The translations under genes were made by a program, and so were the position numbers. Shown in pieces: positions 1 to 64,000 of a stretch of DNA of 64,000 nucleotides; the first letter of the stretch is position 1; every line of letters begins with the position of its first letter. Under the pieces are notes generated by a model. That model had not been told where the DNA came from. It saw nothing but the letters and a program-made list of their open reading frames with translations, and made no database searches. Location: contig JALMQS010000102.1 in assembly GCA_024734495.1 (NCBI GenBank), positions 11,056,640 to 11,120,639 on the forward strand, in the 5' to 3' direction. This DNA comes from Forficula auricularia. Lineage: Eukaryota > Arthropoda > Insecta > Dermaptera > Forficulidae.

Positions 1-235
1 GGCGGAGGGTGTTTGCGGAAGTGCGAGCAAGGGGCGGTGCACACTTCACTTCCAGGCGCCAGTTGGCGGCCGCCGATTCTCGTGAGAACTTCCTTACGAG
101 AAATGCAACTGTTAATGGACCAAGACACCCCAGCAGGGTGCCTTCCTTGTCGGTCGGTCCTTCCTCCACTCTCACTCTGGCTCCATTTCAAGTGGCTTCA
201 ATAAATATTCCAGACTTCTCGTTTTGCTAGAAAAT
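1..235. other. GC-richer edge segment, unassigned
   Basis: This segment is clearly richer in G and C than the DNA that follows. It ends near an AATAAA-like string at about 200-206. Two overlapping short ORFs on the plus strand look like nothing known and have no convincing splice sites. It could be the tail of an exon or a mobile-element end cut by the window edge. Nothing firmer can be said. Confidence 0.2.
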
Positions 236-526
236 CTTTGCAATTTGACTTTTATATGTGCATTAGGTATACAAGAAATAATTTATAAAATAAAAATAAA
301 AATTTTAAAGTATAATTTACCAGGTAGGATTCACAAATAAAAGACAAAATGCTTACTAGAAAGCCACTATATCACTGGCATGCGGTCCATGGATGCCGTG
401 GATGCGGCGCATTCCCAAAATATCAAAACTTTAAGGGTACTTTTATACCGTGTCATATTAAAATCTCGCTTAATTTTATTTTGCTTTTCTTTATTTATTT
501 ATTTTTTGTTATATGATTATGATAGG

Positions 527-1142
527 AACTAGCGTGGTCCTTATTTTGGGTATTTTCAAATTTTTACGCTGACAAGGGCTCATATGGTTCGAAATAAATA
601 AAAAAAATTATCTCCCAAGTTTTCAAGTCTCTATCTCAACTATAACCTGTGCCCCCAGCGATGTACGGGTTTTTGTCATTGAAAGATCAATTTTTTATTC
701 CGGCCAAAAGTAATCGTTCAAAAAATTTGAAATTCTGCTGACTTGATCTTTATAATACTACTTATCATTTAGAATTATTACAGATTTTTAGTTATTATAA
801 TTTTGGAGTTACAGCTAGATAAATTACTGCTATATCTTAGTGTACTAAGTTATAAACTCCAAAATTATAATAGCTAAAAAATCTGTAAAAATTATGAGAG
901 ATAGCTACTAGATAAGGATCATGTCTACAGAGTTTAAACTTTTTTGAACCATACTTTGGCCGGAATAAATAATTGATCTTTCAATGCCAATTTAGATGAG
1001 AAACTTGCATCACTGTGGGGCACAGGTTATAATTTAGATAGAGACTCTGAAACTTGGGCGATATTTTTTTATATATTTCGAACCATATGAGCTCTTGTCA
1101 GGTTAAAAATTAGAAAATACCCAAAATAAGGACCTCCCTAAT
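527..1142. mobile_element. Long foldback element
   Basis: Two arms of roughly 290 bases are near-perfect reverse complements. The left arm runs from GGTCCTTATTTTGGG and the right arm ends with CCCAAAATAAGGACC. The short central loop lies near 815-845. There is no coding capacity. It lies inside the region separating the arms of family A copy 1. Its superfamily is not evident because I cannot define a target-site duplication. Confidence 0.65.
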
Positions 1143-1336
1143 ACGTACGCTCTTTTGATTTTTTATTATAAACTATCACAAAAATTTAAACAATCACTAG
1201 AAGTAGCCAAAGGAAGTTAGACTATCCACTCTGTCTTTAATATCAATTGAAAAAAAATCGAATGTGAAATTTGCAAATTGAATAAAATAAAATTAAAAAA
1301 AAATGAAGGGTTGTTTTTTGGATAACATCCCTAGTT

Positions 1337-1544
1337 CAAGGGTCGGAAACCTTTTGGAGACGGAAAAGTTAAAAGTTACAATTTACAAAATTTCCCAGGT
1401 TTTAAAGAGCCACTAACATATTTAATTCAATATTATGGTATTTGTTTAGGGGATTAGATACATATAAATCTTGATTTTGGATTTAAAATAAATCCGCATC
1501 TTCACATTGAAATAGCTAACGCGAGCCACGGGTTGCCGACCCCG
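1337..1544. mobile_element. hAT-type MITE with 8-bp TSD
   Basis: It starts CAAGGGTCGGAAACC and ends GGTTGCCGACCCCG, a terminal inverted repeat of the common hAT form CAGGGGTCGGCAACC. Perfect 8-bp duplications CCCTAGTT flank it at 1329-1336 and 1545-1552. It is 208 bp long with no transposase. The 8-bp duplication and terminal sequence are diagnostic for hAT. Confidence 0.85.
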
Positions 1545-1571
1545 CCCTAGTTGAATGGTTACCACTCGAAA

Positions 1572-1680
1572 CTGCTCTATATATATTTTCGGGTTACGAG
1601 CCAATATTCAGGGGTTCACATAGAAGAGTGATAGAACTGAATATGGGCTCATAGCCCGAAATATATATATAGAGACTTTC
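1572..1680. repeat. Hairpin with hammerhead-like core in family A
   Basis: Complementary halves flank a short loop, and each strand reads CTGAATATNGGCTC, a loop, CCC and then GAAA. The layout resembles the hammerhead order CTGANGA, stem II, GAAA. However, the invariant G at position 8 is replaced, so this copy should be inactive if the resemblance is real. Confidence 0.35.
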
Positions 1681-1766
1681 TAATAAGCATTTCGTATTTA
1701 ATTTGTGAATCCTACCTAGTAATTTATATTTTTAAATTTAAATTTTTATTTTATTAAATATGTTTT

Positions 1767-3290
1767 ACCTGGAACATACACAATTCTCTCTTAACAAAAA
1801 AAGAAATATTTTAGAAAGCTTAGTCATTTTTTCATTTTTGAAAATATGGTACATATATTTGAACACTTTAACAAACTTTCTAAAACTCTAAGTATCAGAA
1901 TACAGACAGGAAGAAAAAAAGAAAAAAAAAATCAGTCAACTAAAATTGACGACCGAGCTTTTTGGCCGGGTTTTTGTGAAATTCAGCTATATATTTATTG
2001 AAATCATTCACTTGTTTTGTTATTTACTTAACGTATTTCTGGACAGAAATCATTTTCATGTATGATTTTTTATCTGTAAGATATCCAAGATAGCGCAACA
2101 TTCGAAAATCCTAAAAAAGTTTGTTCTGGTGTCAAATTTTTTGTACTTCTAAAATTTTCTTTAAAAAAAACCTGCAAAATACACTAAAAGGATATCTTAC
2201 TTGAGTCTTGTAGTTTTTTATTTTTAGTTATGAAGTTAAAATTTTTCATATTTTTTTTATTTATTTATTTTTTATTAAATTTAATTCTAAGTGTTATAAC
2301 TTCAGTTCTAAATCAAGACTGTTTTCAAATACCGAAGAGCAATGGAATAACGTTTTCCGAATTCGATATATGAGTTCAAAATGCCAATAGTAGTTGACTT
2401 TAAATTTCTAAGGGAATTTCTTGAGGATATCATTTACTATATCCAAGAAGATATAGATAGTTTTTAATGCCAGATGGGTTGCCTATACCCAATCAAAAAT
2501 TATCCATTCCATCTTGAATCTAGTATATAACGACCTCCTGTGAATTCTTTGTAATTATAAAATCTACTTCTATAGGTAATCTAAACTTTCATATTCAATT
2601 TAGGAAAACTCTTTTTCCTAAATTGAATGTCTTGAATTGAATTCCTGGGTTGAGTTGTCTTTTTCCTAGTCATTTTCCCTTCGTTTTTTTGAGTTATTAA
2701 AAACCCTAAACGCTCAACGATATTTATTTAAATTATGTGGCATGCCTATGTTGCTTAAATTTAGAATCAGCATACTGTGTAATTTTTATTAAATGAAGAT
2801 ATTAATTATTGAGGGAAAAATTTAGAACTATTTCAAAGGGGTTCACATCAAGGCAAGATTGGCCCGGTTCGCTAATTTTGGCACCTCGAATTCGACTCGA
2901 GTGGGTGAATATAAACACCACACATGAAGACGAGTGGAAGGGAAGACAAGCAAACAGGACATAATAGATTGAGACATCAAGCAGTAGAGTTATTTAAAAC
3001 GCTCTTCAAACAAATTGTTAATATACAATATTTGAGAACTAGATATTATATAAATTCATTTCAAATAAACATCATTATTTAATAAATAAAGGACCTGAAA
3101 TTTCGAGTTTCATTTCAGGTATATAAAACTCATTGTAAATATCTATATATATATAAACACTTCACATTTCAGTGGACACGATTTTTATCTACCTCGCCCC
3201 ATCACTATAACTCAGTTTAAAACGAGATGTACCAGAGTGAGGCTACTTTGAAAGAAGACGTGGATGGTGTTTTAACAAATAATTCTTTGT
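1767..3290. other. AT-rich, nothing recognised
   Basis: This stretch has long A/T runs and no credible ORF. A GC-richer patch at about 2840-2980 has no recognisable product. Confidence 0.3.
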
Positions 3291-3297
3291 GACATAC

Positions 3298-3447
3298 CTA
3301 TATGGACGTTGTATCCTATACGATTTGAAAAGACAGAAAGAAGATCTAGAATCCTTTGAAAGATTGATCTTCAGGAGGTTGAAGATTAATTGGGTGGATA
3401 GAATTACAATCAAAGAAATTCCCGACATAGGCAATTATGGAAAATAA
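3298..3447 (+). pseudogene. RTE-like LINE reverse transcriptase, C-terminal fragment
   Basis: Forty-nine codons run without interruption to a TAA at 3445. The frame reads LYGRCILYDLK and then FERLIFRRLKINWVDRIT. This matches the region after the reverse-transcriptase domain of insect RTE-type LINEs, usually LLYGCETWTL followed by RRMLRISWVDRVT. The cysteine-glutamate-tryptophan core is altered and the rest of ORF2 is missing, so it is a dead 5'-truncated copy. The clade is inferred from the motif only. Confidence 0.6.
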
Positions 3448-4188
3448 AACTTTATGCGGAAATATTAACAGGCTTCGATAAACAAAGAAAAATCAATATT
3501 CTGCTAAAGCTTTTGAACTCATAAATTATCAATCTTCAATTAAACGGATATGACCAAAAAGTAAAAAATAGAACCCTGATGTGGAATAACGAAAAAATCT
3601 CGTAGTTTTTAGTTTTTTCAATTTTTTAAAATTGACTTTAACCATTTCGATAAAAATTTTTAGTGCGCATGGGCTAAAGAAAAGCTTATTTTAAATACTG
3701 TAAAAATGATTTTTCCGAGACATTAATTTTTTTAAGGAAGATTAACATAAGTATATCTTACAAAAAAAAATTAAGATGATATATCTCTTATTTATAATGC
3801 ATTCTGTTATGGAAATCCGTCTTTTGCTGGGGACCACCTTTTTTTATTTATTTTCTTATTCCAGGGCTCATTAAATCCACCCTGCTCACGAATCGCTTAC
3901 TTGTCGGGTACATTAAGTCTTTTTAGGCAACTGGGGTAATCAGGATGCCTTAACGACATGAGCTCAGCTCGTCATCAAAAACCTCTTAACTGTAAAGTAT
4001 AAACATCATATTATGCTAATGCTCGATTGATCCATTTCGTTCCCTACATAGTCGAGCGAATTCACCAGCAGGGAAATTATTTAAATTCATCGCTTATACG
4101 ATCACATTAGATGATTATTATTCGAGAATTTTTAAAATTGCTCAGAAACAGAACACTAAACATACAAATATAAACTATAAAGATATAA
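3448..4188. other. Intergenic, nothing recognised
   Basis: The sequence is AT-rich. A moderately GC-rich patch near 3815-3990 has no open frame. Confidence 0.3.
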
Positions 4189-4406
4189 TATATTCCTTTT
4201 TACACGCTTTATATTTATTAGCTTCACCTGTTTTTATCTATGAATGTATCTTTCAATGTGACTTTTGTTCTGTTAAATTCCGCAAACTTTTCTCTATAAA
4301 AATAATTAAATTGAAAGTTTTTTTTGCCGAGAGTAGCAGAATTTTATATATTGAAGGAGACAATAAAAGAGTGTGTCTTCTGCTGGAATTATAAATTTTA
4401 TTTATT

Positions 4407-4460
4407 TATAACGAGACTATAGTTTCGAGGGCTTTTGCCCTCTTGATCAGTCTATTACAA
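4407..4460 (-). ncRNA. Hammerhead-like motif, mutated (U1 left arm)
   Basis: On the minus strand the core reads CTGATCA, a GAGGGC/GCCCTC hairpin, GAAAC, TATAGTC and TCGTTATAA. The invariant G8 has become C, so self-cleavage is not expected. Everything else matches the family consensus. Confidence 0.5.
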
Positions 4461-4534
4461 TGGATTCACAGGAATTAATTTATGATTTGATATGATATTT
4501 ATAATTAATTCATAAATTAATGCCTGTGAATCCA

Positions 4535-4588
4535 TTGTAATAGACTGATGAAGAGGGCAAAACCCTCGAAACTATAGTTTAAAAAAAT
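4535..4588 (+). ncRNA. Hammerhead-like motif (U1 right arm)
   Basis: The order is TTGTAATAGA, CTGATGA, a GAGGG/CCCTC hairpin, GAAAC and TATAGTT. The cleavage triplet has drifted from GTC to GTT, and the 3' strand of stem I is degraded to an A run. It is probably weak or inactive. Confidence 0.5.
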
Positions 4589-4880
4589 TATAATTCCAGC
4601 AGAAGACACACTCTTTTATTGTCTCCTTCAAAAATAATTAAGACTAAAAAGTAAAAAAATAAATTATATTTTAAAAAAACTAAAAAACAAGCTTCTAAAA
4701 GTACAAAATAATGTAATAATCAAAAAGCATGAGGCGCTTTGTCGAAATTAATTAAAAGTACCTACATGTTTCTGCGCCTCACACTTTTTGATTATTACAT
4801 TATTTTATACTTTTTAGAAGCGTGTTTTTTAGTTTTTTTAAAATATAATTTTATCTTATAAAATCTGATCATTTATATAG

Positions 4881-5339
4881 GCTATAAATTTTAACTTATT
4901 TTAGTTAAGAGAAATAAGTTTTTTTATGGAAATAGATGCAAATGAAAATTTCAATGTATTAGCTCCCGGTTACTAAAAATTAATTAATTAAATAAGTTAA
5001 TAGATAATTTATTTGAACATATAATGGAATATTACATGGTGGACGCTTTTTATTATCTTTCAATCATTTGTTTATTAATTTAATTTTTTTATTTAAATCA
5101 ATATCAGTTTTTTGATAAATTTTGAAGATTTCGAAACGTACATACTAGTAATTGGTACAAACGTTATAATAACATGAAACTCATACCATTAATGAAGACA
5201 AAATACTCAATATATCTCTAATAAATGTTAAATAGATTCTAGAGTCGATGTCCATTAAGGAAGTTAAAAAATCTCAATATTTATTTATTTATATATTTAT
5301 TTGTTTTATTATTAATTCATCATTTGAAATAAATTTATC
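4881..5339. other. AT-rich, nothing recognised
   Basis: No ORF, repeat arm or RNA motif is seen. Confidence 0.3.
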
Positions 5340-5665
5340 TTTAACTTTTTTGGAGACTTCATCATAGGACATCTTAACTTATTATTTATTATATTACGCT
5401 TTATCTGTTTTGTACCAAGCACTTACGTCCATTAAAATTTAAGAAATAAATCACTATTCTCTAATCTCAAATTCACATTCAATAATACATTTTTATAATT
5501 TCAATTAATCAACTTAAAAAGCTTTTTCTTTCACTTTTGTTTTGGAGACTTTAATTCCCGACATTTTCATCGCATCATTTTATTTCACTTTATCTCTCTT
5601 TAAGAGAGCACTTACGTCCGATTCAATTTGCAAAATAAATCACTAATCTCTAATCTCAATTGACC
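5340..5665 (+). repeat. Imperfect direct duplication, about 190-bp spacing
   Basis: Two diverged copies, about 5345-5475 and 5540-5665, each run from TGGAGACTT through AGCACTTACGTCC to AAATAAATCACTA and TCTAATCTCAA. The order and spacing are the same, so this is an old tandem duplication. It has no coding potential. Confidence 0.55.
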
Positions 5666-6397
5666 TACATGACTTTATGTTACCATCGGAGTAGGTCAAA
5701 ACAAATTATCCTCTCTGGATGGAACGTTTCTAAAAAACTTAAACATTACAAATTATTGTCAATTTAAAAGCAGTTTAAAAGTCATTTGTTATTCAAATGA
5801 TCGAATAACAGTGAACAGGTTCACATGAACCAATTTTCCGAGCTGCACCCACGCAGCGACATTCATTATGAAAACAATCATGGATTTTTTTATGCAAATG
5901 CAGAATGCAAATATGATTGAACGTGATTTTCTCTATGACAGAATCACTTAAATCAAAATCATTTTAGCTGTTTTCTTTGTAAAACGACTGTGAAATCTAC
6001 TTGTTCCGTTTTTATATTTAAGCTTTATCTTAAATTTAAATCACATAATAAATATATCAGTCCGAATACTGGTTTGGCGTAATCTTAGAGTCTTCCATCA
6101 CAAATCATTTAACATCTCGAAAAATATTTATCAATAAACCTCAGAGTCTTAAGATCTTCCTTATTATCTGAGCATTTCATTAAATTTTTCCCCAAAGTTC
6201 ACTTTTCCCTGAAACTCAGTAATTTTACCCTTCTATTTAAAATAATATTCTTCATTCTCCTTAATCATGTCAAAACTTAAAATATCTTAATTACTGATTC
6301 AAAAAATTTCCAGGCTTGAAGAAGTATTCATCTTAACACTTCTAATCCTTAAATTCTTCTCCAAAGCTATCTTTTAAAACTTGAATTTTTCTTGTAT
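5666..6397. other. AT-rich, nothing recognised
   Basis: No feature is seen beyond scattered A/T runs. Confidence 0.3.
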
Positions 6398-6542
6398 TAG
6401 ATGAAGGAGGAGGTATCAGCAAAAGTTATTTTGGCCCAATTAACTGAAGATGACCAAATAAATTCAGGCCGAAACTTTTTATTCAGGGTGTTTTATTGAA
6501 CCCAGTACATCTAACTTTGCCTGATACCTCTTCCTTCATCTA
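6398..6542. repeat. Inverted repeat with CTGAAGA/GAAAC core
   Basis: Arms of about 31 bases, starting TAGATGAAGGAGGAGGTATC and ending with the near-complement, enclose a centre. On the plus strand that centre reads CTGAAGA (6444-6450), T, GACC, a loop, GGCC and GAAAC (6471-6475). The order is the same as in family U, with a single extra base after CTGANGA. It may be a remnant of a related ribozyme-bearing element. Confidence 0.4.
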
Positions 6543-7844
6543 AGAGAGTATCATCACAGCCACGAACTCTAACAACATTGAACTTTTGTTTTTGATTAAT
6601 ATAGTTCATTTTAGCTCGATATATTCTAGACTTAATAAATTACTGATTTCTCCGGACCCGGAGTTATTATTTTATTGAGCAACTGGAAAATGTAATTTTC
6701 TGAACTCGAATATTCACCAAATTTTCCCACATAGTCCTATTTTTTCTAACCTTATCAAAAACTTCCGCATTTCTAATTCTATAGAATCGACTCTATTAAT
6801 TTTTTCGTCTCTATTTTCTCTTATCCTCCAAGTTTTTCATCCATAAAGACGGAGCTTCAGTATTTAGCAAAATCTTTTTATATCCATGGCTAATTTATAA
6901 AGATCATATTAATTTATGTTTTTAATTACATTTAATCTTAAGCTTGGGATATTCTAGACTTAATTTCTTTTCCCGTTTCAAGTTACTTCCCAGATAGTAT
7001 ATTCTCTTAACTCCTATGTTCACGCTTTTTATTTCATTTTACTTTTATTAAACGACCTGCCCTCTGACAGTACTTTTAAGCATAATAACCATTAAAAAAT
7101 ATAAAGATTATATTTCAAAAGAAGAAAAATATTTTTATATTGTGAATAACAACATAAGAAAATTTTTGAACGTTTAAAGTCCGATTGTTATTTTATTAAC
7201 TACTACCTACTTGATGCAAGCGAATATTATTTTAATCATGCCTTGTTATATTTTTGTGGTCATAAGTATAAATATATACTAAAAGCAGATTCTTTGACAT
7301 CGTTAATAGAAATGAATAATGTGTGAAAGAATCTACTTTCATCTATTATTAAATTTTAGCGTATTTCCTGAGACCTAATCAGCTGCACAGGATCATTTCC
7401 TTTTTTATGAAACATCAAACTATTAATCCCCTTAATTCGGGCTCTTATATCTTTCACTGCCCAAAAAAACCTGATTCCGTTGCATTGATTACTTTTGTAA
7501 TTATTCTAACTAGATACTTCCATCTCCGTAGTTTCTCTAAAATAATAAAATATAATTTCAGGATATAAACTTTAATAATAGAGTATAAATTAATAAGCAC
7601 CCATCATTGTCATAGTTAATCTAAATTATATAGTTATTTAGGGTTTGGGGTGAAACACATTATAATTTCACTATAAAAACATTTTTAGTGTCTCTGTAAA
7701 ATAAAAAGTAGCAAACGGAACAATTGTGCACTCACGTCCTCATTTCTGATTAAATTTATATTTCCGGAATTAACTTTCTGATTAAGCGAAAATTTAATTA
7801 AGAGGTAGATTATATTTATTCAAGAACAGATTTTAAATAAAATT
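6543..7844. other. AT-rich, nothing recognised
   Basis: No credible ORF or repeat is seen on either strand. Confidence 0.3.
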
Positions 7845-7847
7845 TCA

Positions 7848-8541
7848 ATGCTAGGCGTAACTCTAGGGTCTGACCTTTCATGGAATGACCATATCTCAAC
7901 CACTGCTAAAGCTGCAGCGCGCAAGCTTGGTCTCATATTTAGGTCTAGACGCTGTTATACTCCCAGTTAACTTCTTATACTGTATAAGGCTCAAATTCGT
8001 CCTTGTCCCGAATATGGCTCTCATCTGTGGAGGGGTGCCTCCAAGAATTCTCTTGCTACACTGGATGCAATTCAGAAGCGAGCAATTAAACTAATAGGAG
8101 ATCCGGCTTTAACCAACTCACTCGACTCCCTGGCTCACCGAAGAACCGTTTCTGCCCTTTACTGCAGATACTATCACGGTGTCTGTTCAGCGAAGCTGAA
8201 ATCAATTATCCCCCCTAATGCCCTCTTTACGAGAAACACGCGGTTTTCTAACGCTCAGCACCCCTTCGCTGTCAAATTGGATAAAAGTCGAACAAGCGCT
8301 TTCGCCAACTCTTTTATCCCTATGACCTCCAGAGACTGGAACTCGCTCCCTGCCACCATCTTTCCCGCGACTTATAACCTTCAGCTATTTAAGACCCGTA
8401 TCCACAGATACCTTCGACCCCCGCCCAACCAATAAAATTCTTTCTTCTTCTTTTCACGATGGAGGGGCCAACCCAGGCCTTTAGGGGTTGCCCCTTTTTG
8501 GTGTAACTCCTTCTCTCATCATTATCATAAAAAAAAAAAAA
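7848..8541 (+). pseudogene. Jockey/CR1-like LINE ORF2 3' end with poly(A) tail
   Basis: A single frame of 195 codons runs from 7848 to a TAA at 8433, with one in-frame stop (TAA at 7968). It reads LGVTLGSDLSWNDHI near the start and later IRPCPEYGSHLWRG, IQKRAIKLIGD, and FIPMTSRDWNSLP with TYNLQLFKTRIHRYL. These are typical of the segment after reverse transcriptase in insect LINEs. A GC-richer 3' UTR and an A run at 8529-8541 follow. It is 5'-truncated. Related tails occur at 32664-32912 and 51268-51475. Confidence 0.85.
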
Positions 8542-10713
8542 TGGTAGATCACAGCATGACAGGATTGATAAAAGATATTTTTGAAGGTGTGGTGCGAAAG
8601 AGAAAGGAAAAAGGAAGACCTAAATTGAATATTTTCCTCAGTTAACGATGAAAATTGGTATTTTAGAGAGGCGAATTGGAATAAAATCACACCTGCGATT
8701 GCCTTGAACAAGCCTTCGAACTGATGGCTTTATGATGATGAAGCAACATCCCGAAAAAAATAGTTTAAATTTAATAACAGAATATACAAATTATTTAATT
8801 CATTAAGCAATGTAATAATTTTCTTCGTCTTGTTTGCGAACCTGTTTTCAAGTTGTTTACACATATTTTCAGATTTCTTGATTAAAAACTATTAAATCCG
8901 AAAATACTATGTTTTAGTAAAATCAAAAGGAACAGAAAAACTGATTAGTATTACAAAAATAAATAAATAAAGTAAATAAATTAATAAAAATCTCATCAAC
9001 AAGCTAGTGAAGAGAAGTTATTAAAATCAATTATTTTTTGATTCCTGCTATTCTAAGATCTGAAAAGTACCGCAGTCTACCTTGACGTCTTATGGTGGTT
9101 AATTAAAGAGACAAGTTTGAATGTTAATAATAATAATTCTTAGAATAAAATTAAAATGTTATTTCATCTAAACCTAAAGTAACAGCGTTATTAATTATTT
9201 AAATTAAAAATTGTATACCGTTTAATGATAATAGAAATAATATTACTTACTTTAAATTAAAGTTTTGAAGTGGGAAAATTAATTTTTCACATTATTTTGA
9301 TATTTAATACAATTTCAGTTAATATAATTTACTTAATGGGGAAAATGGAAGAATTGGAAATTAGAACTACAACAGATAAATAATTGCCTACTTGTATGAC
9401 ATTTATTTCTTATTTAAAAGCTAAAAAAGAATATCGTTTACTCTATATTAATAATTCTAGTCTAATTTAACATTTAAAATTCGCATATGACCTTTTAAAA
9501 ATGGCTTAAAAAAGGCTTAAAAAAAGGCTTCGTGAATAGTGTGACGTGAACTTTGTTATCCAGGACCAGGACCCATGGTCCTGTCGAGCTTGATGGAATT
9601 CCACTTACTTCACACAGACTTTCATAGGCCACGTCCCGTATTTTGGTGCCGATTTATTTAAAGTTTAATTGCTTATAAGCTTATCACTATTAGCACATAA
9701 AAAATTATGTGCAAGTAACTCATTTCATCAACAAACAATGTTTTTTTCCGGACACTATCCCACTAGAGTTGTCCTTAAACTATTCAGCAAAGATCTGTGA
9801 ACTTAGGTATAGTCGAATGTTGTTAGATACAATGGATTTGTTACTTTATCTGTTTGAAATTTTCAGACCTAGCACTAACACTAAAAATCATTTATTTTAC
9901 TTAACTCTGTTTTCAAGTTAAGGAATACGGGGTGAAATCATCTTCATCATTATTTATTTCCCAATTACCTATTAATTTTAAAACAGAACGCGAAATTATT
10001 CTGTATCTAAGGAGTTCTTATAAATAGGACTCTTAAAAACTATTCAATGATGTATTATTTATTACACTACAACTAAAAATTTAAAAAATGGATATGCCCA
10101 AATCTACTTCAGACGTTGTCTATAAATATACATTTAGCAGAATGTTTGTCTGCTATCCATCCAAAAATAGCTAAAGGATCATTAATGATACCTACCTGTT
10201 TACATTCCACTTATAATTTTTGATATTATTTCTTCCAACCAGAAGTTATTTTCTTTATCTTCCTCAAATCCGCATTTAAACACCAAAAAGAAATGGAAAC
10301 AAATCCAACAAAACGCAAGCGTCCATTCGTTTATCTCTTTAACATTTAGAATATGGATGGTCCCCTTCCTGTATCCTTTTTCTCAAATTCCTAAAATCTT
10401 ACATAATTCAAAGTCCAGGCCCAGAAGTGCTTTTGAATCTAGATTAACATCTAAATATTTGTTCAGTGTAGTGTCAATGAGCTTCTTGAATTCTTCACAA
10501 AAAATAAATTTCATTTAAGATAAAAATTATATTACACATTCTTGGGAAATATATTATAAATTATAATGCAGATTCTTATTTTTATTTTGTATAGTGAATA
10601 AATTTATTTCAAACATAATTTTTCTTACTGTCTTAATCACGTTAGCCATTATAAAACGGAAGTTTGTAACAAGCACATTCTGCTGACAAAATATTTGTAT
10701 TTCTAAAATAATT
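8542..10713. other. AT-rich, nothing recognised
   Basis: No gene is evident. A short palindrome-rich patch near 9560-9590 contains AGGACCAGGACCCATGGTCC, and the region 9535-9650 is somewhat richer in G and C. No function is assigned. Confidence 0.3.
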
Positions 10714-11660
10714 ATAAAAAAAATAAAACCGACGAAATTAAATGCAACAAATAAAATAATAATAACTTAAAAATAAAATAAAATATACTAAAAGGTATAA
10801 AATAATTATCTTATGTAGTTACAACTAAACGATGAAATATTATCATGAAATTACTTTTTGAAGTTGGTGCCAAACAAACTATACCTATAAGCAGCGTACC
10901 CGCCAAACGTACTAAGTAAGATCAGTCGAGTGCGATTCATAAAATGTATATGTTTGGCACCGACTTCAAAAAGTAATTTCATTTTAATATTTTCGTCGTT
11001 TAGTTGTAACTAAATAAGATATATTATTTTATACCTTTTAGTGTATTTTATTTTATTTTTTAAGTTATTATTATTTTATTTGTTGCATTTAATTTTTTTT
11101 ATAAAAATTATTTTTTATTTTTCTCTTTTTAGTGATGTTATTAATAGTGACTTAATATAATACCTTGCATGCATCTCGTAAGAGAAAAGCCGTCGAGAGA
11201 ATGAATCAGAAAATGATAATAAAACTCAATTCATAAATATAGAAATTGTCTCGAAACGTATTTAAATGAATGTTTTAAGATTTTTTTTATAAAAGATTTT
11301 ATTTAATATAATTTCGATTATTTGGTCATAAGAATTGGAGATTTACGTTATTTCATCATTGATCACATCTTCAGAACTTGACCAAATTAATATGGTACCA
11401 GCCCTAAGGTACCCTCTTTCCAATAAAAAATGAATCATTAAAATCGGTTCATAAACAAAGAAGTTATGCCTGAACAAACATATCAAAAAAGGTCCAATAC
11501 CAATGAAAAAAAAACGGGACCAACCGGAACCTATACTGAACCCAATGCAAAAAAAAAATCATCAAAAACGGTTCACAATTATCGGAGATATGAGGTAACA
11601 TATACATAAAAAAAAAATTCAGTCGACAAATAGATCCTCCTCTTTTGGAGTTGGTTAAAA
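10714..11660. mobile_element. Family F element with 390-bp foldback, copy 1
   Basis: A near-perfect foldback (10714-11112) has arms that include AATTAAATGCAACAAATAAAAT and TTTTTGAAGT(C/T)GGTGCCAAAC, with a loop near 10890-10925. It is followed by AACTTGACCAAATTAATATG (about 11378) and a tail ending GATCCTCCTCTTTTGGAGTTGG. The same order recurs at 27.6-28.4 kb. Sequences of the form AAAACCGACTTCAAAAA are common in insect genomes. The transposon class is not established. Confidence 0.55.
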
Positions 11661-12402
11661 ACGAATTCAATTTTCGGCTTTCTACAAATAATACTATATG
11701 AAGAGCTTGTTGAACGATTTTAGCTTAATTAGAAAAATTTAGCATAATAACGAAATTACGAGAGGTTGTCGTCTACTAAATCCGAGATGGAACTGACTAT
11801 TTTCATTATATGTTAGAAGCATTGTGTTCACTGTTCATCTCCTCGGGATTCGAACCCGAGTGCCAAAAAATGACCTGAAGAAGAGAACAGGAAAATTAAA
11901 GATCGGAAAGTTGTAGAAAGCTCGATCTGTCGAAAAAATATTGTAATGTCAAAAAGATAGAACTTATTAGATTCTGGTCTTTCTAGTTCCTAAACTTTCA
12001 GCTGAAAACTTTCAAAATTTTGAAATAAATAAATAATAATAGTAATTATATAAAATCAAAGCTTCCGTTGTTTTTCTGACCAAGTAGTATTAGGGGTGAC
12101 ATTTCTTCGAGTTATATAGATAATATAATAATTGCAGGTAATAAAATAGCGAATTCCACCTTCCGATACTGGTAACAGAAACTTATCCGAGAAACAATTT
12201 CTATTCTCTCATAAGAACTATACATTTATTTCCCGGATAGCGCCTCTGATTTTCGCCAATAACATCAAACAACATAAAATAATTTACTCGTTAGTCGAAG
12301 CTTTTGCGGAGGGTATGCGCCACATTATATTTCGCTTTTTTTTCAATTAGACCTTAGAAATTAAATGGATTTTGATGAGGCAGTCCAAAGTTCAAAAAGA
12401 GA
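11661..12402. other. Mostly unassigned AT-rich DNA
   Basis: Apart from a tRNA-like B-box fragment at 11838-11866, nothing is recognised up to the assembly gap. Confidence 0.3.
11838..11866 (-). repeat. tRNA-like B-box fragment of a SINE
   Basis: The minus strand reads GGCACTCGGGTTCGAATCCC, a good pol III B box. The upstream A box and the acceptor stem are missing, so this is not a functional tRNA. It resembles the minus-strand pair near 26.8-27.0 kb. Confidence 0.4.
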
Positions 12403-12502
12403 NNNNNNNNNNNNNNNNNNNNNNNNNNNNNNNNNNNNNNNNNNNNNNNNNNNNNNNNNNNNNNNNNNNNNNNNNNNNNNNNNNNNNNNNNNNNNNNNNN
12501 NN
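12403..12502. other. Assembly gap, 100 N
   Basis: Exactly 100 unknown bases, the usual placeholder for a gap of unknown size. Confidence 0.99.
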
Positions 12503-12940
12503 GCTGGTTAAATAAATGCGCCGTTGCCAAATTGTTTTTAGTGTAAATTTTTTATACATTTTTCATTATTTATTCATTATTATCTCAGAAGCTGAGTTGT
12601 AACTATGAATCGAAATTGTCTTAAAATATGTATTTGTTATTGTTTAATGTTGGTTTAGTTTTTTGTAAAAATGATAAGAAGGGTTTCTTAATTATAATTA
12701 AATATGTATGTAAATTTTCCGATATCTCGTATAGTGCAATGTTAAAGAGCCTGAAAAGCTCGATTTTTGAAATTTAATATCTCCGGAACTATATTGTTCA
12801 TAAATTTCGTTTTGCCACCAATCGATGCAGAAGTATTTAAATAATAATCTGTATAAATTTCAAAAATATCCTAAGAAAACGCATTTGGGGAACAACTACC
12901 TGAAAAAGCAATGGCATTCAAAAGAAAAGTTCAGCTTGAG

Positions 12941-13965
12941 CAGTGGTTCTTAACCTTTTATTAGTCGCGGCCCCTAAATCCGAAAGTATGCGCGGCTTCT
13001 TTATAATCCGAAAGTATATTCGCGGCCCCCTTAAAATACTAAAAAATTTCCAGTACCACCCACTATTATGTAACATAATCTTAATTACTCATACAAAAAA
13101 CTCTCAAATGTAACGATAATTCATAAATAAATCAAAAATCATAACTTAACATTGTATATTTTATATGCAATTTTTTGAGTTTGAAAAATTTAATCTTGTT
13201 TTTGAAACTCTATGAACTGCCCAATTTTTTTGAAATTTTTTTATTTTAAACTTCTATTGATTCTTCAAATTTTAAGACATGATAATTACTATTTTTTTCG
13301 ATTTTTGATTTTAATTTTTTTTTCAACAAACTAAAATACTAATTACTTAGTTATTTTAAACACCAGTTAACGATAAAAATCAATTCAAAATAACTAAAAA
13401 AAGAGAACTCAATACCAAAAAGTGGTTTTAATAATAGTTAATAGTGAATAAAATTTTTTCGAAATTTTCAAAAATCAAAAACAAATAATAATTATCGTAG
13501 AAACAAAATCAAACTGGTCTTAAAATTTGTAGATTCAATAGATGTTTGAAATAAAAAATTATCAAAAAAATCGAAGAGAACATACAGTTTCAAAAACAAG
13601 ATTAAACCTTTCAAACTCAAAAATCGCATATAAAAATACTTTAAATAATTTTTTTGTATTTTTTTTCTAAAAAGTATGTAAAAAAACAAAAAATTAAAAA
13701 AAACACTTTTGAATTTGGACCATTTTTGAAGAAGCTATGAGGGATATCTTTTAAAACAGTGATCAAAAAAATTTCAAAATTTACCAGGGAGAGTTTTTTT
13801 GATGGGTACTAAAAAATATCAAAAAATGAAGAAAATTAAAAATTAAAATTTTTTAAACCGTCCGATTTAACGTGGAATGCTTCATATGTTTTTTTTTTTT
13901 TTTTAATGATATAAAAACTTAAAAAATTCTAATATTTTTGCGGTCCCCCTTCATACCTTAGCTAG
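12941..13965. mobile_element. hAT remnant carrying an internal inverted repeat
   Basis: It opens with CAGTGGTTCTTAACCTTTT, a standard hAT terminus, followed by GCGGCCCC-type motifs. GCGGTCCCCC reappears near 13950, but the matching right terminus is missing. Inside, arms at about 13150-13275 and 13510-13650 are inverted copies, both containing TTTAATCTTGTTTTTGAAAC or its complement. No transposase frame remains. Confidence 0.5.
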
Positions 13966-14385
13966 AGGATAAAGCAAACTTTTGGATTAAATTGCCCAAC
14001 CGGAAGCAACTCTTTAGTAAGTAAATTACCCCGCACATTTATATCAAATTTTTCTAAATAATATTAAGAAACATATTTTAGAATTTTTCTTACTGTGAAC
14101 AAAATGCTAAAAAAGATTAAGTGTAATTTTTCCTTTTTTTTCAAAGAAGTTAAAATAATCGTAGGATATGTAGGTTTAAATATCTGAATTATTTGATTTA
14201 AATGTGCAGCACTCTTATTCACTTCAATATAATAATCAAAAACTGTAGATTAAAATTATTAAATTTTCAAATTCTTCGCTTTTAATTTTTTTTTTTGTAA
14301 TTTTCTAAAATGGGACTAAAAAAATCAGTGAACTTACAACTATATTCTGGTGTTGTTATTGTCCATGTTGAAAAGTTTTCGTTCT

Positions 14386-14708
14386 TACGTTGCTGATTAT
14401 TGGGAACTTGGACTTGAATTAAATTGAAAGTTAAATTTTTAAATGTTGCTACGTTTCACAGTATATTTTCCTGGTTTTTCAGGCAATTTTTAAACTTAAA
14501 CTCCTCGTAATAAGTAATATATAGATCATTTATAGATTTTTAATTGTGATCGACATATGGTCTAAGAATCAATATATTACTTATTAGGAGCAGGTTAAGT
14601 TTAAAAATTTCCCGAGGAAGCAAAAAATATACTGAGAAACGTAAAAACATTTAAAAAATTTAATTTCTAATTTATTTCAAGTCCAAGTTCCTATTCATCA
14701 GCCACATA
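14386..14708. mobile_element. Foldback element, about 320 bp
   Basis: The left arm starts TACGTTGCTGATTATTGGGA and the right arm ends TCATCAGCCACATA. The arms stay complementary for about 130 bases each around a loop near 14530-14560. There is no ORF and no terminal signature that I can assign to a superfamily. Confidence 0.6.
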
Positions 14709-15050
14709 AGAAAATAAATTGACACGTTCTGATGTGACCATCACTTGTCTGTATCAAACACCTCTTATATTTAAAATTTAATAAAAATTATTTATAATCA
14801 TGCAGGGGGTTAGTTTTTGCATTTTTAGACTTGGGGACCAGTGATTTTTGTATATAAAATTTGCTGAATTTGTCTAACGTGGCATAGATTTTCGTTTTTT
14901 GCCCCCTTCCCTTGGGCTGTTAGTTTTTGAATTTTTAGACTTTTGGGGGCCCACTGATTATGTATACAAAATTTCAGTTGAATTTATTCAAGGGGCAGGA
15001 TTTTCATTTTTTTTACCTCATACCCCCCCCCCCCCCCTCCCCCCATTTTT
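14709..15050 (-). mobile_element. Family T Helitron-like repeat, truncated copy
   Basis: Read on the minus strand it matches family T copies at 23, 46 and 54 kb, including CAAAAACTAAC, AATTTTGTATACATAATC and the terminal TCAGAACGTGTC. A long C run at about 15025-15048 marks the edge of the match. Confidence 0.55.
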
Positions 15051-15954
15051 GAGTTCCTATATCTGAGCAATGGTAAATTACAGAAGCAACGATATTTTAA
15101 AATCAAGTTAAATTCTTTTTGAGAAAATCAAAAAACCTAAATACGCTAAAAACAAGTGGTTGATTTTGGTGGACCAATTTGAGGACAAGTTTGAGAAGAT
15201 GATTTCTAAAGAAGAGATTGTTATAAGTTAAAGTCGTGTTATTTTCCAAAATCTTAAATGGAAATAATCTTATTTTAAAATTTTTCTAACAAATTTTATT
15301 ATTGTCATAGTGATAAGCTCGGGAAACATAAAACACGCATTATCAATAATTCTCGTCTCAGCTCACGATTAAACATAATAAAACATAAAAGAATCACATG
15401 TCGCTGAGGGTTGCCAATAACTTAAGAGGATGTGAGTGCTAATATTTAATCCATAAACATTTTGTCGATTTCTAATATTTTAATTATTCATCATCATCCT
15501 CCATTACAAAGTGATTATATACAAGAATTTTATTAAATTATTTAAAAATAATACACAAAAACACTAACACATACAGAAGATGATTAATTAGAAATAATTT
15601 TCAATTCAATTAGCAAAACAGGTTTATTATATTTTATTGATGCTTCGGTGGATTTTCAGATAGGTAATAGATCCGCATTCAAGAGAACAGGAGTAAATCG
15701 CTCCTCTTCGACGAATTTCTCCAAAATGTACATGATTATAGTCGACAAAAAGAAATTTCAGGAAGATTGAATGAAAGACCCAGAAACACTCTTTATCCCA
15801 CTTAGAATTTTGTCAGAAAATTTCAAACTTGGTGGGATCTGGTCTCTCTTGGAATAACTACATTACCTACATGTAGCAAATTTCCCATTTACATTAAGCT
15901 ATTTTCTATTCAGATCAAGACGCTCTTGAAATTATATAAGTTTCTAATACAGCC
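15051..15954. other. AT-rich, nothing recognised
   Basis: No coding or repeat structure is seen. Confidence 0.3.
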
Positions 15955-17055
15955 CTTTTAAGGAGACCTCAATTACCGACCCTGTATATATATTATTCAC
16001 GAAAAACCAAAAATAATTATATATTTTTTAAAAATAGTTGGAAATATTCTAAAAGGCCCTTAAGAGACCTAATTATCACCCTGTATATATATATTATTCA
16101 CATAATAACAAAAATAACTTTTCTATATATTTTTTAAAATTAGCTAAAGTATTTTAAACAGCCCTTAACAGACCTAATTATCACCCTCGTATATATTTAT
16201 TCATCGAAAAACCAAAATATTTTATATATTTTTTGAAATTAGTTAAAATATTCTAAATGGCCCCTAATATACTCTAATTACTACCCTGTATATATATTAT
16301 TCGCGAAAAACCAAAAATACTTATATATTTTTTAAAATAAGTTAAAATATTCTAAACGGCCCTTAACAGACCTAATTACCACCCTGTATATATATTATTC
16401 ACGAAAAACCAAAAATACTTATATATTTTTAAAATAAGTTAAAATATTCTAATTAGCCTTTAATAGACCTAATCACCACCCTGGATATATATTATTCACG
16501 AAAAACCAAAAAATACTTATATATTTTTTAAAATAGTTTAAAATATTCTAAACAGCCCTTAAGAGACCTAATTACCACCCTGTATATATATTATTCACGA
16601 AAAACCAAAAATACTTATATATTTTTTAAAATAAGTTAAAATATTCTAAACAGCCTTTAAGAGACCTAATTACCACCCTGTATATATATTATTCACGAAA
16701 AACCAAAAATACTTATATATTTTTTAAAATAAGTTAAAATATTCTAAACAGCCCTTAAGAGACCTAATTACCACCCTGTATATATATTATTCACGAAAAA
16801 CCAAAAATACTTATATATTTTTTAAAATAAGTTAAAATATTCTAAACAGCCCTTAAGAGACCTAATTACCAGCCTGTATATATATTATTCACGAAAAACC
16901 CAAAAATACTTATATATTTTTTAAAATAAGTTAAAATATTCTAAACGGCCCTTAAGAGACCTAACTACCACCCTGTATATATATATATTCACAAAAAACC
17001 AAAAATACTTATATATTTTCTAAAATAAGTTAAAATATTCTAAACAGCTTTTAAA
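15955..17055 (+). repeat. 98-bp tandem satellite, about 11 units
   Basis: Units beginning at about 15981, 16080, 16183, 16284, 16381, 16480, 16578, 16676, 16774, 16872 and 16972 repeat CCCTGTATATATATTATTCA, then CGAAAAACCAAAAATACTTA, ATATTCTAAACAGCCCTTAA and GAGACCTAATTACCA. The middle units (16.5-16.9 kb) are nearly identical and the first four are more diverged. That pattern fits homogenisation by unequal exchange. No ORF is present. Confidence 0.95.
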
Positions 17056-18844
17056 TTAAAAATTTTCTCTCAAAATGAGTTAAAAACTTTACCCACCTTA
17101 TAAGACCCTTTTTTAGACGCACTGTGTATTATTTCAAAAATTAGGATGATCTGGTACGCGTCTTACCCTCCGCTGATTTCTATTTTCACTTTATTTATTA
17201 TATTTCTTTGCAAAAACAAATATTGGAATTATCATTTTCCCGGAATTCGATAAAGGCAAAAAGTCGACCAGTTTATCAAAATATATTTTAGTATAAAACG
17301 AGCCTTCCTCACGGCAAGTTGGATTCTTTCTTGTGCATTATAGAAGAATATTCGATGTTTTCCACGACATCTAGCCTGAAATAGAGTAAGTAAATGCTTC
17401 TAACCTTCTATTAAGAATTGTTGACTCTATGTTACGTCATAATATTCTAATTACTTTACAAATTAACTAAAAAATTGAATGAAAAAGTGAAAGTATCTTC
17501 AAAACTCGGTACACTTTTCGGTTAGTGCTCTGTTATTAATAAATTAAAATATAATAAGCTATTAAAATTTTACTTTTTAATTTAATCGACTTGAAATACT
17601 TTTAATTTATTGACTAATATTACAAATTAGTGGGGTTTTACAGTCATGTGTTTTTGGATATATGCCAAGAAGTGGAAGAGGCTTCTGTAAGATTAATTGT
17701 AGAAACTTGAAATATAGGTAGTGTTTTGTGATCAGCAGATATTATTACAAATGTCAATTTTAATGAAAAAAAAACTGCTAAAAAATAAATTCCGGGACGA
17801 CATACTTAATAGTAGCTCGGATGAAGTTCTTTGAATTTGAGGGGATATTTATTGAAAATTAAATTAAATAAAAATAATATGCACTAAAAACTCGGTTGGA
17901 AAATGTGAAATAAATCAAAGCTGTTGTGATTTAAGCTTTGATCGACCTTTCCTCCCTCATATTGGCCAATTATGCAACTTCTCCGTGAGCAGAGTCAAGG
18001 CCAAAAGTTATCTCTCGTATAAAACTACCTATTTTATTTCCATTTACACAACATAGAGTAACGAATAAATTTTTTTTAATCGTAATTGAAATTTTGCTGA
18101 TATTTAACGATTCAAGAGGATTCCCGAGGACCAAAAACTTTGTTTTTGGAACATATCTGTGTAAAGCGTTTTATTCACAAACATTTTTCCGACCAACCGA
18201 ACCAATAGTTAAGAAATATTTCGGAGTCTAGATATTGGTCTCCATGCTGAAAAAGTGTACCAGAGCTAGTTTTTAAAATGATTTATTTTTAGAATATTTT
18301 TTGTTTTGGTATTTTCAAAATTTCTCATAAAAACATCTCAGGCAACTTTGATAAAAAAATCTTTGTGAACACAATAATAACGATAAGATCTAAAAATAGG
18401 TATGAATTTGAAAATGGAAAAACATCATTTTTTTGAAATATTAATTCACTTCATTCTGGAAAAGAAATGAAAAACATTTGTGTGTAGTACAGAGCTAGCA
18501 AACCCTGCAAGGAAATCATGATTAATTACTTAAGGAGAGTTAGTTTATTATAGCTGGTATAAAACAAAGAACATTAAGATGATAAATCGTCTAAAATGAA
18601 TTCGCAAACGGAAATTCTGAAAATCTGTCCTCGTGTGTATGTTGGGGACCACTTTCAAGATTCCTGTTCGGAAAGTGAAACAGACCCTATTATTGGTATT
18701 GATTTAAGGCTCTGATTGTGTTTCTGTCTGTTCTGCCCGTCTTATAATCAAGTGTATAGTCTCAAACCAATCAAGAGACAAAATTGAAAGTTATATGAAG
18801 TGTGATTGATCTTTTTCAGATACACTTAAAATTTGGTGAATATA
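17056..18844. other. AT-rich, nothing recognised
   Basis: No gene is seen. A slightly GC-richer segment lies near 18590-18770. Confidence 0.3.
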
Positions 18845-19075
18845 ATTTGATTAGGTAGGATTCACAAACAAAAGTACAAAATTGCTTGTAAGTCTAAATA
18901 TATGTCATAGATTACGAGCCCCTCTTCAGGAGCCTACATAAAAAAACTGTGTAACCCGAATTTGCCTTTTGCTTGAGAATCCTACCTAGCAACTCTCATA
19001 TTGAAATTTAAATTTAATTTTTTTATTAAATATTATATTTCATTTAGGACCTACTCTATACTCCCTGAAATATAT
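18845..19075. mobile_element. Family A inverted-repeat element, copy 2
   Basis: The left terminus is TTAGGTAGGATTCACAAACA (from 18851). The right side is GAGAATCCTACCTAG followed by the family tail of A/T blocks and a CATTTAGGACCTACTC end. The minus strand of the centre reads CTGAAGAGGGGCTCGTAA, the hammerhead-like order, but the GAAA that should follow the hairpin is lost. No ORF. Confidence 0.65.
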
Positions 19076-19139
19076 TAATTTTTTCTTGAAATCACAAATG
19101 ATTATTTTGAGTATAGTTGGATTTTTCTGAGGGTTCTGA

Positions 19140-19400
19140 AAATAAAAATCTTTTTTTTTATCTTTAGTGCACACATGAGTAAAGACCGGTTTCCTATGCA
19201 ATTGCATATTTTGTTTGCCGCCACGTACGACCCAGGACATCAATTATCTATCCGAATCAGTGCATTCTAAGATAACTTCGGTGGGTTAAATTTTTACTGC
19301 ATATTTTTGCATATTTGAGTAAAATTGCATAAAACGTACATTTGAGTAGGCATTGCATAAAATTGCTTATTTTGCGCTACAAAGTCAGATGTTTTTAAAA
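19140..19400 (+). repeat. Dispersed repeat Z, copy 1
   Basis: It contains TGCAATTGCATATTTTGTTT, GCCGCCACGTACGACCCAG and then repeated TTGCATATTTGAGTAAAATT blocks. The same elements in the same order occur on the minus strand at 43.8-44.04 kb. In one frame both copies read WVVRGGKQNMQL or a close variant, which may be a scrap of a transposase, but I cannot assign it. Confidence 0.5.
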
Positions 19401-19869
19401 ATAACTTTTTCGGAAAAAAATAATTAAAAGAAAGAAGAAATTTAAAACAGGGGGAGACAGTCAATTTAAAATCTGAAGAAAATTTTTGTATATTTCAACA
19501 TATGCCGCATATTAATTGCATTTCTCAGCATTTTTAACTACATATTTTATGGCAAATTTTGAAAGTTTTTACTACATAAAAATCTGGCATTTTTCAAAAA
19601 TTCCATTAAGTGAAAATCAGACTGTTTTTTAAATGAATTAATTTACTTTATAACTATGGGTGAATTAAGACATCAAAATACTAATTCTCTCACGGTTTTT
19701 TTACTTAATGGGATTTCAAAATATTATGTTAAAATTATGAAAACACTTCACAAATTTGTTTAATTTCTCCTTATCATCGACAAATGAGTTTGAATTTAAT
19801 ATCTCAATTTTTTTCAAGATATAAGGTGCAGAACCCGACTCGCACTGGCCGCTGTTTCTTTGTATATTT
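19401..19869. other. AT-rich, nothing recognised
   Basis: No feature is seen. Confidence 0.3.
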
Positions 19870-19872
19870 CGA

Positions 19873-20058
19873 TTATTTTTTGTATTTTCCCGAATTCAAT
19901 GATGAATAAGAATCAAAGCTTAATTTGAAAGGGAGATCCTGTCCGAAATGTTCCTTTTCTCCATTCATGATGAGAAGTTCTTCAATGGCCCTGGTCTCTG
20001 CTGCCAGTTGGGCACAGGCTTCTCGCACCCCCCCCCCCACACCTTGGATGAAAATCAT
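19873..20058 (-). CDS. Candidate coding exon, unrecognised
   Basis: On the minus strand a GC-rich open stretch reads VREACAQLAAETRAIEELLI and continues to a TAA near 19873. The composition and amphipathic, glutamate-rich character look more like real coding than the surrounding AT-rich DNA. An 11-G run just upstream of VREAC interrupts the frame context, and no polypyrimidine acceptor is visible. The true exon start is therefore unknown. It could be a last exon, a processed copy, or chance. Confidence 0.3.
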   Translation of the reverse strand: MIFIQGVGGGVREACAQLAAETRAIEELLIMNGEKEHFGQDLPFKLSFDSYSSLNSGKYKK

Positions 20059-20329
20059 GCGATTGACGATGACGATTCTTTTCTATTTCGCTCAAAGGAG
20101 CGCGGCATCCATCGTTATCGCTTCATCTCATCACTTTGATCCTATTTTTGAAATTTATTTAATTTCGAAAGTGCGCGCATGTTGTTTTGCACCGTTATAA
20201 AAATCAATTTTGTGTGGGATTTTATATAGAAAAATAAATAAATAATCCTTGGAATAGATGTAAAGTTGGAGACACCGTTAAATTTTGAAAAATCTTTCTA
20301 TGCATGTTAAATAAAACTTCGGCTAATAT

Positions 20330-20405
20330 CTCGGTGTATCGATGACCGTATTTAGCCTCTCGCTTACGTTTCGAATCCTCAACGGTATCCTTCTTCAGGG
20401 CTTAT
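20330..20405 (-). repeat. Hammerhead-like core in an unassigned repeat
   Basis: The minus strand reads CTGAAGA, A, GGAT...ATTC hairpin, GAAACGTA, and later TACGGTC. The core order and a plausible stem III (CGTA with TACG) are present. The bases flanking the core do not pair as stem I, so activity is doubtful. GACGTCAC lies nearby at about 20432. Confidence 0.3.
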
Positions 20406-20762
20406 TCATTTTTTCCCAAAAATAGACATGTGACGTCACATATTTTTAATTATATACACATAAGAGAACAAAAATAATAACAAAAAAACATTATTAGTCT
20501 ACTAACTACTTCAGAGACTAGCAAACAAATAAAATTTCTAACTGATTTTTTTATGATTCGAACTTACAAATTTCCAAAGCATTCTCTCATTCCAATCCCA
20601 TTTCAATAATTGAACACACGGAATCTGTATACGTGAATTTTTGGCAAAATTTTCCCCAAAATTTAAAAAATCATTAAAATGACATGGGTAAGGAGTGTTG
20701 ACTCGATGCCAAATTGTAACAATAAATATGTAATTTTAAATTTGGTAAAAAACAAATTTCAA
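20406..20762. other. AT-rich, nothing recognised
   Basis: No feature is seen. Confidence 0.3.
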
Positions 20763-21012
20763 ATTGAAAGTTTTTGTACCGAGAGTAGCAGTAATTTTAT
20801 ATGAGCTGAAGAAGACAAATAGAGTAGAGTTTGTCTGGAGAATTGGCAATTATATTTATTTATACGTGATCTATAGTTTCTGAGGGCTTTGCCCTCTTCA
20901 TCAGTCTATTACAATGAATTCACAGGAATTAATTTATGAAACTATAGTCTCGTTATAAATAAAATAAAATTTATAATTCCTACAGAAGAAACGATCTTTC
21001 ATTAAATTCCTC
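20763..21012. mobile_element. Family U element, copy 2 (diverged)
   Basis: It begins ATTGAAAGTTTTTGTACCGA and has a left arm with the ribozyme on the minus strand. The centre runs straight from TTAATTTAT into GAAACTATAGTC, the same junction as copy 4 at 35.8 kb. The right arm lacks the CTGATGA half. The right end is badly diverged. Confidence 0.7.
20860..20914 (-). ncRNA. Hammerhead-like motif with insertion (U2)
   Basis: CTGATGA and the GAGGGC/GCCCTC hairpin are intact. An extra A precedes GAAAC, and the cleavage side reads TATAGATCACGTATAA instead of TATAGTCTCGTTATAA. It is likely inactive. Confidence 0.5.
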
Positions 21013-21960
21013 TGCCGAAACAAATTTAGTTCAGTATTTTTTTATTTTATATACCTATAGATATATGATTGAACTGAAATTTTGCACACACTTTCGGAGC
21101 TGGTGACAATAGAATCTATATGCTCATAGTTATGTAATTTTTTTACAATTTATATGTAATTTTAACATTATTACACTTTGCGCCATAGTAAAGCTTATAC
21201 AACTTAATGTATTCTTAAGCAAAGAAGAGGAATACCCTAGAGGCAGTGGCGGTCACGTTTGTTTATGACGTCACGGTACATAAACTCAATTATTTATATA
21301 TTAAAACACACAGTCAAACCACAATATAGATTACGGCGTTAAATTTTCCTAGCATGGCACATATTATATACTTATGATAATTACTTTAGCATTAATGTAT
21401 CACATATATAGACTCTCTTAAATTATCTATATATTTTATATATGTTTGATATCTGAAATTATTACCTCCACTTAAAATAGTCATTTGAACTTAATTCTTT
21501 TAAATTTCACATTTCTACATTTGCAAATGTTCCTCTTTTTAATTAGTATAGAGAGAAAAAAACACTCTAATGATTGATAAACATTTCATAAAAAACCTAA
21601 TATTTTTTGCTGGGTCATTTTACCTTGCACAGGTAGGACAATAGAATTATCGATGAAGGATCTGGTCATTCAACTTCATTATACCTATATATCTAAATTT
21701 GAAACTCCCTGTTAGGATTCATAAATATTTTTATTGAATTAGGCTATACTGGCCTCGGCTGGATTGAAACTCACGATCTTATAGATTTCAGAATTTCAGA
21801 ATCATTTTTGTGGTAAATAGCTTTGTGGGGGGTAAACAATCCAAAACACTGGGGAAAAAAACTCAGCAGAGTTGTGAGAGCTTATTTCACAATAAACTGA
21901 AAGAAGTAGAACCTACACTAGCTCTGAAGCTAAATAGTTTTCACTAGAATTACAAGAACT
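21013..21960. other. AT-rich, nothing recognised
   Basis: No gene or clear repeat arm is seen. A GACGTCAC octamer lies at about 21267-21274. Confidence 0.3.
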
Positions 21961-21961
21961 G

Positions 21962-22180
21962 GAGGTCCGGTTGGCTAGTAGTTAGGGAACTTGACTATGA
22001 ATCAACAAGCTCCTGAAGTTCAAGCCAAATCAATGTTAAGGCTGGACTGGCGCCATACTCGTGCTCCCATATCAATATACACACACTCACGCACACATAC
22101 ATATTAAATTATATATTAAAAAAATCACTTAGTAGTCTCGCTACAATTGGCATTGTTCCCAGTTCATATAAAAGATTACA
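21962..22180 (+). mobile_element. tRNA-derived SINE
   Basis: The head starts GGAGGTCCGGTTGGCTAGTA with an A-box-like GGCTAGTAGTTAGGG and a B-box-like AAGTTCAAGCC about 40 bases later. A CA-rich body follows, and the end GGCATTGTTCCC is shared with the SINEs at 36.3-36.5 kb and 61.85-62.06 kb. ATTACAA occurs on both flanks and may be a remnant target duplication. Confidence 0.55.
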
Positions 22181-22252
22181 AAGAGTAAACATGTAAAGAG
22201 CCAATGAAACATAACAAATCTGATTACTTGCGCGGTGTAAGTTTGAGTCTTA

Positions 22253-22381
22253 GGGCCAATCAGATGCCAGGCACTTGAAAGTTCCTGTCATCATCTGATT
22301 GGCCATCTCAGCACCTCCATTTACCATTCTACTCCTGTGTCAGAGGTAAAAAGCATTTACTTTGCGACATACAACCGGCCC
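22253..22381. mobile_element. PIF/Harbinger-type MITE with TTA TSD, deleted copy
   Basis: It is flanked by TTA at 22250-22252 and 22382-22384. The right terminus is GCGACATACAACCGGCCC. The left arm is shortened to GGGCC and then jumps to the conserved AATCAGATG core. It is related to the full copies at 38329-38525 and 61053-61257. Confidence 0.65.
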
Positions 22382-22797
22382 TTAGTGATTCAACGATAAT
22401 ATATTTATTTTTATGATAAATTGATTTAAAAGATAATTTGGCTTACAATTCAAAAATAATCTTAAAATAATTTTTGCGGACTTTGTTCTCACTTAATCTT
22501 ATAGCCCTAATATCAGCCAAACGAATTATTATCATTAGTTCCGCTTAGGAATATTCTAATGCTGCATAGACCAATTCTCGAATGATCGCCAGAGTCTTAA
22601 GCAGTATAATGACTAATGACCAATGAATTTTTATTATTTCGTCTTGAAATTTCGTATTCATAGTTCTTAAAAAGAGTGACCATTGCAGCTGAATGGTGTT
22701 GTTTGCATCACACTAAAATTGTTTAATATATTCATGAAGATATTCAGAGTTGAAACTTCATTTTCGCTAGAAACACATGCCTTTTGAAGGTATAGAG

Positions 22798-23770
22798 CAG
22801 GGGTGACCACTAACCTTAACTTTGGGAGCCGCAAATTTATAAAACTGTTTCAAAGCGAGCCACATTGTTTGGAGATTAATTAATAGTTTATTTAAAAAAA
22901 GACACATTTTTTATTTTATAAAATATAAATGAAGTAAAATTTATTTTTTGCTCTACTTACTTATAACATTAGTGTTCAATTACAATAAAAAAAAATAACA
23001 TTGTATTTTTTAGAAGTGCTTTTACGAGATTTAATTTTTGTATTATTATTTTTTACTTTATCATACAGGGTATGGTCAAGTATTGTAATCGTGCATGAAA
23101 AAAGTGGTTTTTTGTTTCTTTTTTTCAAAATATCTAAAAAACGGGTGAAACTATTTTGATTAAAAAAATTGGACGAAACCATGGCATTTCGGTCTATAAA
23201 AAATCCCGAAAAGTGAACATCGAAAAAATTATATTTTTCGAGATAATAATTGTTTTGTCAAAATGTCCGTTAGTTAGTCTGTCTGTTAGTATGTGCGTTA
23301 CCAAATTTTTGTGGACGAGCTAGCTCAAAAACTAGTGTGAATATCAAAACCGAATTTCACACGTAGTTTTGGTGCATTGAGATTAAGAGCTGATTAGATT
23401 TTGGTGCATATCGATCTAAAATTAAAGGGGGTGGAGGGAGGGAGGGGGGGTCTAAAAATTAAAAATCTAAGCCATTTGAGCAAACTCAACCAAATTTTAT
23501 ATACATAATCAGTGGACCCAGAGGAGTCTAAAAATGCAAAAACTAATCGCCCTACATGAATATAAATAATTTTATTAAATATTGAATATAAGTGAGGGGC
23601 CAGGTTGTATGGTAAAGTCGAGGTAAAGTCAAGTGAATTGCTACATCAGAACTTGTCAATTTATTTAATTTAATTTTTATACTTTTTAAAATCACTATTA
23701 TTCACGATGGTTTAAGAGCCGGACGAGATTGACTGCATGAGGCTCGCGAGCCACGTTTTGGCCACCTCTG
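22798..23770. mobile_element. hAT element 1 with 8-bp TSD
   Basis: The ends are CAGGGGTGACCACTA and TTTTGGCCACCTCTG. The duplications GTATAGAG lie at 22790-22797 and 23771-23778. GAGCCAC-type motifs lie just inside both ends. The middle is occupied by a family T repeat. No transposase is present. Confidence 0.85.
23055..23660 (+). mobile_element. Family T Helitron-like repeat inside hAT 1
   Basis: It opens with the hairpin ACTTTATCATACAGGGTATGG followed by TATTGTAATCGTGC, then GTCTGT repeats, GTGGACGAGCTAGCTC, and CAAATTTTATATACATAATC. It closes with GTATGGTAAAGT and ACATCAGAACTTGTC. The order matches the copies at 46.2 and 54.3 kb. It shares an internal block with the Helitron at 55.8-56.8 kb. 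Confidence 0.6.
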
Positions 23771-23778
23771 GTATAGAG

Positions 23779-24139
23779 CATAGATTCCCACATTTTCCGA
23801 GTTTTTTCAATTACAATTTTTCACTCACACCCTATTATATATTATTTATTTTGCCGCACAGGAATACAGATAAGAAGAATACAAAATTAGGTCTATACAA
23901 TTGCTAATATTTACATTTTCTCTCTCTCCCTCTCTTATTTACAGTAGTAGCTAAGTAAAAGTATGTCTAATCGTAAGTATGAGATAAAAATAAATACAAT
24001 AAATACATTTTTAGCTTCTACTTTTTTATTTCTAGTTAGGCCAAATGTCTTGATTCAATTAATTATGAAATTTCGCGACGCATCTGTGAAGAGACTGCGG
24101 CTCCCCGGGGCCCCGTGGAGCACAGTTTGGGAACATCTG
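23779..24139. mobile_element. hAT element 2 sharing the TSD of element 1
   Basis: The ends are CATAGATTCCCACATTT and CAGTTTGGGAACATCTG, a different hAT family from element 1. GTATAGAG flanks it at 23771-23778 and 24140-24147, so three identical octamers punctuate two hAT insertions. A short ORF that overlaps its right end is not a transposase. Confidence 0.8.
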
Positions 24140-24147
24140 GTATAGAG

Positions 24148-24904
24148 CATTGTCAGTATAAGCAGAATTCTATATAACTATTTGGCATTTGGGATCGATT
24201 TCCTTCTGCCCGGAAAACAAAATTATCTATGGTCGTGTCACAAAAGAAAATTATCTACGATATCTCGCAAAAATTATTCCGCTACCTACAATTTCTAAGT
24301 ATAATCTGGCAAATAAAAGATGTGTTGCCCCATCTAACCGATTTTTATTACTTGTAATCTTTAAATTTTCATCTTAAAAAATTTTTTGGTGTCAGGCAAT
24401 TTTGATCAAAACAAGAAATTAGCAACACTGAGTGGCTTTTTTCGAGGATTTACAAGAAAATCATTTCCAAGACGGGTTAAAACCACTGAAACACTGTATA
24501 AATTGTGTTTAAATTCAGGGACACTATATAAAAATAATAATAATTATAAATATTATATTCCTTTTGGAAGTTAGGCCGTAAATATTTCAAATTACACTCT
24601 TACTACTGAATTCTATCGAAATTTTCCAATTTTTACTAACTTTAAGGCTTGGTAGACTATATTAACACTCGAGTAGTTAAGTTCCAAAGAACTGTAGGAG
24701 TAGCTAAGGGTTAAATCCAGGTTTCAAAATATACACAATAATTTATATCTTATAATATGATGTTTGGCAGAAAAGAGAAAGAAGAGGTTCTATTAAAAAC
24801 TTGACCTGATCCAACGACAACACTACCAGTAATCTCCATAAGTATATAATTTATTATTAGTTAAACTTTTCTAAAAATCAATTAATATTAAGTAAAATGG
24901 TCAG
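24148..24904. other. AT-rich, nothing recognised
   Basis: Short open frames near 24189-24574 have AT-driven composition and no family resemblance. Confidence 0.3.
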
Positions 24905-25290
24905 TAATTTACGAGAGAGTGGGTTGCACCATCCTCGGTTATGCAAAGTTGAATGTCCATCGTTTAGCCGAGTGTCCTCCTGAGAGAGGATGCTTATTAA
25001 TAATGATCCAAGGGAAAGAAGCCATCAGCCACGTAACTCCGGTGCTCACTCGGACTGGACTGGACTGGAAGATGCTTGATGGTAGAAAGTGCATTCTCGT
25101 GGACCCCGGGGCTTTTCGATATAAATCAAATTAAAACCTTGCGAGAGATGCGTGATCGAAGACGACACGAAACAGGCGGAAGAAGACATTTGGGGCCATT
25201 TTTTCACCCGTTCTCATCCCGCCGGAGATTAACCTAAAATTGAATCGCTGAGGATTATTATTTAATTGGAAACAGTGAGGGAATGACGTT
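24905..25290. other. GC-richer island with a short open frame
   Basis: About 390 bases are markedly richer in G and C than their surroundings, with few homopolymer runs. A 71-codon plus-strand frame (24919-25134) begins MGCTILGYAKLNVHRL and is not recognised. It could be an exon or a conserved regulatory block. No strong splice sites are visible. Confidence 0.3.
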
Positions 25291-25365
25291 TACCTCGTAC
25301 TTTTTCTGTATACAGTAAGAACTATTAAGGAGATAGGTGTTGATTCTAGGTGAAACATTTTTATA

Positions 25366-25545
25366 TAATAATAAAAATTGGGTAAAATTGCGAGGTAGGT
25401 TTCACAACAAAATGAAATAAAACAAAAATGAGCTTAAAATTCGATATATTTCAGGTTTTTATTTTTCTCTGAGCTGAGAACCCGAAATATATCGAATTTT
25501 GTTGTGAACGTACATCGCGGTTTTACCCAATTTTTATTATGTATA
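25366..25545. mobile_element. Family A inverted-repeat element, copy 3
   Basis: Perfectly opposed arms ATAATAAAAATTGGGTAAAA and its complement enclose GAGGTAGGTTTCACAACAAA and a core. The core has AATTCGATATATTTC facing GAAATATATCGAATT. GAGAACCCGAAATATATC resembles the GAAA side of the hammerhead-like core, but the CTGANGA side is damaged. Confidence 0.65.
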
Positions 25546-26059
25546 CAGTAAGCTCGAGAGTTGGGTATGTGGAGTTTACGAAAATTTTAACATTTTTTTG
25601 TGGGCGCAATAACTCAAGATTGGAAGCTCAATGGAAATCAATTCTCCTTCCAAAATGTTTGTATTTTAAAGTCAAAGGGGTCATTATATTTTGTTTTTTC
25701 TCGTAAGTATCTAAACTTTTAGATAAAAATTCAGAAAAACAGAAAAAATCGAATCGTATTATAACTCCGGTACGAATATTCTTAGAAAATTTGTTCTAGT
25801 GTCAAAATGTTTCTATTTTCAAAATGAATAACTAATTAAATTTTGGATTTTCTAACTTTTAAAACAATTGCATAAAATCAGAAAAAAATCAAATCTTATA
25901 TTAATAAGACTTAATTTGGAAATTTTTAAATATTAATTATTACATAACATTTCCAGGATATATACTTAAGAAATGGCTCTCATTTTTTTTCTTTTGTAAA
26001 AACATAACACAGGTTATATCTATTATTTTTATAAAAAATTTTTAATTTAAAATTAGAAA
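25546..26059. other. AT-rich, nothing recognised
   Basis: No feature is seen. Confidence 0.3.
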
Positions 26060-26265
26060 AAATTTTTTAGGCTGATGATGACATTAATATATAAAGTGGT
26101 CGAAACGTCTCTATTGACAATAATTTTTTTAAAAAATAATACTTGTAACTTATTAATTAAAGGAATCGTAGGGAGTTGGACAAGACTTTAAATTAAATTA
26201 ATTATAAGTTTTGATTAAATATGCTATACGTTTCGTTGCTGTTTTGCAACTTCTTCAGTGGCTCA
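26060..26265. repeat. Opposed pair of hammerhead-like cores
   Basis: On the plus strand 26071-26105 reads CTGATGA, T, GAC...GTC hairpin and GAAACGTC. On the minus strand 26230-26262 reads CTGAAGA, A, a GTTGC/GCAAC hairpin and GAAACGTA. The two point at each other about 130 bases apart. Stem I can be drawn only weakly for the first. This may be a remnant of another ribozyme-bearing inverted-repeat family. Confidence 0.35.
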
Positions 26266-26524
26266 TTTATTAAACTTATTTGTCAGGATTTTTTACTACG
26301 AGAAAAAACAGTATTCTTTTTTCTATCACAATTCATTCAATTCATCAACTAACATAAAATATAAACCTTTTAAACAAATTAATTGTTTTTTGTCAAAAAA
26401 CTAAAAGAATCAAATTAAAAAAACAAAGGAATTTTTTTATTATTATTATTATGTACTAAGATGTCATTAAGAAGATTATTATACATAATAATCTTATTAT
26501 TATTTCTCTTATCAGTCAGGGAGG

Positions 26525-26792
26525 CAGAGGCGTAGCCACGGGGGGGGGGGGGGGGGGGGGGGTCAGAACCCCATCCCCAAAGAAAGAGCTCATGGGATGA
26601 AACCTTTTCTTATGGCAAACTAACCGTAATTAAATATATTTCATATGTTTAATCAAACTGTTACCAGACTGTTATTTTTTTATTTCTTGAAGTACCTTTT
26701 TGTTTTAATAAAAAAAAATTCCCACTAAATATTTTTTGTTTTGAGAATTAATTCCCCCCCCCCCCCCATAAAAACTTCTAGCTACGCCACTG
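26525..26792. mobile_element. hAT-like MITE with CAGNGGCGTAGC ends and G/C runs
   Basis: It begins CAGAGGCGTAGCCACG followed by a run of more than 20 G and ends AGCTACGCCACTG after a C run. The middle, with TATGGCAAACTAACCGTAAT, matches the copies at 37438-37644 (minus) and 37946-38204. The flanking octamers do not match, so the insertion footprint has decayed. Confidence 0.7.
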
Positions 26793-26805
26793 GTCAGATG
26801 TGTAG

Positions 26806-27100
26806 TTTTTGCCCTTTCGGAAATTGAACACGAGTGACAAAATTAGCAATCTTGGCCAGCCGTGTACTCTGTTTTTATTTTTTCTCTCTAATTATATTGT
26901 AGGTTTGTTGAAATCTAGATATGTGCATTAAATTGATTATTTCTAATTATATGTCAAAAAGGTTTTTATAACCCCCTCTCAGGAATCGAACCCGAATGCC
27001 AAAATTAGCAATCCTGGCCAATCGGCTACTCTGTGAGAGTTTTTTTATTTGTTCTCTCATTATATATGGATTTGTTATTAATTCGTTTAATTAAGTAAAA
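26806..27100 (-). repeat. Two tandem tRNA-like SINE copies
   Basis: On the minus strand, the unit at about 26960-27045 reads GAGTAGCCGATTGGCCAGGA (A box region) and GGGTTCGATTCC (B box). The unit at about 26806-26880 is a decayed version with CACGAGT in place of the B box. Both are followed by similar CTCTC and GGTTTGTT blocks. There is no acceptor-stem pairing, so these are not tRNA genes. Confidence 0.5.
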
Positions 27101-27634
27101 ATCATGATATGTGCATTAAACACGATAGAATAATTTTTTAGAGATTTCTGAAAACGTCTAGGTATTTATAAGAATGTGGATTCGACCGAAAAATGATTTT
27201 CGAAATATAGTTCGTGACGGGTTTTAATTAAGTAAACGACTTTTCCTGTTATTTGATAATACTACTAACAGCTAATCTGTAAGACAGATGGTTGATATGT
27301 TTACATAGAAAAAAATATTAATAATATGTAAAATATTCCGAGTAGCCATAAGGATCGTAGAGAAGGCGGTCGGCGTCTGTCTAATTCTAATAAGCATGCC
27401 TGGCGATTATCGACTACCGTCCGTCCGTCCATTTCCACATCCCATATCTCTCTCTCATCGAAGAAAAAAATTCATTTGAATGAAATTTATAATATTTAAT
27501 ATAAAAAAATACCAAATCGTTTAAAAAATTAAAAGTGAAGAGAAAATATTTTTATAAAGTGTAAGAGCTTATGAATAATGATGGGAATAGATACAGATCG
27601 GAAATATATTCACAAAAATAATTTTTAAGAAAAA
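27101..27634. other. Unassigned, with a GC-richer patch
   Basis: A patch at 27345-27450, ending in a short CCGT run, is richer in G and C but contains no frame. The rest is AT-rich. Confidence 0.3.
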
Positions 27635-28390
27635 ATAAAAACCGACTTCAAAAAATTAAATGCAACAAATAAAATACACTAAAAGGTATAAAATAATTAT
27701 TATCTTATTTAGTTACAACTAAACGACGAAATATTAACATGAAATTACTTTTTGAAGTCGGTACCAAACAAACTATACCTATAAGCGAGCGTACCCGCCA
27801 AACGTACTAAGTAAGATCCGTCGAGTGCGATTCATAAAATATATATGTTTGGCACCGACTTCAAAAAGTAATTTCATGTAAATATTTCGTCATTTAGTTG
27901 TAACTAAATAAGAAAATTATTTTATACATTTTAGTGTATTTTATTTGATTTTTAAGTTATTATTATTTTATTTGTTGCATTTAATTTTTTGAAGTCGGTT
28001 TTTATTTTTTCTTAAAAATTATTTTTATTTTTCTCTTTTTAGTGATGTTATTAATAGTGATCATATCATCAGAACTTGACCAAATTAATATGACACCATC
28101 CCTAAGACACCCCCTTTCGGATAAAAAAGAACCATCGAAATCAGCTCATAAACAAAGAGGTTAGGTCTAAACAAACCTAATAAAAACGGTCTAATACCTA
28201 TGAAAAAAAAAAACGAAAAAAAAATGGGACCAATCGGAAGCTAGACTGGACCCAATGCAAATTTTTTTTTTCAAAATCGGTTGACAATTGGCGGAGATAT
28301 GAGGTAACATAGGTACAAAAATAAAAAAAATAAAAATTCAGTCGAATAGAGAACCTCCTCCTTTTTTGATGTCGGTTAAAAAATAAGTTC
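27635..28390. mobile_element. Family F element with 390-bp foldback, copy 2
   Basis: The left end is AAAAACCGACTTCAAAAAAT. A near-perfect foldback (27641-28015) follows, then TCAGAACTTGACCAAATTAA, and the end is TTTTTTGATGTCGGTTAAAA. The outer ends are inverted copies of ACCGAC(T/A)TCAAAAA. The foldback arms also repeat that block, giving four copies in one element. It is better preserved than the copy at 10.7 kb. Confidence 0.65.
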
Positions 28391-28509
28391 AATTTAAATC
28401 GAAACTACTCCGAAGGTGAATATTGAATAAAAACAAATCGAAAATCATGTTAAATTAAGGAGTTTTTTTTTATAAAATAACTACCAATTTTTTTTAAACA
28501 ATCTACAAC

Positions 28510-28665
28510 TTTTCCGCGTGTATTTCAGAAAACCCCAATTGTATTTCAGAAATCTCACTTCACTTTCAGAAAACCTCAATTGTATTTCAGAAAATGTCAA
28601 TTGTTTAGTTAGATATTTTTATGTTTATTTTCTGAAATACAATAGAGGTTTTCTAATATTACAAT
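28510..28665. repeat. Short degenerate repeats of GTATTTCAGAAAACC
   Basis: Four loosely spaced copies of TATTTCAGAAAACCTCAATT-like units lie on the plus strand and one inverted copy at about 28625-28660. The cluster is local and non-coding. Confidence 0.55.
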
Positions 28666-30324
28666 TAGTCTAAGCGCTAGTGAACATTTTTAACGATTAT
28701 TTCAGAATGCAAATAACAAATCCCATACTGTAGTGTGATCAGTACACACACCGAAAGTAAAATTCTTACTCGCCGAATTGAGTCGTTTTTAGGGGTAAAT
28801 GACCACTAAAGATGTCAATAATATTGTAAAATTAAGAATGGTTAAATTTGATTTCAGGACATTCCCAATGATAATATTTACTATTTTATACGAAAGGCAG
28901 AACCATAGCCCAGTCGCTAAGGAGTGATTGAACCCTCCCCCCTTCCCAATGTGTCAGATATACATAAAGATTCTAGCCTTGTAGAGGAGAGGTGGCATGA
29001 AAGCGACATTTTTGCTGTGGAGGCTCTAGCAAATAAATAGTATAACATTTTAAAGAGGTAAAAATAGAATTAAAGTCTTCAATTTATTGGCTATCGAAAT
29101 AAATACAATAAAACACATTCAATTGTTCTTACTACTATATTTTCGCATTAAAAAAAAAAAAAAAAGTATTTTGTCCCTTTCAAAAATTGGTTGTATTGAA
29201 AGGGACACGATCATTTATGAAATGGACAGCGCGTTAATATACGGAAATCACCTTAAACTTTGTTACACACATACTAAATATTAGGAACCACGTATATAAT
29301 TAACTATTTTTATTTTAAAATCACATCTTTGAAAGTAATTAATAGCATATTGGTCTTAAATTTCTCATCTTAAAAGATAATTAACGTGGAAATAAACATT
29401 TACCTTCATATAATTAAAAAACAAAACCATTATAGTTATTTTAATAGTAATAATTCTTTTTTAAAATAATTGTTTTTTATATATTGGAAAAACTAACAAT
29501 AACAATTTTTTATGAAATACTAGTCATGAAATGAACGACCCTTTCATAACAATCAAACACAAATTAAAAACATGACCACAAAATCTACAATTCTAAAAGA
29601 AATTATACTGATCTTTTTACTTTATTTTTCTTGTATCATCATGTATATCACCAATTATAAACAACGCTAAACTGTTTAATTAACAGTTTACAGTACTGGA
29701 AAAAACGTTTCTAAAGAAGAGCCAAAAAAATAATTTGGTACACGATTACAAACACATGCAGGTCACCGGCATCCTTGAAATGAACAGAAGGGTGAAGTAA
29801 GATGTCAATGTATGTTATGTACTTTGGGGTATCCACAGAACAAAAATAATCTCGTTCCGAGACGACCTTTATTTATTATTAATTAATATTATTTGAATAT
29901 TCCCTTTCAATACGTGTTCCTTTAATGCCACTTCTCTCCTACGCACCATACGCCTAGATATAGACAATCAATTCGTCATCTCTTATTCAAAGCTGCGTAA
30001 GATCTAGGCTCTATCGTAAAGTACTTAAATTGTTTTTTAGAGTTCATCAATAGAAGTCAACAAAACATGCCTGCCGGGTTGGCCAAAGTATTAAATTCAT
30101 TATTATTACTATTTGTTTATTTATTTATTATAAGGAAATTCAATTTAAAAAATCATTTGGCAATGCATTTTTCCTTATTAAAATTATTTAAAATAACATG
30201 TAAACACAAAAGATGTCTAGAATTAAAATCTTTGAAATTTATTAATACGTTCCTGTAGAATAGAAATCAACTGGTGTGTTCACGACACAACTTTCACACA
30301 ATTTTCATTTATTTGAAGTCATTG
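28666..30324. other. AT-rich, nothing recognised
   Basis: Short frames at 29087-29284 and 30067-30258 are dominated by A/T codons and match nothing known to me. Confidence 0.3.
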
Positions 30325-30498
30325 CGACACTACTAATTTACACCCCCTTCCTTTATTTAGATTTTTTTGATTTTCTCAAAAAGGGTCTAACGATTTTTCT
30401 AAAAATTACTCTATTTATCAAGTGTCATGCGTTAATAGTTGGGTTAAATTTATTATCCGATTGAATTAAAGGAAGGGGTTGTAAATTAGTAGTGTCGT
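30325..30498. repeat. Inverted repeat with 30-base arms
   Basis: CGACACTACTAATTTACACC at the left faces GTAAATTAGTAGTGTCG at the right, with CCCCTTCCTTTA and TAAAGGAAGGGG also pairing. The loop is about 110 bases. No transposon class is evident. Confidence 0.6.
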
Positions 30499-30865
30499 AA
30501 AATAAATATTTTAATCGTTCATATCTCCTCTTCGGAAAATCGCAGAGCCTTAAAATTTGAAACTTAAGCAATCTAGAGGCGACAAGAAGTATAGCAAGAT
30601 TTTGGCTAAAATTGAAAAACCGGAAGTTGGTGTTTACGTACGTAAGAATTCACCCCCTCTGCGTTTCGCAACCTTAAGTCTCAGAGATACGAAATTCGAA
30701 ACTTAAGCTTGAAATAGGCTAGAAGGAGTACATCAAGCTTTTGGTTGAAATCGGAAGACCGGAAGTGGAAATTTACATGAAAGATTTTTCGTTTTTTTTT
30801 TATTTTCTCAAAAGCTGCTCTAACGATTTTTTTAAAAATTAATCTATTTATCAAGTGTCAAGACA
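30355..30865 (+). repeat. Diverged direct duplications
   Basis: GATTTTCTCAAAAAGGGTCT and TCTATTTATCAAGTGTCA at 30367-30430 recur at about 30800-30862. A second pair contains GAAACTTAAGC, then GCTAGAAGGAGTACATCAAG or its variant, and CCGGAAGT, at about 30555-30635 and 30690-30760. The region is a decayed block of about 130-bp related modules. Confidence 0.5.
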
Positions 30866-32146
30866 ATAAACCGGGAAAGTCTCGATTTTAATGTCAAATC
30901 ACACCGTTCCGTCAGTTTGTAATTTTATCTCGATCTGACTCAGAAGATATGATAAATAAATAAATGAGTAAAGATTTTCTAAAAAGCTGCAATCATATTT
31001 TTTTTTTTTTTTTTTTTGAAAATATTAAAAGTGATTTTTTCGGCTATATAAAATAAATCTTCAAGTGGTATATATCTGCATGTACACGAGTCTTCTAACG
31101 CTAGTAAATTCGACTGACGCCAGGAAAAGAACATTATAATTTTATGTATCACCTCACAGGGTCATGTTTTTGGTTAAGGGCTAATAAAATTTATCCTTTT
31201 TTTCATCTTTCTAACATATAGCGTTCAATGTTCACTGTCAAAAAATTGCCAACGTCTTTATTTTATGGAAAAACTTGCCATAGTATTCACCTTTTTCTCT
31301 AATTTAAATCTAAAAATGATAAAATATCATTCTTTATCACTATATCCTATTTGTTATTAATAAATATAAATAAAAATGAAACAAATATTTATTAGTATTA
31401 AAAGATTAACTAAATTTCTAAAATTTATCTTAGCTATTAATAAAATTTATTAATTTAAAAAATTTTGAAAAAATATCTTCTTTAAAAAAAAAAATGGAAA
31501 TAAAAAAAATAAAAAAATACGAAGAGGAAGAGAGGTTAATGTTTTATGGATCACCTCTTGGATGGAATTTATTATTTTGTTCAATGTCTAGACAGCTTCT
31601 TGATTTGGAACGTTATGGCTATTCACGCAATTGAGTAAACGTTGCGTGAGAAGTCGGAAGAATCTCTAAGCATTCTATTCGAAATTCTAATCAACAGGGA
31701 AATTTAATTAATTAGAAAAGAATGGTTGACGTTGAGGAAGGAAAGAAAAAGAAACCAAATATAGACCACGTGTGGTTAGAAACAGGTCGGTCGGTACCCT
31801 CTTACCCAGTTGGTAGCTTTTTCAAAATCAGAGTGAATTTTAATAAATTAAATGATATCACTAATAAATCTAACAAAATTAAATCTTGTTCTTGTAGAAG
31901 TCGAAACAGGTGAAAATTCTACTAAATGGATACAAATATATTCTTACACGCATGAGCTTCTGATTAATTTTATATTTTACTACCTATATACATTATACAC
32001 GTATTAAAAATTAGGGTTAATTCAATATGGTATAATTTTAATCGGAGAATTATACTAAACTAATAGAAATAAAATTATAAAAAAATTATACACATAAATC
32101 CATTTCTTCCTTATCATTAACAAATAACGAATTTGATCTCACTTTG
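30866..32146. other. AT-rich, one weak coding candidate
   Basis: A start at 31722 opens MVDVEEGKKKKPNIDHVWLE with a fair Kozak context, but the frame soon becomes AT-rich and no clear donor follows. A T run lies at about 30997-31017. Nothing else is seen. Confidence 0.25.
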
Positions 32147-32226
32147 GGGAAACTGAGAATTCAGATACGCTATCTGGTGGTCAAAATTGAAACTAGCCAC
32201 AGTAGGTCAAAAAATAAAGCCATTCC
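32147..32226 (+). repeat. Dispersed repeat W, copy 1
   Basis: GGGGAAACTGAGAATTCAGA, TACGCTATCTGGTGGTCAAA and ATTGAAACTAGCCAC recur in the same order at about 45925-45992 and 46028-46095. Confidence 0.6.
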
Positions 32227-32663
32227 CCAACCAAGATTCCTAATTAATATAAGGCACCTATATTGAAAAGACTAGAGTGATTTGAATACGTTGAGTACTT
32301 TGAATTAAGTTTACTCAGAACAATTTTCAAAAATTCAAAATATCTCAATAAATTCAGGAGAAGTCAACGGGAAACCATTTCACAAGAAACTAACAATGTA
32401 GAGGATTATCTTCATAATGGTAATCCCTAAAGCTCACATTTGAGTATGACACTCGAAGAACTAGTATTTTGGAAAATATGAAGAACGGGACTCTCGTTAT
32501 GCAAGCCCGACTCGCACTTTGTCGGTTTTTTTCTTAAATTGAATCTATAGAAAATTTTCTTTAAAAAATTTAAAAAATGATTGGATTAAATTAGAAATTT
32601 AATTAAAATTTTCTAATGAATTTTTTGCTTATTTTTGGCTTCTAATTCTGAACTAATATTTAG

Positions 32664-32912
32664 AATATGTTTTTTTTTTATAATGATATTAATACAAAAA
32701 GATACAACCTCTGTAGTGCACAGTGGACACTTGTATCGTGAAAAAAGAAGATATTTCAGGGATTGGGACAGAGTTGAGAGTATCTGTGGATGTGGGTTTT
32801 GGAAGACTAAATGTAATATGTAGCTGGGAAAACGGCAGGGCAAGAGAGTTCCAGAATCTAGAAGTCATAGGGATAAACGCATTGGCAAATCCGTTTGTTC
32901 GGTAAGTATCCA
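32664..32912 (-). pseudogene. LINE ORF2 C-terminus and tail, minus strand
   Basis: The minus strand reads RTNGFANAFIPMTSRFWNSL, directly comparable to the LINE at 8.3 kb. A short 3' region and an A run at about 32669-32677 follow. The upstream part of the ORF is missing at the junction with the mariner remnant. Confidence 0.75.
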
Positions 32913-32936
32913 ATTTAAGCGCAGAGGATGGAGACT

Positions 32937-33503
32937 GGCGATGAAAAATGGGTTACCTACGAGAACAAAAGGCAAAAAAGATCGTAGTCCAAAAGCGATG
33001 AGGCGGCCCAAACGATCGCCAAGCCCGGGTTAACGGCCAAGATGGTTTTACTGTGTGTTTGGTGGGATTGGAAGGAAATCACCCAGTATGAAGTGCTCCC
33101 ATCGGGCCAATCACTCAATTAGGACCAATTCTGTCAACAACTGACCAGATTGAAGCAGGCGATCGACGAGAAGCTGCCTGAATTGGCCAATAGGAAGGGT
33201 GTTGTGTTCCATCAAGTGGACGCCAGGCCGCACACATCGTTAACGACGCGCCAGAAGCTCCGATAGCTTGGATGGGAGGTTATATCGCACCCACCGTATA
33301 CTCCAGACCTGGCACCAAGCGATTATCACCTTTTTAAGCATTTGCAAAATTTTCTTTACAAAACTGGCCTCAAGGGAGGATTGTGAAGATGAGCTGGTCA
33401 AGTTTTCATCAATAGGGACGAGGACTTCTTCAACCCCGAAATTATGAGATTCACTTCAAAAAGTAGAAAAGTTGTCGAACAAAATGGAGCATATTTGATC
33501 TAA
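32937..33503 (+). pseudogene. mariner transposase, 5'-truncated with stops
   Basis: One frame of 188 codons from GDEKWVTYENKRQKR (first catalytic Asp, codon 32940-32942) to a TAA at 33501 shows the mariner DDE/D layout. It includes VVFHQVDARPHTS, where the second catalytic Asp is replaced (normally HQDNARPH), and PPYTPDLAPSDYHLF with the third Asp intact, ending VVEQNGAYLI. At least five in-frame stops occur. The helix-turn-helix half is absent. A TIR-like TTTTGACAAACCTG lies at about 33549 and 33596. It is inactive. Confidence 0.9.
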
Positions 33504-33612
33504 ATCGGAAAATCTTTACTTGGTTAATTTTGTCGTCGAAATAAAGATTTTGACAAACCTGTAAAAAGGCACAGAACTTTTTAGTTCACCTATTATTTTG
33601 ACAAACCTGTAA
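33504..33612. repeat. Mariner 3' end region
   Basis: TTTTGACAAACCTGTAAAA appears twice, at about 33549 and 33596, separated by an insert. These are probably the right terminus and a duplicate of it. Confidence 0.4.
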
Positions 33613-33775
33613 AATGATAAGAACATATAAATAAAAATAATGAATAAATAAGATTAAATTTATCCACCGAAATATTAGTTTTGACCGGTACTTTATCTAT
33701 AGGTAAATATTATTTCACAAATTAATTTTTACATAGAATAATAATAATATTAATTAATTATTTCTTTTTTTACAG

Positions 33776-33813
33776 ACAATATACTTAACGGGATGGAGTC
33801 AGTAACTTCAACA
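33776..33813 (+). CDS. Candidate short start exon, unrecognised gene
   Basis: A polypyrimidine tract and TTTTTTACAG end at 33775. Thirty-eight bases follow, then a consensus donor GTAAGT at 33814. The exon contains an ATG at about 33793 in a good context (GGGATGG), opening MESVTST. Acceptor, start and donor in the right order and spacing are suggestive, but short sites of this kind also arise by chance in AT-rich DNA. No downstream exon was identified. Confidence 0.3.
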
Positions 33814-34747
33814 GTAAGTTTCCTTTCAATTTAACAATTTTTTTTTTACCATCAGTAGTTCCCCATTTTGGTTGCTGAAACTTTTAAATGATAGTATATT
33901 TTCACTATTATAAAAAATAAAAACATAAAATTGTAAGGGAAAGTAAAAATTGGTTAATTTGAAAAAAATAATTAGGTCGCCTATGGTGGGTGATACCTAA
34001 ACCTAATGATTGTTATTATTTAATGAAAGCGAAGAAGAACGCGTGTTGTCCCTGAAGGCATACACGATGATGCTGATGATGATGAACTCGCAGGGCGATT
34101 AGGAAGCCAGCAAGTGTCATTGTATATTTAGTGGTTAATTAATGATAGATCCGCAAACGGATCCTCTAGGCCGATCGCAGAGGTGAAAGGGGTTCTAGGC
34201 ATTCACCTCCAGGCCATCAATGATTTATCTCCCGTGGATAAATAAAATATTTAGAATATCATTAGGCCAATGATAAAATTTAAATTGAACAAAATAATGA
34301 AATAATGAGAGTCATTTATACAATATGCGATCCTTTATTATTTATTACATCCCCTCTCCCTCATAACCCAGTCAAATGAAATTTTCAATTAATTAAGATA
34401 AAATAAAAAATGAAGAAGGGACAAATTATCATAAATTATACAATCTAAAGTAATTATATTAATAGATTTAAAAGATAGTCTTTGCTTGTACATCGAAAAC
34501 AGTGGCGTATATGGATTGTAGCAGATTGGCTGTCCCCATTTATTCACTTAAATAAAGATGATCATCAGCTTTTTTTTTATTTTTTAATAAACCTGCTGCT
34601 GATTCTATCACTGATTTTTGAAATAAATTTTAAAATACATACTGTTTTAGAAATATTTAATTTCAAAAAAATGTGAAATTTTTTTAAAGAATACTATATA
34701 TAAGAGCCTAGATTAATTTGTAACAACGCTGAGAGAATTTTCTTTAA
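33814..34747. other. Unassigned, with a GC-richer patch
   Basis: The patch 33975-34240 is richer in G and C and holds a GATGATGCTGATGATGATGA run, but no frame or known element is recognised. The rest is AT-rich. Confidence 0.3.
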
Positions 34748-34820
34748 AAAAATTACCCTCTTGTCTAGAATCGAACCGACGAACTCTTGAACTAAGGGCA
34801 TCATCTCTAGCCATTACACC
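34748..34820 (-). repeat. tRNA-like SINE head
   Basis: The minus strand reads TTGGTGTAATGGCTAGAGAT (A-box region), then GAGTTCGTCGGTTCGATTC (B box). No acceptor stem forms, and an unrelated tail with CTCTCAGCGTTGTTACAAAT follows. It is a SINE head rather than a tRNA gene. Confidence 0.5.
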
Positions 34821-35311
34821 AATGTAACATTAATATTTATATCTTGATTTCTGTAACTAAAACTACATATTTTTGATTTAGACTTTGTGTCGAGATAATA
34901 TTGTATTCATTTGAACTCGAATGAAAATGAAAAAACACCAATAGATTTTAAATTAAGAAACATTAAATATATATTAATTAACGATGAAAATTTGAAATAT
35001 AATTGTCAGCTCGGATTTTAAACTGATGGCTCAAATCGATTTTCATTAACCAGGCAAATTTGAAATATAATTGTAATTTGGACTCGAATTTTGAAATGAA
35101 AGACTCCAATTCATTTTAATTTAAGAAACATTAAATATATTGATAATTATTCGCACGCACGAAAAGCTCGTCTAAGATAATTTACCCTTTCTGGAAATTT
35201 TAGTGATATGGAAACTTTTTTATTTTTTCAAGTCAATGGCTTGTTTGTTTAAGTTATAAAGTTAAAGCTTGGTACATAGGTGGAGTTTATTAAGGGGGTT
35301 CGTGACTGTTT
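34821..35311. other. AT-rich, weak local duplication
   Basis: TTTGAAATATAATTGT occurs twice at about 34992 and 35050, with ATTAAATATAT blocks around both. Otherwise nothing is seen. Confidence 0.35.
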
Positions 35312-35662
35312 ATCATTTTTATAAGAAAATTCTCAAATTTTTACCATCGAATCATTGATGTATTAAATATTTATTCCAGAAATTTGAAGTTGATCGTCTG
35401 TCCCATTACCGAGAAATAAATTATTGGAAACTGTCCTTTTAACATGGAAGTAAATGGACTGAGTTTTTAAAAGTGCTATAACTTCTATACAAATTATACC
35501 ATTTTGAACAAATTTATACAGATAAATAATTCATTATGATTTATGAATCGAATGATACATTTTATTTGATTGACATTATAGTTAATTAGTTATTAATTAA
35601 TAAAGTAAAGGGTGTGTAGTTTCACAGTGAATGAAATAAAACTCAAAGAGAGTTTGTATAAA

Positions 35663-35899
35663 ATTGAAAGTTTTTTTCCCGAGAGTATCAGAATTTTTAT
35701 ATATTGAAGGAGACAATAAAAGAGTGTGTCTTATAAATTTTATTTATTTATAACAAGACTATAGTTTCGAGGCCTTTGCCCTCTTCATCAGTCTATTACA
35801 ATGGATTCAGAGGAATTAATTTATGAAACTATAGTCTCGTTATAAATAAATAAAATTTAAAATTCCAGCAGAAGACACACTCTTTTATTGTCTCCTTCA
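35663..35899. mobile_element. Family U element, copy 4, 14-bp TSD
   Basis: It starts ATTGAAAG and ends TCTCCTTCA. AGAGTTTGTATAAA flanks it at 35649-35662 and 35900-35913. The insertion lies exactly in the loop of the family A hairpin. The left arm holds a ribozyme on the minus strand. The right arm begins at GAAAC, with the CTGATGA half removed at the same junction as copy 2. Confidence 0.85.
35748..35801 (-). ncRNA. Hammerhead-like ribozyme motif (U4)
   Basis: The minus strand has TTGTAATAGA, CTGATGA, a GAGG...CCTC hairpin, GAAAC, TATAGTC and TTGTTATAA. All invariant core positions and the GTC triplet are present. The middle of stem II has drifted. Confidence 0.6.
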
Positions 35900-36298
35900 A
35901 GAGTTTGTATAAACCTCTTTGAGGTTATTTTATTCACTGTGAAACTACACACCCTTTACTTTATTAATTAATATCATGTTTCACCTAAAACCTACACCAC
36001 TTTCTCTAAGTATAATTAGTTATTCATAAATGTAAAAAATAAAAAGTTATTTGCAGTCAAAGCACTAGTGTAGAATTCCAACTCTATTTCTTGAAATCGC
36101 TTTTATGTTAAATAAATCTTTTTATAATGAAAAAAACTTTATCTCAATATTCTTTGTATTAATATTATCAAAACAAATATTTTTATTCGAAATTAACCCC
36201 ATTATTATTAATTTTTTTTATTAAAATGACGTTGTCACTCTGCAGAAATACAAAAGATTTTTCCGAAGATCAACCAAATAGATAAGCTGTCCCGAACT

Positions 36299-36500
36299 CA
36301 TCTCTTAAGGGGCGGTATTTCCAAGACTTGCATCATAGTGAGAAAATTTACCGCCCTATCTAAGTACTACGGTAATTTATACCCATTCATTTACATACAC
36401 CTTTGCACAAACATCTGAAAATATAAAAAATACTTCACTTACAATCTGGCTAAATGGGCATTGTTCCCGAGGCCATACAATAATAAATAAATAAAAAAAA
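36299..36500 (+). mobile_element. SINE, 3' part with A-rich tail
   Basis: GGCTAAATGGGCATTGTTCC followed by ATAATAAATAAATAAA and an A run (about 36492-36504) matches the 3' end of the SINE at 61.85-62.06 kb. No tRNA-like head is visible, so it is 5'-truncated or headless. It begins where repeat R ends. Confidence 0.5.
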
Positions 36501-36504
36501 AAAA

Positions 36505-37437
36505 ACAATTCCCAGTAACTTCTTGCATAGAAGAAAATTTATAATTTTGAAATGTTATTTTCTAAGTAGGTGAAGGGGAGATGGTAAGCGATAGTCATTT
36601 GGTAGACACACTAATTTTAATTTTTTTATATGGAATTGTGTTACATCCGTTATTACCGAATCGCATGTAGTAGAAAAGTGCGGTGTCATTTATTATATTC
36701 GATCATGTGTGACATACTTTTACAGGACCAGTCTTTTTGACCGGGAGGATGTTTTGCTTGTCTTCTAACGTTTTAATCACGAATTTTCTATAAATTAAAT
36801 TAAGTATTTAATAAATCGCAATAGAAAAAGAGAGACGATAGATTATATTAGTAGAAAATATTTAAATATAAATAAATAACTATTTAAGACTAGTTTTATA
36901 TGTTTCGTTGTAATAAAATCTTTGCATGTCAGTTTAGTATTTTCTGAATTGAAGATTTATTTGTTTTCAACGAGAAATTTCAAGTACCTAAACCTATTTG
37001 ATTAATTCCAATTAGAAAACCTTCATACAGTGTGCTGGAAATATTTTCCCTTATTTATTCGTACTCGAAAATTTTTGTGGTAAAAATTTGGACGTCTTGG
37101 GCAACACTTTTTAGAAATGCTGTCTCCGGTGAAACAACAATGTCCACCCATTAACTGAATATACAATAAAATTCTAAAATCACATTAGTGTTCACTTGAT
37201 ATTTACTTAGAATCAAAAACTGTTTCCCAAGAGCTCGAAATTTTTACCACATAAATATTCTATTTTAAATTAAATAAATCTTCATAGATCTGATCTTTCT
37301 AGAAAGTTAAGAATTCTTGAGGCAGTTTTTGCCCTTCACATTGATAAGATGACAAGACTATACACCTAACATTAACAATTTTTACAGATATTTAAGAGAA
37401 TCGACCTTAGTCGAAGATATCTGTGGGCATTGCCATA
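36505..37437. other. AT-rich, nothing recognised
   Basis: No feature is seen. Confidence 0.3.
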
Positions 37438-37644
37438 ACAAATAGGTACTTCAAGAAATTAAAAAAAGAACATAATTCTTGAGTAAACATATGAAATATA
37501 TTTAATTACGGTTAGTTTGCCATAAGAAACGGTTTATCATTGCTGTTACTCATCCAATGAACCCCGCCCTTGGAGGAAGGGAGTGGGGGGGGGGGGGTTG
37601 TGGGCCCCCCCCCCCCCCCCTCCGTGACTACGGTCCAGCCTCTG
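37438..37644 (-). mobile_element. hAT-like MITE, minus, truncated
   Basis: The minus strand ends with TATGGCAAACTAACCGTAAT and related sequence shared with 37946-38204. Its terminus is CAGAGGCTGGACCGTAGTCA, where six bases interrupt the usual CAGAGGCGTAGTC. Long G and C runs lie at about 37586-37620. The other end is missing. ORFs crossing the runs are artefacts of the homopolymers. Confidence 0.65.
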
Positions 37645-37945
37645 GAAGTGAGTTTTAAAGAAGTGTAAATTGTTGAATTCTCCTGATAATAATTTGAAAC
37701 TATCTGCTGTAGAAACAATAAGCTTAATACTTACAGGGGTTGAATACTCTACAAAATCTGAAACGTGTCTGTGAGCTAGATTTGAAGAAAGCATAATGCA
37801 AATAGCTGAAAAAAATAATATAAAAATTAGAAGATGACATTTCATACTCTTAATATATACTATGATTTGAAATACAATTTTTAATATTTTGATTATATTT
37901 TCTTATTATAAAACTATGGTCAGATGATGGAGCACATACTGAGAC

Positions 37946-38204
37946 TAGAGGCGTAGTCACGGGGAGGGGGGTCAGGACCCCCCCCCCAAGGGCAGTGCTC
38001 ATGGAATGAGTAATGTCAACGACAAACCGTTTCTTATGGCAAACTAACGGTAATTAAATATATTTCATATATTTAATCAATAATTATATTCTTTTTTAAT
38101 TTCTAGAAGTACCTATTTGTTTTAATAAAAAAAAATTCTCAGTAAATATTTTGATTTGTGAATTGACCCCCTCGACCCATGAAAATTTTCTGGCTACGCC
38201 ACTG
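37946..38204. mobile_element. hAT-like MITE with perfect 8-bp TSD
   Basis: The ends are TAGAGGCGTAGTCACGG and TTCTGGCTACGCCACTG. ACTGAGAC is duplicated exactly at 37938-37945 and 38205-38212. It is 259 bp with no coding capacity. Confidence 0.9.
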
Positions 38205-38328
38205 ACTGAGACACGGGGGATTGCTTAGGGATATCTGGGAGGAGGAGGATTGAAAGAAGAGGGGAATGCCCAAATTAGAATATTTCGACCAAATAATTGG
38301 GGATACGAGATGCGAGACGAGACATTTA

Positions 38329-38525
38329 GGGCCGGTTGTATGTCGCAAACTGAATGCTCTTTACTACTAACAAACGGTAGATGGTAAATGGAGCCACTGG
38401 GATGGCCAATCAGATGACAGGCACTGACAGAGCCTGTCATCTGATTGGCCATCCAAGTGGCTCCATTTACCATCTACCGTTTGTTAGTGGTAAAAAGCAT
38501 TTACTTTGAGACATACAACCGGCCC
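38329..38525. mobile_element. PIF/Harbinger-type MITE, full copy
   Basis: TTA flanks it at 38326-38328 and 38526-38528. The ends are GGGCCGGTTGTATGTCGCAA and ACATACAACCGGCCC. The 197-bp element folds almost completely, with CAATCAGATGACAGGCAC facing GCCTGTCATCTGATTGG. Terminal sequence and the 3-bp duplication fit PIF/Harbinger. Confidence 0.85.
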
Positions 38526-38528
38526 TTA

Positions 38529-39387
38529 GAGAGGTCAAAGAGCTGGCATTGGACAGAGCCGAGTGGAGACGGGTGGTTGTGTTAAACCAGTCTTAGGACT
38601 GTGAACTCAAAGATGATGACTATGGTTGAAAATAATTTTCCTCCAGGTTCCAGACAGACATATTTCAACACAAGGAGCAAAATAAAAAATATTAATTTTT
38701 TGAATTATTTTATTCAATACTTCTGTGACTAATAAGAAGAAAAATTATATTATAAAACTGAGTCAACCCTTCATACGTGTATATATGTAAATATTACGAA
38801 ATAAAAAATCCTAAAACAATAGAACAATAACGATGATAAATAAATATCGCTAGATATGCATAATTTTTAAGTAGATTTCTTGCTAGAGTTTTTACTTCAA
38901 CAAGCCATTTCCTTTTCAATTAATCATTGGTGCATTTCTGCAATTCCAAACCCCATCAGGGTTTTCTACTCCTTTCTCTTTCGATGACTTATCTCCTTTT
39001 CTGAGTCCGTTTGTTCCATTCCTTTCTACCACCTACATTTCTACTTCGGCGTTTAATCCTTGATTAATTAGCATCGCGGATTTTCTTTTTAACTTAGGTA
39101 TCCATGATGATTCGACTATTAAAGATAATAACAAGAATTTCATTAAAATACATTTTTCAAATTAATTGAAATAAGTAGTAAAGAGATGAATGATCAATAA
39201 TAAAATACTTTTGATAAATGGAAATATATTTCGAGTCAGACGTCCCATGGTGAAAAAGTTGTAAAAAAGGAGTGTATGGTCAGATTTATTTTTAAATTAA
39301 TTTAATTTCTTACTTAGATGTTTTACGATAGTATATATCCATAATATTTATTCACGAATTTACAACTTCTGAATCTGTTTTCAAGTG
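38529..39387. other. AT-rich, nothing recognised
   Basis: No feature is seen. Confidence 0.3.
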
Positions 39388-39605
39388 ACGATATAATAGT
39401 CGTAAATATATGAATTTTAAAAAGTTATTTTTAAAGTTCATATATTTACGATTATTAGATCATCTCCAAGAATGACTAAATATTGACATGACTATTTAAA
39501 AAGCGAGTTATACACTTTTTGTTGAGTCTTATAACTACTGAAACGATGATCTAATAGTCCCAAATATATGAACTTTAAAAATAACTTTTTGTTTTTAAAT
39601 TAAAT
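39388..39605. repeat. Three related arms, inverted then direct
   Basis: AATAGTCGTAAATATATGAA at about 39402, its complement near 39438-39465, and AATAGTCCCAAATATATGAA at about 39554 are versions of one sequence. The first two form a hairpin. The third is a direct copy after a 90-base spacer. Confidence 0.55.
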
Positions 39606-39685
39606 CACATCTTGTATCCTTCATACAAAACAAATCAAACTTAAATTATAAATGTTGCAGCTACTTGAATTATTATCTATTGAAG

Positions 39686-40085
39686 NNNNNNNNNNNNNNN
39701 NNNNNNNNNNNNNNNNNNNNNNNNNNNNNNNNNNNNNNNNNNNNNNNNNNNNNNNNNNNNNNNNNNNNNNNNNNNNNNNNNNNNNNNNNNNNNNNNNNNN
39801 NNNNNNNNNNNNNNNNNNNNNNNNNNNNNNNNNNNNNNNNNNNNNNNNNNNNNNNNNNNNNNNNNNNNNNNNNNNNNNNNNNNNNNNNNNNNNNNNNNNN
39901 NNNNNNNNNNNNNNNNNNNNNNNNNNNNNNNNNNNNNNNNNNNNNNNNNNNNNNNNNNNNNNNNNNNNNNNNNNNNNNNNNNNNNNNNNNNNNNNNNNNN
40001 NNNNNNNNNNNNNNNNNNNNNNNNNNNNNNNNNNNNNNNNNNNNNNNNNNNNNNNNNNNNNNNNNNNNNNNNNNNNNNNNNNNNN
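39686..40085. other. Assembly gap, 400 N
   Basis: Exactly 400 unknown bases. Comparison with other family U copies suggests that only about 90 bases are missing here. Confidence 0.99.
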
Positions 40086-40186
40086 ATCAGTCTATTACAA
40101 TGGATTCACAGGAATTAATTTATGAATGAAAGGTTAAAATCTTTCATGTGGTTAGGTTAAGAAATTGTTCAGGGTAGCCAAGTTAA

Positions 40187-40240
40187 GAATAATAGACTGA
40201 TGAAGAGGGCAAAGCCCTCGAAACTATAGTCTCGTTATAA
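40187..40240 (+). ncRNA. Hammerhead-like ribozyme motif, intact core (U5)
   Basis: CTGATGA at 40197-40203, a GAGGGC-AAA-GCCCTC hairpin, GAAA at 40220-40223, a palindromic ACTATAGT stem III and GTC (40229-40231) as the predicted cleavage triplet. The downstream TCGTTATAA pairs with AATAATAGA upstream through an internal loop. One unpaired A follows CTGATGA. All invariant hammerhead positions are present. Confidence 0.65.
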
Positions 40241-40757
40241 ATAAATAAAATTTATAATTCCAGCAGAAGACACACTCTTTTATTGTCTACTTCAATATAT
40301 AAAAATTCTGCTACTCTCGGTAAAAAAACTTTCAATTGATTTCTTATCCTTTAAGCCAGAGGTTCCCAAATTGTGCGCCCCCCCCCCCTCCCACACCTTC
40401 ACAGCTGCGCCGAAAAACTTCATAATTAAATGCCTAACTAGACAATAAACAAAGTGAGAAGCTAAACATTTATTTATTGTTAATTTTAATCTTTTACTTA
40501 CGTTTAGACATACATAAACCGAAACAATTTAACTTTGACACCCTCGAAAAAATCTGAAATGTATACAAAGGGCGTCCCCCCTGCGGTCTGCATTTTTGAT
40601 TTTCATAGAAAAATAAACTATTTATTAATTTCCAAGACATTTGTATCGATTTTAATACAAGGGTATTCAGAGAGGCCAAATAGAGAATTTGTTTTGATGT
40701 ACTACCTTGATCATAAAGTTTCAGGAATTTATTCAGAAAATCAAAAATACAAATTTA

Positions 40758-41185
40758 TTAATCAAAATCGATATTGTCTTCTTCAAAGTACTCCTTCAGT
40801 ACTTTCAAGTACATTTTTTATATTCTGTTTTCGGTTTTGCCATCAGATCTGTCTTCGATTTTTTCATTATCTCCACTTGACTGCTAAAACGCGTTCCCCG
40901 GAGTAATTTTTTGAGTCGAAGAAGTTGCAGGGAGCCAAATCATCGAATTCGGTGGATGTTGGATGGTTTCCGTTCCGTTCTTGGTCAAAAAGTTGCGGAT
41001 ATCGATGAAATTGTTCGGCCGCGCGTTACGTGATTCCCACAAATCCGGTCTTTTTGGCGTCTCAAAGCCAAATTATTAAATTCTCTGATTTTATCGACGT
41101 TTTCGATGTCGACTGAGTACGTCATTCTCGACAGACTCACGAAAATTTGGGCCACTCTTAAAAGTTTGTTTTAGATAGACTAACA
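40758..41185 (-). pseudogene. mariner-like transposase fragment, minus
   Basis: The minus strand shows FLTKNGTETIQHPPNS, then after a one-base shift DLAPCNFF, the region of the third catalytic Asp (PDLAPCDFF in the family). It then continues past KPKTEYKKC to LKEYFEEDNIDFD and a stop at 40758-40760. The segment between KKC and EYFE is deleted relative to the plus-strand copy. It is frameshifted and inactive. Confidence 0.75.
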
Positions 41186-41189
41186 CATC

Positions 41190-41440
41190 TGATGATCGCT
41201 GGTTCAAGACCGAGTCTCGGCAGATAGATATTGCAGTCACCTCCTCTTGGAAAGTAATGGCAACCTACCAAGAGTATAATTGCCTAGTCATCTCTCCAAA
41301 TTAGCCGTTCGGAACCTGCGTTAAAAAGTAGGTCCCGTATATCTGTGTAAAACAACTAAACACACTCAGCACAGGTATATGAGGAGAGGCGCCGACACCC
41401 GTTTCGGGTATGGCACTCGAAGGAGAACACTTCTTCAACA
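41190..41440 (+). mobile_element. Probable tRNA-related SINE
   Basis: ATCGCTGGTTCAAGACC (about 41197-41213) is a good B box, with AACACATCTGATGATCGCTG just before it. The body AAGTAATGGCAACCTACCAA and CGCCGACACCCGTTTCGGG is GC-richer than its surroundings. It lies between two mariner fragments, which it may have separated. Confidence 0.4.
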
Positions 41441-41540
41441 TTTTCGCACCGTTTTTAACTCAAAATTTAATACAAACTCGTTGATGCAAAGACTATTTCA
41501 TTTTTAAAATCGTAAAAATCGAAAACCGCTCTGATAGTCC

Positions 41541-41651
41541 ATACCGAAAACCGAGTATAAAAAGTGTTTCGAGGATTGTATCAAGGGGTGGCATAAGTGC
41601 ACTGCAGTCGATGTGGAGTACTTTGAATGGAACAATATCGATTTTGAATAA
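41541..41651 (+). pseudogene. mariner-like transposase C-terminus, plus
   Basis: Thirty-six codons to a TAA at 41649 read TEYKKCFEDCIKGWHKCTAV and then EYFEWNNIDFE. This is the conserved end of a mariner-type transposase. Beyond the stop, CAAATTTATTATTCAAAATC-type sequence is an inverted copy of the other end at 40735-40790. The element therefore has long inverted ends that both carry C-terminal coding sequence. Confidence 0.8.
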
Positions 41652-42092
41652 TAAATTTGTATTTTTGATTTTCTGAATAAATTACTGAAACTTTTTGATC
41701 AAAGTAGTATGTACTTTTACTTAAGGAAGGGAGCCCTGAAAAATTTTAATTGAAAAAAGCGCCGCGACTCGGAAAAGTTTTGGAGCCCCTGCTTTACCAC
41801 ATGATTCATTGGCTTAAATAGAGGATGTTAGGATGTTAGAATACTCGGGGTCTCTAAGAGTACATGGGGGCTCCAAGGATTTATAATACCTACTGCAAAA
41901 AAATCTGAGCCTAGGGGGGGGGGGGGGGCTACCCGAAACACCGGTCTTCAAATTTTATTTACTCCTCTGATATGATCTATTCAAACTCGAATTCCCTTGC
42001 TTCTATTTCTCCCATATTCTAGAACTCAGAGTTGTCAATTTTCTGCTACACAGACTTTAAATGAGTCAAACTTGATAAACACAATATTGAAT

Positions 42093-42320
42093 CATCATCA
42101 TCATCATCATCAGCCTGTCGATAGCGAACTACTGAATATAGGCCTCTTCCATCAAATGGAAGGGGGTTGGCATTAAGTCACCACGCTTGCCAGACGGATT
42201 GGTGACTAGGAATCAGATTATAGCCGGTCAAATATCAATGCAGGGACTGCAACTCGAACCCGGGATTCCTGCTTAGAAGGCTAGTGTCTTTAAGCTCTCG
42301 GCTAATCCGATTCCCCATAT
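42093..42320 (-). mobile_element. tRNA-derived SINE with (GAT)n tail, 10-bp TSD
   Basis: AATATTGAAT is duplicated exactly at 42083-42092 and 42321-42330. On the minus strand the head reads ATCGGATTAGCCGAGAGC (A box), then CCCGGGTTCGAGTTGC (B box). A body and a GATGATGATGATGATGATG tail follow. The plus-strand CATCATCATCAGCCTGTC start resembles a repeat widespread in insects. Confidence 0.85.
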
Positions 42321-42330
42321 AATATTGAAT

Positions 42331-42543
42331 ACTTATCATTAATCAACAGGTCTTTCACATTAGTTTCTCCCTTATTTGATTATTCCACCTAGGAGTGGCA
42401 AAGTATAATTAACTTATTTCACATAGGAGAAGCTCTCAAATTGTCAAAACCTCGGAAGAGGAATGCAATACTTCCACATACTTATGGGAAAGTTAAAATG
42501 ACAAATAGAAAAACAATAATTATGGAGAGTACATTGATGTAGA
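42331..42543. other. Region downstream of the minus-strand gene
   Basis: AT-rich, with no exon recognised. If the gene continues past 42544 through a GGTAAAT donor at about 42552, its next exon is not visible here. Confidence 0.3.
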
Positions 42544-42918
42544 TCATTTACCAAAGAGGTAAGTGCTATTTATATAGATCAGAGAACAAGGAACAGATAA
42601 AAAGAAATAATTCAAATTTGCCATTAAAGCCTCTTTTTGCTGCGCCAAGGTCTGTTTTGTTTTATTTATGATCCATTGGCGCTGAACCTTTGGCGCAGGT
42701 GTCTCTATTTCTGATTCGATCATTTCATGTGACATGAATTATAATAGAAAATTCTTCAGTACTAGAAATTTCTTACCAATTGGCTTTTTAACCTCGATCG
42801 ATCGATGTCCTCCCAACTTCACGACAATCATGCTATTCACATCCTTGGTATCACCTTTTATCCATTTAATTTGATTATTAAAATTAACATTTGAGAGATC
42901 ACAGTCACTGATATCCAT
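42544..42918 (-). CDS. Two-exon coding gene, 102 residues, unrecognised
   Basis: Exon 1 runs from ATG at 42918 (AAGGATGGAT context) to 42777 and is followed by a strong donor GTAAGA. Exon 2 starts at 42710 after TCAG and ends at TGA 42544-42546. The exons of 142 and 167 nt join to exactly 103 codons, restoring the same frame that is open on both sides. The protein starts MDISDCDLSNVNFNNQIKWI. It has a basic, glutamine-rich stretch QRQWIINKTKQTLAQQKEAL and a hydrophobic end. A weaker donor near the end could extend it. No domain is recognised. The 66-nt intron is normal for insects but its pyrimidine tract is poor. Confidence 0.55.
42711..42776 (-). other. 66-nt intron of the gene above
   Basis: On the minus strand GT at 42776-42775 (GTAAGA) and AG at 42712-42711 (TCAG). 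It is phase 1, and splicing changes the codon at the junction to GAA. Confidence 0.5.
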
Positions 42919-42999
42919 CCTTATTTTCACTTTTTCTAAATATTATTATTAATTCAACTAGAATTTCAAACAAAAAAAACCTTTGAAATTAATTTTTAA

Positions 43000-43799
43000 A
43001 TTCTTCGTTAAAATTTTTTACTTTACCATACCGGATTTTTATGCAGTAAAAACTTAGAAAATATTGGCAAAATAAATTTTTTTATGAACTTAAAAATTAA
43101 AATTGAAGACAAAAAGAGTATATATTTGAAGGAGTGCTATGAAAGAAATAAAACGATAAAGTAAGCAATAGACAACAAGTGTCAAATATGTACATTTATT
43201 GAGTAAAAAGTTGTACAAAATTCTCATTATATTTAATATATTAAAAAAATTTTAAACTCAAAGAAATACATAATAGGTGCTCTTGAATAAAATCAATATA
43301 ATAAATATAATGTTTCAAAAAATAAAATGATATGGGGGGGGGGGGGGGTAGTTTTATTTTTCAGACACGATTTTATAATATTGCTTTTATTTTATTATAT
43401 TAACAAGCTTTTCTTATTGACGTACAAATAATAAATTATTAAAATAATGCAAATATTTGTCCGGCTTTAATTTGATCACTACACTAATTTCCACACATTT
43501 CCACACACACACAAAGACTCACTGTCCAAAATTGCCTGTAGTTACCGAAGGAAATTAAAAATAATAATAATAATAAAAATAATAGAGAAAAATAATTAAC
43601 AAAGAATCTAAAAAATAATTAAAATTTGATTGTAATTGTGAATAAATTATGTTTACAAGTATTTTTCTAAATTATCTTCAGGTTATTATGTCTACGGTCA
43701 CTGAAAATTGATTTATACGATGAAAAAGATCTCTCCACTTTCTCAGATGTAATGGAGCAAATTTAAAGGAAATTTATATATATATTTCTTCATTTTTTT
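43000..43799. other. AT-rich upstream region
   Basis: No feature is seen except a G run at about 43334-43348 and a short CA run near 43504. It could hold the promoter of the minus-strand gene, but no element is identifiable. Confidence 0.3.
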
Positions 43800-44035
43800 T
43801 CATTCTTTGTCCGAAAATTTACTTTTAAAAAATCTGTATTTGGCTGTATATAAGCAATATTTGACAAAAATCCTTCAAATATCCAATTTTATGCAATATT
43901 ACTCAAATATTCAAAAATGTGCAGTATAAAATTTATTCAACAGTAGTATCCTAGATGCATGTTTCGGATAGATTGATCCACTGGGTCGTATGTGGCGGCA
44001 AACAAAATATGCAATTGTATAGAAATCCGGTCTCT
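43800..44035 (-). repeat. Dispersed repeat Z, copy 2
   Basis: The minus strand contains TGCATATTTTGTTTGCCGCC, ACATACGACCCAG and TTTGAGTAATATTGCATAAA, as at 19.14-19.40 kb. Confidence 0.5.
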
Positions 44036-44037
44036 AC

Positions 44038-44260
44038 ATATAGCTTATGGTCAAATATTGTAATCGAGCTTGAAAAAGTATTTTTTTTTTTGGTTTTTTT
44101 TTTGCTTCGTTTTCGAATGTTTACTATAAAAGAGATATATAATAAAAAAGAGAGACATTATTTCGGGGGGGGGGGGGGGGAATTGAGGAGGGGGGGAGGG
44201 TTAAAAAATAGAACTATCATTATAACTCTAAGACCCACCGACTGTCCGGAAAGCTAGTTT
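44038..44260 (+). mobile_element. Family T repeat, truncated start
   Basis: TATGGTCAAATATTGTAATC followed by an AAAAAGTATTTTTTTTTTGG block matches the opening of family T without its first hairpin arm. G runs follow at about 44165-44200. Confidence 0.45.
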
Positions 44261-45022
44261 GGCACATGAATTCGACTTATGAAGATTTAACATGAAATAA
44301 AATATATATAATAATTAAGGTTCTTAATTCGGCCTTTTAATTCTTGGTCAAGTAAAAATAAATGATGTATTCATAATTCTTTACGGGGGACAGACAATAA
44401 AAATAAATACATAATAATTTAAAGATATAAAATAAATAACTATTTGTCCTGATTTTTCTTTTTAAGTACTGTTGCATAAGTATCTCAAATGTGAATTTAC
44501 TTTCTCTTGTCACTTAAAAAGATTATAAAGATGAAAATTTTATTATTATTGAAATCAATTTCATAAAAAAATGAATTATTCAAAAATTAAAATTATCGCA
44601 AGTTATGGGATAAACAAATCAGTTTGCATGATAGTTTATTTTCGATGGTTGATCTTTTGAAAGAATAATTACATGAACAAAAAGTACATTGATTGCAGTT
44701 ATTTGAAAAATTCACATGGAGCCATATCAAATTTTAATCTGTGTCTGCAATTGAAAGGTAAAATCCGCCCTATTCGGACAGAACAGGTGAAATGACGGAC
44801 GCCAGAGCAATGAAAGAATATTATCGTCGCGATAAGGTTACTTTCTAAGGATCTTTATATTGCTATTTAAATGTCAAAATCGCTTAAAAGGAGATTTATG
44901 AATGGATTTGTGTGACGTAACAAGGATAACGGAAGATTTCAAGATCATTTCATATCCATTTCTGTTCGGATTTATTTAAATGAACTGACATTAAAAAGAG
45001 AGGTGGATTATTCAACAAGAGC
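44261..45022. other. AT-rich, nothing recognised
   Basis: No feature is seen. The patch 44755-44850 is slightly richer in G and C. Confidence 0.3.
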
Positions 45023-45122
45023 ATGGAGGCACCTTCGCTGGACCTTCGAGATTTAAAAACAAATTTCTCAATGAAACAAATTTCTTCCTATGGGAAAAAG
45101 GAAAATAATTTTAAAGGGATCG
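45023..45122 (+). CDS. Candidate start exon, unrecognised gene
   Basis: The ATG at 45023 has a favourable context (AGCATGG). It opens MEAPSLDLRDLKTNFSMKQI, then SSYGKKENNFKGI, and meets a donor-like GTAACT at 45123. Composition up to that point is less AT-biased and the residues look coding. No acceptor or second exon is found. It would lie 2.1 kb from, and divergent to, the start of the minus-strand gene at 42918. Confidence 0.3.
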
Positions 45123-45165
45123 GTAACTCAAAAACTCACTTGCTTTTAATTAATTTTGATTTTAC

Positions 45166-45203
45166 CATACAGGGTATGGTCAAGTATTATAATAGTGCAT
45201 TAA
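45166..45203 (+). mobile_element. Family T repeat, 5' stub
   Basis: TTTTACCATACAGGGTATGG and TATTATAATAGTGCAT are the family T opening, cut short by the family U element that starts at 45204. Confidence 0.5.
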
Positions 45204-45440
45204 ATTGAAAGTTTTTGCCGAGAGTAGCAGAATTTTTATATATTGAAGGAGACAATAAAAGAGTGTGTCTTCTGCTGGAATTATAAATTTTATTTATTTA
45301 TAACGAGACTATAGTTTCGAGGGCTTTGCCCTCTTCATCAGTCTATTACAATGGATTCACAGGAATTAATTTATGAATGAAAGCTTAACATCTTTCATGT
45401 GGTTAGGTTAAGAAATTAAACAGGGTGCGCAAGTCAAGAT
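45204..45440. mobile_element. Family U element, copy 6, left arm and centre
   Basis: It starts ATTGAAAGTTTTTGCCGAGA. The left arm is complete. The centre GGTTAGGTTAAGAAATTA continues as in copy 5 and then departs into unknown DNA near 45435. No right arm is found downstream. Confidence 0.75.
45298..45351 (-). ncRNA. Hammerhead-like ribozyme motif, intact core (U6)
   Basis: The minus strand has TTGTAATAGA, CTGATGA (45335-45341), GAGGGC-AAA-GCCCTC, GAAAC, TATAGTC and TCGTTATAA. Stem I pairs on both sides of a UA/G internal loop. This is the clearest family consensus in the window. Confidence 0.7.
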
Positions 45441-45769
45441 TTGAAATTTATACTTGTTTTATTATTTTGGCTGTAGGTGTCGTTCGTGAAGTTTATATTT
45501 TAAAGGATATTTTTAAAATAAAGCTTTCGGGAATTTCGATTTTCCGATTTAAGAATTTTCTTGGTGAATTATTGTATGATTTTAAAATTTCTAACGATTC
45601 GAAAATACTAATTTTTAAGGGATCTAATTCTGATCTAATTAATTTAATATTTGATTCATCTGGAAAACAATGTTTCTTGGAGATTAAATGGTCTGCAAAT
45701 GCACTACCAAATGCACCCCCTACCCCCCTTAGGCACACCACTGCAATACCCTCATTTAATTTGATCTGA
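45425..45769. other. Opposed short open frames, function unknown
   Basis: A 114-codon plus frame (MRKSRFEIYTCFIILA...) and a 94-codon minus frame overlap here. CTTAGGCACACCACTG at about 45731 resembles an hAT terminus on the minus strand. Neither frame resembles a protein I know. It may be the interior of a longer family U relative or unrelated DNA. Confidence 0.25.
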
Positions 45770-45924
45770 AATCCCACTGCCTTGGGTCCAAATGCACTGG
45801 TCTTTGCAAGGAGCTTGCCTAAATGTCTTCGTACTGGAGAAGGTTATAAAATTATGTCAAAGTGGTTTTCGTGCTTTCCCGCTTATGTTTGGATTTTTTC
45901 GCTTCGAGCTTATACCACGGATAT

Positions 45925-46095
45925 TATTGTGAAACTGAGAATACTGATACGCTATATCGAGGTCCAAATTGAAACTAGCCACTGTGGGCTAAAAATAAAT
46001 CACGCCCCTATCAAGTATCCAATCGGAAACTGAGAATTCCGATTCACTCTATCTGGTGGTCTAATTTGAAACTAGCCACTATGGGCCAAAAAATG
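45925..46095 (+). repeat. Dispersed repeat W, two tandem copies
   Basis: GAAACTGAGAAT, a CTATATCGAGGTCC or CTATCTGGTGGTCT variant, and TTGAAACTAGCCACT repeat at about 45928-45990 and 46028-46095, about 100 bp apart. The same unit is single at 32147-32226. Confidence 0.6.
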
Positions 46096-46231
46096 AATCA
46101 AGATTTTTTCGATTTTGATCGTTTCGGATTTTACTAAATTATACTTTTCTGTGGCAATTGTTTGACCGAAAATATTTCAATTATTTTCTTTGAATTCTTT
46201 AGTCTCCCATCCGATTAGTCATGTGTTTTTT

Positions 46232-46965
46232 ACTTTACCGTACAGGGTATGGTCAAGTATTGTAATCGTGCATCAAAAAAGTGTTTTTTTTTCCTTTTTT
46301 TTCAAAATATCTCAAAAACGGCTGGAACTATTTTGAATAAAAAAATAGAGCTAAGCCATGGCATTTCGCTCTACAAAAAATGAACATCGAAAAAATTATA
46401 TTTTTCGAGATAATAATTGTTGTGTCAATATGTCTGTTAGTCTGTCCGTCTGATTGTCTGGTTGTCTGTTTGTCCGGTTGTCTGGTTGTACGTTAGTCTG
46501 TGCGTTAGCAAATTTTTGTGGACGAGCTAGCTCAAAAACTAGTGTGAATATCAAAACCAAATTTCACATGTAGTTTTGTCCTTTGGGATTAAGAGCTGAT
46601 TAGATTTTTGTGCATATTGACCCAAAATTAAGGGGGGGTGGAGGGGGGTTAAATATTAAAAATCTACGCCGTTTGAGCAAACTCAACCAAATTTTGTATA
46701 CATAATCAGTGGACCCCCAGAAGTCTAAAAATGCAAAAACTAACGGCCCAAAATGAGGGGGGGGGGGAGGTAGGGTCAATAAATGAAAATCTTGGCCATT
46801 TACCAAACTCAACCAAATTTTGTATACATAATCAGTGGGACACCAGAAGTATAAAAACGCAAAAACTACCCCCCCCCCCCTTATATGATTATAAATAATT
46901 TTAGGGGCCAGGTTGTATAGTAAAGACAACTGGATGGCCACATCAGAACACGTCAGCTTATTTTC
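46232..46965 (+). mobile_element. Family T Helitron-like repeat, long copy
   Basis: It opens with the hairpin ACTTTACCGTACAGGGTATGG and then has TTGTAATCGTGC, GTCTG-rich repeats, GTGGACGAGCTAGCTC and two AAATTTTGTATACATAATC blocks separated by a G run. It closes with CCAGGTTGTATAGTAAAG and ACATCAGAACACGTC. It is non-coding, and the 113-codon minus frame across it follows the G runs. Confidence 0.65.
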
Positions 46966-47024
46966 TTCTAAAATCCTAGTAAAGCTAATCTGTGTTTTTG
47001 AATATTTATAAATAGTATAGAGCC

Positions 47025-47235
47025 CAAGGGGGAGGTCAGGCTATGCCCCTGGACATTGGCTCTCGGGCTTTGCTTCTGCTGATGCTGAAGACAAATTATC
47101 TCCGGGAGAAGGAACATTCCATAGATTCGCTCACGAATGGTCGGCAGCACGAATCACGCCGACTCGGGATCCGTGCGTGAACGTCTTCAGTGCTTGACTG
47201 GTTCGTCGATGCTTCGACGACTATCCCTCTATACT
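47025..47235. other. GC-richer island
   Basis: The stretch reads GGCTCTCGGGCTTTGCTTCT, CGGCAGCACGAATCACGCC and similar. A 60-codon minus frame ends near its edge. No splice sites or family match. It could be an exon or an old element. Confidence 0.25.
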
Positions 47236-47447
47236 AGCCATTTTGTTAACGATTAATTAATTGCTTTCGAATATAGTTATTAAATGGATATATCCGATAC
47301 GTTTGAGGAGAAACCCAACCGGCTTAGAGGAGGCAACGCTCGTCTTTTTAATACAAAATCCCGCAAGCTATAATGGTGTTTTATTTATATAAAACAAAGT
47401 AGATATTATTAATTCATTGGGTTGGAAAAAATATGGAATTAGAATAA

Positions 47448-48046
47448 TTATCGGAAAAGAGGTTTTTTCTTTAATTAGTTTTTTCCTCTTTAAAAACAAG
47501 GACTAAAAAGATGATCAAGGACACTCGATGGTGGAGAAGTAATCTCCGGAGTCGAAGCTCAAATACAATGTAAACATTAATTAATGTAAAATACTTGGTT
47601 CAATATTAATTCATTTGATAATGAAAATGAGAAATAGAGGTGAATGGTAAATAAATATTTATTATCGGAAAAGAGGTTTTTTTATTTAATTATTTTTTCT
47701 TCTTATTAAAAACAAGGACTAAATAGATGAACAAGGACAGTCGATGGTGAAGAAGTAATCTCCGAAGTCGAAGCTCAAATACAAAGTATACATTTATTCA
47801 TGTATAATAATTGGTTCAATATTAATTCATTGGATAATGAAAATGGGAAATAGAGGTGAATGGGAAATAAATATTATCAGAAAAGAGGTTTTTTTTATTT
47901 AATTAGTTTTTTCCTCTTATTAAAAACAATGACTAAAAAGATGAACAAGAACAGTCGATGGTGGAGAAGTAATCTCCGAAGTCGAAGCTCAAATACAATG
48001 TATACTTTAATTCATGTAAAATAATTGGTTCAATATTAATTCATTG
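47448..48046 (+). repeat. 213-bp tandem repeat, nearly three units
   Basis: Units start with TTATCGGAAAAGAGGTTTTT at 47448, 47662 and 47874. Each contains AACAAGGACTAAAAAGATGA, TCGATGGTGGAGAAGTAATC and GTCGAAGCTCAAATACAA, and ends TTCAATATTAATTCATTG. Units are over 85 percent alike by eye. Non-coding. Confidence 0.9.
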
Positions 48047-48091
48047 GGTCTGATTTCTTTAATTTACTAAACAATTTAATTACATTATAGA

Positions 48092-48700
48092 AATAATTTT
48101 ATTTTAAGGGAGTTCGGGATACCATATCTATCTGGTTGATCTTCGAAAATTCTTTTGTATTTCTGCTGAGTGACAACGTCTACCTACAAAATTTTTTAAT
48201 AAAAAAATTGTTAATAATGAGGTTAAATTTCGATTAAAAATCTTTGTTTTGATAATATTAATAAAAAATATTGAGATAAATTTTTTCTAGTTATAAAAAC
48301 ATTTATTTTACACAAAACGATTTCAGAAATAGAGTTGGAATCCTACACTAGTGCTTTTGGTATATTCTGTTGGTTGCAAATTACATTTTATTTTGCATTT
48401 ATAAATAACTAATTAATTAAACTGTCAAATCTATTGAAAAATGTATCATTCGATTCATAAAGTTGAATTATTTATCTGTATAAATTTGTTGAAAATAGTA
48501 TGTTGTATAGAAGTTATAGAACTTTTTTAAAAGCTCGGTCCATTTACTTTTTCATGTTAAAAGGACAATTTCCAATAATTTTATTTCTCGGTAATGGGAC
48601 AGACGATCAACTTCAAATTTCGGGAATAAATATTTAATACATCAATGATTCGATAATTAAAGGGTGAGAATTTTCTTATAAAAATGATAAAGCAGTCAGA
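48092..48700 (-). repeat. Dispersed repeat R, copy 2 (uninterrupted)
   Basis: Reading on the minus strand it carries all the blocks of the copy at 35.3 kb without inserts, ending in GAAGATCAACCAGATAGATA on one side and GAGAAAATTCTCACCC-like sequence on the other. It is the best guide to the full family. Confidence 0.7.
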
Positions 48701-49844
48701 CATAATATATATTTCATAGTTTCTTATACTTAGAGTACTTCCCTGATTATTTGCGGTCGTTATCGGGTGTCCCAATCAATGACGTTATAAAATTTTAAAG
48801 CGTATTTACGTAAGGTATTCGTTGATTTATTAGTTTCTAAAATTTCAAAACCCATACGTTCGTTGTACCTACAACTTATAACAAAAGTATAATAAATTTT
48901 AAATTGTGGTATTTTTTAATAACACATAAATATGTACTGTACATAAATATTAAATACAATTCCAAATCCAATCCACTAATTAAAAAAAAAGTTTATTTAT
49001 TATCTAATAAGTAAAACGTTTTTCTTAAAAATTTTTACTTTTTTTATCCTTGTTTCAAACTTCGAAATCACATTATACGCGGGACACTCAACCCAAATTG
49101 CCGCGGATAATTGGGACTCCACTGTATTTCTTTTAAAATCGAAGATAGTGTTCTTTTTGGGTCTTTAAATAAAAAAAAATTGTTTTATGATAAAAAAATG
49201 TTTTTTATGAAACTTTTTATGAAGTCCCTTTTGGATTTTTTTTTCAAATTTTTGTATTTTGTTAAGAATTTGAAATATTTTTTTTTTTTTTTTTTAGTTT
49301 ATTGATGCATTTTCGAATCTTCTTACATTTTTAAGGTTCCATTTTGAATAGTGAAAGGATACCTTATTGGTCTCACTACAAATTCTGTCTGTTTCTCGGT
49401 TGTATGTTAGAACTAAATAAGATATAAACTTAAAAGTTACAAGTGTATTCATTTTTCCCGAAATCAATGATAGTATTAAAATATTATTAGAATTATTATT
49501 TTGGAAAGAGACGATTTATTGGTGGGGTAGTAATTTTTTTTTTTTTTTTTTTTTATCATAAATTGTGGGGTGTCTGTGAATTTCCTTATAAATAGAAAGA
49601 GTTAATTTTTTGAAATTTTTTTTTTTCCTGTGAGGGAGCACCAAAGTTGGTGTTTTTAGGTAATTTTTGTATGGACACTTTTTCTAATTATAATTCATTA
49701 AAGAAAAATTCTTAAATTTCGATTATTCTTACCTTATGAACGACAAATAAAAAAAATTAATATCTTAAAGTAGTAAGCATTTTCCTTATTATAGGTTCAC
49801 TTTATAGTATATTTCATTTTTCTTGTTTGAAAATATTATAATAA
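48701..49844. other. AT-rich with T runs
   Basis: T homopolymers lie at about 49279-49295 and 49529-49552. No gene or repeat arm is seen. Confidence 0.3.
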
Positions 49845-50222
49845 ATTTTAACCCCCCCTTAATTTTGGGTTGATATGCACCAAAATCTAATCAGCTCTTA
49901 ATCTCAATGAACCAAAACTACGTGTGAAATTTGGTTTTGATATTCACACTATTTTTTGAGCTAGCTCGTCCACAAAATTTGGTAAACCACAGACTAACAG
50001 AATAACAGACTAAAAACACTTTAACAAAACAGTTGTTATCACAAAAAATATAATTTTTTCGATGTTTACTTATTAGAGCTTTTTTGTAGACCGAAATGCT
50101 ATGGTTTGGCCCAATTTTTTTAATCAAAAGAGTTTTCGCTGTTTTTGAGATATTTCGAAAAAAAGAAGCAAAAAAAATAAACATTTTTTTCATCCACGAT
50201 TATAATACTTGACCATACCTTG
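49845..50222 (-). mobile_element. Family T repeat, minus copy
   Basis: On the minus strand it reads TATTATAATCGTGGATG, then CACGTAGTTTTGG and GCTGATTAGATTTTGGTGCA. It is truncated after AAAATTAAGGGGGGGT. The terminal hairpin has decayed. Confidence 0.6.
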
Positions 50223-50233
50223 TTGTTGACATA

Positions 50234-50288
50234 CTAAAGTAGTGTAAAATTTATAAAAATAAATTTTATAAATTTTACACTACTTTAG
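50234..50288. repeat. Perfect 25-base hairpin
   Basis: CTAAAGTAGTGTAAAATTTA on the left faces its exact complement on the right with a 5-base loop ATAAA. It abuts the family T copy and looks recent. Confidence 0.8.
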
Positions 50289-51216
50289 AAAATAATTAGT
50301 TTTTTTTCATGCCTGAACATTTTCAATTTTCAGACATGTGCCTTTTAAATTTCATATTCAAATATTTTTATATTATTTCAAATAAAATTGATTGAACATA
50401 AGAAGGAATTTTTTGAAATTCCATGTTATTTAATAAAAAAAAAAGATTTTTTAAAATTTTTGGGTTTTTTTATATAAATTTTGAATCCTCGTAAGGCTTG
50501 ACATTTGAATTACAGTCTAACACACGTATAAAAAAATCGAATTAATTAATTTTTTTTTTTAAGAAAAAAAATAAATAGAATACCTCAACTTTGTGGGGCG
50601 TCTGTTTTAGTCCCATGAAACAAGCAAGCTTTCACTGTCTTTAATTCGAGCGTGTCTGCGTGCGTGTTTATTTCTCTGGGTGTTCAGTGTTCACTACACA
50701 TCCAGAATAAGGAATCCATCTGAGCAACCTTTAATCATGAATTTGAGCAACAAAAGAGTCGTTGACTTGTATGGCGTCGTTCCAAAATACATTCCTTAAA
50801 TCCAAGAAACGATTTTTGATCTAAAACAAAAAAAATAAAATAAAACAAAAAGAATTTTAACTGTGTTTAGAATTATCTCTTTATACTTCGAAATGTAAAT
50901 ACTTATAAAAGTTGCATCTTTATTAGAATCTAGAACAATGCTTAAAGTGAACTTTTCCCATATAAAAAAATCTTAATAAAATTTTTATTAAAAAAATGAA
51001 GATATTCTCATTTATTTAACAGGTTTTAATTTAAATATATATTTATAAAATTTAAATACTCTACTTATTTCATGGAGATGGGCTTGTGGATTATATCAAT
51101 TGAGATTCGATGGAATAGCAGCCTAAGGTTAATAAAAAGAACAAATTCCAGTTGAAATTATTTTTCATCCGACTGACGTTTCGAAGTATTTTTTCTCAGT
51201 GTTTAAGTAGGTTCGT
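50289..51216. other. AT-rich, nothing recognised
   Basis: No feature is seen. Confidence 0.3.
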
Positions 51217-51443
51217 AATTGTATATCATATTTATAAGAAAATTCTCAAATTTTTACCATCAATCCAGCCTCTATCTTTCCCAGCACCTATAATCTTCAA
51301 ACCTTCAAAACCGGAGTGCATAGACACCTACGTCTACACCCTCTCACTTAATCAACTTTCTCTTCTCTTCGGTAATGCAAGGGTCTTTCGAGATCCATAG
51401 GGGCTGCATCTTTACTGGTGCACCCCTTCTTGCATTCGATTGC

Positions 51444-51479
<36 letters not shown>

Positions 51480-51945
51480 GCATTATATATTTATTCCCGA
51501 AATTTGAAGTTGATCGTCTGTCCCATTACCGAGAAATAAATTATTGAAAATTGTCATTTTAACATGGAAGTAAATGGACCGAGCTTTTAAAATGGCTATA
51601 ACTTCTATACAAATTATACAATTTTCAACCAATTTATACAAATCAAGCATTCAACTTTTATGAATCGAATGATACATTTTTCAATAGATTTGACAGTCCA
51701 GCTAATTAGTTATTCATAAATCTAAAAATAAAAAGTTACTTGTAGCTATCAGAATATAACAAAAGCACTAGTTTAGAATTACAACTCTATTTCTTGAAAT
51801 CATTTTTGTGTTAAATAAATGTTTTTATAATGAGAATAAATGTTTTTATAATGAGAAAAAATTTATCTCAATATTCTTTTTATTAATATTATTAAAATAA
51901 AGATTTTTATTCGAAATTAACCTCATTATTAACAATTTTTACTTT
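51217..51945 (+). repeat. Dispersed repeat R, copy 3, split by a LINE
   Basis: It matches the copy at 35.3 kb. A LINE 3' end at 51268-51475 interrupts it after TTTTACCATCAA. The empty family A site TAATTAGTTATT is intact here at about 51712. The 3' part is cut by the repeat starting near 51943. Confidence 0.7.
51268..51475 (+). pseudogene. LINE 3' end with 29-A tail inside repeat R
   Basis: It reads LSFPAPIIFKPSKPECIDTY, a frameshifted version of the TYNLQTFKTRVHRYL end of the LINE at 8.3 kb. A GC-richer 3' UTR and an A run of almost 30 bases (about 51447-51474) follow. The long tail suggests a fairly recent insertion. Confidence 0.75.
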
Positions 51946-52330
51946 ATCCAATGCAAAGCATGGGTAAAGTATTGTAATCGCTCTCGGGGCAATCGTGGTT
52001 TCAAAGGGTCCTCAGGTAAAGACTACGGAACCCATGGACTCAATTAAAGTCACAAATTGTAGTATTCAATTAGGTTGAATATTAGCACGTCGCGGTTTTG
52101 CCAAAAATTACATGGGGTCTCGTCGAGAGGCCAAAAAGTGCGATTTTTTCATTTAGTGCGTGCGGATAGATGAATGTATGGATGTATGTATGGATGGATG
52201 TATGTTATCGTTTTTTTGGCCCACGATTTTTTCCACACCATTGCACCGATTGAAATGAAATTGAAAACCTACCATTAGTTTAACAAAATGAAGCGCTGAT
52301 TAGTTTTTGGTACATATCGGCCCACAAACA
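51943..52330 (+). mobile_element. Family V Helitron-like repeat, copy 1
   Basis: It opens with the hairpin TTTATCCAATGCAAAGCATGGG and then has AAAGTATTGTAATCG, CCTCAGGTAAAGACTACGGA, GTCGAGAGGCCAAAAAGTGC, a GGATGTATG microsatellite and CCACGATTTTTTCCACAC. The second copy runs off the window at 63.72 kb. The opening format is like family T. The 3' limit is unclear and may reach about 52660. Confidence 0.55.
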
Positions 52331-52664
52331 TTAGTACTTTATTTCAGTACTTTTTTAGTTTTTTCTAAATATCTTGAAAATGACTTAACCAATTTTGATG
52401 AAATTTAATATCCTAATTAAGTACCTTGGGGACCACAAAAAAGGTTAAATAAAGTTTTTAGTAAAATTATATTTTAAAGTACTTTACTCTAGAGTAAGAT
52501 GGTACTTTTTTTAATTTTTTAAATTCTTTAAAATTTATTCATTTGAAAGTTTTAATATAGCTCATTTAGCCTTGCTTAAGTAAAAATGGATAGGCTTCTC
52601 TCTGTGAAATGCTAAAAATTTGGGAGGAATTTTTATGAGTAACCATAGCAACTGCGTTGTTTTC

Positions 52665-53105
52665 TTATCCGTTACCTTTGCTGAAGACAGAGAAATCGAT
52701 TTTAAACCAAAAATAGCGATTGATTCTCATCTAGTACTTGAGGAATAATCATTCTATATTGGATTTTTGACGTTTCGGTTTTTATTACTAACCATTGCTG
52801 AAGACATAGAGGAATCGACTTTAAACCAAAAATAGCGATTGATTCTCATCAAATACTTGAGGAATAACCATTCTATATTGGATTTTTGACGTTTCGCTTT
52901 TTATTAGTAACCATTCCTGAAGACATAGAGAAATCAACTTTAAACCAAAAATAGCGATTGATTCTCATCTAGTACTTGAGGAATAATCATTCTATATTGG
53001 ATTTTTGACGTTTCGGTTTTTATTGGTAACCATTGCTGAAGACATAGAGGAATCGACTTAAAATCAAAAATAGCGATTGATTCTCATCTAATACTTGAGG
53101 AATAA
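52665..53105 (+). repeat. 119-bp tandem repeat, about 3.6 units
   Basis: Units start CTGAAGACA(T/G)AGAG at 52681, 52798, 52917 and 53036. They contain CAAAAATAGCGATTGATTCT, TACTTGAGGAATAA and ATTTTTGACGTTTCG, and close with ACCATTG. A single diverged inverted copy lies at 58388-58520. The array ends in a short CA run. Confidence 0.9.
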
Positions 53106-54241
53106 CACACACACACACACTATACTACATACTGCTTTGATGGATTTGATTTTTATGTTTTTCTTTACACAATCTTTATTTCTTTCCAAGTTTACTTAGA
53201 AAAAAATTGTAAAAACACTAAAATTTGTGTAGAGTGTGAGTTTTTCTTCTAATTCTTGTTATGAATTTAAAATTTAACTTAATTTTTTTAATTTTTTTTT
53301 AGAGCTTCAAATGTAATAACTTGAGCTCTATATCAATGTTGTGCAAACCGTGGCCCAACTCTGCACTGAATGCGACTAGACATAAAATCGTAAACTTACT
53401 TTCAACATTGATTTTTTTACGTATCTAGGTACTTATTTTTGAATTTATTGATCTAATACTTTTTATTAAAAAATAGTCCCAAAATAGTATTGTTAAGTGG
53501 TTCTTAGCACTAAGCCGTCTCGTGGCCAAAAATATAACTAAACTACTCGGGTCAGCTGCACAACTATCGTTAACATAAGAAATTATTGATTTCATTATTT
53601 AATTTTCGCGGCTCAAATTGTTTTTTCTTAAATTATACCTCCGTTTTTATAATAGTGAAAATAAAACCTCGCCCTGAAGAGAACCATAACATCAACATAA
53701 ATCTGAAATCCACCCACCCAGCTTAAATATGAATTTAATTCAACCTAATTTTCAATAAATGGCAACGATTTCATTTTTTCTTCTTCATCATCTGCTCCCT
53801 TCTCAATTATCGTAAATGAAGATTAATTTTAAATTCGCCTCGAGGCACACCTACCTCTTCGCGATTGAATATTCAAGAAATGAAAGTCAGCCCGTAGAGT
53901 GAATTAATCTTCGTCAGTGATTGGTGGTGTGCTGGTAAAGTTTTTTCGAGCACCATTGATCCAAATTTTGCAATCATTTGGACCATCCGTCAGTCCTTGG
54001 AATTGAGCAACTGCCAGCGTAAGTCCATCACGAGGCTACGCGCATGCCTCTATGCAAATAGTTACAACAGACACCGAATTAGAAAAACATTCATCAAAAA
54101 ATAAATAACTAATGATAGTTGTAGGCTTAACTATGTATTAATATACTTTCAACAAGAAGATACTTAATCAGGGGTGAGGCCAAATTATAGCCCCTTATGA
54201 GATTTTATACATCCCCTTTCCTTTCTCTTACGATTATTAAA
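53106..54241. other. Mostly AT-rich; patch 53660-54060 less so
   Basis: The patch 53660-54060 has balanced composition and a donor-like CCAGCGTAAGT near 54020, but no open frame. Otherwise nothing is seen. Confidence 0.3.
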
Positions 54242-55215
54242 TTTTGTTAAGGAAGAATGGTCTAGGTTCTTGGTGAAACATATTTTAATAAAGTAAAGAA
54301 AATTTTAAAACATTTAAATTTTTTTACTTTTCCATACAGGGTATGGTCAAGTAATGTAATCGTGCATGAAAAAAGTGTTTTATTCCTTCTTTTTTTTGAA
54401 ATATCTAAAAACGGCTGAAACTATTAAAAAAATTGGGCGAAACCATGGCATTTCGGTCTACAAAAAAGCCCTAATAAGTGAACCTCGACAAAATTATATT
54501 TTTCGAGATAATGATTGTTTTGTCAAAATGTATGTTATTTAGTTAGTTAGTCAGTTAGTACGTGCGTTACTAAATTTTTGTGGACGAGCAAGCTAAAAAA
54601 ACTAGTTGGAATATCAAAACCAAATTTCACACTTAGTTTTGGTGCATTGAGATTAAGAGCTGAATAGATTTTGGTGCGCATCGACCCGAAATGGGGGGGT
54701 GGGGGGGGGGGGGGGGTAGAATCAAAAAATGAAAATCTAGACACTTGTACTAAACTCAACCAAATTTTGTATACATAATCAGTGGGCCCCAGAAAACTAA
54801 AAATGCGAAATCTAACCGCCCAAAATGGGAGTAGGGGATGAAATTCTAGGCTCCTGTACCAAACTCAACCAAATTTTGTATGCATAACCAGAAGTCTAAC
54901 AATGAAAAAACTAACCCCCCTACATGATTATAAATAATTTTATTAAATATTAAATACAAGAGAGGGGCCAGGGTGTATGGTAAAGTCACATCAGAACGTG
55001 CCAGTTTATTTAAAAAAATATATAATTCTTGGTAGATTTTACAAAAATAAAAAGAAGCTGCTTATTAGCATGAGTCTTTATACCTCTATATACCTCGTAC
55101 CCCGAAATTTATTGGTAGAGTCATGTTTAAAATCATCTTATCTTTTATTTTTGTGAAACCTACCTAGAAATTATATTTAAATTTTTTTTTAATTTTCTTT
55201 AGTTTATTAAATTGT
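54242..55215. mobile_element. Family A element, copy 5, split by family T
   Basis: The left tail TCTAGGTTCTTGGTGAAACA and AATAAAGTAAAG lie before a family T insert. CTTGGTAGATTTTACAAAAA, a centre and GTGAAACCTACCTAG follow it. Arms and tails fit the family. The hammerhead-like core is not preserved. Confidence 0.55.
54331..55015 (+). mobile_element. Family T Helitron-like repeat inside family A
   Basis: The opening is ACTTTTCCATACAGGGTATGG, with the usual internal blocks and a long G run at about 54692-54716. It closes with GTGTATGGTAAAGTC and ACATCAGAACGTGCC. Confidence 0.65.
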
Positions 55216-55479
55216 TTATCAACATTTTTATCAAATTATAAACCGTTTTTACTTATTCAAGTAAAATTCATATTAACAGAAATACAAACATTTTGAACCC
55301 TCGACAAACTTTATTCAATCTTACTGTTTTTTTTTTCTTCTTAAAGTAGGTATCATAATTCAGCGTGAAGCGAGACAGACAGAAAAATAATTCTCACAAC
55401 TTTTCATAGATTTTTAAACATCTATTAAGTATAAAAATATTGATTAATTAAATTCAGATTACAGAGCTTAACTCTAAGG
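55216..55479. other. AT-rich, nothing recognised
   Basis: No feature is seen. Confidence 0.3.
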
Positions 55480-55612
55480 AAAGCGGTGTAGGCTTTAAAT
55501 GAAACATTATTAACACATTTTGAGCGGGTTGCCTAACAGCCGTGACTAGGATGTGTAGCGGGCAAATTTTCAATATACCCAAATTTTGGGCATTTGAAAT
55601 TAAATCAATAAA

Positions 55613-55860
55613 AACAAAACTAATGGTTCGATTTATGTAAAACTTTGTATTTTACTACCTGCAAGGCCCGCCTTCGACGGCCCTCTTGCTAGCCAGGACA
55701 CACCCCCTGGACCGCCAGCCCTCGAACCCCACCCTCACAAAAGCAAAACTAATGGTTCGATTTATTTAAAACTTTATATTTTACTAGCTGCATGGCCCGC
55801 CTTCGACGGCCCTCTTGCTAGCCAGGGGACACGCCCCCTGGACCCCCAGACCTCGAACCC
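55613..55860 (-). repeat. Tandem duplication of a Helitron 3' end
   Basis: Two 125-bp units, 55613-55736 and 55738-55860, each contain CAAAACTAATGGTTCGATTT, GGCCCGCCTTCGACGGCC and CCCTGGACC...CGAACCCCACCCTCACA. The outer unit ends in CTAC and the inner in CTAG at the corresponding place. Confidence 0.8.
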
Positions 55861-56773
55861 CACCCTCACATAAGCAAAACTAATTTTGGGTGGTTAGTTT
55901 TTTCATTTCTAGCTCTCTAGAGGCCCAGAGATTATGCATACAAAATTTGGTTGAGTTTGCTCCAAGGGCAAGAATTTACCATTTTTCACCCTCGCCCCAT
56001 TTTTGGGTGGTTTTTTTGGGAAAGTTTTTTTAAACAAAATTTGTCAGAAATCACATCCCCTACAACTATGTTTATCATAAAATTTGCCGTAGGGATAATA
56101 GTTTAGGAGTTATTTGATAATTTTCATTCGTGCGGCCCCCCAAACCCCCTTCTGGGGTTAAAATATCAAAACGTTATATAGTTAAAAACGCAAGTTAGAA
56201 GACATCTGATGTAAATATGAAATTTCATAATAATCCCTTCAGCCGTTTTTACGTGAATCGTGAGCAACTTTTCGGAAACGACTGAAACAGACATACAAGT
56301 TATAGTGCTAAGAACTGCTGGGTCACCCCCCTGTAGGATCTCTACTTAGCTTGCTGATCCAGCACTAAATACTGTATAAAACCCCTGAGAGCGCCGCTCT
56401 CATGGTCATTTTGCCGACAGCTCGTACAAGCCCTAGACTTGCCCGAGCCCCACTCAAAATTGTCCCGGAAGGTTTTAATAAAAGTGTTTCCTTCTAGTTA
56501 CAAAAATTAAAACTCCTTTAACAACCTTTATAAAATAAATATTGTAATTGAAATATATTTATATAAATTTCATTTCTTTTTTTATAAAAAAAAACCCGAT
56601 TTCAAGTGGGAAATCGTAATTTACATACATACAGACCGACAGACAGACGGACAGACAGACAGGAATTTTGTTGAGGGTGTTTTCGTTCATAACTTTGCTT
56701 GAAACGCATGCAACCAAAATTTGGCGTGATTTGGAGCAATGTACAGACAAAACCTTAATTTTATATATATAGA
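55784..56773 (-). mobile_element. Non-autonomous Helitron
   Basis: On the minus strand it starts TCTATATATATAAAATTAAG at 56773, has GTCTGTCTGTCCGTCTG repeats, and ends with a hairpin (GGCC...GGCGGGCC) followed by CTAG at 55787-55784. It lies between A and T with no target duplication, as Helitrons do. It is 990 bp, with no Rep/helicase frame. An internal block is shared with family T. Confidence 0.8.
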
Positions 56774-57300
56774 TTACTTTCAACTATACTTATTCATATT
56801 ATTATATCAAAAGTTTAATGATTATTAATGATTATATTTCATACCAAATAATTGCTTTTTATTTATTTCATTTTAAATATGTTTAAATTCATTAAGTACC
56901 TTATCCCGCATTTAACGTAAGTCCTCTTTCGACGGGTATTAGTACCCGCCCCGCTGATAGAGAGCAGTCCGTGAAACGGGTACTAATACCCATACCCGCT
57001 TGTAATGTGTTAATAATAATAAATGAATAGTAAATATATAATACAGTGGTGGCCGCCGAGCTTGGCTTTCTCCTTTGCCAGGTTTTAGCTTTCTCGTAAT
57101 CAGTAAGTAAATTAAATTAAATTTCAAATTAGGTTTCATAAAATAAGACTTATACAGGTATGTTTTGAGTTTTGTCTCGCTATATACATTCGAAATAAAA
57201 CTCAAAACACATACTTATTTGTTTTATTTTGTGAAACCTATCTTGAAATTTTACATATTGATTATTTAAAAATGTTTCACTTTGAACCGACACCTAACTC

Positions 57301-57899
57301 TATAAAAATTATGTAGCTTCCTCGTTTGTAAGTATTATTAATGAATTTACTAAGCAAGGATAGATCTTATTCTATCCTATTCTATCTAGAAGCGACTTTT
57401 CCGATCCTTTTTAACATGTTTACTCGGTACGCCCGTGAGATAGGCCAAACTTTTACATATTAGTAGTAATGATAGAAGCGTGAAGCTTATATTTCCTGCA
57501 TGTTACTTTCGTGATTCCTGTTACACTTTTCATTATGGTTAAAATTTTCCCTTTAGGTGTTTTACATCAATAAATAAATGCATTATAATCACATGATAGT
57601 TTATTCAAAGGTTAATAAAAGTCTTTCATGTCTCCCCAATTACCATATTAATTTATTTATTTCTTGTACATTATAATAATAAAAATCAAGTACTTGCCTT
57701 AGTACAATAAAAATAACTGATTTTTATATTCTTTTAATTACTAACTAATCTTAACTGGTATAAATTTTCATTCATTACAAATATAAAATTCAGGTGTATA
57801 TGGGAATGTATGGGGATTTACTGTGGTGTAAAAATTTTAATGGTAATTCTTTTAATGAGTTGTTTTGATTATCAGTAAGTGAACTACCGGTGATAAATC
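57301..57899. other. AT-rich, nothing recognised
   Basis: No feature is seen beyond a TCTATCCTATTCTATCTAG microrepeat near 57370. Confidence 0.3.
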
Positions 57900-58140
57900 T
57901 TGGCATGGAATGACCATATGGCCGTGTGTTCCGGCCATTGGACATGATCTCCAACCGATTAGGATCGATTTGTCCAATATGCGTGGTAGGTCCTCAAAGG
58001 GAAAGAGGAATATTCAGGGGTGGGGGCAAGAGGGCAATAAAAAGAGCTCACCTTGGTCGGCAATTGCCTTATTACCTGTCCTGTGACATGTCCGTACACA
58101 TTTCACAAGGCACTAGTGGTCTTGATTGTTTATGTTCTTA
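57900..58140. other. GC-richer island with a short open frame
   Basis: A 71-codon plus frame from 57926 reads MFRPLDMISNRLGSICPICV and is not recognised. The composition differs sharply from its neighbours. No splice sites stand out. Confidence 0.25.
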
Positions 58141-58387
58141 AATCGGAGAAATCCTTCGTAGACAGAATAAGTACACGATATTTACGACTTTAAATTTGTA
58201 TTCCTATTTTGATGAATATTGAATAATAAAGTGAAAACTTTTTCAAGATTCAATACACCCACTGCAATTATTGATGATTTGATATTGATTTGTCAGCAAA
58301 TAATTTTAGTCTTTTAGCTCAAACCGTTTGATAATAAAAATATGGTATAATACTATTGTAGATTTGATGGTTTGGTAGTTGTGTTGT

Positions 58388-58520
58388 TTACCAAAAAAAA
58401 TTTCGTCTTTTTGATTTTAAACCGATTTCTCCATGTCTTCACCAATGATTACCAATTCTAATCGAAACGTCAAAAATGCAATTTAGGATGGTTATTCCTC
58501 TAGATGAGAATCCATGGCGA
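58388..58520 (-). repeat. Diverged single unit of the 119-bp repeat
   Basis: On the minus strand ATGGATTCTCATCTAGAGGA, GACGTTTCGATTAG and GAAGACATGGAGAAATCGGT match the array at 52.7-53.1 kb. Confidence 0.6.
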
Positions 58521-59224
58521 TTTTTATTTATAATTCAACAGTGACTTTAAATAGCCAGTGATATTTGATTAATAATAAATGAATAATCAAATTTATAATT
58601 TTGTATGAGGTTATTTTTAAATTCTAATTGCGTAGGAATGTGGATTAGAAAAATAATTTATTTTTCTCAATTCATAAAAACTTGACTGACTAAAGGACAA
58701 AGAATCGTTTGAAGGGAAAGATATAATTATTGGTTGTATTTGGGTAATGAAGGTCCTATCAGAAATAACGAATTTAAATTTGTTAAATAATATCAAAAAC
58801 CTGAAAATATAAAAAATCTATGGGGCTTGAGAAAGGTTCAAAGAGGATTGAAATACAAATCCCTACGAATTTACAATTTGAAAATAACCAATAATCATCA
58901 TGGACTCGAATTTTTCTAAGTACATATTATTATTATAAATTTTCGAAATTTTAATTAAATTAATTTTATAAAAGTATGTTTTTTTAATAAATAACTACAA
59001 AAATTGGATTCACTTATACTAGACTGGTTTATGCACCGACAAATGGCGACATGTTTGGGCCAATTCGGACATGTTTTTAAATAACTCCGCGGGGAGTGGA
59101 TTAAGTAGAGGTCATTGGTTAACTCCCATCCAATGTAGACCTTGAACTATACGGTCTCTTCAATATTTTTTTATTTTTAGTGTTTTGAGTACTTACACTA
59201 GGACTTTAAACGTACATATATAAA
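58521..59224. other. AT-rich, nothing recognised
   Basis: No feature is seen. Confidence 0.3.
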
Positions 59225-59690
59225 TGCACAATATATGTAAATAAATACATATCTTTTATAAAACAATCTAGAGAAGTTTATTAAAAATCCAAACTTTTCA
59301 GAAGAAATTCTCGCTTTATTAATGAAAATTTAAAAAAATTCTGAAAAATTGTTACTTTAAAAAGGAATGATAATTGTTTTATCTTTATAAAGCAACTATA
59401 TTTTTTATAATTTTTTTAAATTTACATTGATAAAGCGAGATATTTTCTCGAAACGTTTGGACCGATGGGTGAACCGAGACCTAATATCATGTACACCTAC
59501 TTCCACTTCCACTTTCATTTGCAAGTAGAAGACAATAGATGACAATAGATTATCTAATGAATTCCAAAGTAATTCCAAATATTTCCAAAGACGGTGTACA
59601 CCTAATTCCATTCGCGGTTCACCCCTCGGTTTGGACCTTTAATAAACGTTTCTAGATTGTTTTATAAAATATATTTATATACACAAAACA
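59225..59690. mobile_element. Foldback element interrupted by a MITE
   Basis: The left arm (TTTTATAAAACAATCTAGAG, CTCGCTTTATTAATGAAAAT) and the right arm (TAAAGCGAGATATTTTCTCG, CTAGATTGTTTTATAAAATA) pair across the centre. On the plus strand TTGATAAAGCGAG...CTCGAAACG at 59427-59456 resembles a decayed CTGATGA-hairpin-GAAAC core. A MITE with a 9-bp duplication sits in the right arm. Confidence 0.6.
59464..59628. mobile_element. MITE with 9-bp TSD (Mutator-like?), copy 1
   Basis: GTTTGGACC is duplicated exactly at 59455-59463 and 59629-59637. The ends are GATGGGTGAACCGAG and CGCGGTTCACCCCTCG. Inside, GTACACCTACTTCC faces a GGTGTACACCTAATTCC block. The length is 165 bp. A 9-bp duplication is usual for Mutator-like elements. 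Class is inferred from that alone. Confidence 0.75.
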
Positions 59691-59897
59691 ATCAATAAAA
59701 AATTTTCACTACAATATATGTACCTACGAGAAAAATGAAGTGTCTAGTAAAGTCACTTAAGCCAAATTTGTTATGATTAGAATGCAAAAGATACAGAATC
59801 TTTGAGTTTAAAAATGTACAGTTGATATTAATAAGCTGAGTCGAAGGAGACAATAAAAGAGTGTGTCTTCTGCTGGAATTATAAATTTTTAATTTAT

Positions 59898-59951
59898 TTA
59901 TAACGAGACTATAGTTTCGAGAGCTTTGGCCTCTTCATCAGTCTATTACAA
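59898..59951 (-). ncRNA. Hammerhead-like ribozyme motif (U7 left arm)
   Basis: TTGTAATAGA, CTGATGA, GAGGCC-AAA-GCTCTC, GAAAC, TATAGTC and TCGTTATAA are present. The core and cleavage triplet are intact. Stem II has one mismatch. Confidence 0.6.
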
Positions 59952-60020
59952 TTGATTCACAGGAATTCATTTATGAATGGTAAATCACTTACCATTCATA
60001 AATGAATTCCTGTGAATAAA

Positions 60021-60074
60021 TTGTAATAGACTGATGAAGAGGCCAAAGCTCTTGAAACTATAGTTTTGTTATAA
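60021..60074 (+). ncRNA. Hammerhead-like motif (U7 right arm)
   Basis: CTGATGA at 60031-60037, a GAGGCC...GCTCTT hairpin, GAAAC at 60054 and TATAGTT. The triplet is GTT and stem I is TTGTTATAA. The core is intact but the junctions have drifted. Confidence 0.5.
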
Positions 60075-60095
60075 ATAAATTAAAAATTTAAGATG

Positions 60096-60815
60096 AGTCT
60101 TTGTACCTGTTTTCGCTATTTAGATTAGGCCGTTCGCAGATTAATTGTGCCAGTGTAATCGAAATTTATAGTTTCGAGAAATAATTTTTTCTTCAAATTT
60201 CGAAATATTTATACCAATAAAGATCCTACACAATGGTATTAATTTAAAATTAAATTTTGTTATATATTTAAACACTTATAATTAATTTTCTAATTTTAAC
60301 GTGGGTGGTCTAATCATCCCATCATTCCCTTAATTACTGATTTTTTGAATGAATGGATTGGATTCAAATAATAATTATTTTTAGGCAAAGAAAGAGGTAG
60401 CTTCCGTTAGGTTAGACCACGCCTATTCCGAAATATAAGGGAAAAAAATTTGACTCAAAAATTAAAAAACCACCTAGCAACAATTTTTTTTTTTTCATAC
60501 TAAGAAATTTATTTAATTTTAAATTTTTTCTTCGTATTATATTTATTTTATTTTACTACTATCACTTTTTTAGGCACTTCCAGTATTTCGAAATGAAACA
60601 TAGAATTTTTATGAAAGTTTTAAGACCCAAAATCTTTTAACTTCTTGATTTTCTCTAGAAATTTTACTACTATCGTTCTTTGTTTTTATATTAAATTTTC
60701 TTAATAATTCTCGAAGCTCGGAATCTAGTTTAGCACACGAAGAAGTAGTTACTAATTAAGATATTTTTTTGGTATTGCTTGTATAATCAGATTCAGATTA
60801 AATAAAGACTTTAAC
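60096..60815. other. AT-rich, nothing recognised
   Basis: No feature is seen. Confidence 0.3.
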
Positions 60816-61490
60816 CAGTGGTCGCCAGCCTTTTCTTTTCGGTTGGGCGACACACGGCAGAAAAATTTCGAGAGTTGCCAGCAAAAATGTGCATTATTTC
60901 GGGTAATAAATTAGAAACTTTGGATTTGTGAAACTCAAATTACAACTAAAAAAATTGGATAAGAAATATTATATTTATTTCAAAGTTTCACAGAAACACG
61001 TCATTATAGAACCGTAATCCATAACATGCGCTATTTTCTATTATTATGCTTAGGGCCAGTTGTATGTCAGCTGGTACACTTTGTAAAAGTTGACAAAGGG
61101 TAAAATCTTAGAATTCACCTTGTGCCCGGCCAGATGACCAATCAGATGACACGTACTTTCATCTGATTGGCCATCCCGCTGGGCACAAGGTGAATTCTAA
61201 GGTTTTACCCTTTGTCAACTTTTACAAAGACTTTACCAACCGATATTCAACTGGCCCTTAGAGGCAAAAGAATTTACGACTACATCTAAGTTAAATGCTT
61301 TTACAATATTTTTTCAATGTACAAAATTCCTAAATCTGTGAAGATCTCTTGTGACATTGGGGACCTTAGATAATTTTATCAAATGGGTGTTTCAATATTT
61401 TTTTGCTCAATTGATCATTTTAGCAGGTTGGGCGAGAGCAATTTGAGCTGGGCGGTCGCCACACCTCGACCAACCCTGGTGCCTCCACTG
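60816..61490. mobile_element. hAT element 4 with nested Harbinger MITE
   Basis: It starts CAGTGGTCGCCAGCCTTTTC and shows GGGCGACACACGG inside. The right side has GGGCGGTCGCCACACCTCG and ends CCTCCACTG. Flanking octamers match poorly (ACTTTAAC and CTTTTAAG). No transposase. The Harbinger MITE at 61053 occupies its middle. Confidence 0.55.
61053..61257. mobile_element. PIF/Harbinger-type MITE, full copy 2
   Basis: TTA lies at 61050-61052 and 61258-61260. The ends are GGGCCAGTTGTATGTCAGCT and TATTCAACTGGCCC. Long arms pair, and the core has CAATCAGATGACACGTAC facing TTTCATCTGATTGG. The mid-arms differ from the copy at 38.3 kb but the core is the same. Confidence 0.85.
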
Positions 61491-61650
61491 CTTTTAAGGT
61501 TTAAATTTGGCATGAGTTCAACTTAAAGGCAATATTACTGTCAGATTGCGACTGTTTTGAGATTTAATTTTATATAATTACTCATATTTATTATATGTCT
61601 GATAAAAGAATCCGCCAATATGAAAATGAATAAATCCTTCCTGAATATTT
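61261..61650. other. Rest of hAT 4 and AT-rich DNA
   Basis: Nothing further is seen past 61490. Confidence 0.3.
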
Positions 61651-61844
61651 TTACACGCTTTATATTAGCTTCACCTGTATGTATGTATCTATGAATGTAT
61701 TTATCTATCAATGTGACTTTTGTTCCGATTAAAATTCTGCAAACATTTCTCTATAAAAATAATTGATTACCTACTCAATTTAAATGAAATTATATAAAAA
61801 TAAAAAAATAAAAAAAACTAAAAAACATGCTTCTAAAAAGTTAA

Positions 61845-62063
61845 TTTTTTTTTTTTTTATTTAATGTCACCGGGAACAAAGCCCATTTAGACAGCACATA
61901 AGTAGAGTGTTAGTAGTGTTAGTGAGGGAGCCAAGTTTTCAGCCGGTAGAAATTTTTATTTGCCAGCCAGGATTGAACCCCGGACCTCCACTCCAACATC
62001 GTCATAATCAATCGATGCCGAAGCGAGGTCAGCGCGTTAGCTGACTGAGCTACACGACTTCCC
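61845..62063 (-). mobile_element. tRNA-derived SINE with A-rich tail
   Basis: The minus strand starts GGGAAGTCGTGTAGCTCAGT (A box), then GTCCGGGGTTCAATCCTGG (B box). The body ends GGGCTTTGTTCCCGGTGACA and an A-rich tail follows. AAAGTTAA flanks it at 61837-61844 and 62064-62071. The head is the most tRNA-like in the window, but the acceptor stem is not closed. Confidence 0.85.
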
Positions 62064-62505
62064 AAAGTTAAAATTAATGTAATAATTAATCAAAAAGTGT
62101 GTGGGATGCAGAAACATGTATTTTTAATTAATTTCTACATAGTGCCCCACTTTTTGATTAAGTATTACATTATTTTGTACTTTTTAGAAGCGTGTTTTTT
62201 AGTTTTTTTAAAATATAATTTATTTTTTTACTTTTTAGTCTTAATTATTTTTACAGAGAAAAGTTTGCAGAACTTAACAGAATGAAATATATTTATATTT
62301 ATTATTTTTAAATAATTTCATTTAAAATTTATCCAATAATTTAAAAAATGTTTCACCAAATACCAACAGCAAATTCCTTAAAAACGAATTTCATTTAAAT
62401 TGTTAAATTGAGTAGGTAAACAATTATTTTTATAAATAAATGTTTGCGGAATTTAACAGAACAAAAATCACATTGATAAATACATACATACATACAGGTG
62501 AAGCC

Positions 62506-62664
62506 AGGGGGTGAACCGCGATTTAAAATCGTGTACACCTACTTCCACTTTCATTTCCAAGTAGAAGACAATAGCATACAATAGATTATCTATTGAATTC
62601 GAAAATAATTTCAAATAATTCCAAAGACGGTGTACACCTAATTCCAATCGCGGTTCACTCCTCG
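62506..62664. mobile_element. MITE with 9-bp TSD (Mutator-like?), copy 2
   Basis: The flanks GGTGAAGCC (62497-62505) and GGTGAAACT (62665-62673) derive from GGTGAAGCT, which family X shows where it is uninterrupted. The ends are AGGGGGTGAACCGCG and CGCGGTTCACTCCTCG. It is 159 bp and closely related to the copy at 59464-59628. Confidence 0.75.
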
Positions 62665-62719
62665 GGTGAAACTAATATAAAGCATGTAAAAATAAATACA
62701 TTTCATTCTTGAATTAGAA

Positions 62720-62826
62720 AATAAAAGAGTGTGTCTTCTGTTGAATAATTCCAGGAGAAGACACAATTTTATTGTCTCCTTCAATATATAAAAATTCTGC
62801 TACCCTCGGCAAAAAAATTTTCATAT
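62720..62826. mobile_element. Family U element, copy 8, end fragment
   Basis: AAAATAAAAGAGTGTGTCTT then jumps to the right-arm end GTCTCCTTCAATATATAAAA and CTACCCTCGGCAAAAAAA. The ribozyme portion is deleted. Confidence 0.65.
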
Positions 62827-63095
62827 TAGATTTCATTTTGTTAAATCCCGCAAACATTTCTCTATAAAAATAATTAAGACTAAAAAGTAAAAAAATAAAT
62901 TATATTAAAAAAAAAAAACACGCTTCTAAAAAGTACGTAATAAAGTAATACTTAATCAAAAAGCATGGGGAACTTTGTGGAAATTAATTAAAAGTTTATG
63001 ATTCTACGCCCTTCACATTTTGATTTTGTTTTACATTATTTTGTACTTTTTAGAAGCGTATTTTTTAGTTTTTTTTTTTTAAATATATTAGATTA
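62827..63095. mobile_element. Family X element, copy 3, partial
   Basis: TTAAATCCCGCAAACATTTC, CTATAAAAATAATTAAGACT and the inner hairpin with CGCTTCTAAAAAGTAC and CTTTTTAGAAGCG. AAAATAATTAAGAC at about 62866 is the intact version of the site hit by family U copy 1. Confidence 0.6.
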
Positions 63096-63243
63096 ATTTA
63101 GTTTAGTTCTGCCTTACTTAAAAATGAATGTAACGTTTCATTTTTTTCTCCTTACCCTTTAGATTATATTTTTTTCAACAATTTAATTAATTTCCTCCTA
63201 TTTTCCAGGTATATTGTTTAGGTAATTTCAAATAAAAAGGAAA
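63096..63243. other. AT-rich, nothing recognised
   Basis: A CCTATTTTCCAG acceptor-like string lies at about 63197-63208. Nothing else is seen. Confidence 0.2.
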
Positions 63244-63600
63244 CTATTTGATTGAGCTCTTTTGTTTTTTTGTTTCATCATCCGGGCATTGTGAAGAATT
63301 AATCTCAGCAAAAGGTTCTCGGCCTCCCCCTCGATGACAATTTATTTCAAAATAAATGGGGGAAGTGATCGAAAAAACTATAATCTTGTGTATTTGGGCT
63401 CGCAAATAATAGACTCGGAGGTAGGTAGGTAGACACCAACCCAATCTTGTGGGGCTTTTAATAGTGAACCTGATGATTATGCTTCTGTAAATAGCAGCCT
63501 CTTGGTCCAGACGTGCCATACTTTTCCAGGAGGAAATTGGATGGACAACCATTGCAATGTGGAAATGCTGGGAGACCGCCTCTTTGAAAAAATTAATTAT
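63244..63600. other. GC-richer segment with competing short frames
   Basis: The minus strand offers a 102-codon frame from 63552 (MVVHPISSWKSMARLDQEAA...) and an overlapping frame reading FPPGKVWHVWTKRLL. Neither is recognised. A CTCCCAG and a TTTTTCAAAG on the minus strand near 63575-63590 could be acceptors. It may be an exon, but the frame cannot be chosen. Confidence 0.25.
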
Positions 63601-63684
63601 AAAAATTATTAAAAATTATTAAATTAGTTAATTTCCACCAAAAATATATTTAATCAAGTATCGTATTTAAAAGCGAATCGTTGG

Positions 63685-63715
63685 TAGTGGCGTAGATAGA
63701 TTTGGGGAAGGTTCT
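63685..63715 (+). mobile_element. hAT-like MITE end fragment
   Basis: AGTGGCGTAGATAGATTTGG matches the CAGTGGCGTAGCTAGA terminus of the MITEs at 26.5 and 37.9 kb. The rest is replaced by the repeat that follows. Confidence 0.45.
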
Positions 63716-63719
63716 TTTA

Positions 63720-64000
63720 TTACTTTATTCAATGCGAAGCATGGGAGAAAGTATTGTAATCGGTCGCGCGGCAAGCGTGACTTCAAAGGGTCTTCAGGTA
63801 AAGACTACGGAACCCATGGACTCAATTAAGGTCACAAATTGAAGTATTCAATGAGATTGAATTTTAACACGTGACGGTTTTGCCAAAAATTACCTGGAAT
63901 CTCGTCGAGAGGCCAAAAAGTGCCATTTTTTTTTGTAAGTGCGTGCGGATGGATGGATGGATGGATGTTATCGTTTATTTCGTCCACGATTTTTTCCACA
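63720..64000 (+). mobile_element. Family V Helitron-like repeat, copy 2 (runs off)
   Basis: TTTATTCAATGCGAAGCATGGG, TATTGTAATCGGTCGCGC, CTTCAGGTAAAGACTACGGA, a GGATGGATGGATGGATG run and CCACGATTTTTTCCACA match the copy at 51.94 kb. The element is cut by the window end. Confidence 0.6.

Follow-up and report, generated by a model that had tools for sequence, protein, structure and literature searches.

A candidate minimal type I hammerhead in a multi-copy, probably Penelope-like repeat of Forficula auricularia

A stretch of 64,000 nt from the genome of Forficula auricularia, referred to here as the window, holds seven copies of a repeat that bears a hammerhead-like motif. This locus raises the question of whether the motif, which is most complete in the copy at 45.3 kb, is a minimal type I hammerhead or an ordinary hairpin, and what kind of element carries it. 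In the original prediction the motif was placed in the arms of a short foldback. In this report, 13 arms of the repeat were aligned and their flanks were read, and we examine the core, the anatomy of the copies and the predicted folds. The coordinates of the features are included in Table 1.

The hammerhead core and its conservation

Type I hammerheads have the core bases C3 U4 G5 A6 N7 G8 A9, G12 A13 A14, the pair A15.1-U16.1 and H17, together with three stems. The minus strand of the 45.3-kb copy, read from 45351 to 45298, is TTGTAATAGA CTGATGA A GAGGGC AAA GCCCTC GAAA CTATAG TC TCGTTATAA, which contains the complete core bases in the correct order and the three stems. It had been claimed that every hammerhead part is found on the proper strand, that an unpaired A follows CTGATGA and that stem I contains a UA/G internal loop, and all of these are seen in this copy, where the loop separates the two segments (2+6 bp) of stem I. 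On the best reading of the sequence, the motif would be a minimal type I hammerhead of the kind found in Penelope-like elements.

The absence of a base between A9 and stem II is usual in hammerheads but not absolute, and the extra A is present here in all eight arms. The plus-strand hammerhead of chrysanthemum chlorotic mottle viroid has an extra A in the same place, where it moderately lowers the trans-cleaving rate according to a passage of PMC3705267. That hammerhead comes from a plant viroid, and loop-loop contacts are reported for it.

Of eight arms that cover the whole core, six have its invariant bases intact. At least four copies had been predicted to retain all of them (35.7, 40.2, 45.3 and 59.9 kb); these were confirmed, and two further arms at 60.02 kb(+) and 4.54 kb(+), each with U at the cleavage position, can be added, the latter (4535-4578) having kept the core and lost stem I. 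The two broken arms are found at 4.46 kb (4460-4406), where G8 is changed to C, and at 20.9 kb (20914-20860), where an A is inserted before GAAA and the cleavage triplet is lost. The G8C change is one of two (C3G and G8C) that abolish the hammerhead of the Poseidon element of Anolis carolinensis (PMC11167929). Just CTGAT is visible of a ninth arm, at 40.09 kb, before an N gap. Stem II is interrupted by an uncompensated mismatch at 35.7, 59.9, 60.02 and 4.54 kb, which leaves 45.3 and 40.2 kb as the only places where a perfect stem II accompanies an intact core. A three-stem descriptor that permitted zero or one inserted base was matched in the window by five arms: 40197(+), 60031(+), 59907(-), 45307(-) and 35757(-).

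The frequency of such motifs was determined in dinucleotide shuffles of the window, in which all arms and copies count as one event because they are one family. With strict limits, which were chosen after the motif had been seen, a compact descriptor that asked for 4 bp or more in stem II, 2 bp or more in stem I and 3 bp or more in a stem III confined to 8 nt was matched in 5 of 9000 shuffles, and one that asked for 6 bp in stem II and 3 bp in stem III was matched in 30 of 9000. A looser descriptor was matched in 457 of 9000, 17 of 600 and 145 of 3000 shuffles in three runs. The motif is more than a chance occurrence.

A match to a covariance model had been proposed as a check of the motif, and here the outcome was negative: no Rfam hammerhead family was found at E up to 10, either in the whole window (cmscan with permissive filters) or in 91 bases around the motif, a search that had no minimal-hammerhead positive control. 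A RAGATH-17 match over the motif scored 19.5 bits against a cut-off of 102.3 and was judged to be chance. The motif pattern had no match in viral contigs and prokaryote genome contigs, which agrees with its origin in an animal repeat.

Anatomy of the host repeat

Table 1. Parts of the candidate hammerhead at 45.3 kb, copies of the repeat in the window and their flanking repeats (pLTR, pseudo-LTR)
Feature	Position	Strand	Remarks
Candidate minimal type I hammerhead motif	45298..45351	-	sequence and fold analysis
Outer stem I	45351-45346 with 45303-45298	-	6 bp
Inner stem I	45343-45342 with 45306-45305	-	2 bp
CUGAUGA core segment	45341-45335	-	
Extra A	45334	-	between A9 and stem II
Stem II	45333-45319	-	6 bp
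GAAA core segment	45318-45315	-	
Stem III	45315-45308	-	3 bp, within palindrome ACUAUAGU
Predicted cut site	between 45307 and 45306	-	
4.4-kb copy	4310..4629	-	motif in both arms, 41-nt tail; G8C core 4460-4406; other arm 4535-4578(+) without stem I
20.8-kb diverged copy	20760..21017	-	broken core, tail ~43 nt
35.7-kb copy	35663..35899	-	inverted arm from GAAAC, direct arm, 41-nt tail; direct-arm hammerhead 35801-35748, one stem II mismatch
40.2-kb copy, inverted arm	40086..40188	-	cut by N gap 39686-40085
40.2-kb copy, direct arm	40190..40337	+	intact core, 41-nt tail; motif at ~40187-40240, with part of outer stem I missing
45.3-kb copy	45204..45439	-	direct pLTR-like unit, 39-nt tail, without inverted arm
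59.9-kb copy	59843..60088	-	near-complete foldback, no tail; cores at 59951-59898(-) and 60021-60074(+), one stem II mismatch each
62.7-kb copy	62708..62829	+	short foldback of 3' half, hammerhead absent, diverged tail end
4.4-kb flanking repeat TTAATTATTTTT	4298-4309 and 4630-4641		12 nt
20.8-kb flanking repeat AAATTTGTTT	20750-20759 and 21018-21027		10 nt
35.7-kb flanking repeat TTTATACAAACTCT	35649-35662 and 35900-35913		14 nt
59.9-kb flanking repeat	59832-59842 and 60089-60099		11 nt, one mismatch; weak
62.7-kb flanking repeat ATTTCATT	62700-62707 and 62830-62837		8 nt; weak

At 45.3 kb the sense unit is 135 nt long, extends from about TTCATAAATT to CTTCAA and begins 26 nt before the hammerhead. 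An extra upstream stretch of ~60 nt is common to this copy and the 40.2-kb inverted arm. The original prediction located the motif in the arms of an inverted repeat, which does not apply to the 45.3-kb copy, where no inverted arm is present. Six of the seven copies do have an inverted, shortened piece of the sense unit on the 5' side. The full core is seen in both arms only at 59.9 kb, where arms of 102 nt that are 96% complementary and separated by a 5-nt loop make up a nearly full palindrome; at 40.2 kb the rest of the core in the inverted arm is hidden by the N gap. The inverted arms of the 35.7- and 20.8-kb copies have a common inner junction at GAAAC. The outer ends are visible for five inverted arms: two (4.4 and 35.7 kb) stop exactly at CTTCAA, the arm at 62.7 kb has the same outer endpoint with changed letters, the arm at 20.8 kb has diverged and the one at 59.9 kb stops earlier, while the arm at 40.2 kb enters the N gap.

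A one-sided 3' tail of ~40 nt is found in six of the seven direct arms and is absent from the five inverted arms with a visible outer end. Measured to CTTTCAAT, the tails are 39, 41, 41, 41 and 43 nt long at 45.3, 40.2, 35.7, 4.4 and 20.8 kb, respectively; the end of the 62.7-kb tail has diverged, and the direct arm at 59.9 kb ends at CTTCGA. Related words are found at the two recurrent 3' ends, CTTCAA at one and CTTTCAA at the other, a resemblance that might be expected if a single enzyme used two start sites.

Flanking repeats were sought within 14 nt of the ends of five copies (40.2 kb, with its gap, and 45.3 kb, with no defined 5' end, were left out), and the ends were placed by visual judgement when the repeats were already known. 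Random pairs of positions in the window equalled the repeats at 35.7, 4.4, 20.8, 59.9 and 62.7 kb in 4, 5, 8, 95 and 45 of 589 trials, respectively, and the flanking repeats are therefore good at three copies and weak at two.

These features bear on the possibility that the repeat is a DNA transposon of the foldback or MITE type and carries hammerhead-like sequence in its arms by chance. Foldback DNA transposons have constant terminal inverted repeats and a constant TSD length. The inverted arms in six copies and the similar outer ends of some copies (TTGAAGG and, inward from the other side, ATTGAAAG) would suit such an element, but constant arms and a constant TSD length are not found in this repeat, in which the arm length varies among copies, one copy lacks an inverted arm, the tail is one-sided and the flanking repeats range from 8 to 14 nt. 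We consider a DNA transposon improbable.

The repeat resembles the Penelope element of the rotifer Adineta vaga. In the passages of PMC3846280 used here, a typical insert consists of an ORF between two pLTRs with an adjacent, shorter inverted pLTR; an optional tail of 31 bp is found on one inverted pLTR, the TSD is 9 bp, and palindromes at the inverted junctions are interpreted as self-priming. Inverted pLTRs are described for Penelope elements in passages of PMC8969392 as well as PMC3846280. The shorter 5' inverted pLTR, the direct pLTR, the optional tail, the short TSD and the palindromic inverted junctions are common to the rotifer element, as those passages present it, and to the repeat. 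They differ in the tail (31 bp versus about 40), in the flanking repeats (8-10 in the rotifer passages versus 8-14 nt here) and in the ORF, which the copies in the window lack. Kinship with the minimal type I hammerheads of Penelope-like elements had been suggested from the motif, and the anatomy of the repeat strengthens it.

The search for coding content gave no Penelope RT or GIY-YIG match by Pfam above the curated cut-off in 20 of the 63 window ORFs of at least 70 aa, and a simple motif scan, which had no positive control, gave no Penelope motifs in all six frames of the window. The sole ATG in the 45.3-kb unit and tail lies in the core, in a frame that stops in stem III, and two frames without ATG are open through the tail. 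In Poseidon of Anolis carolinensis the ORF starts at stem II, whereas the corresponding frame here stops in stem III. The Poseidon hammerhead lies in a Penelope pLTR and precedes the tail, as the candidate motif probably does here, and the tail of Poseidon spans the interval from one reverse-transcription start site to a second (PMC11167929).

It is quite probable that the repeat consists of short, 5'-truncated insertions of a Penelope-like pLTR region with a stem-III-poor type I hammerhead, moved by an RT encoded elsewhere. We infer the Penelope membership of the repeat, and likewise the catalytic activity, its dimer or protein-helped mode and the priming mechanism. An RT encoded elsewhere would move short pLTR fragments; copying of the RNA would start at either of two sites, so that the 3' end would include the ~40-nt tail or lack it, and reverse transcription would run back through the hammerhead. 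The 5' inverted partial copy would then result from snap-back or template-switch synthesis. Cleavage in the parent element would fall between C17 and U1.1; it would most probably be carried out by a double hammerhead, formed by pairing of ACUAUAGU from two copies, or be aided by the protein of the element.

A metazoan non-LTR retrozyme, which spreads via circular RNA cut out by two tandem-repeat hammerheads, would also be non-coding, small and AT-rich with a type I hammerhead and flanking repeats, and Penelope elements are named as strong candidates to move retrozymes in the part of PMC7229834 consulted. In the window, however, no retrozyme-type tandem units (150-450 bp with hammerheads) were found, no hammerhead-bounded direct tandem repeat is seen among the copies, the element ends at the tail rather than at the cut site and stem III is minimal, which makes a retrozyme very unlikely. 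There is no direct tandem pair of the unit in the window, in which one copy adjoins the N gap.

Several other features lie near the copies. Two further palindromes, 38328-38526 and 61079-61229 (arms of 99 and 71 nt, 93% complementary each), have the word GGGATGGCCAATCAGATGA in common, and matches to mir-192, mir-1193 and mir-412, all under the Rfam gathering scores, fall in them. The 35.7-kb copy lies in the middle of another palindromic repeat with halves at 35605-35650 and 35907-35955. A dispersed repeat of ~0.4-0.7 kb is found at 46226-46756, 23049-23559, 54320-54942 and 49851-50223 (74-80% alike), and a ~56-bp end piece of this family adjoins the 3' end of the 45.3-kb copy. Tandem arrays are located at 15942-17048, 47447-48047 and 52674-53106, with periods of 98, 214 and 119 bp, respectively. 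A 154-aa frame at 7971-8435(+), which may represent the terminal part of a LINE-type reverse transcriptase, has 220 protein matches and no Pfam match above the cut-off. Among the 120 of these matches that were listed, one is named (Callosobruchus chinensis, a beetle, 50% identical), 118 are nameless entries from ENA and one is a JGI hypothetical.

Predicted folding of single and paired arms

Energies were predicted by rules that take no account of tertiary contacts or protein, and without a known hammerhead as a yardstick. The monomer hammerhead is given -7.4 kcal/mol when stem III is limited to 2 bp, since the program disallows the third pair, -9.2 kcal/mol with stem III open and -10.6 kcal/mol for the best fold in which the core is kept open. 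The minimum-energy fold of the monomer, at -19.0 kcal/mol, pairs GAC to the GUC triplet, and this rival fold is predicted to be 8 to 12 kcal/mol more stable than the monomer hammerhead. For the dimer, both the best fold (-42.7 kcal/mol) and a pair of misfolded monomers (-38.0 kcal/mol) are more favourable than the double hammerhead (-27.8 kcal/mol), and in none of the eight folded arms was the hammerhead the best fold. These predictions speak against easy activity. The palindrome suggests that activity, if any, would be found in a dimer or with protein help.

The same predictions bring in the possibility of an ordinary hairpin, in which a stem UGUAAUAGACU/AGUCUCGUUAUA is combined with stem II and the hammerhead is a coincidence or a dead relic. 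Its minimum-energy fold (-19.0 versus -7.4 kcal/mol for the hammerhead), the lack of an Rfam hammerhead match and the lack of compensatory changes are set against the finding that all core bases are in register, which is rare in shuffles, and against a location of the kind where, in the passages cited in this report, Penelope elements carry hammerheads. We regard this explanation, which is compatible with a Penelope origin, as rather unlikely.

Folding was also predicted for the inverted copies. The original prediction held that a short foldback allows either strand to make a ribozyme, which is not supported: the 45.3-kb copy has no inverted arm, most inverted arms lack the full core, and at 59.9 kb the transcripts of both strands are predicted to fold arm against arm. 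This pairing between the arms leaves every probed hammerhead pair in stems I, II and III of the foldback with a predicted probability of zero in both transcripts. When the 59.9-kb direct arm is folded alone, two of the three probed pairs of stem II reach 0.96 and 0.94 and outer stem I is regained; the regained stems belong to the rival hairpin, and inner stem I and stem III are at zero. Inner stem I and stem III are likewise at zero in the 45.3-kb motif, both alone and within its unit. These zero values in single arms result from another hairpin winning. In the 35.7-kb copy the 3' half of the core is matched by the inverted arm, and the probability of stem II drops to 0.02. The layout implies that transcription of either strand makes the complementary arm first, and together with the pairing between arms this means that an inverted copy is expected to hide the ribozyme rather than to provide a second one. 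In the Penelope-like reading, inverted pLTR pieces should thus be predicted to mask the adjacent hammerhead.

A more speculative proposal is that the pLTR RNA of the parent element is a two-state switch, in which a stable hairpin hides the GUC by pairing it with GAC and the alternative is the extra-A hammerhead. The hammerhead would form only upon pairing of two transcripts through ACUAUAGU or binding of the element's protein, and inverted insertions would be built-in inhibitors. We consider this a long shot.

Relation to known Penelope hammerheads

Minimal type I hammerheads number in the thousands in animal genomes and usually lack the non-conserved part of helix III, and some of them are located in Penelope pLTRs and may cut as dimers, according to passages of PMC7761336. 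For dimer cutting, the stem III loop has to be palindromic and the hammerheads have to be arranged in tandem (PMC6466107). The small Penelope variants that cut as dimers (Cervera and de la Pena 2014 and Lunse et al. 2017, as cited in PMC7761336 and PMC6466107) are type I, lie in pLTRs and have a tiny palindromic stem III, features that the 45.3-kb motif probably shares; this motif has an extra A after A9 and no tandem partner in the window. The best explanation of the sequence is that the hammerhead would be a small, stem-III-poor type I variant typical of Penelope-like elements.

The pLTR hammerhead of Poseidon in Anolis carolinensis cuts only with the protein of the element, insertion in vitro is unaffected by hammerhead mutants, and no reads start or end at the cut site (PMC11167929). 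Among the matches listed in a literature search, which did not include the main papers, none was on hammerheads in inverted Penelope pLTRs by title or abstract. The role of the hammerhead in the Penelope life cycle is called a mystery in a passage of a 2020 review (PMC7761336). With the repeat described here, the hammerheads of Penelope-like elements gain a likely insect example that has one additional core nucleotide. The repeat also shows how Penelope hammerheads can look like foldback ribozymes, as inverted pLTR pieces place the complementary strand alongside.
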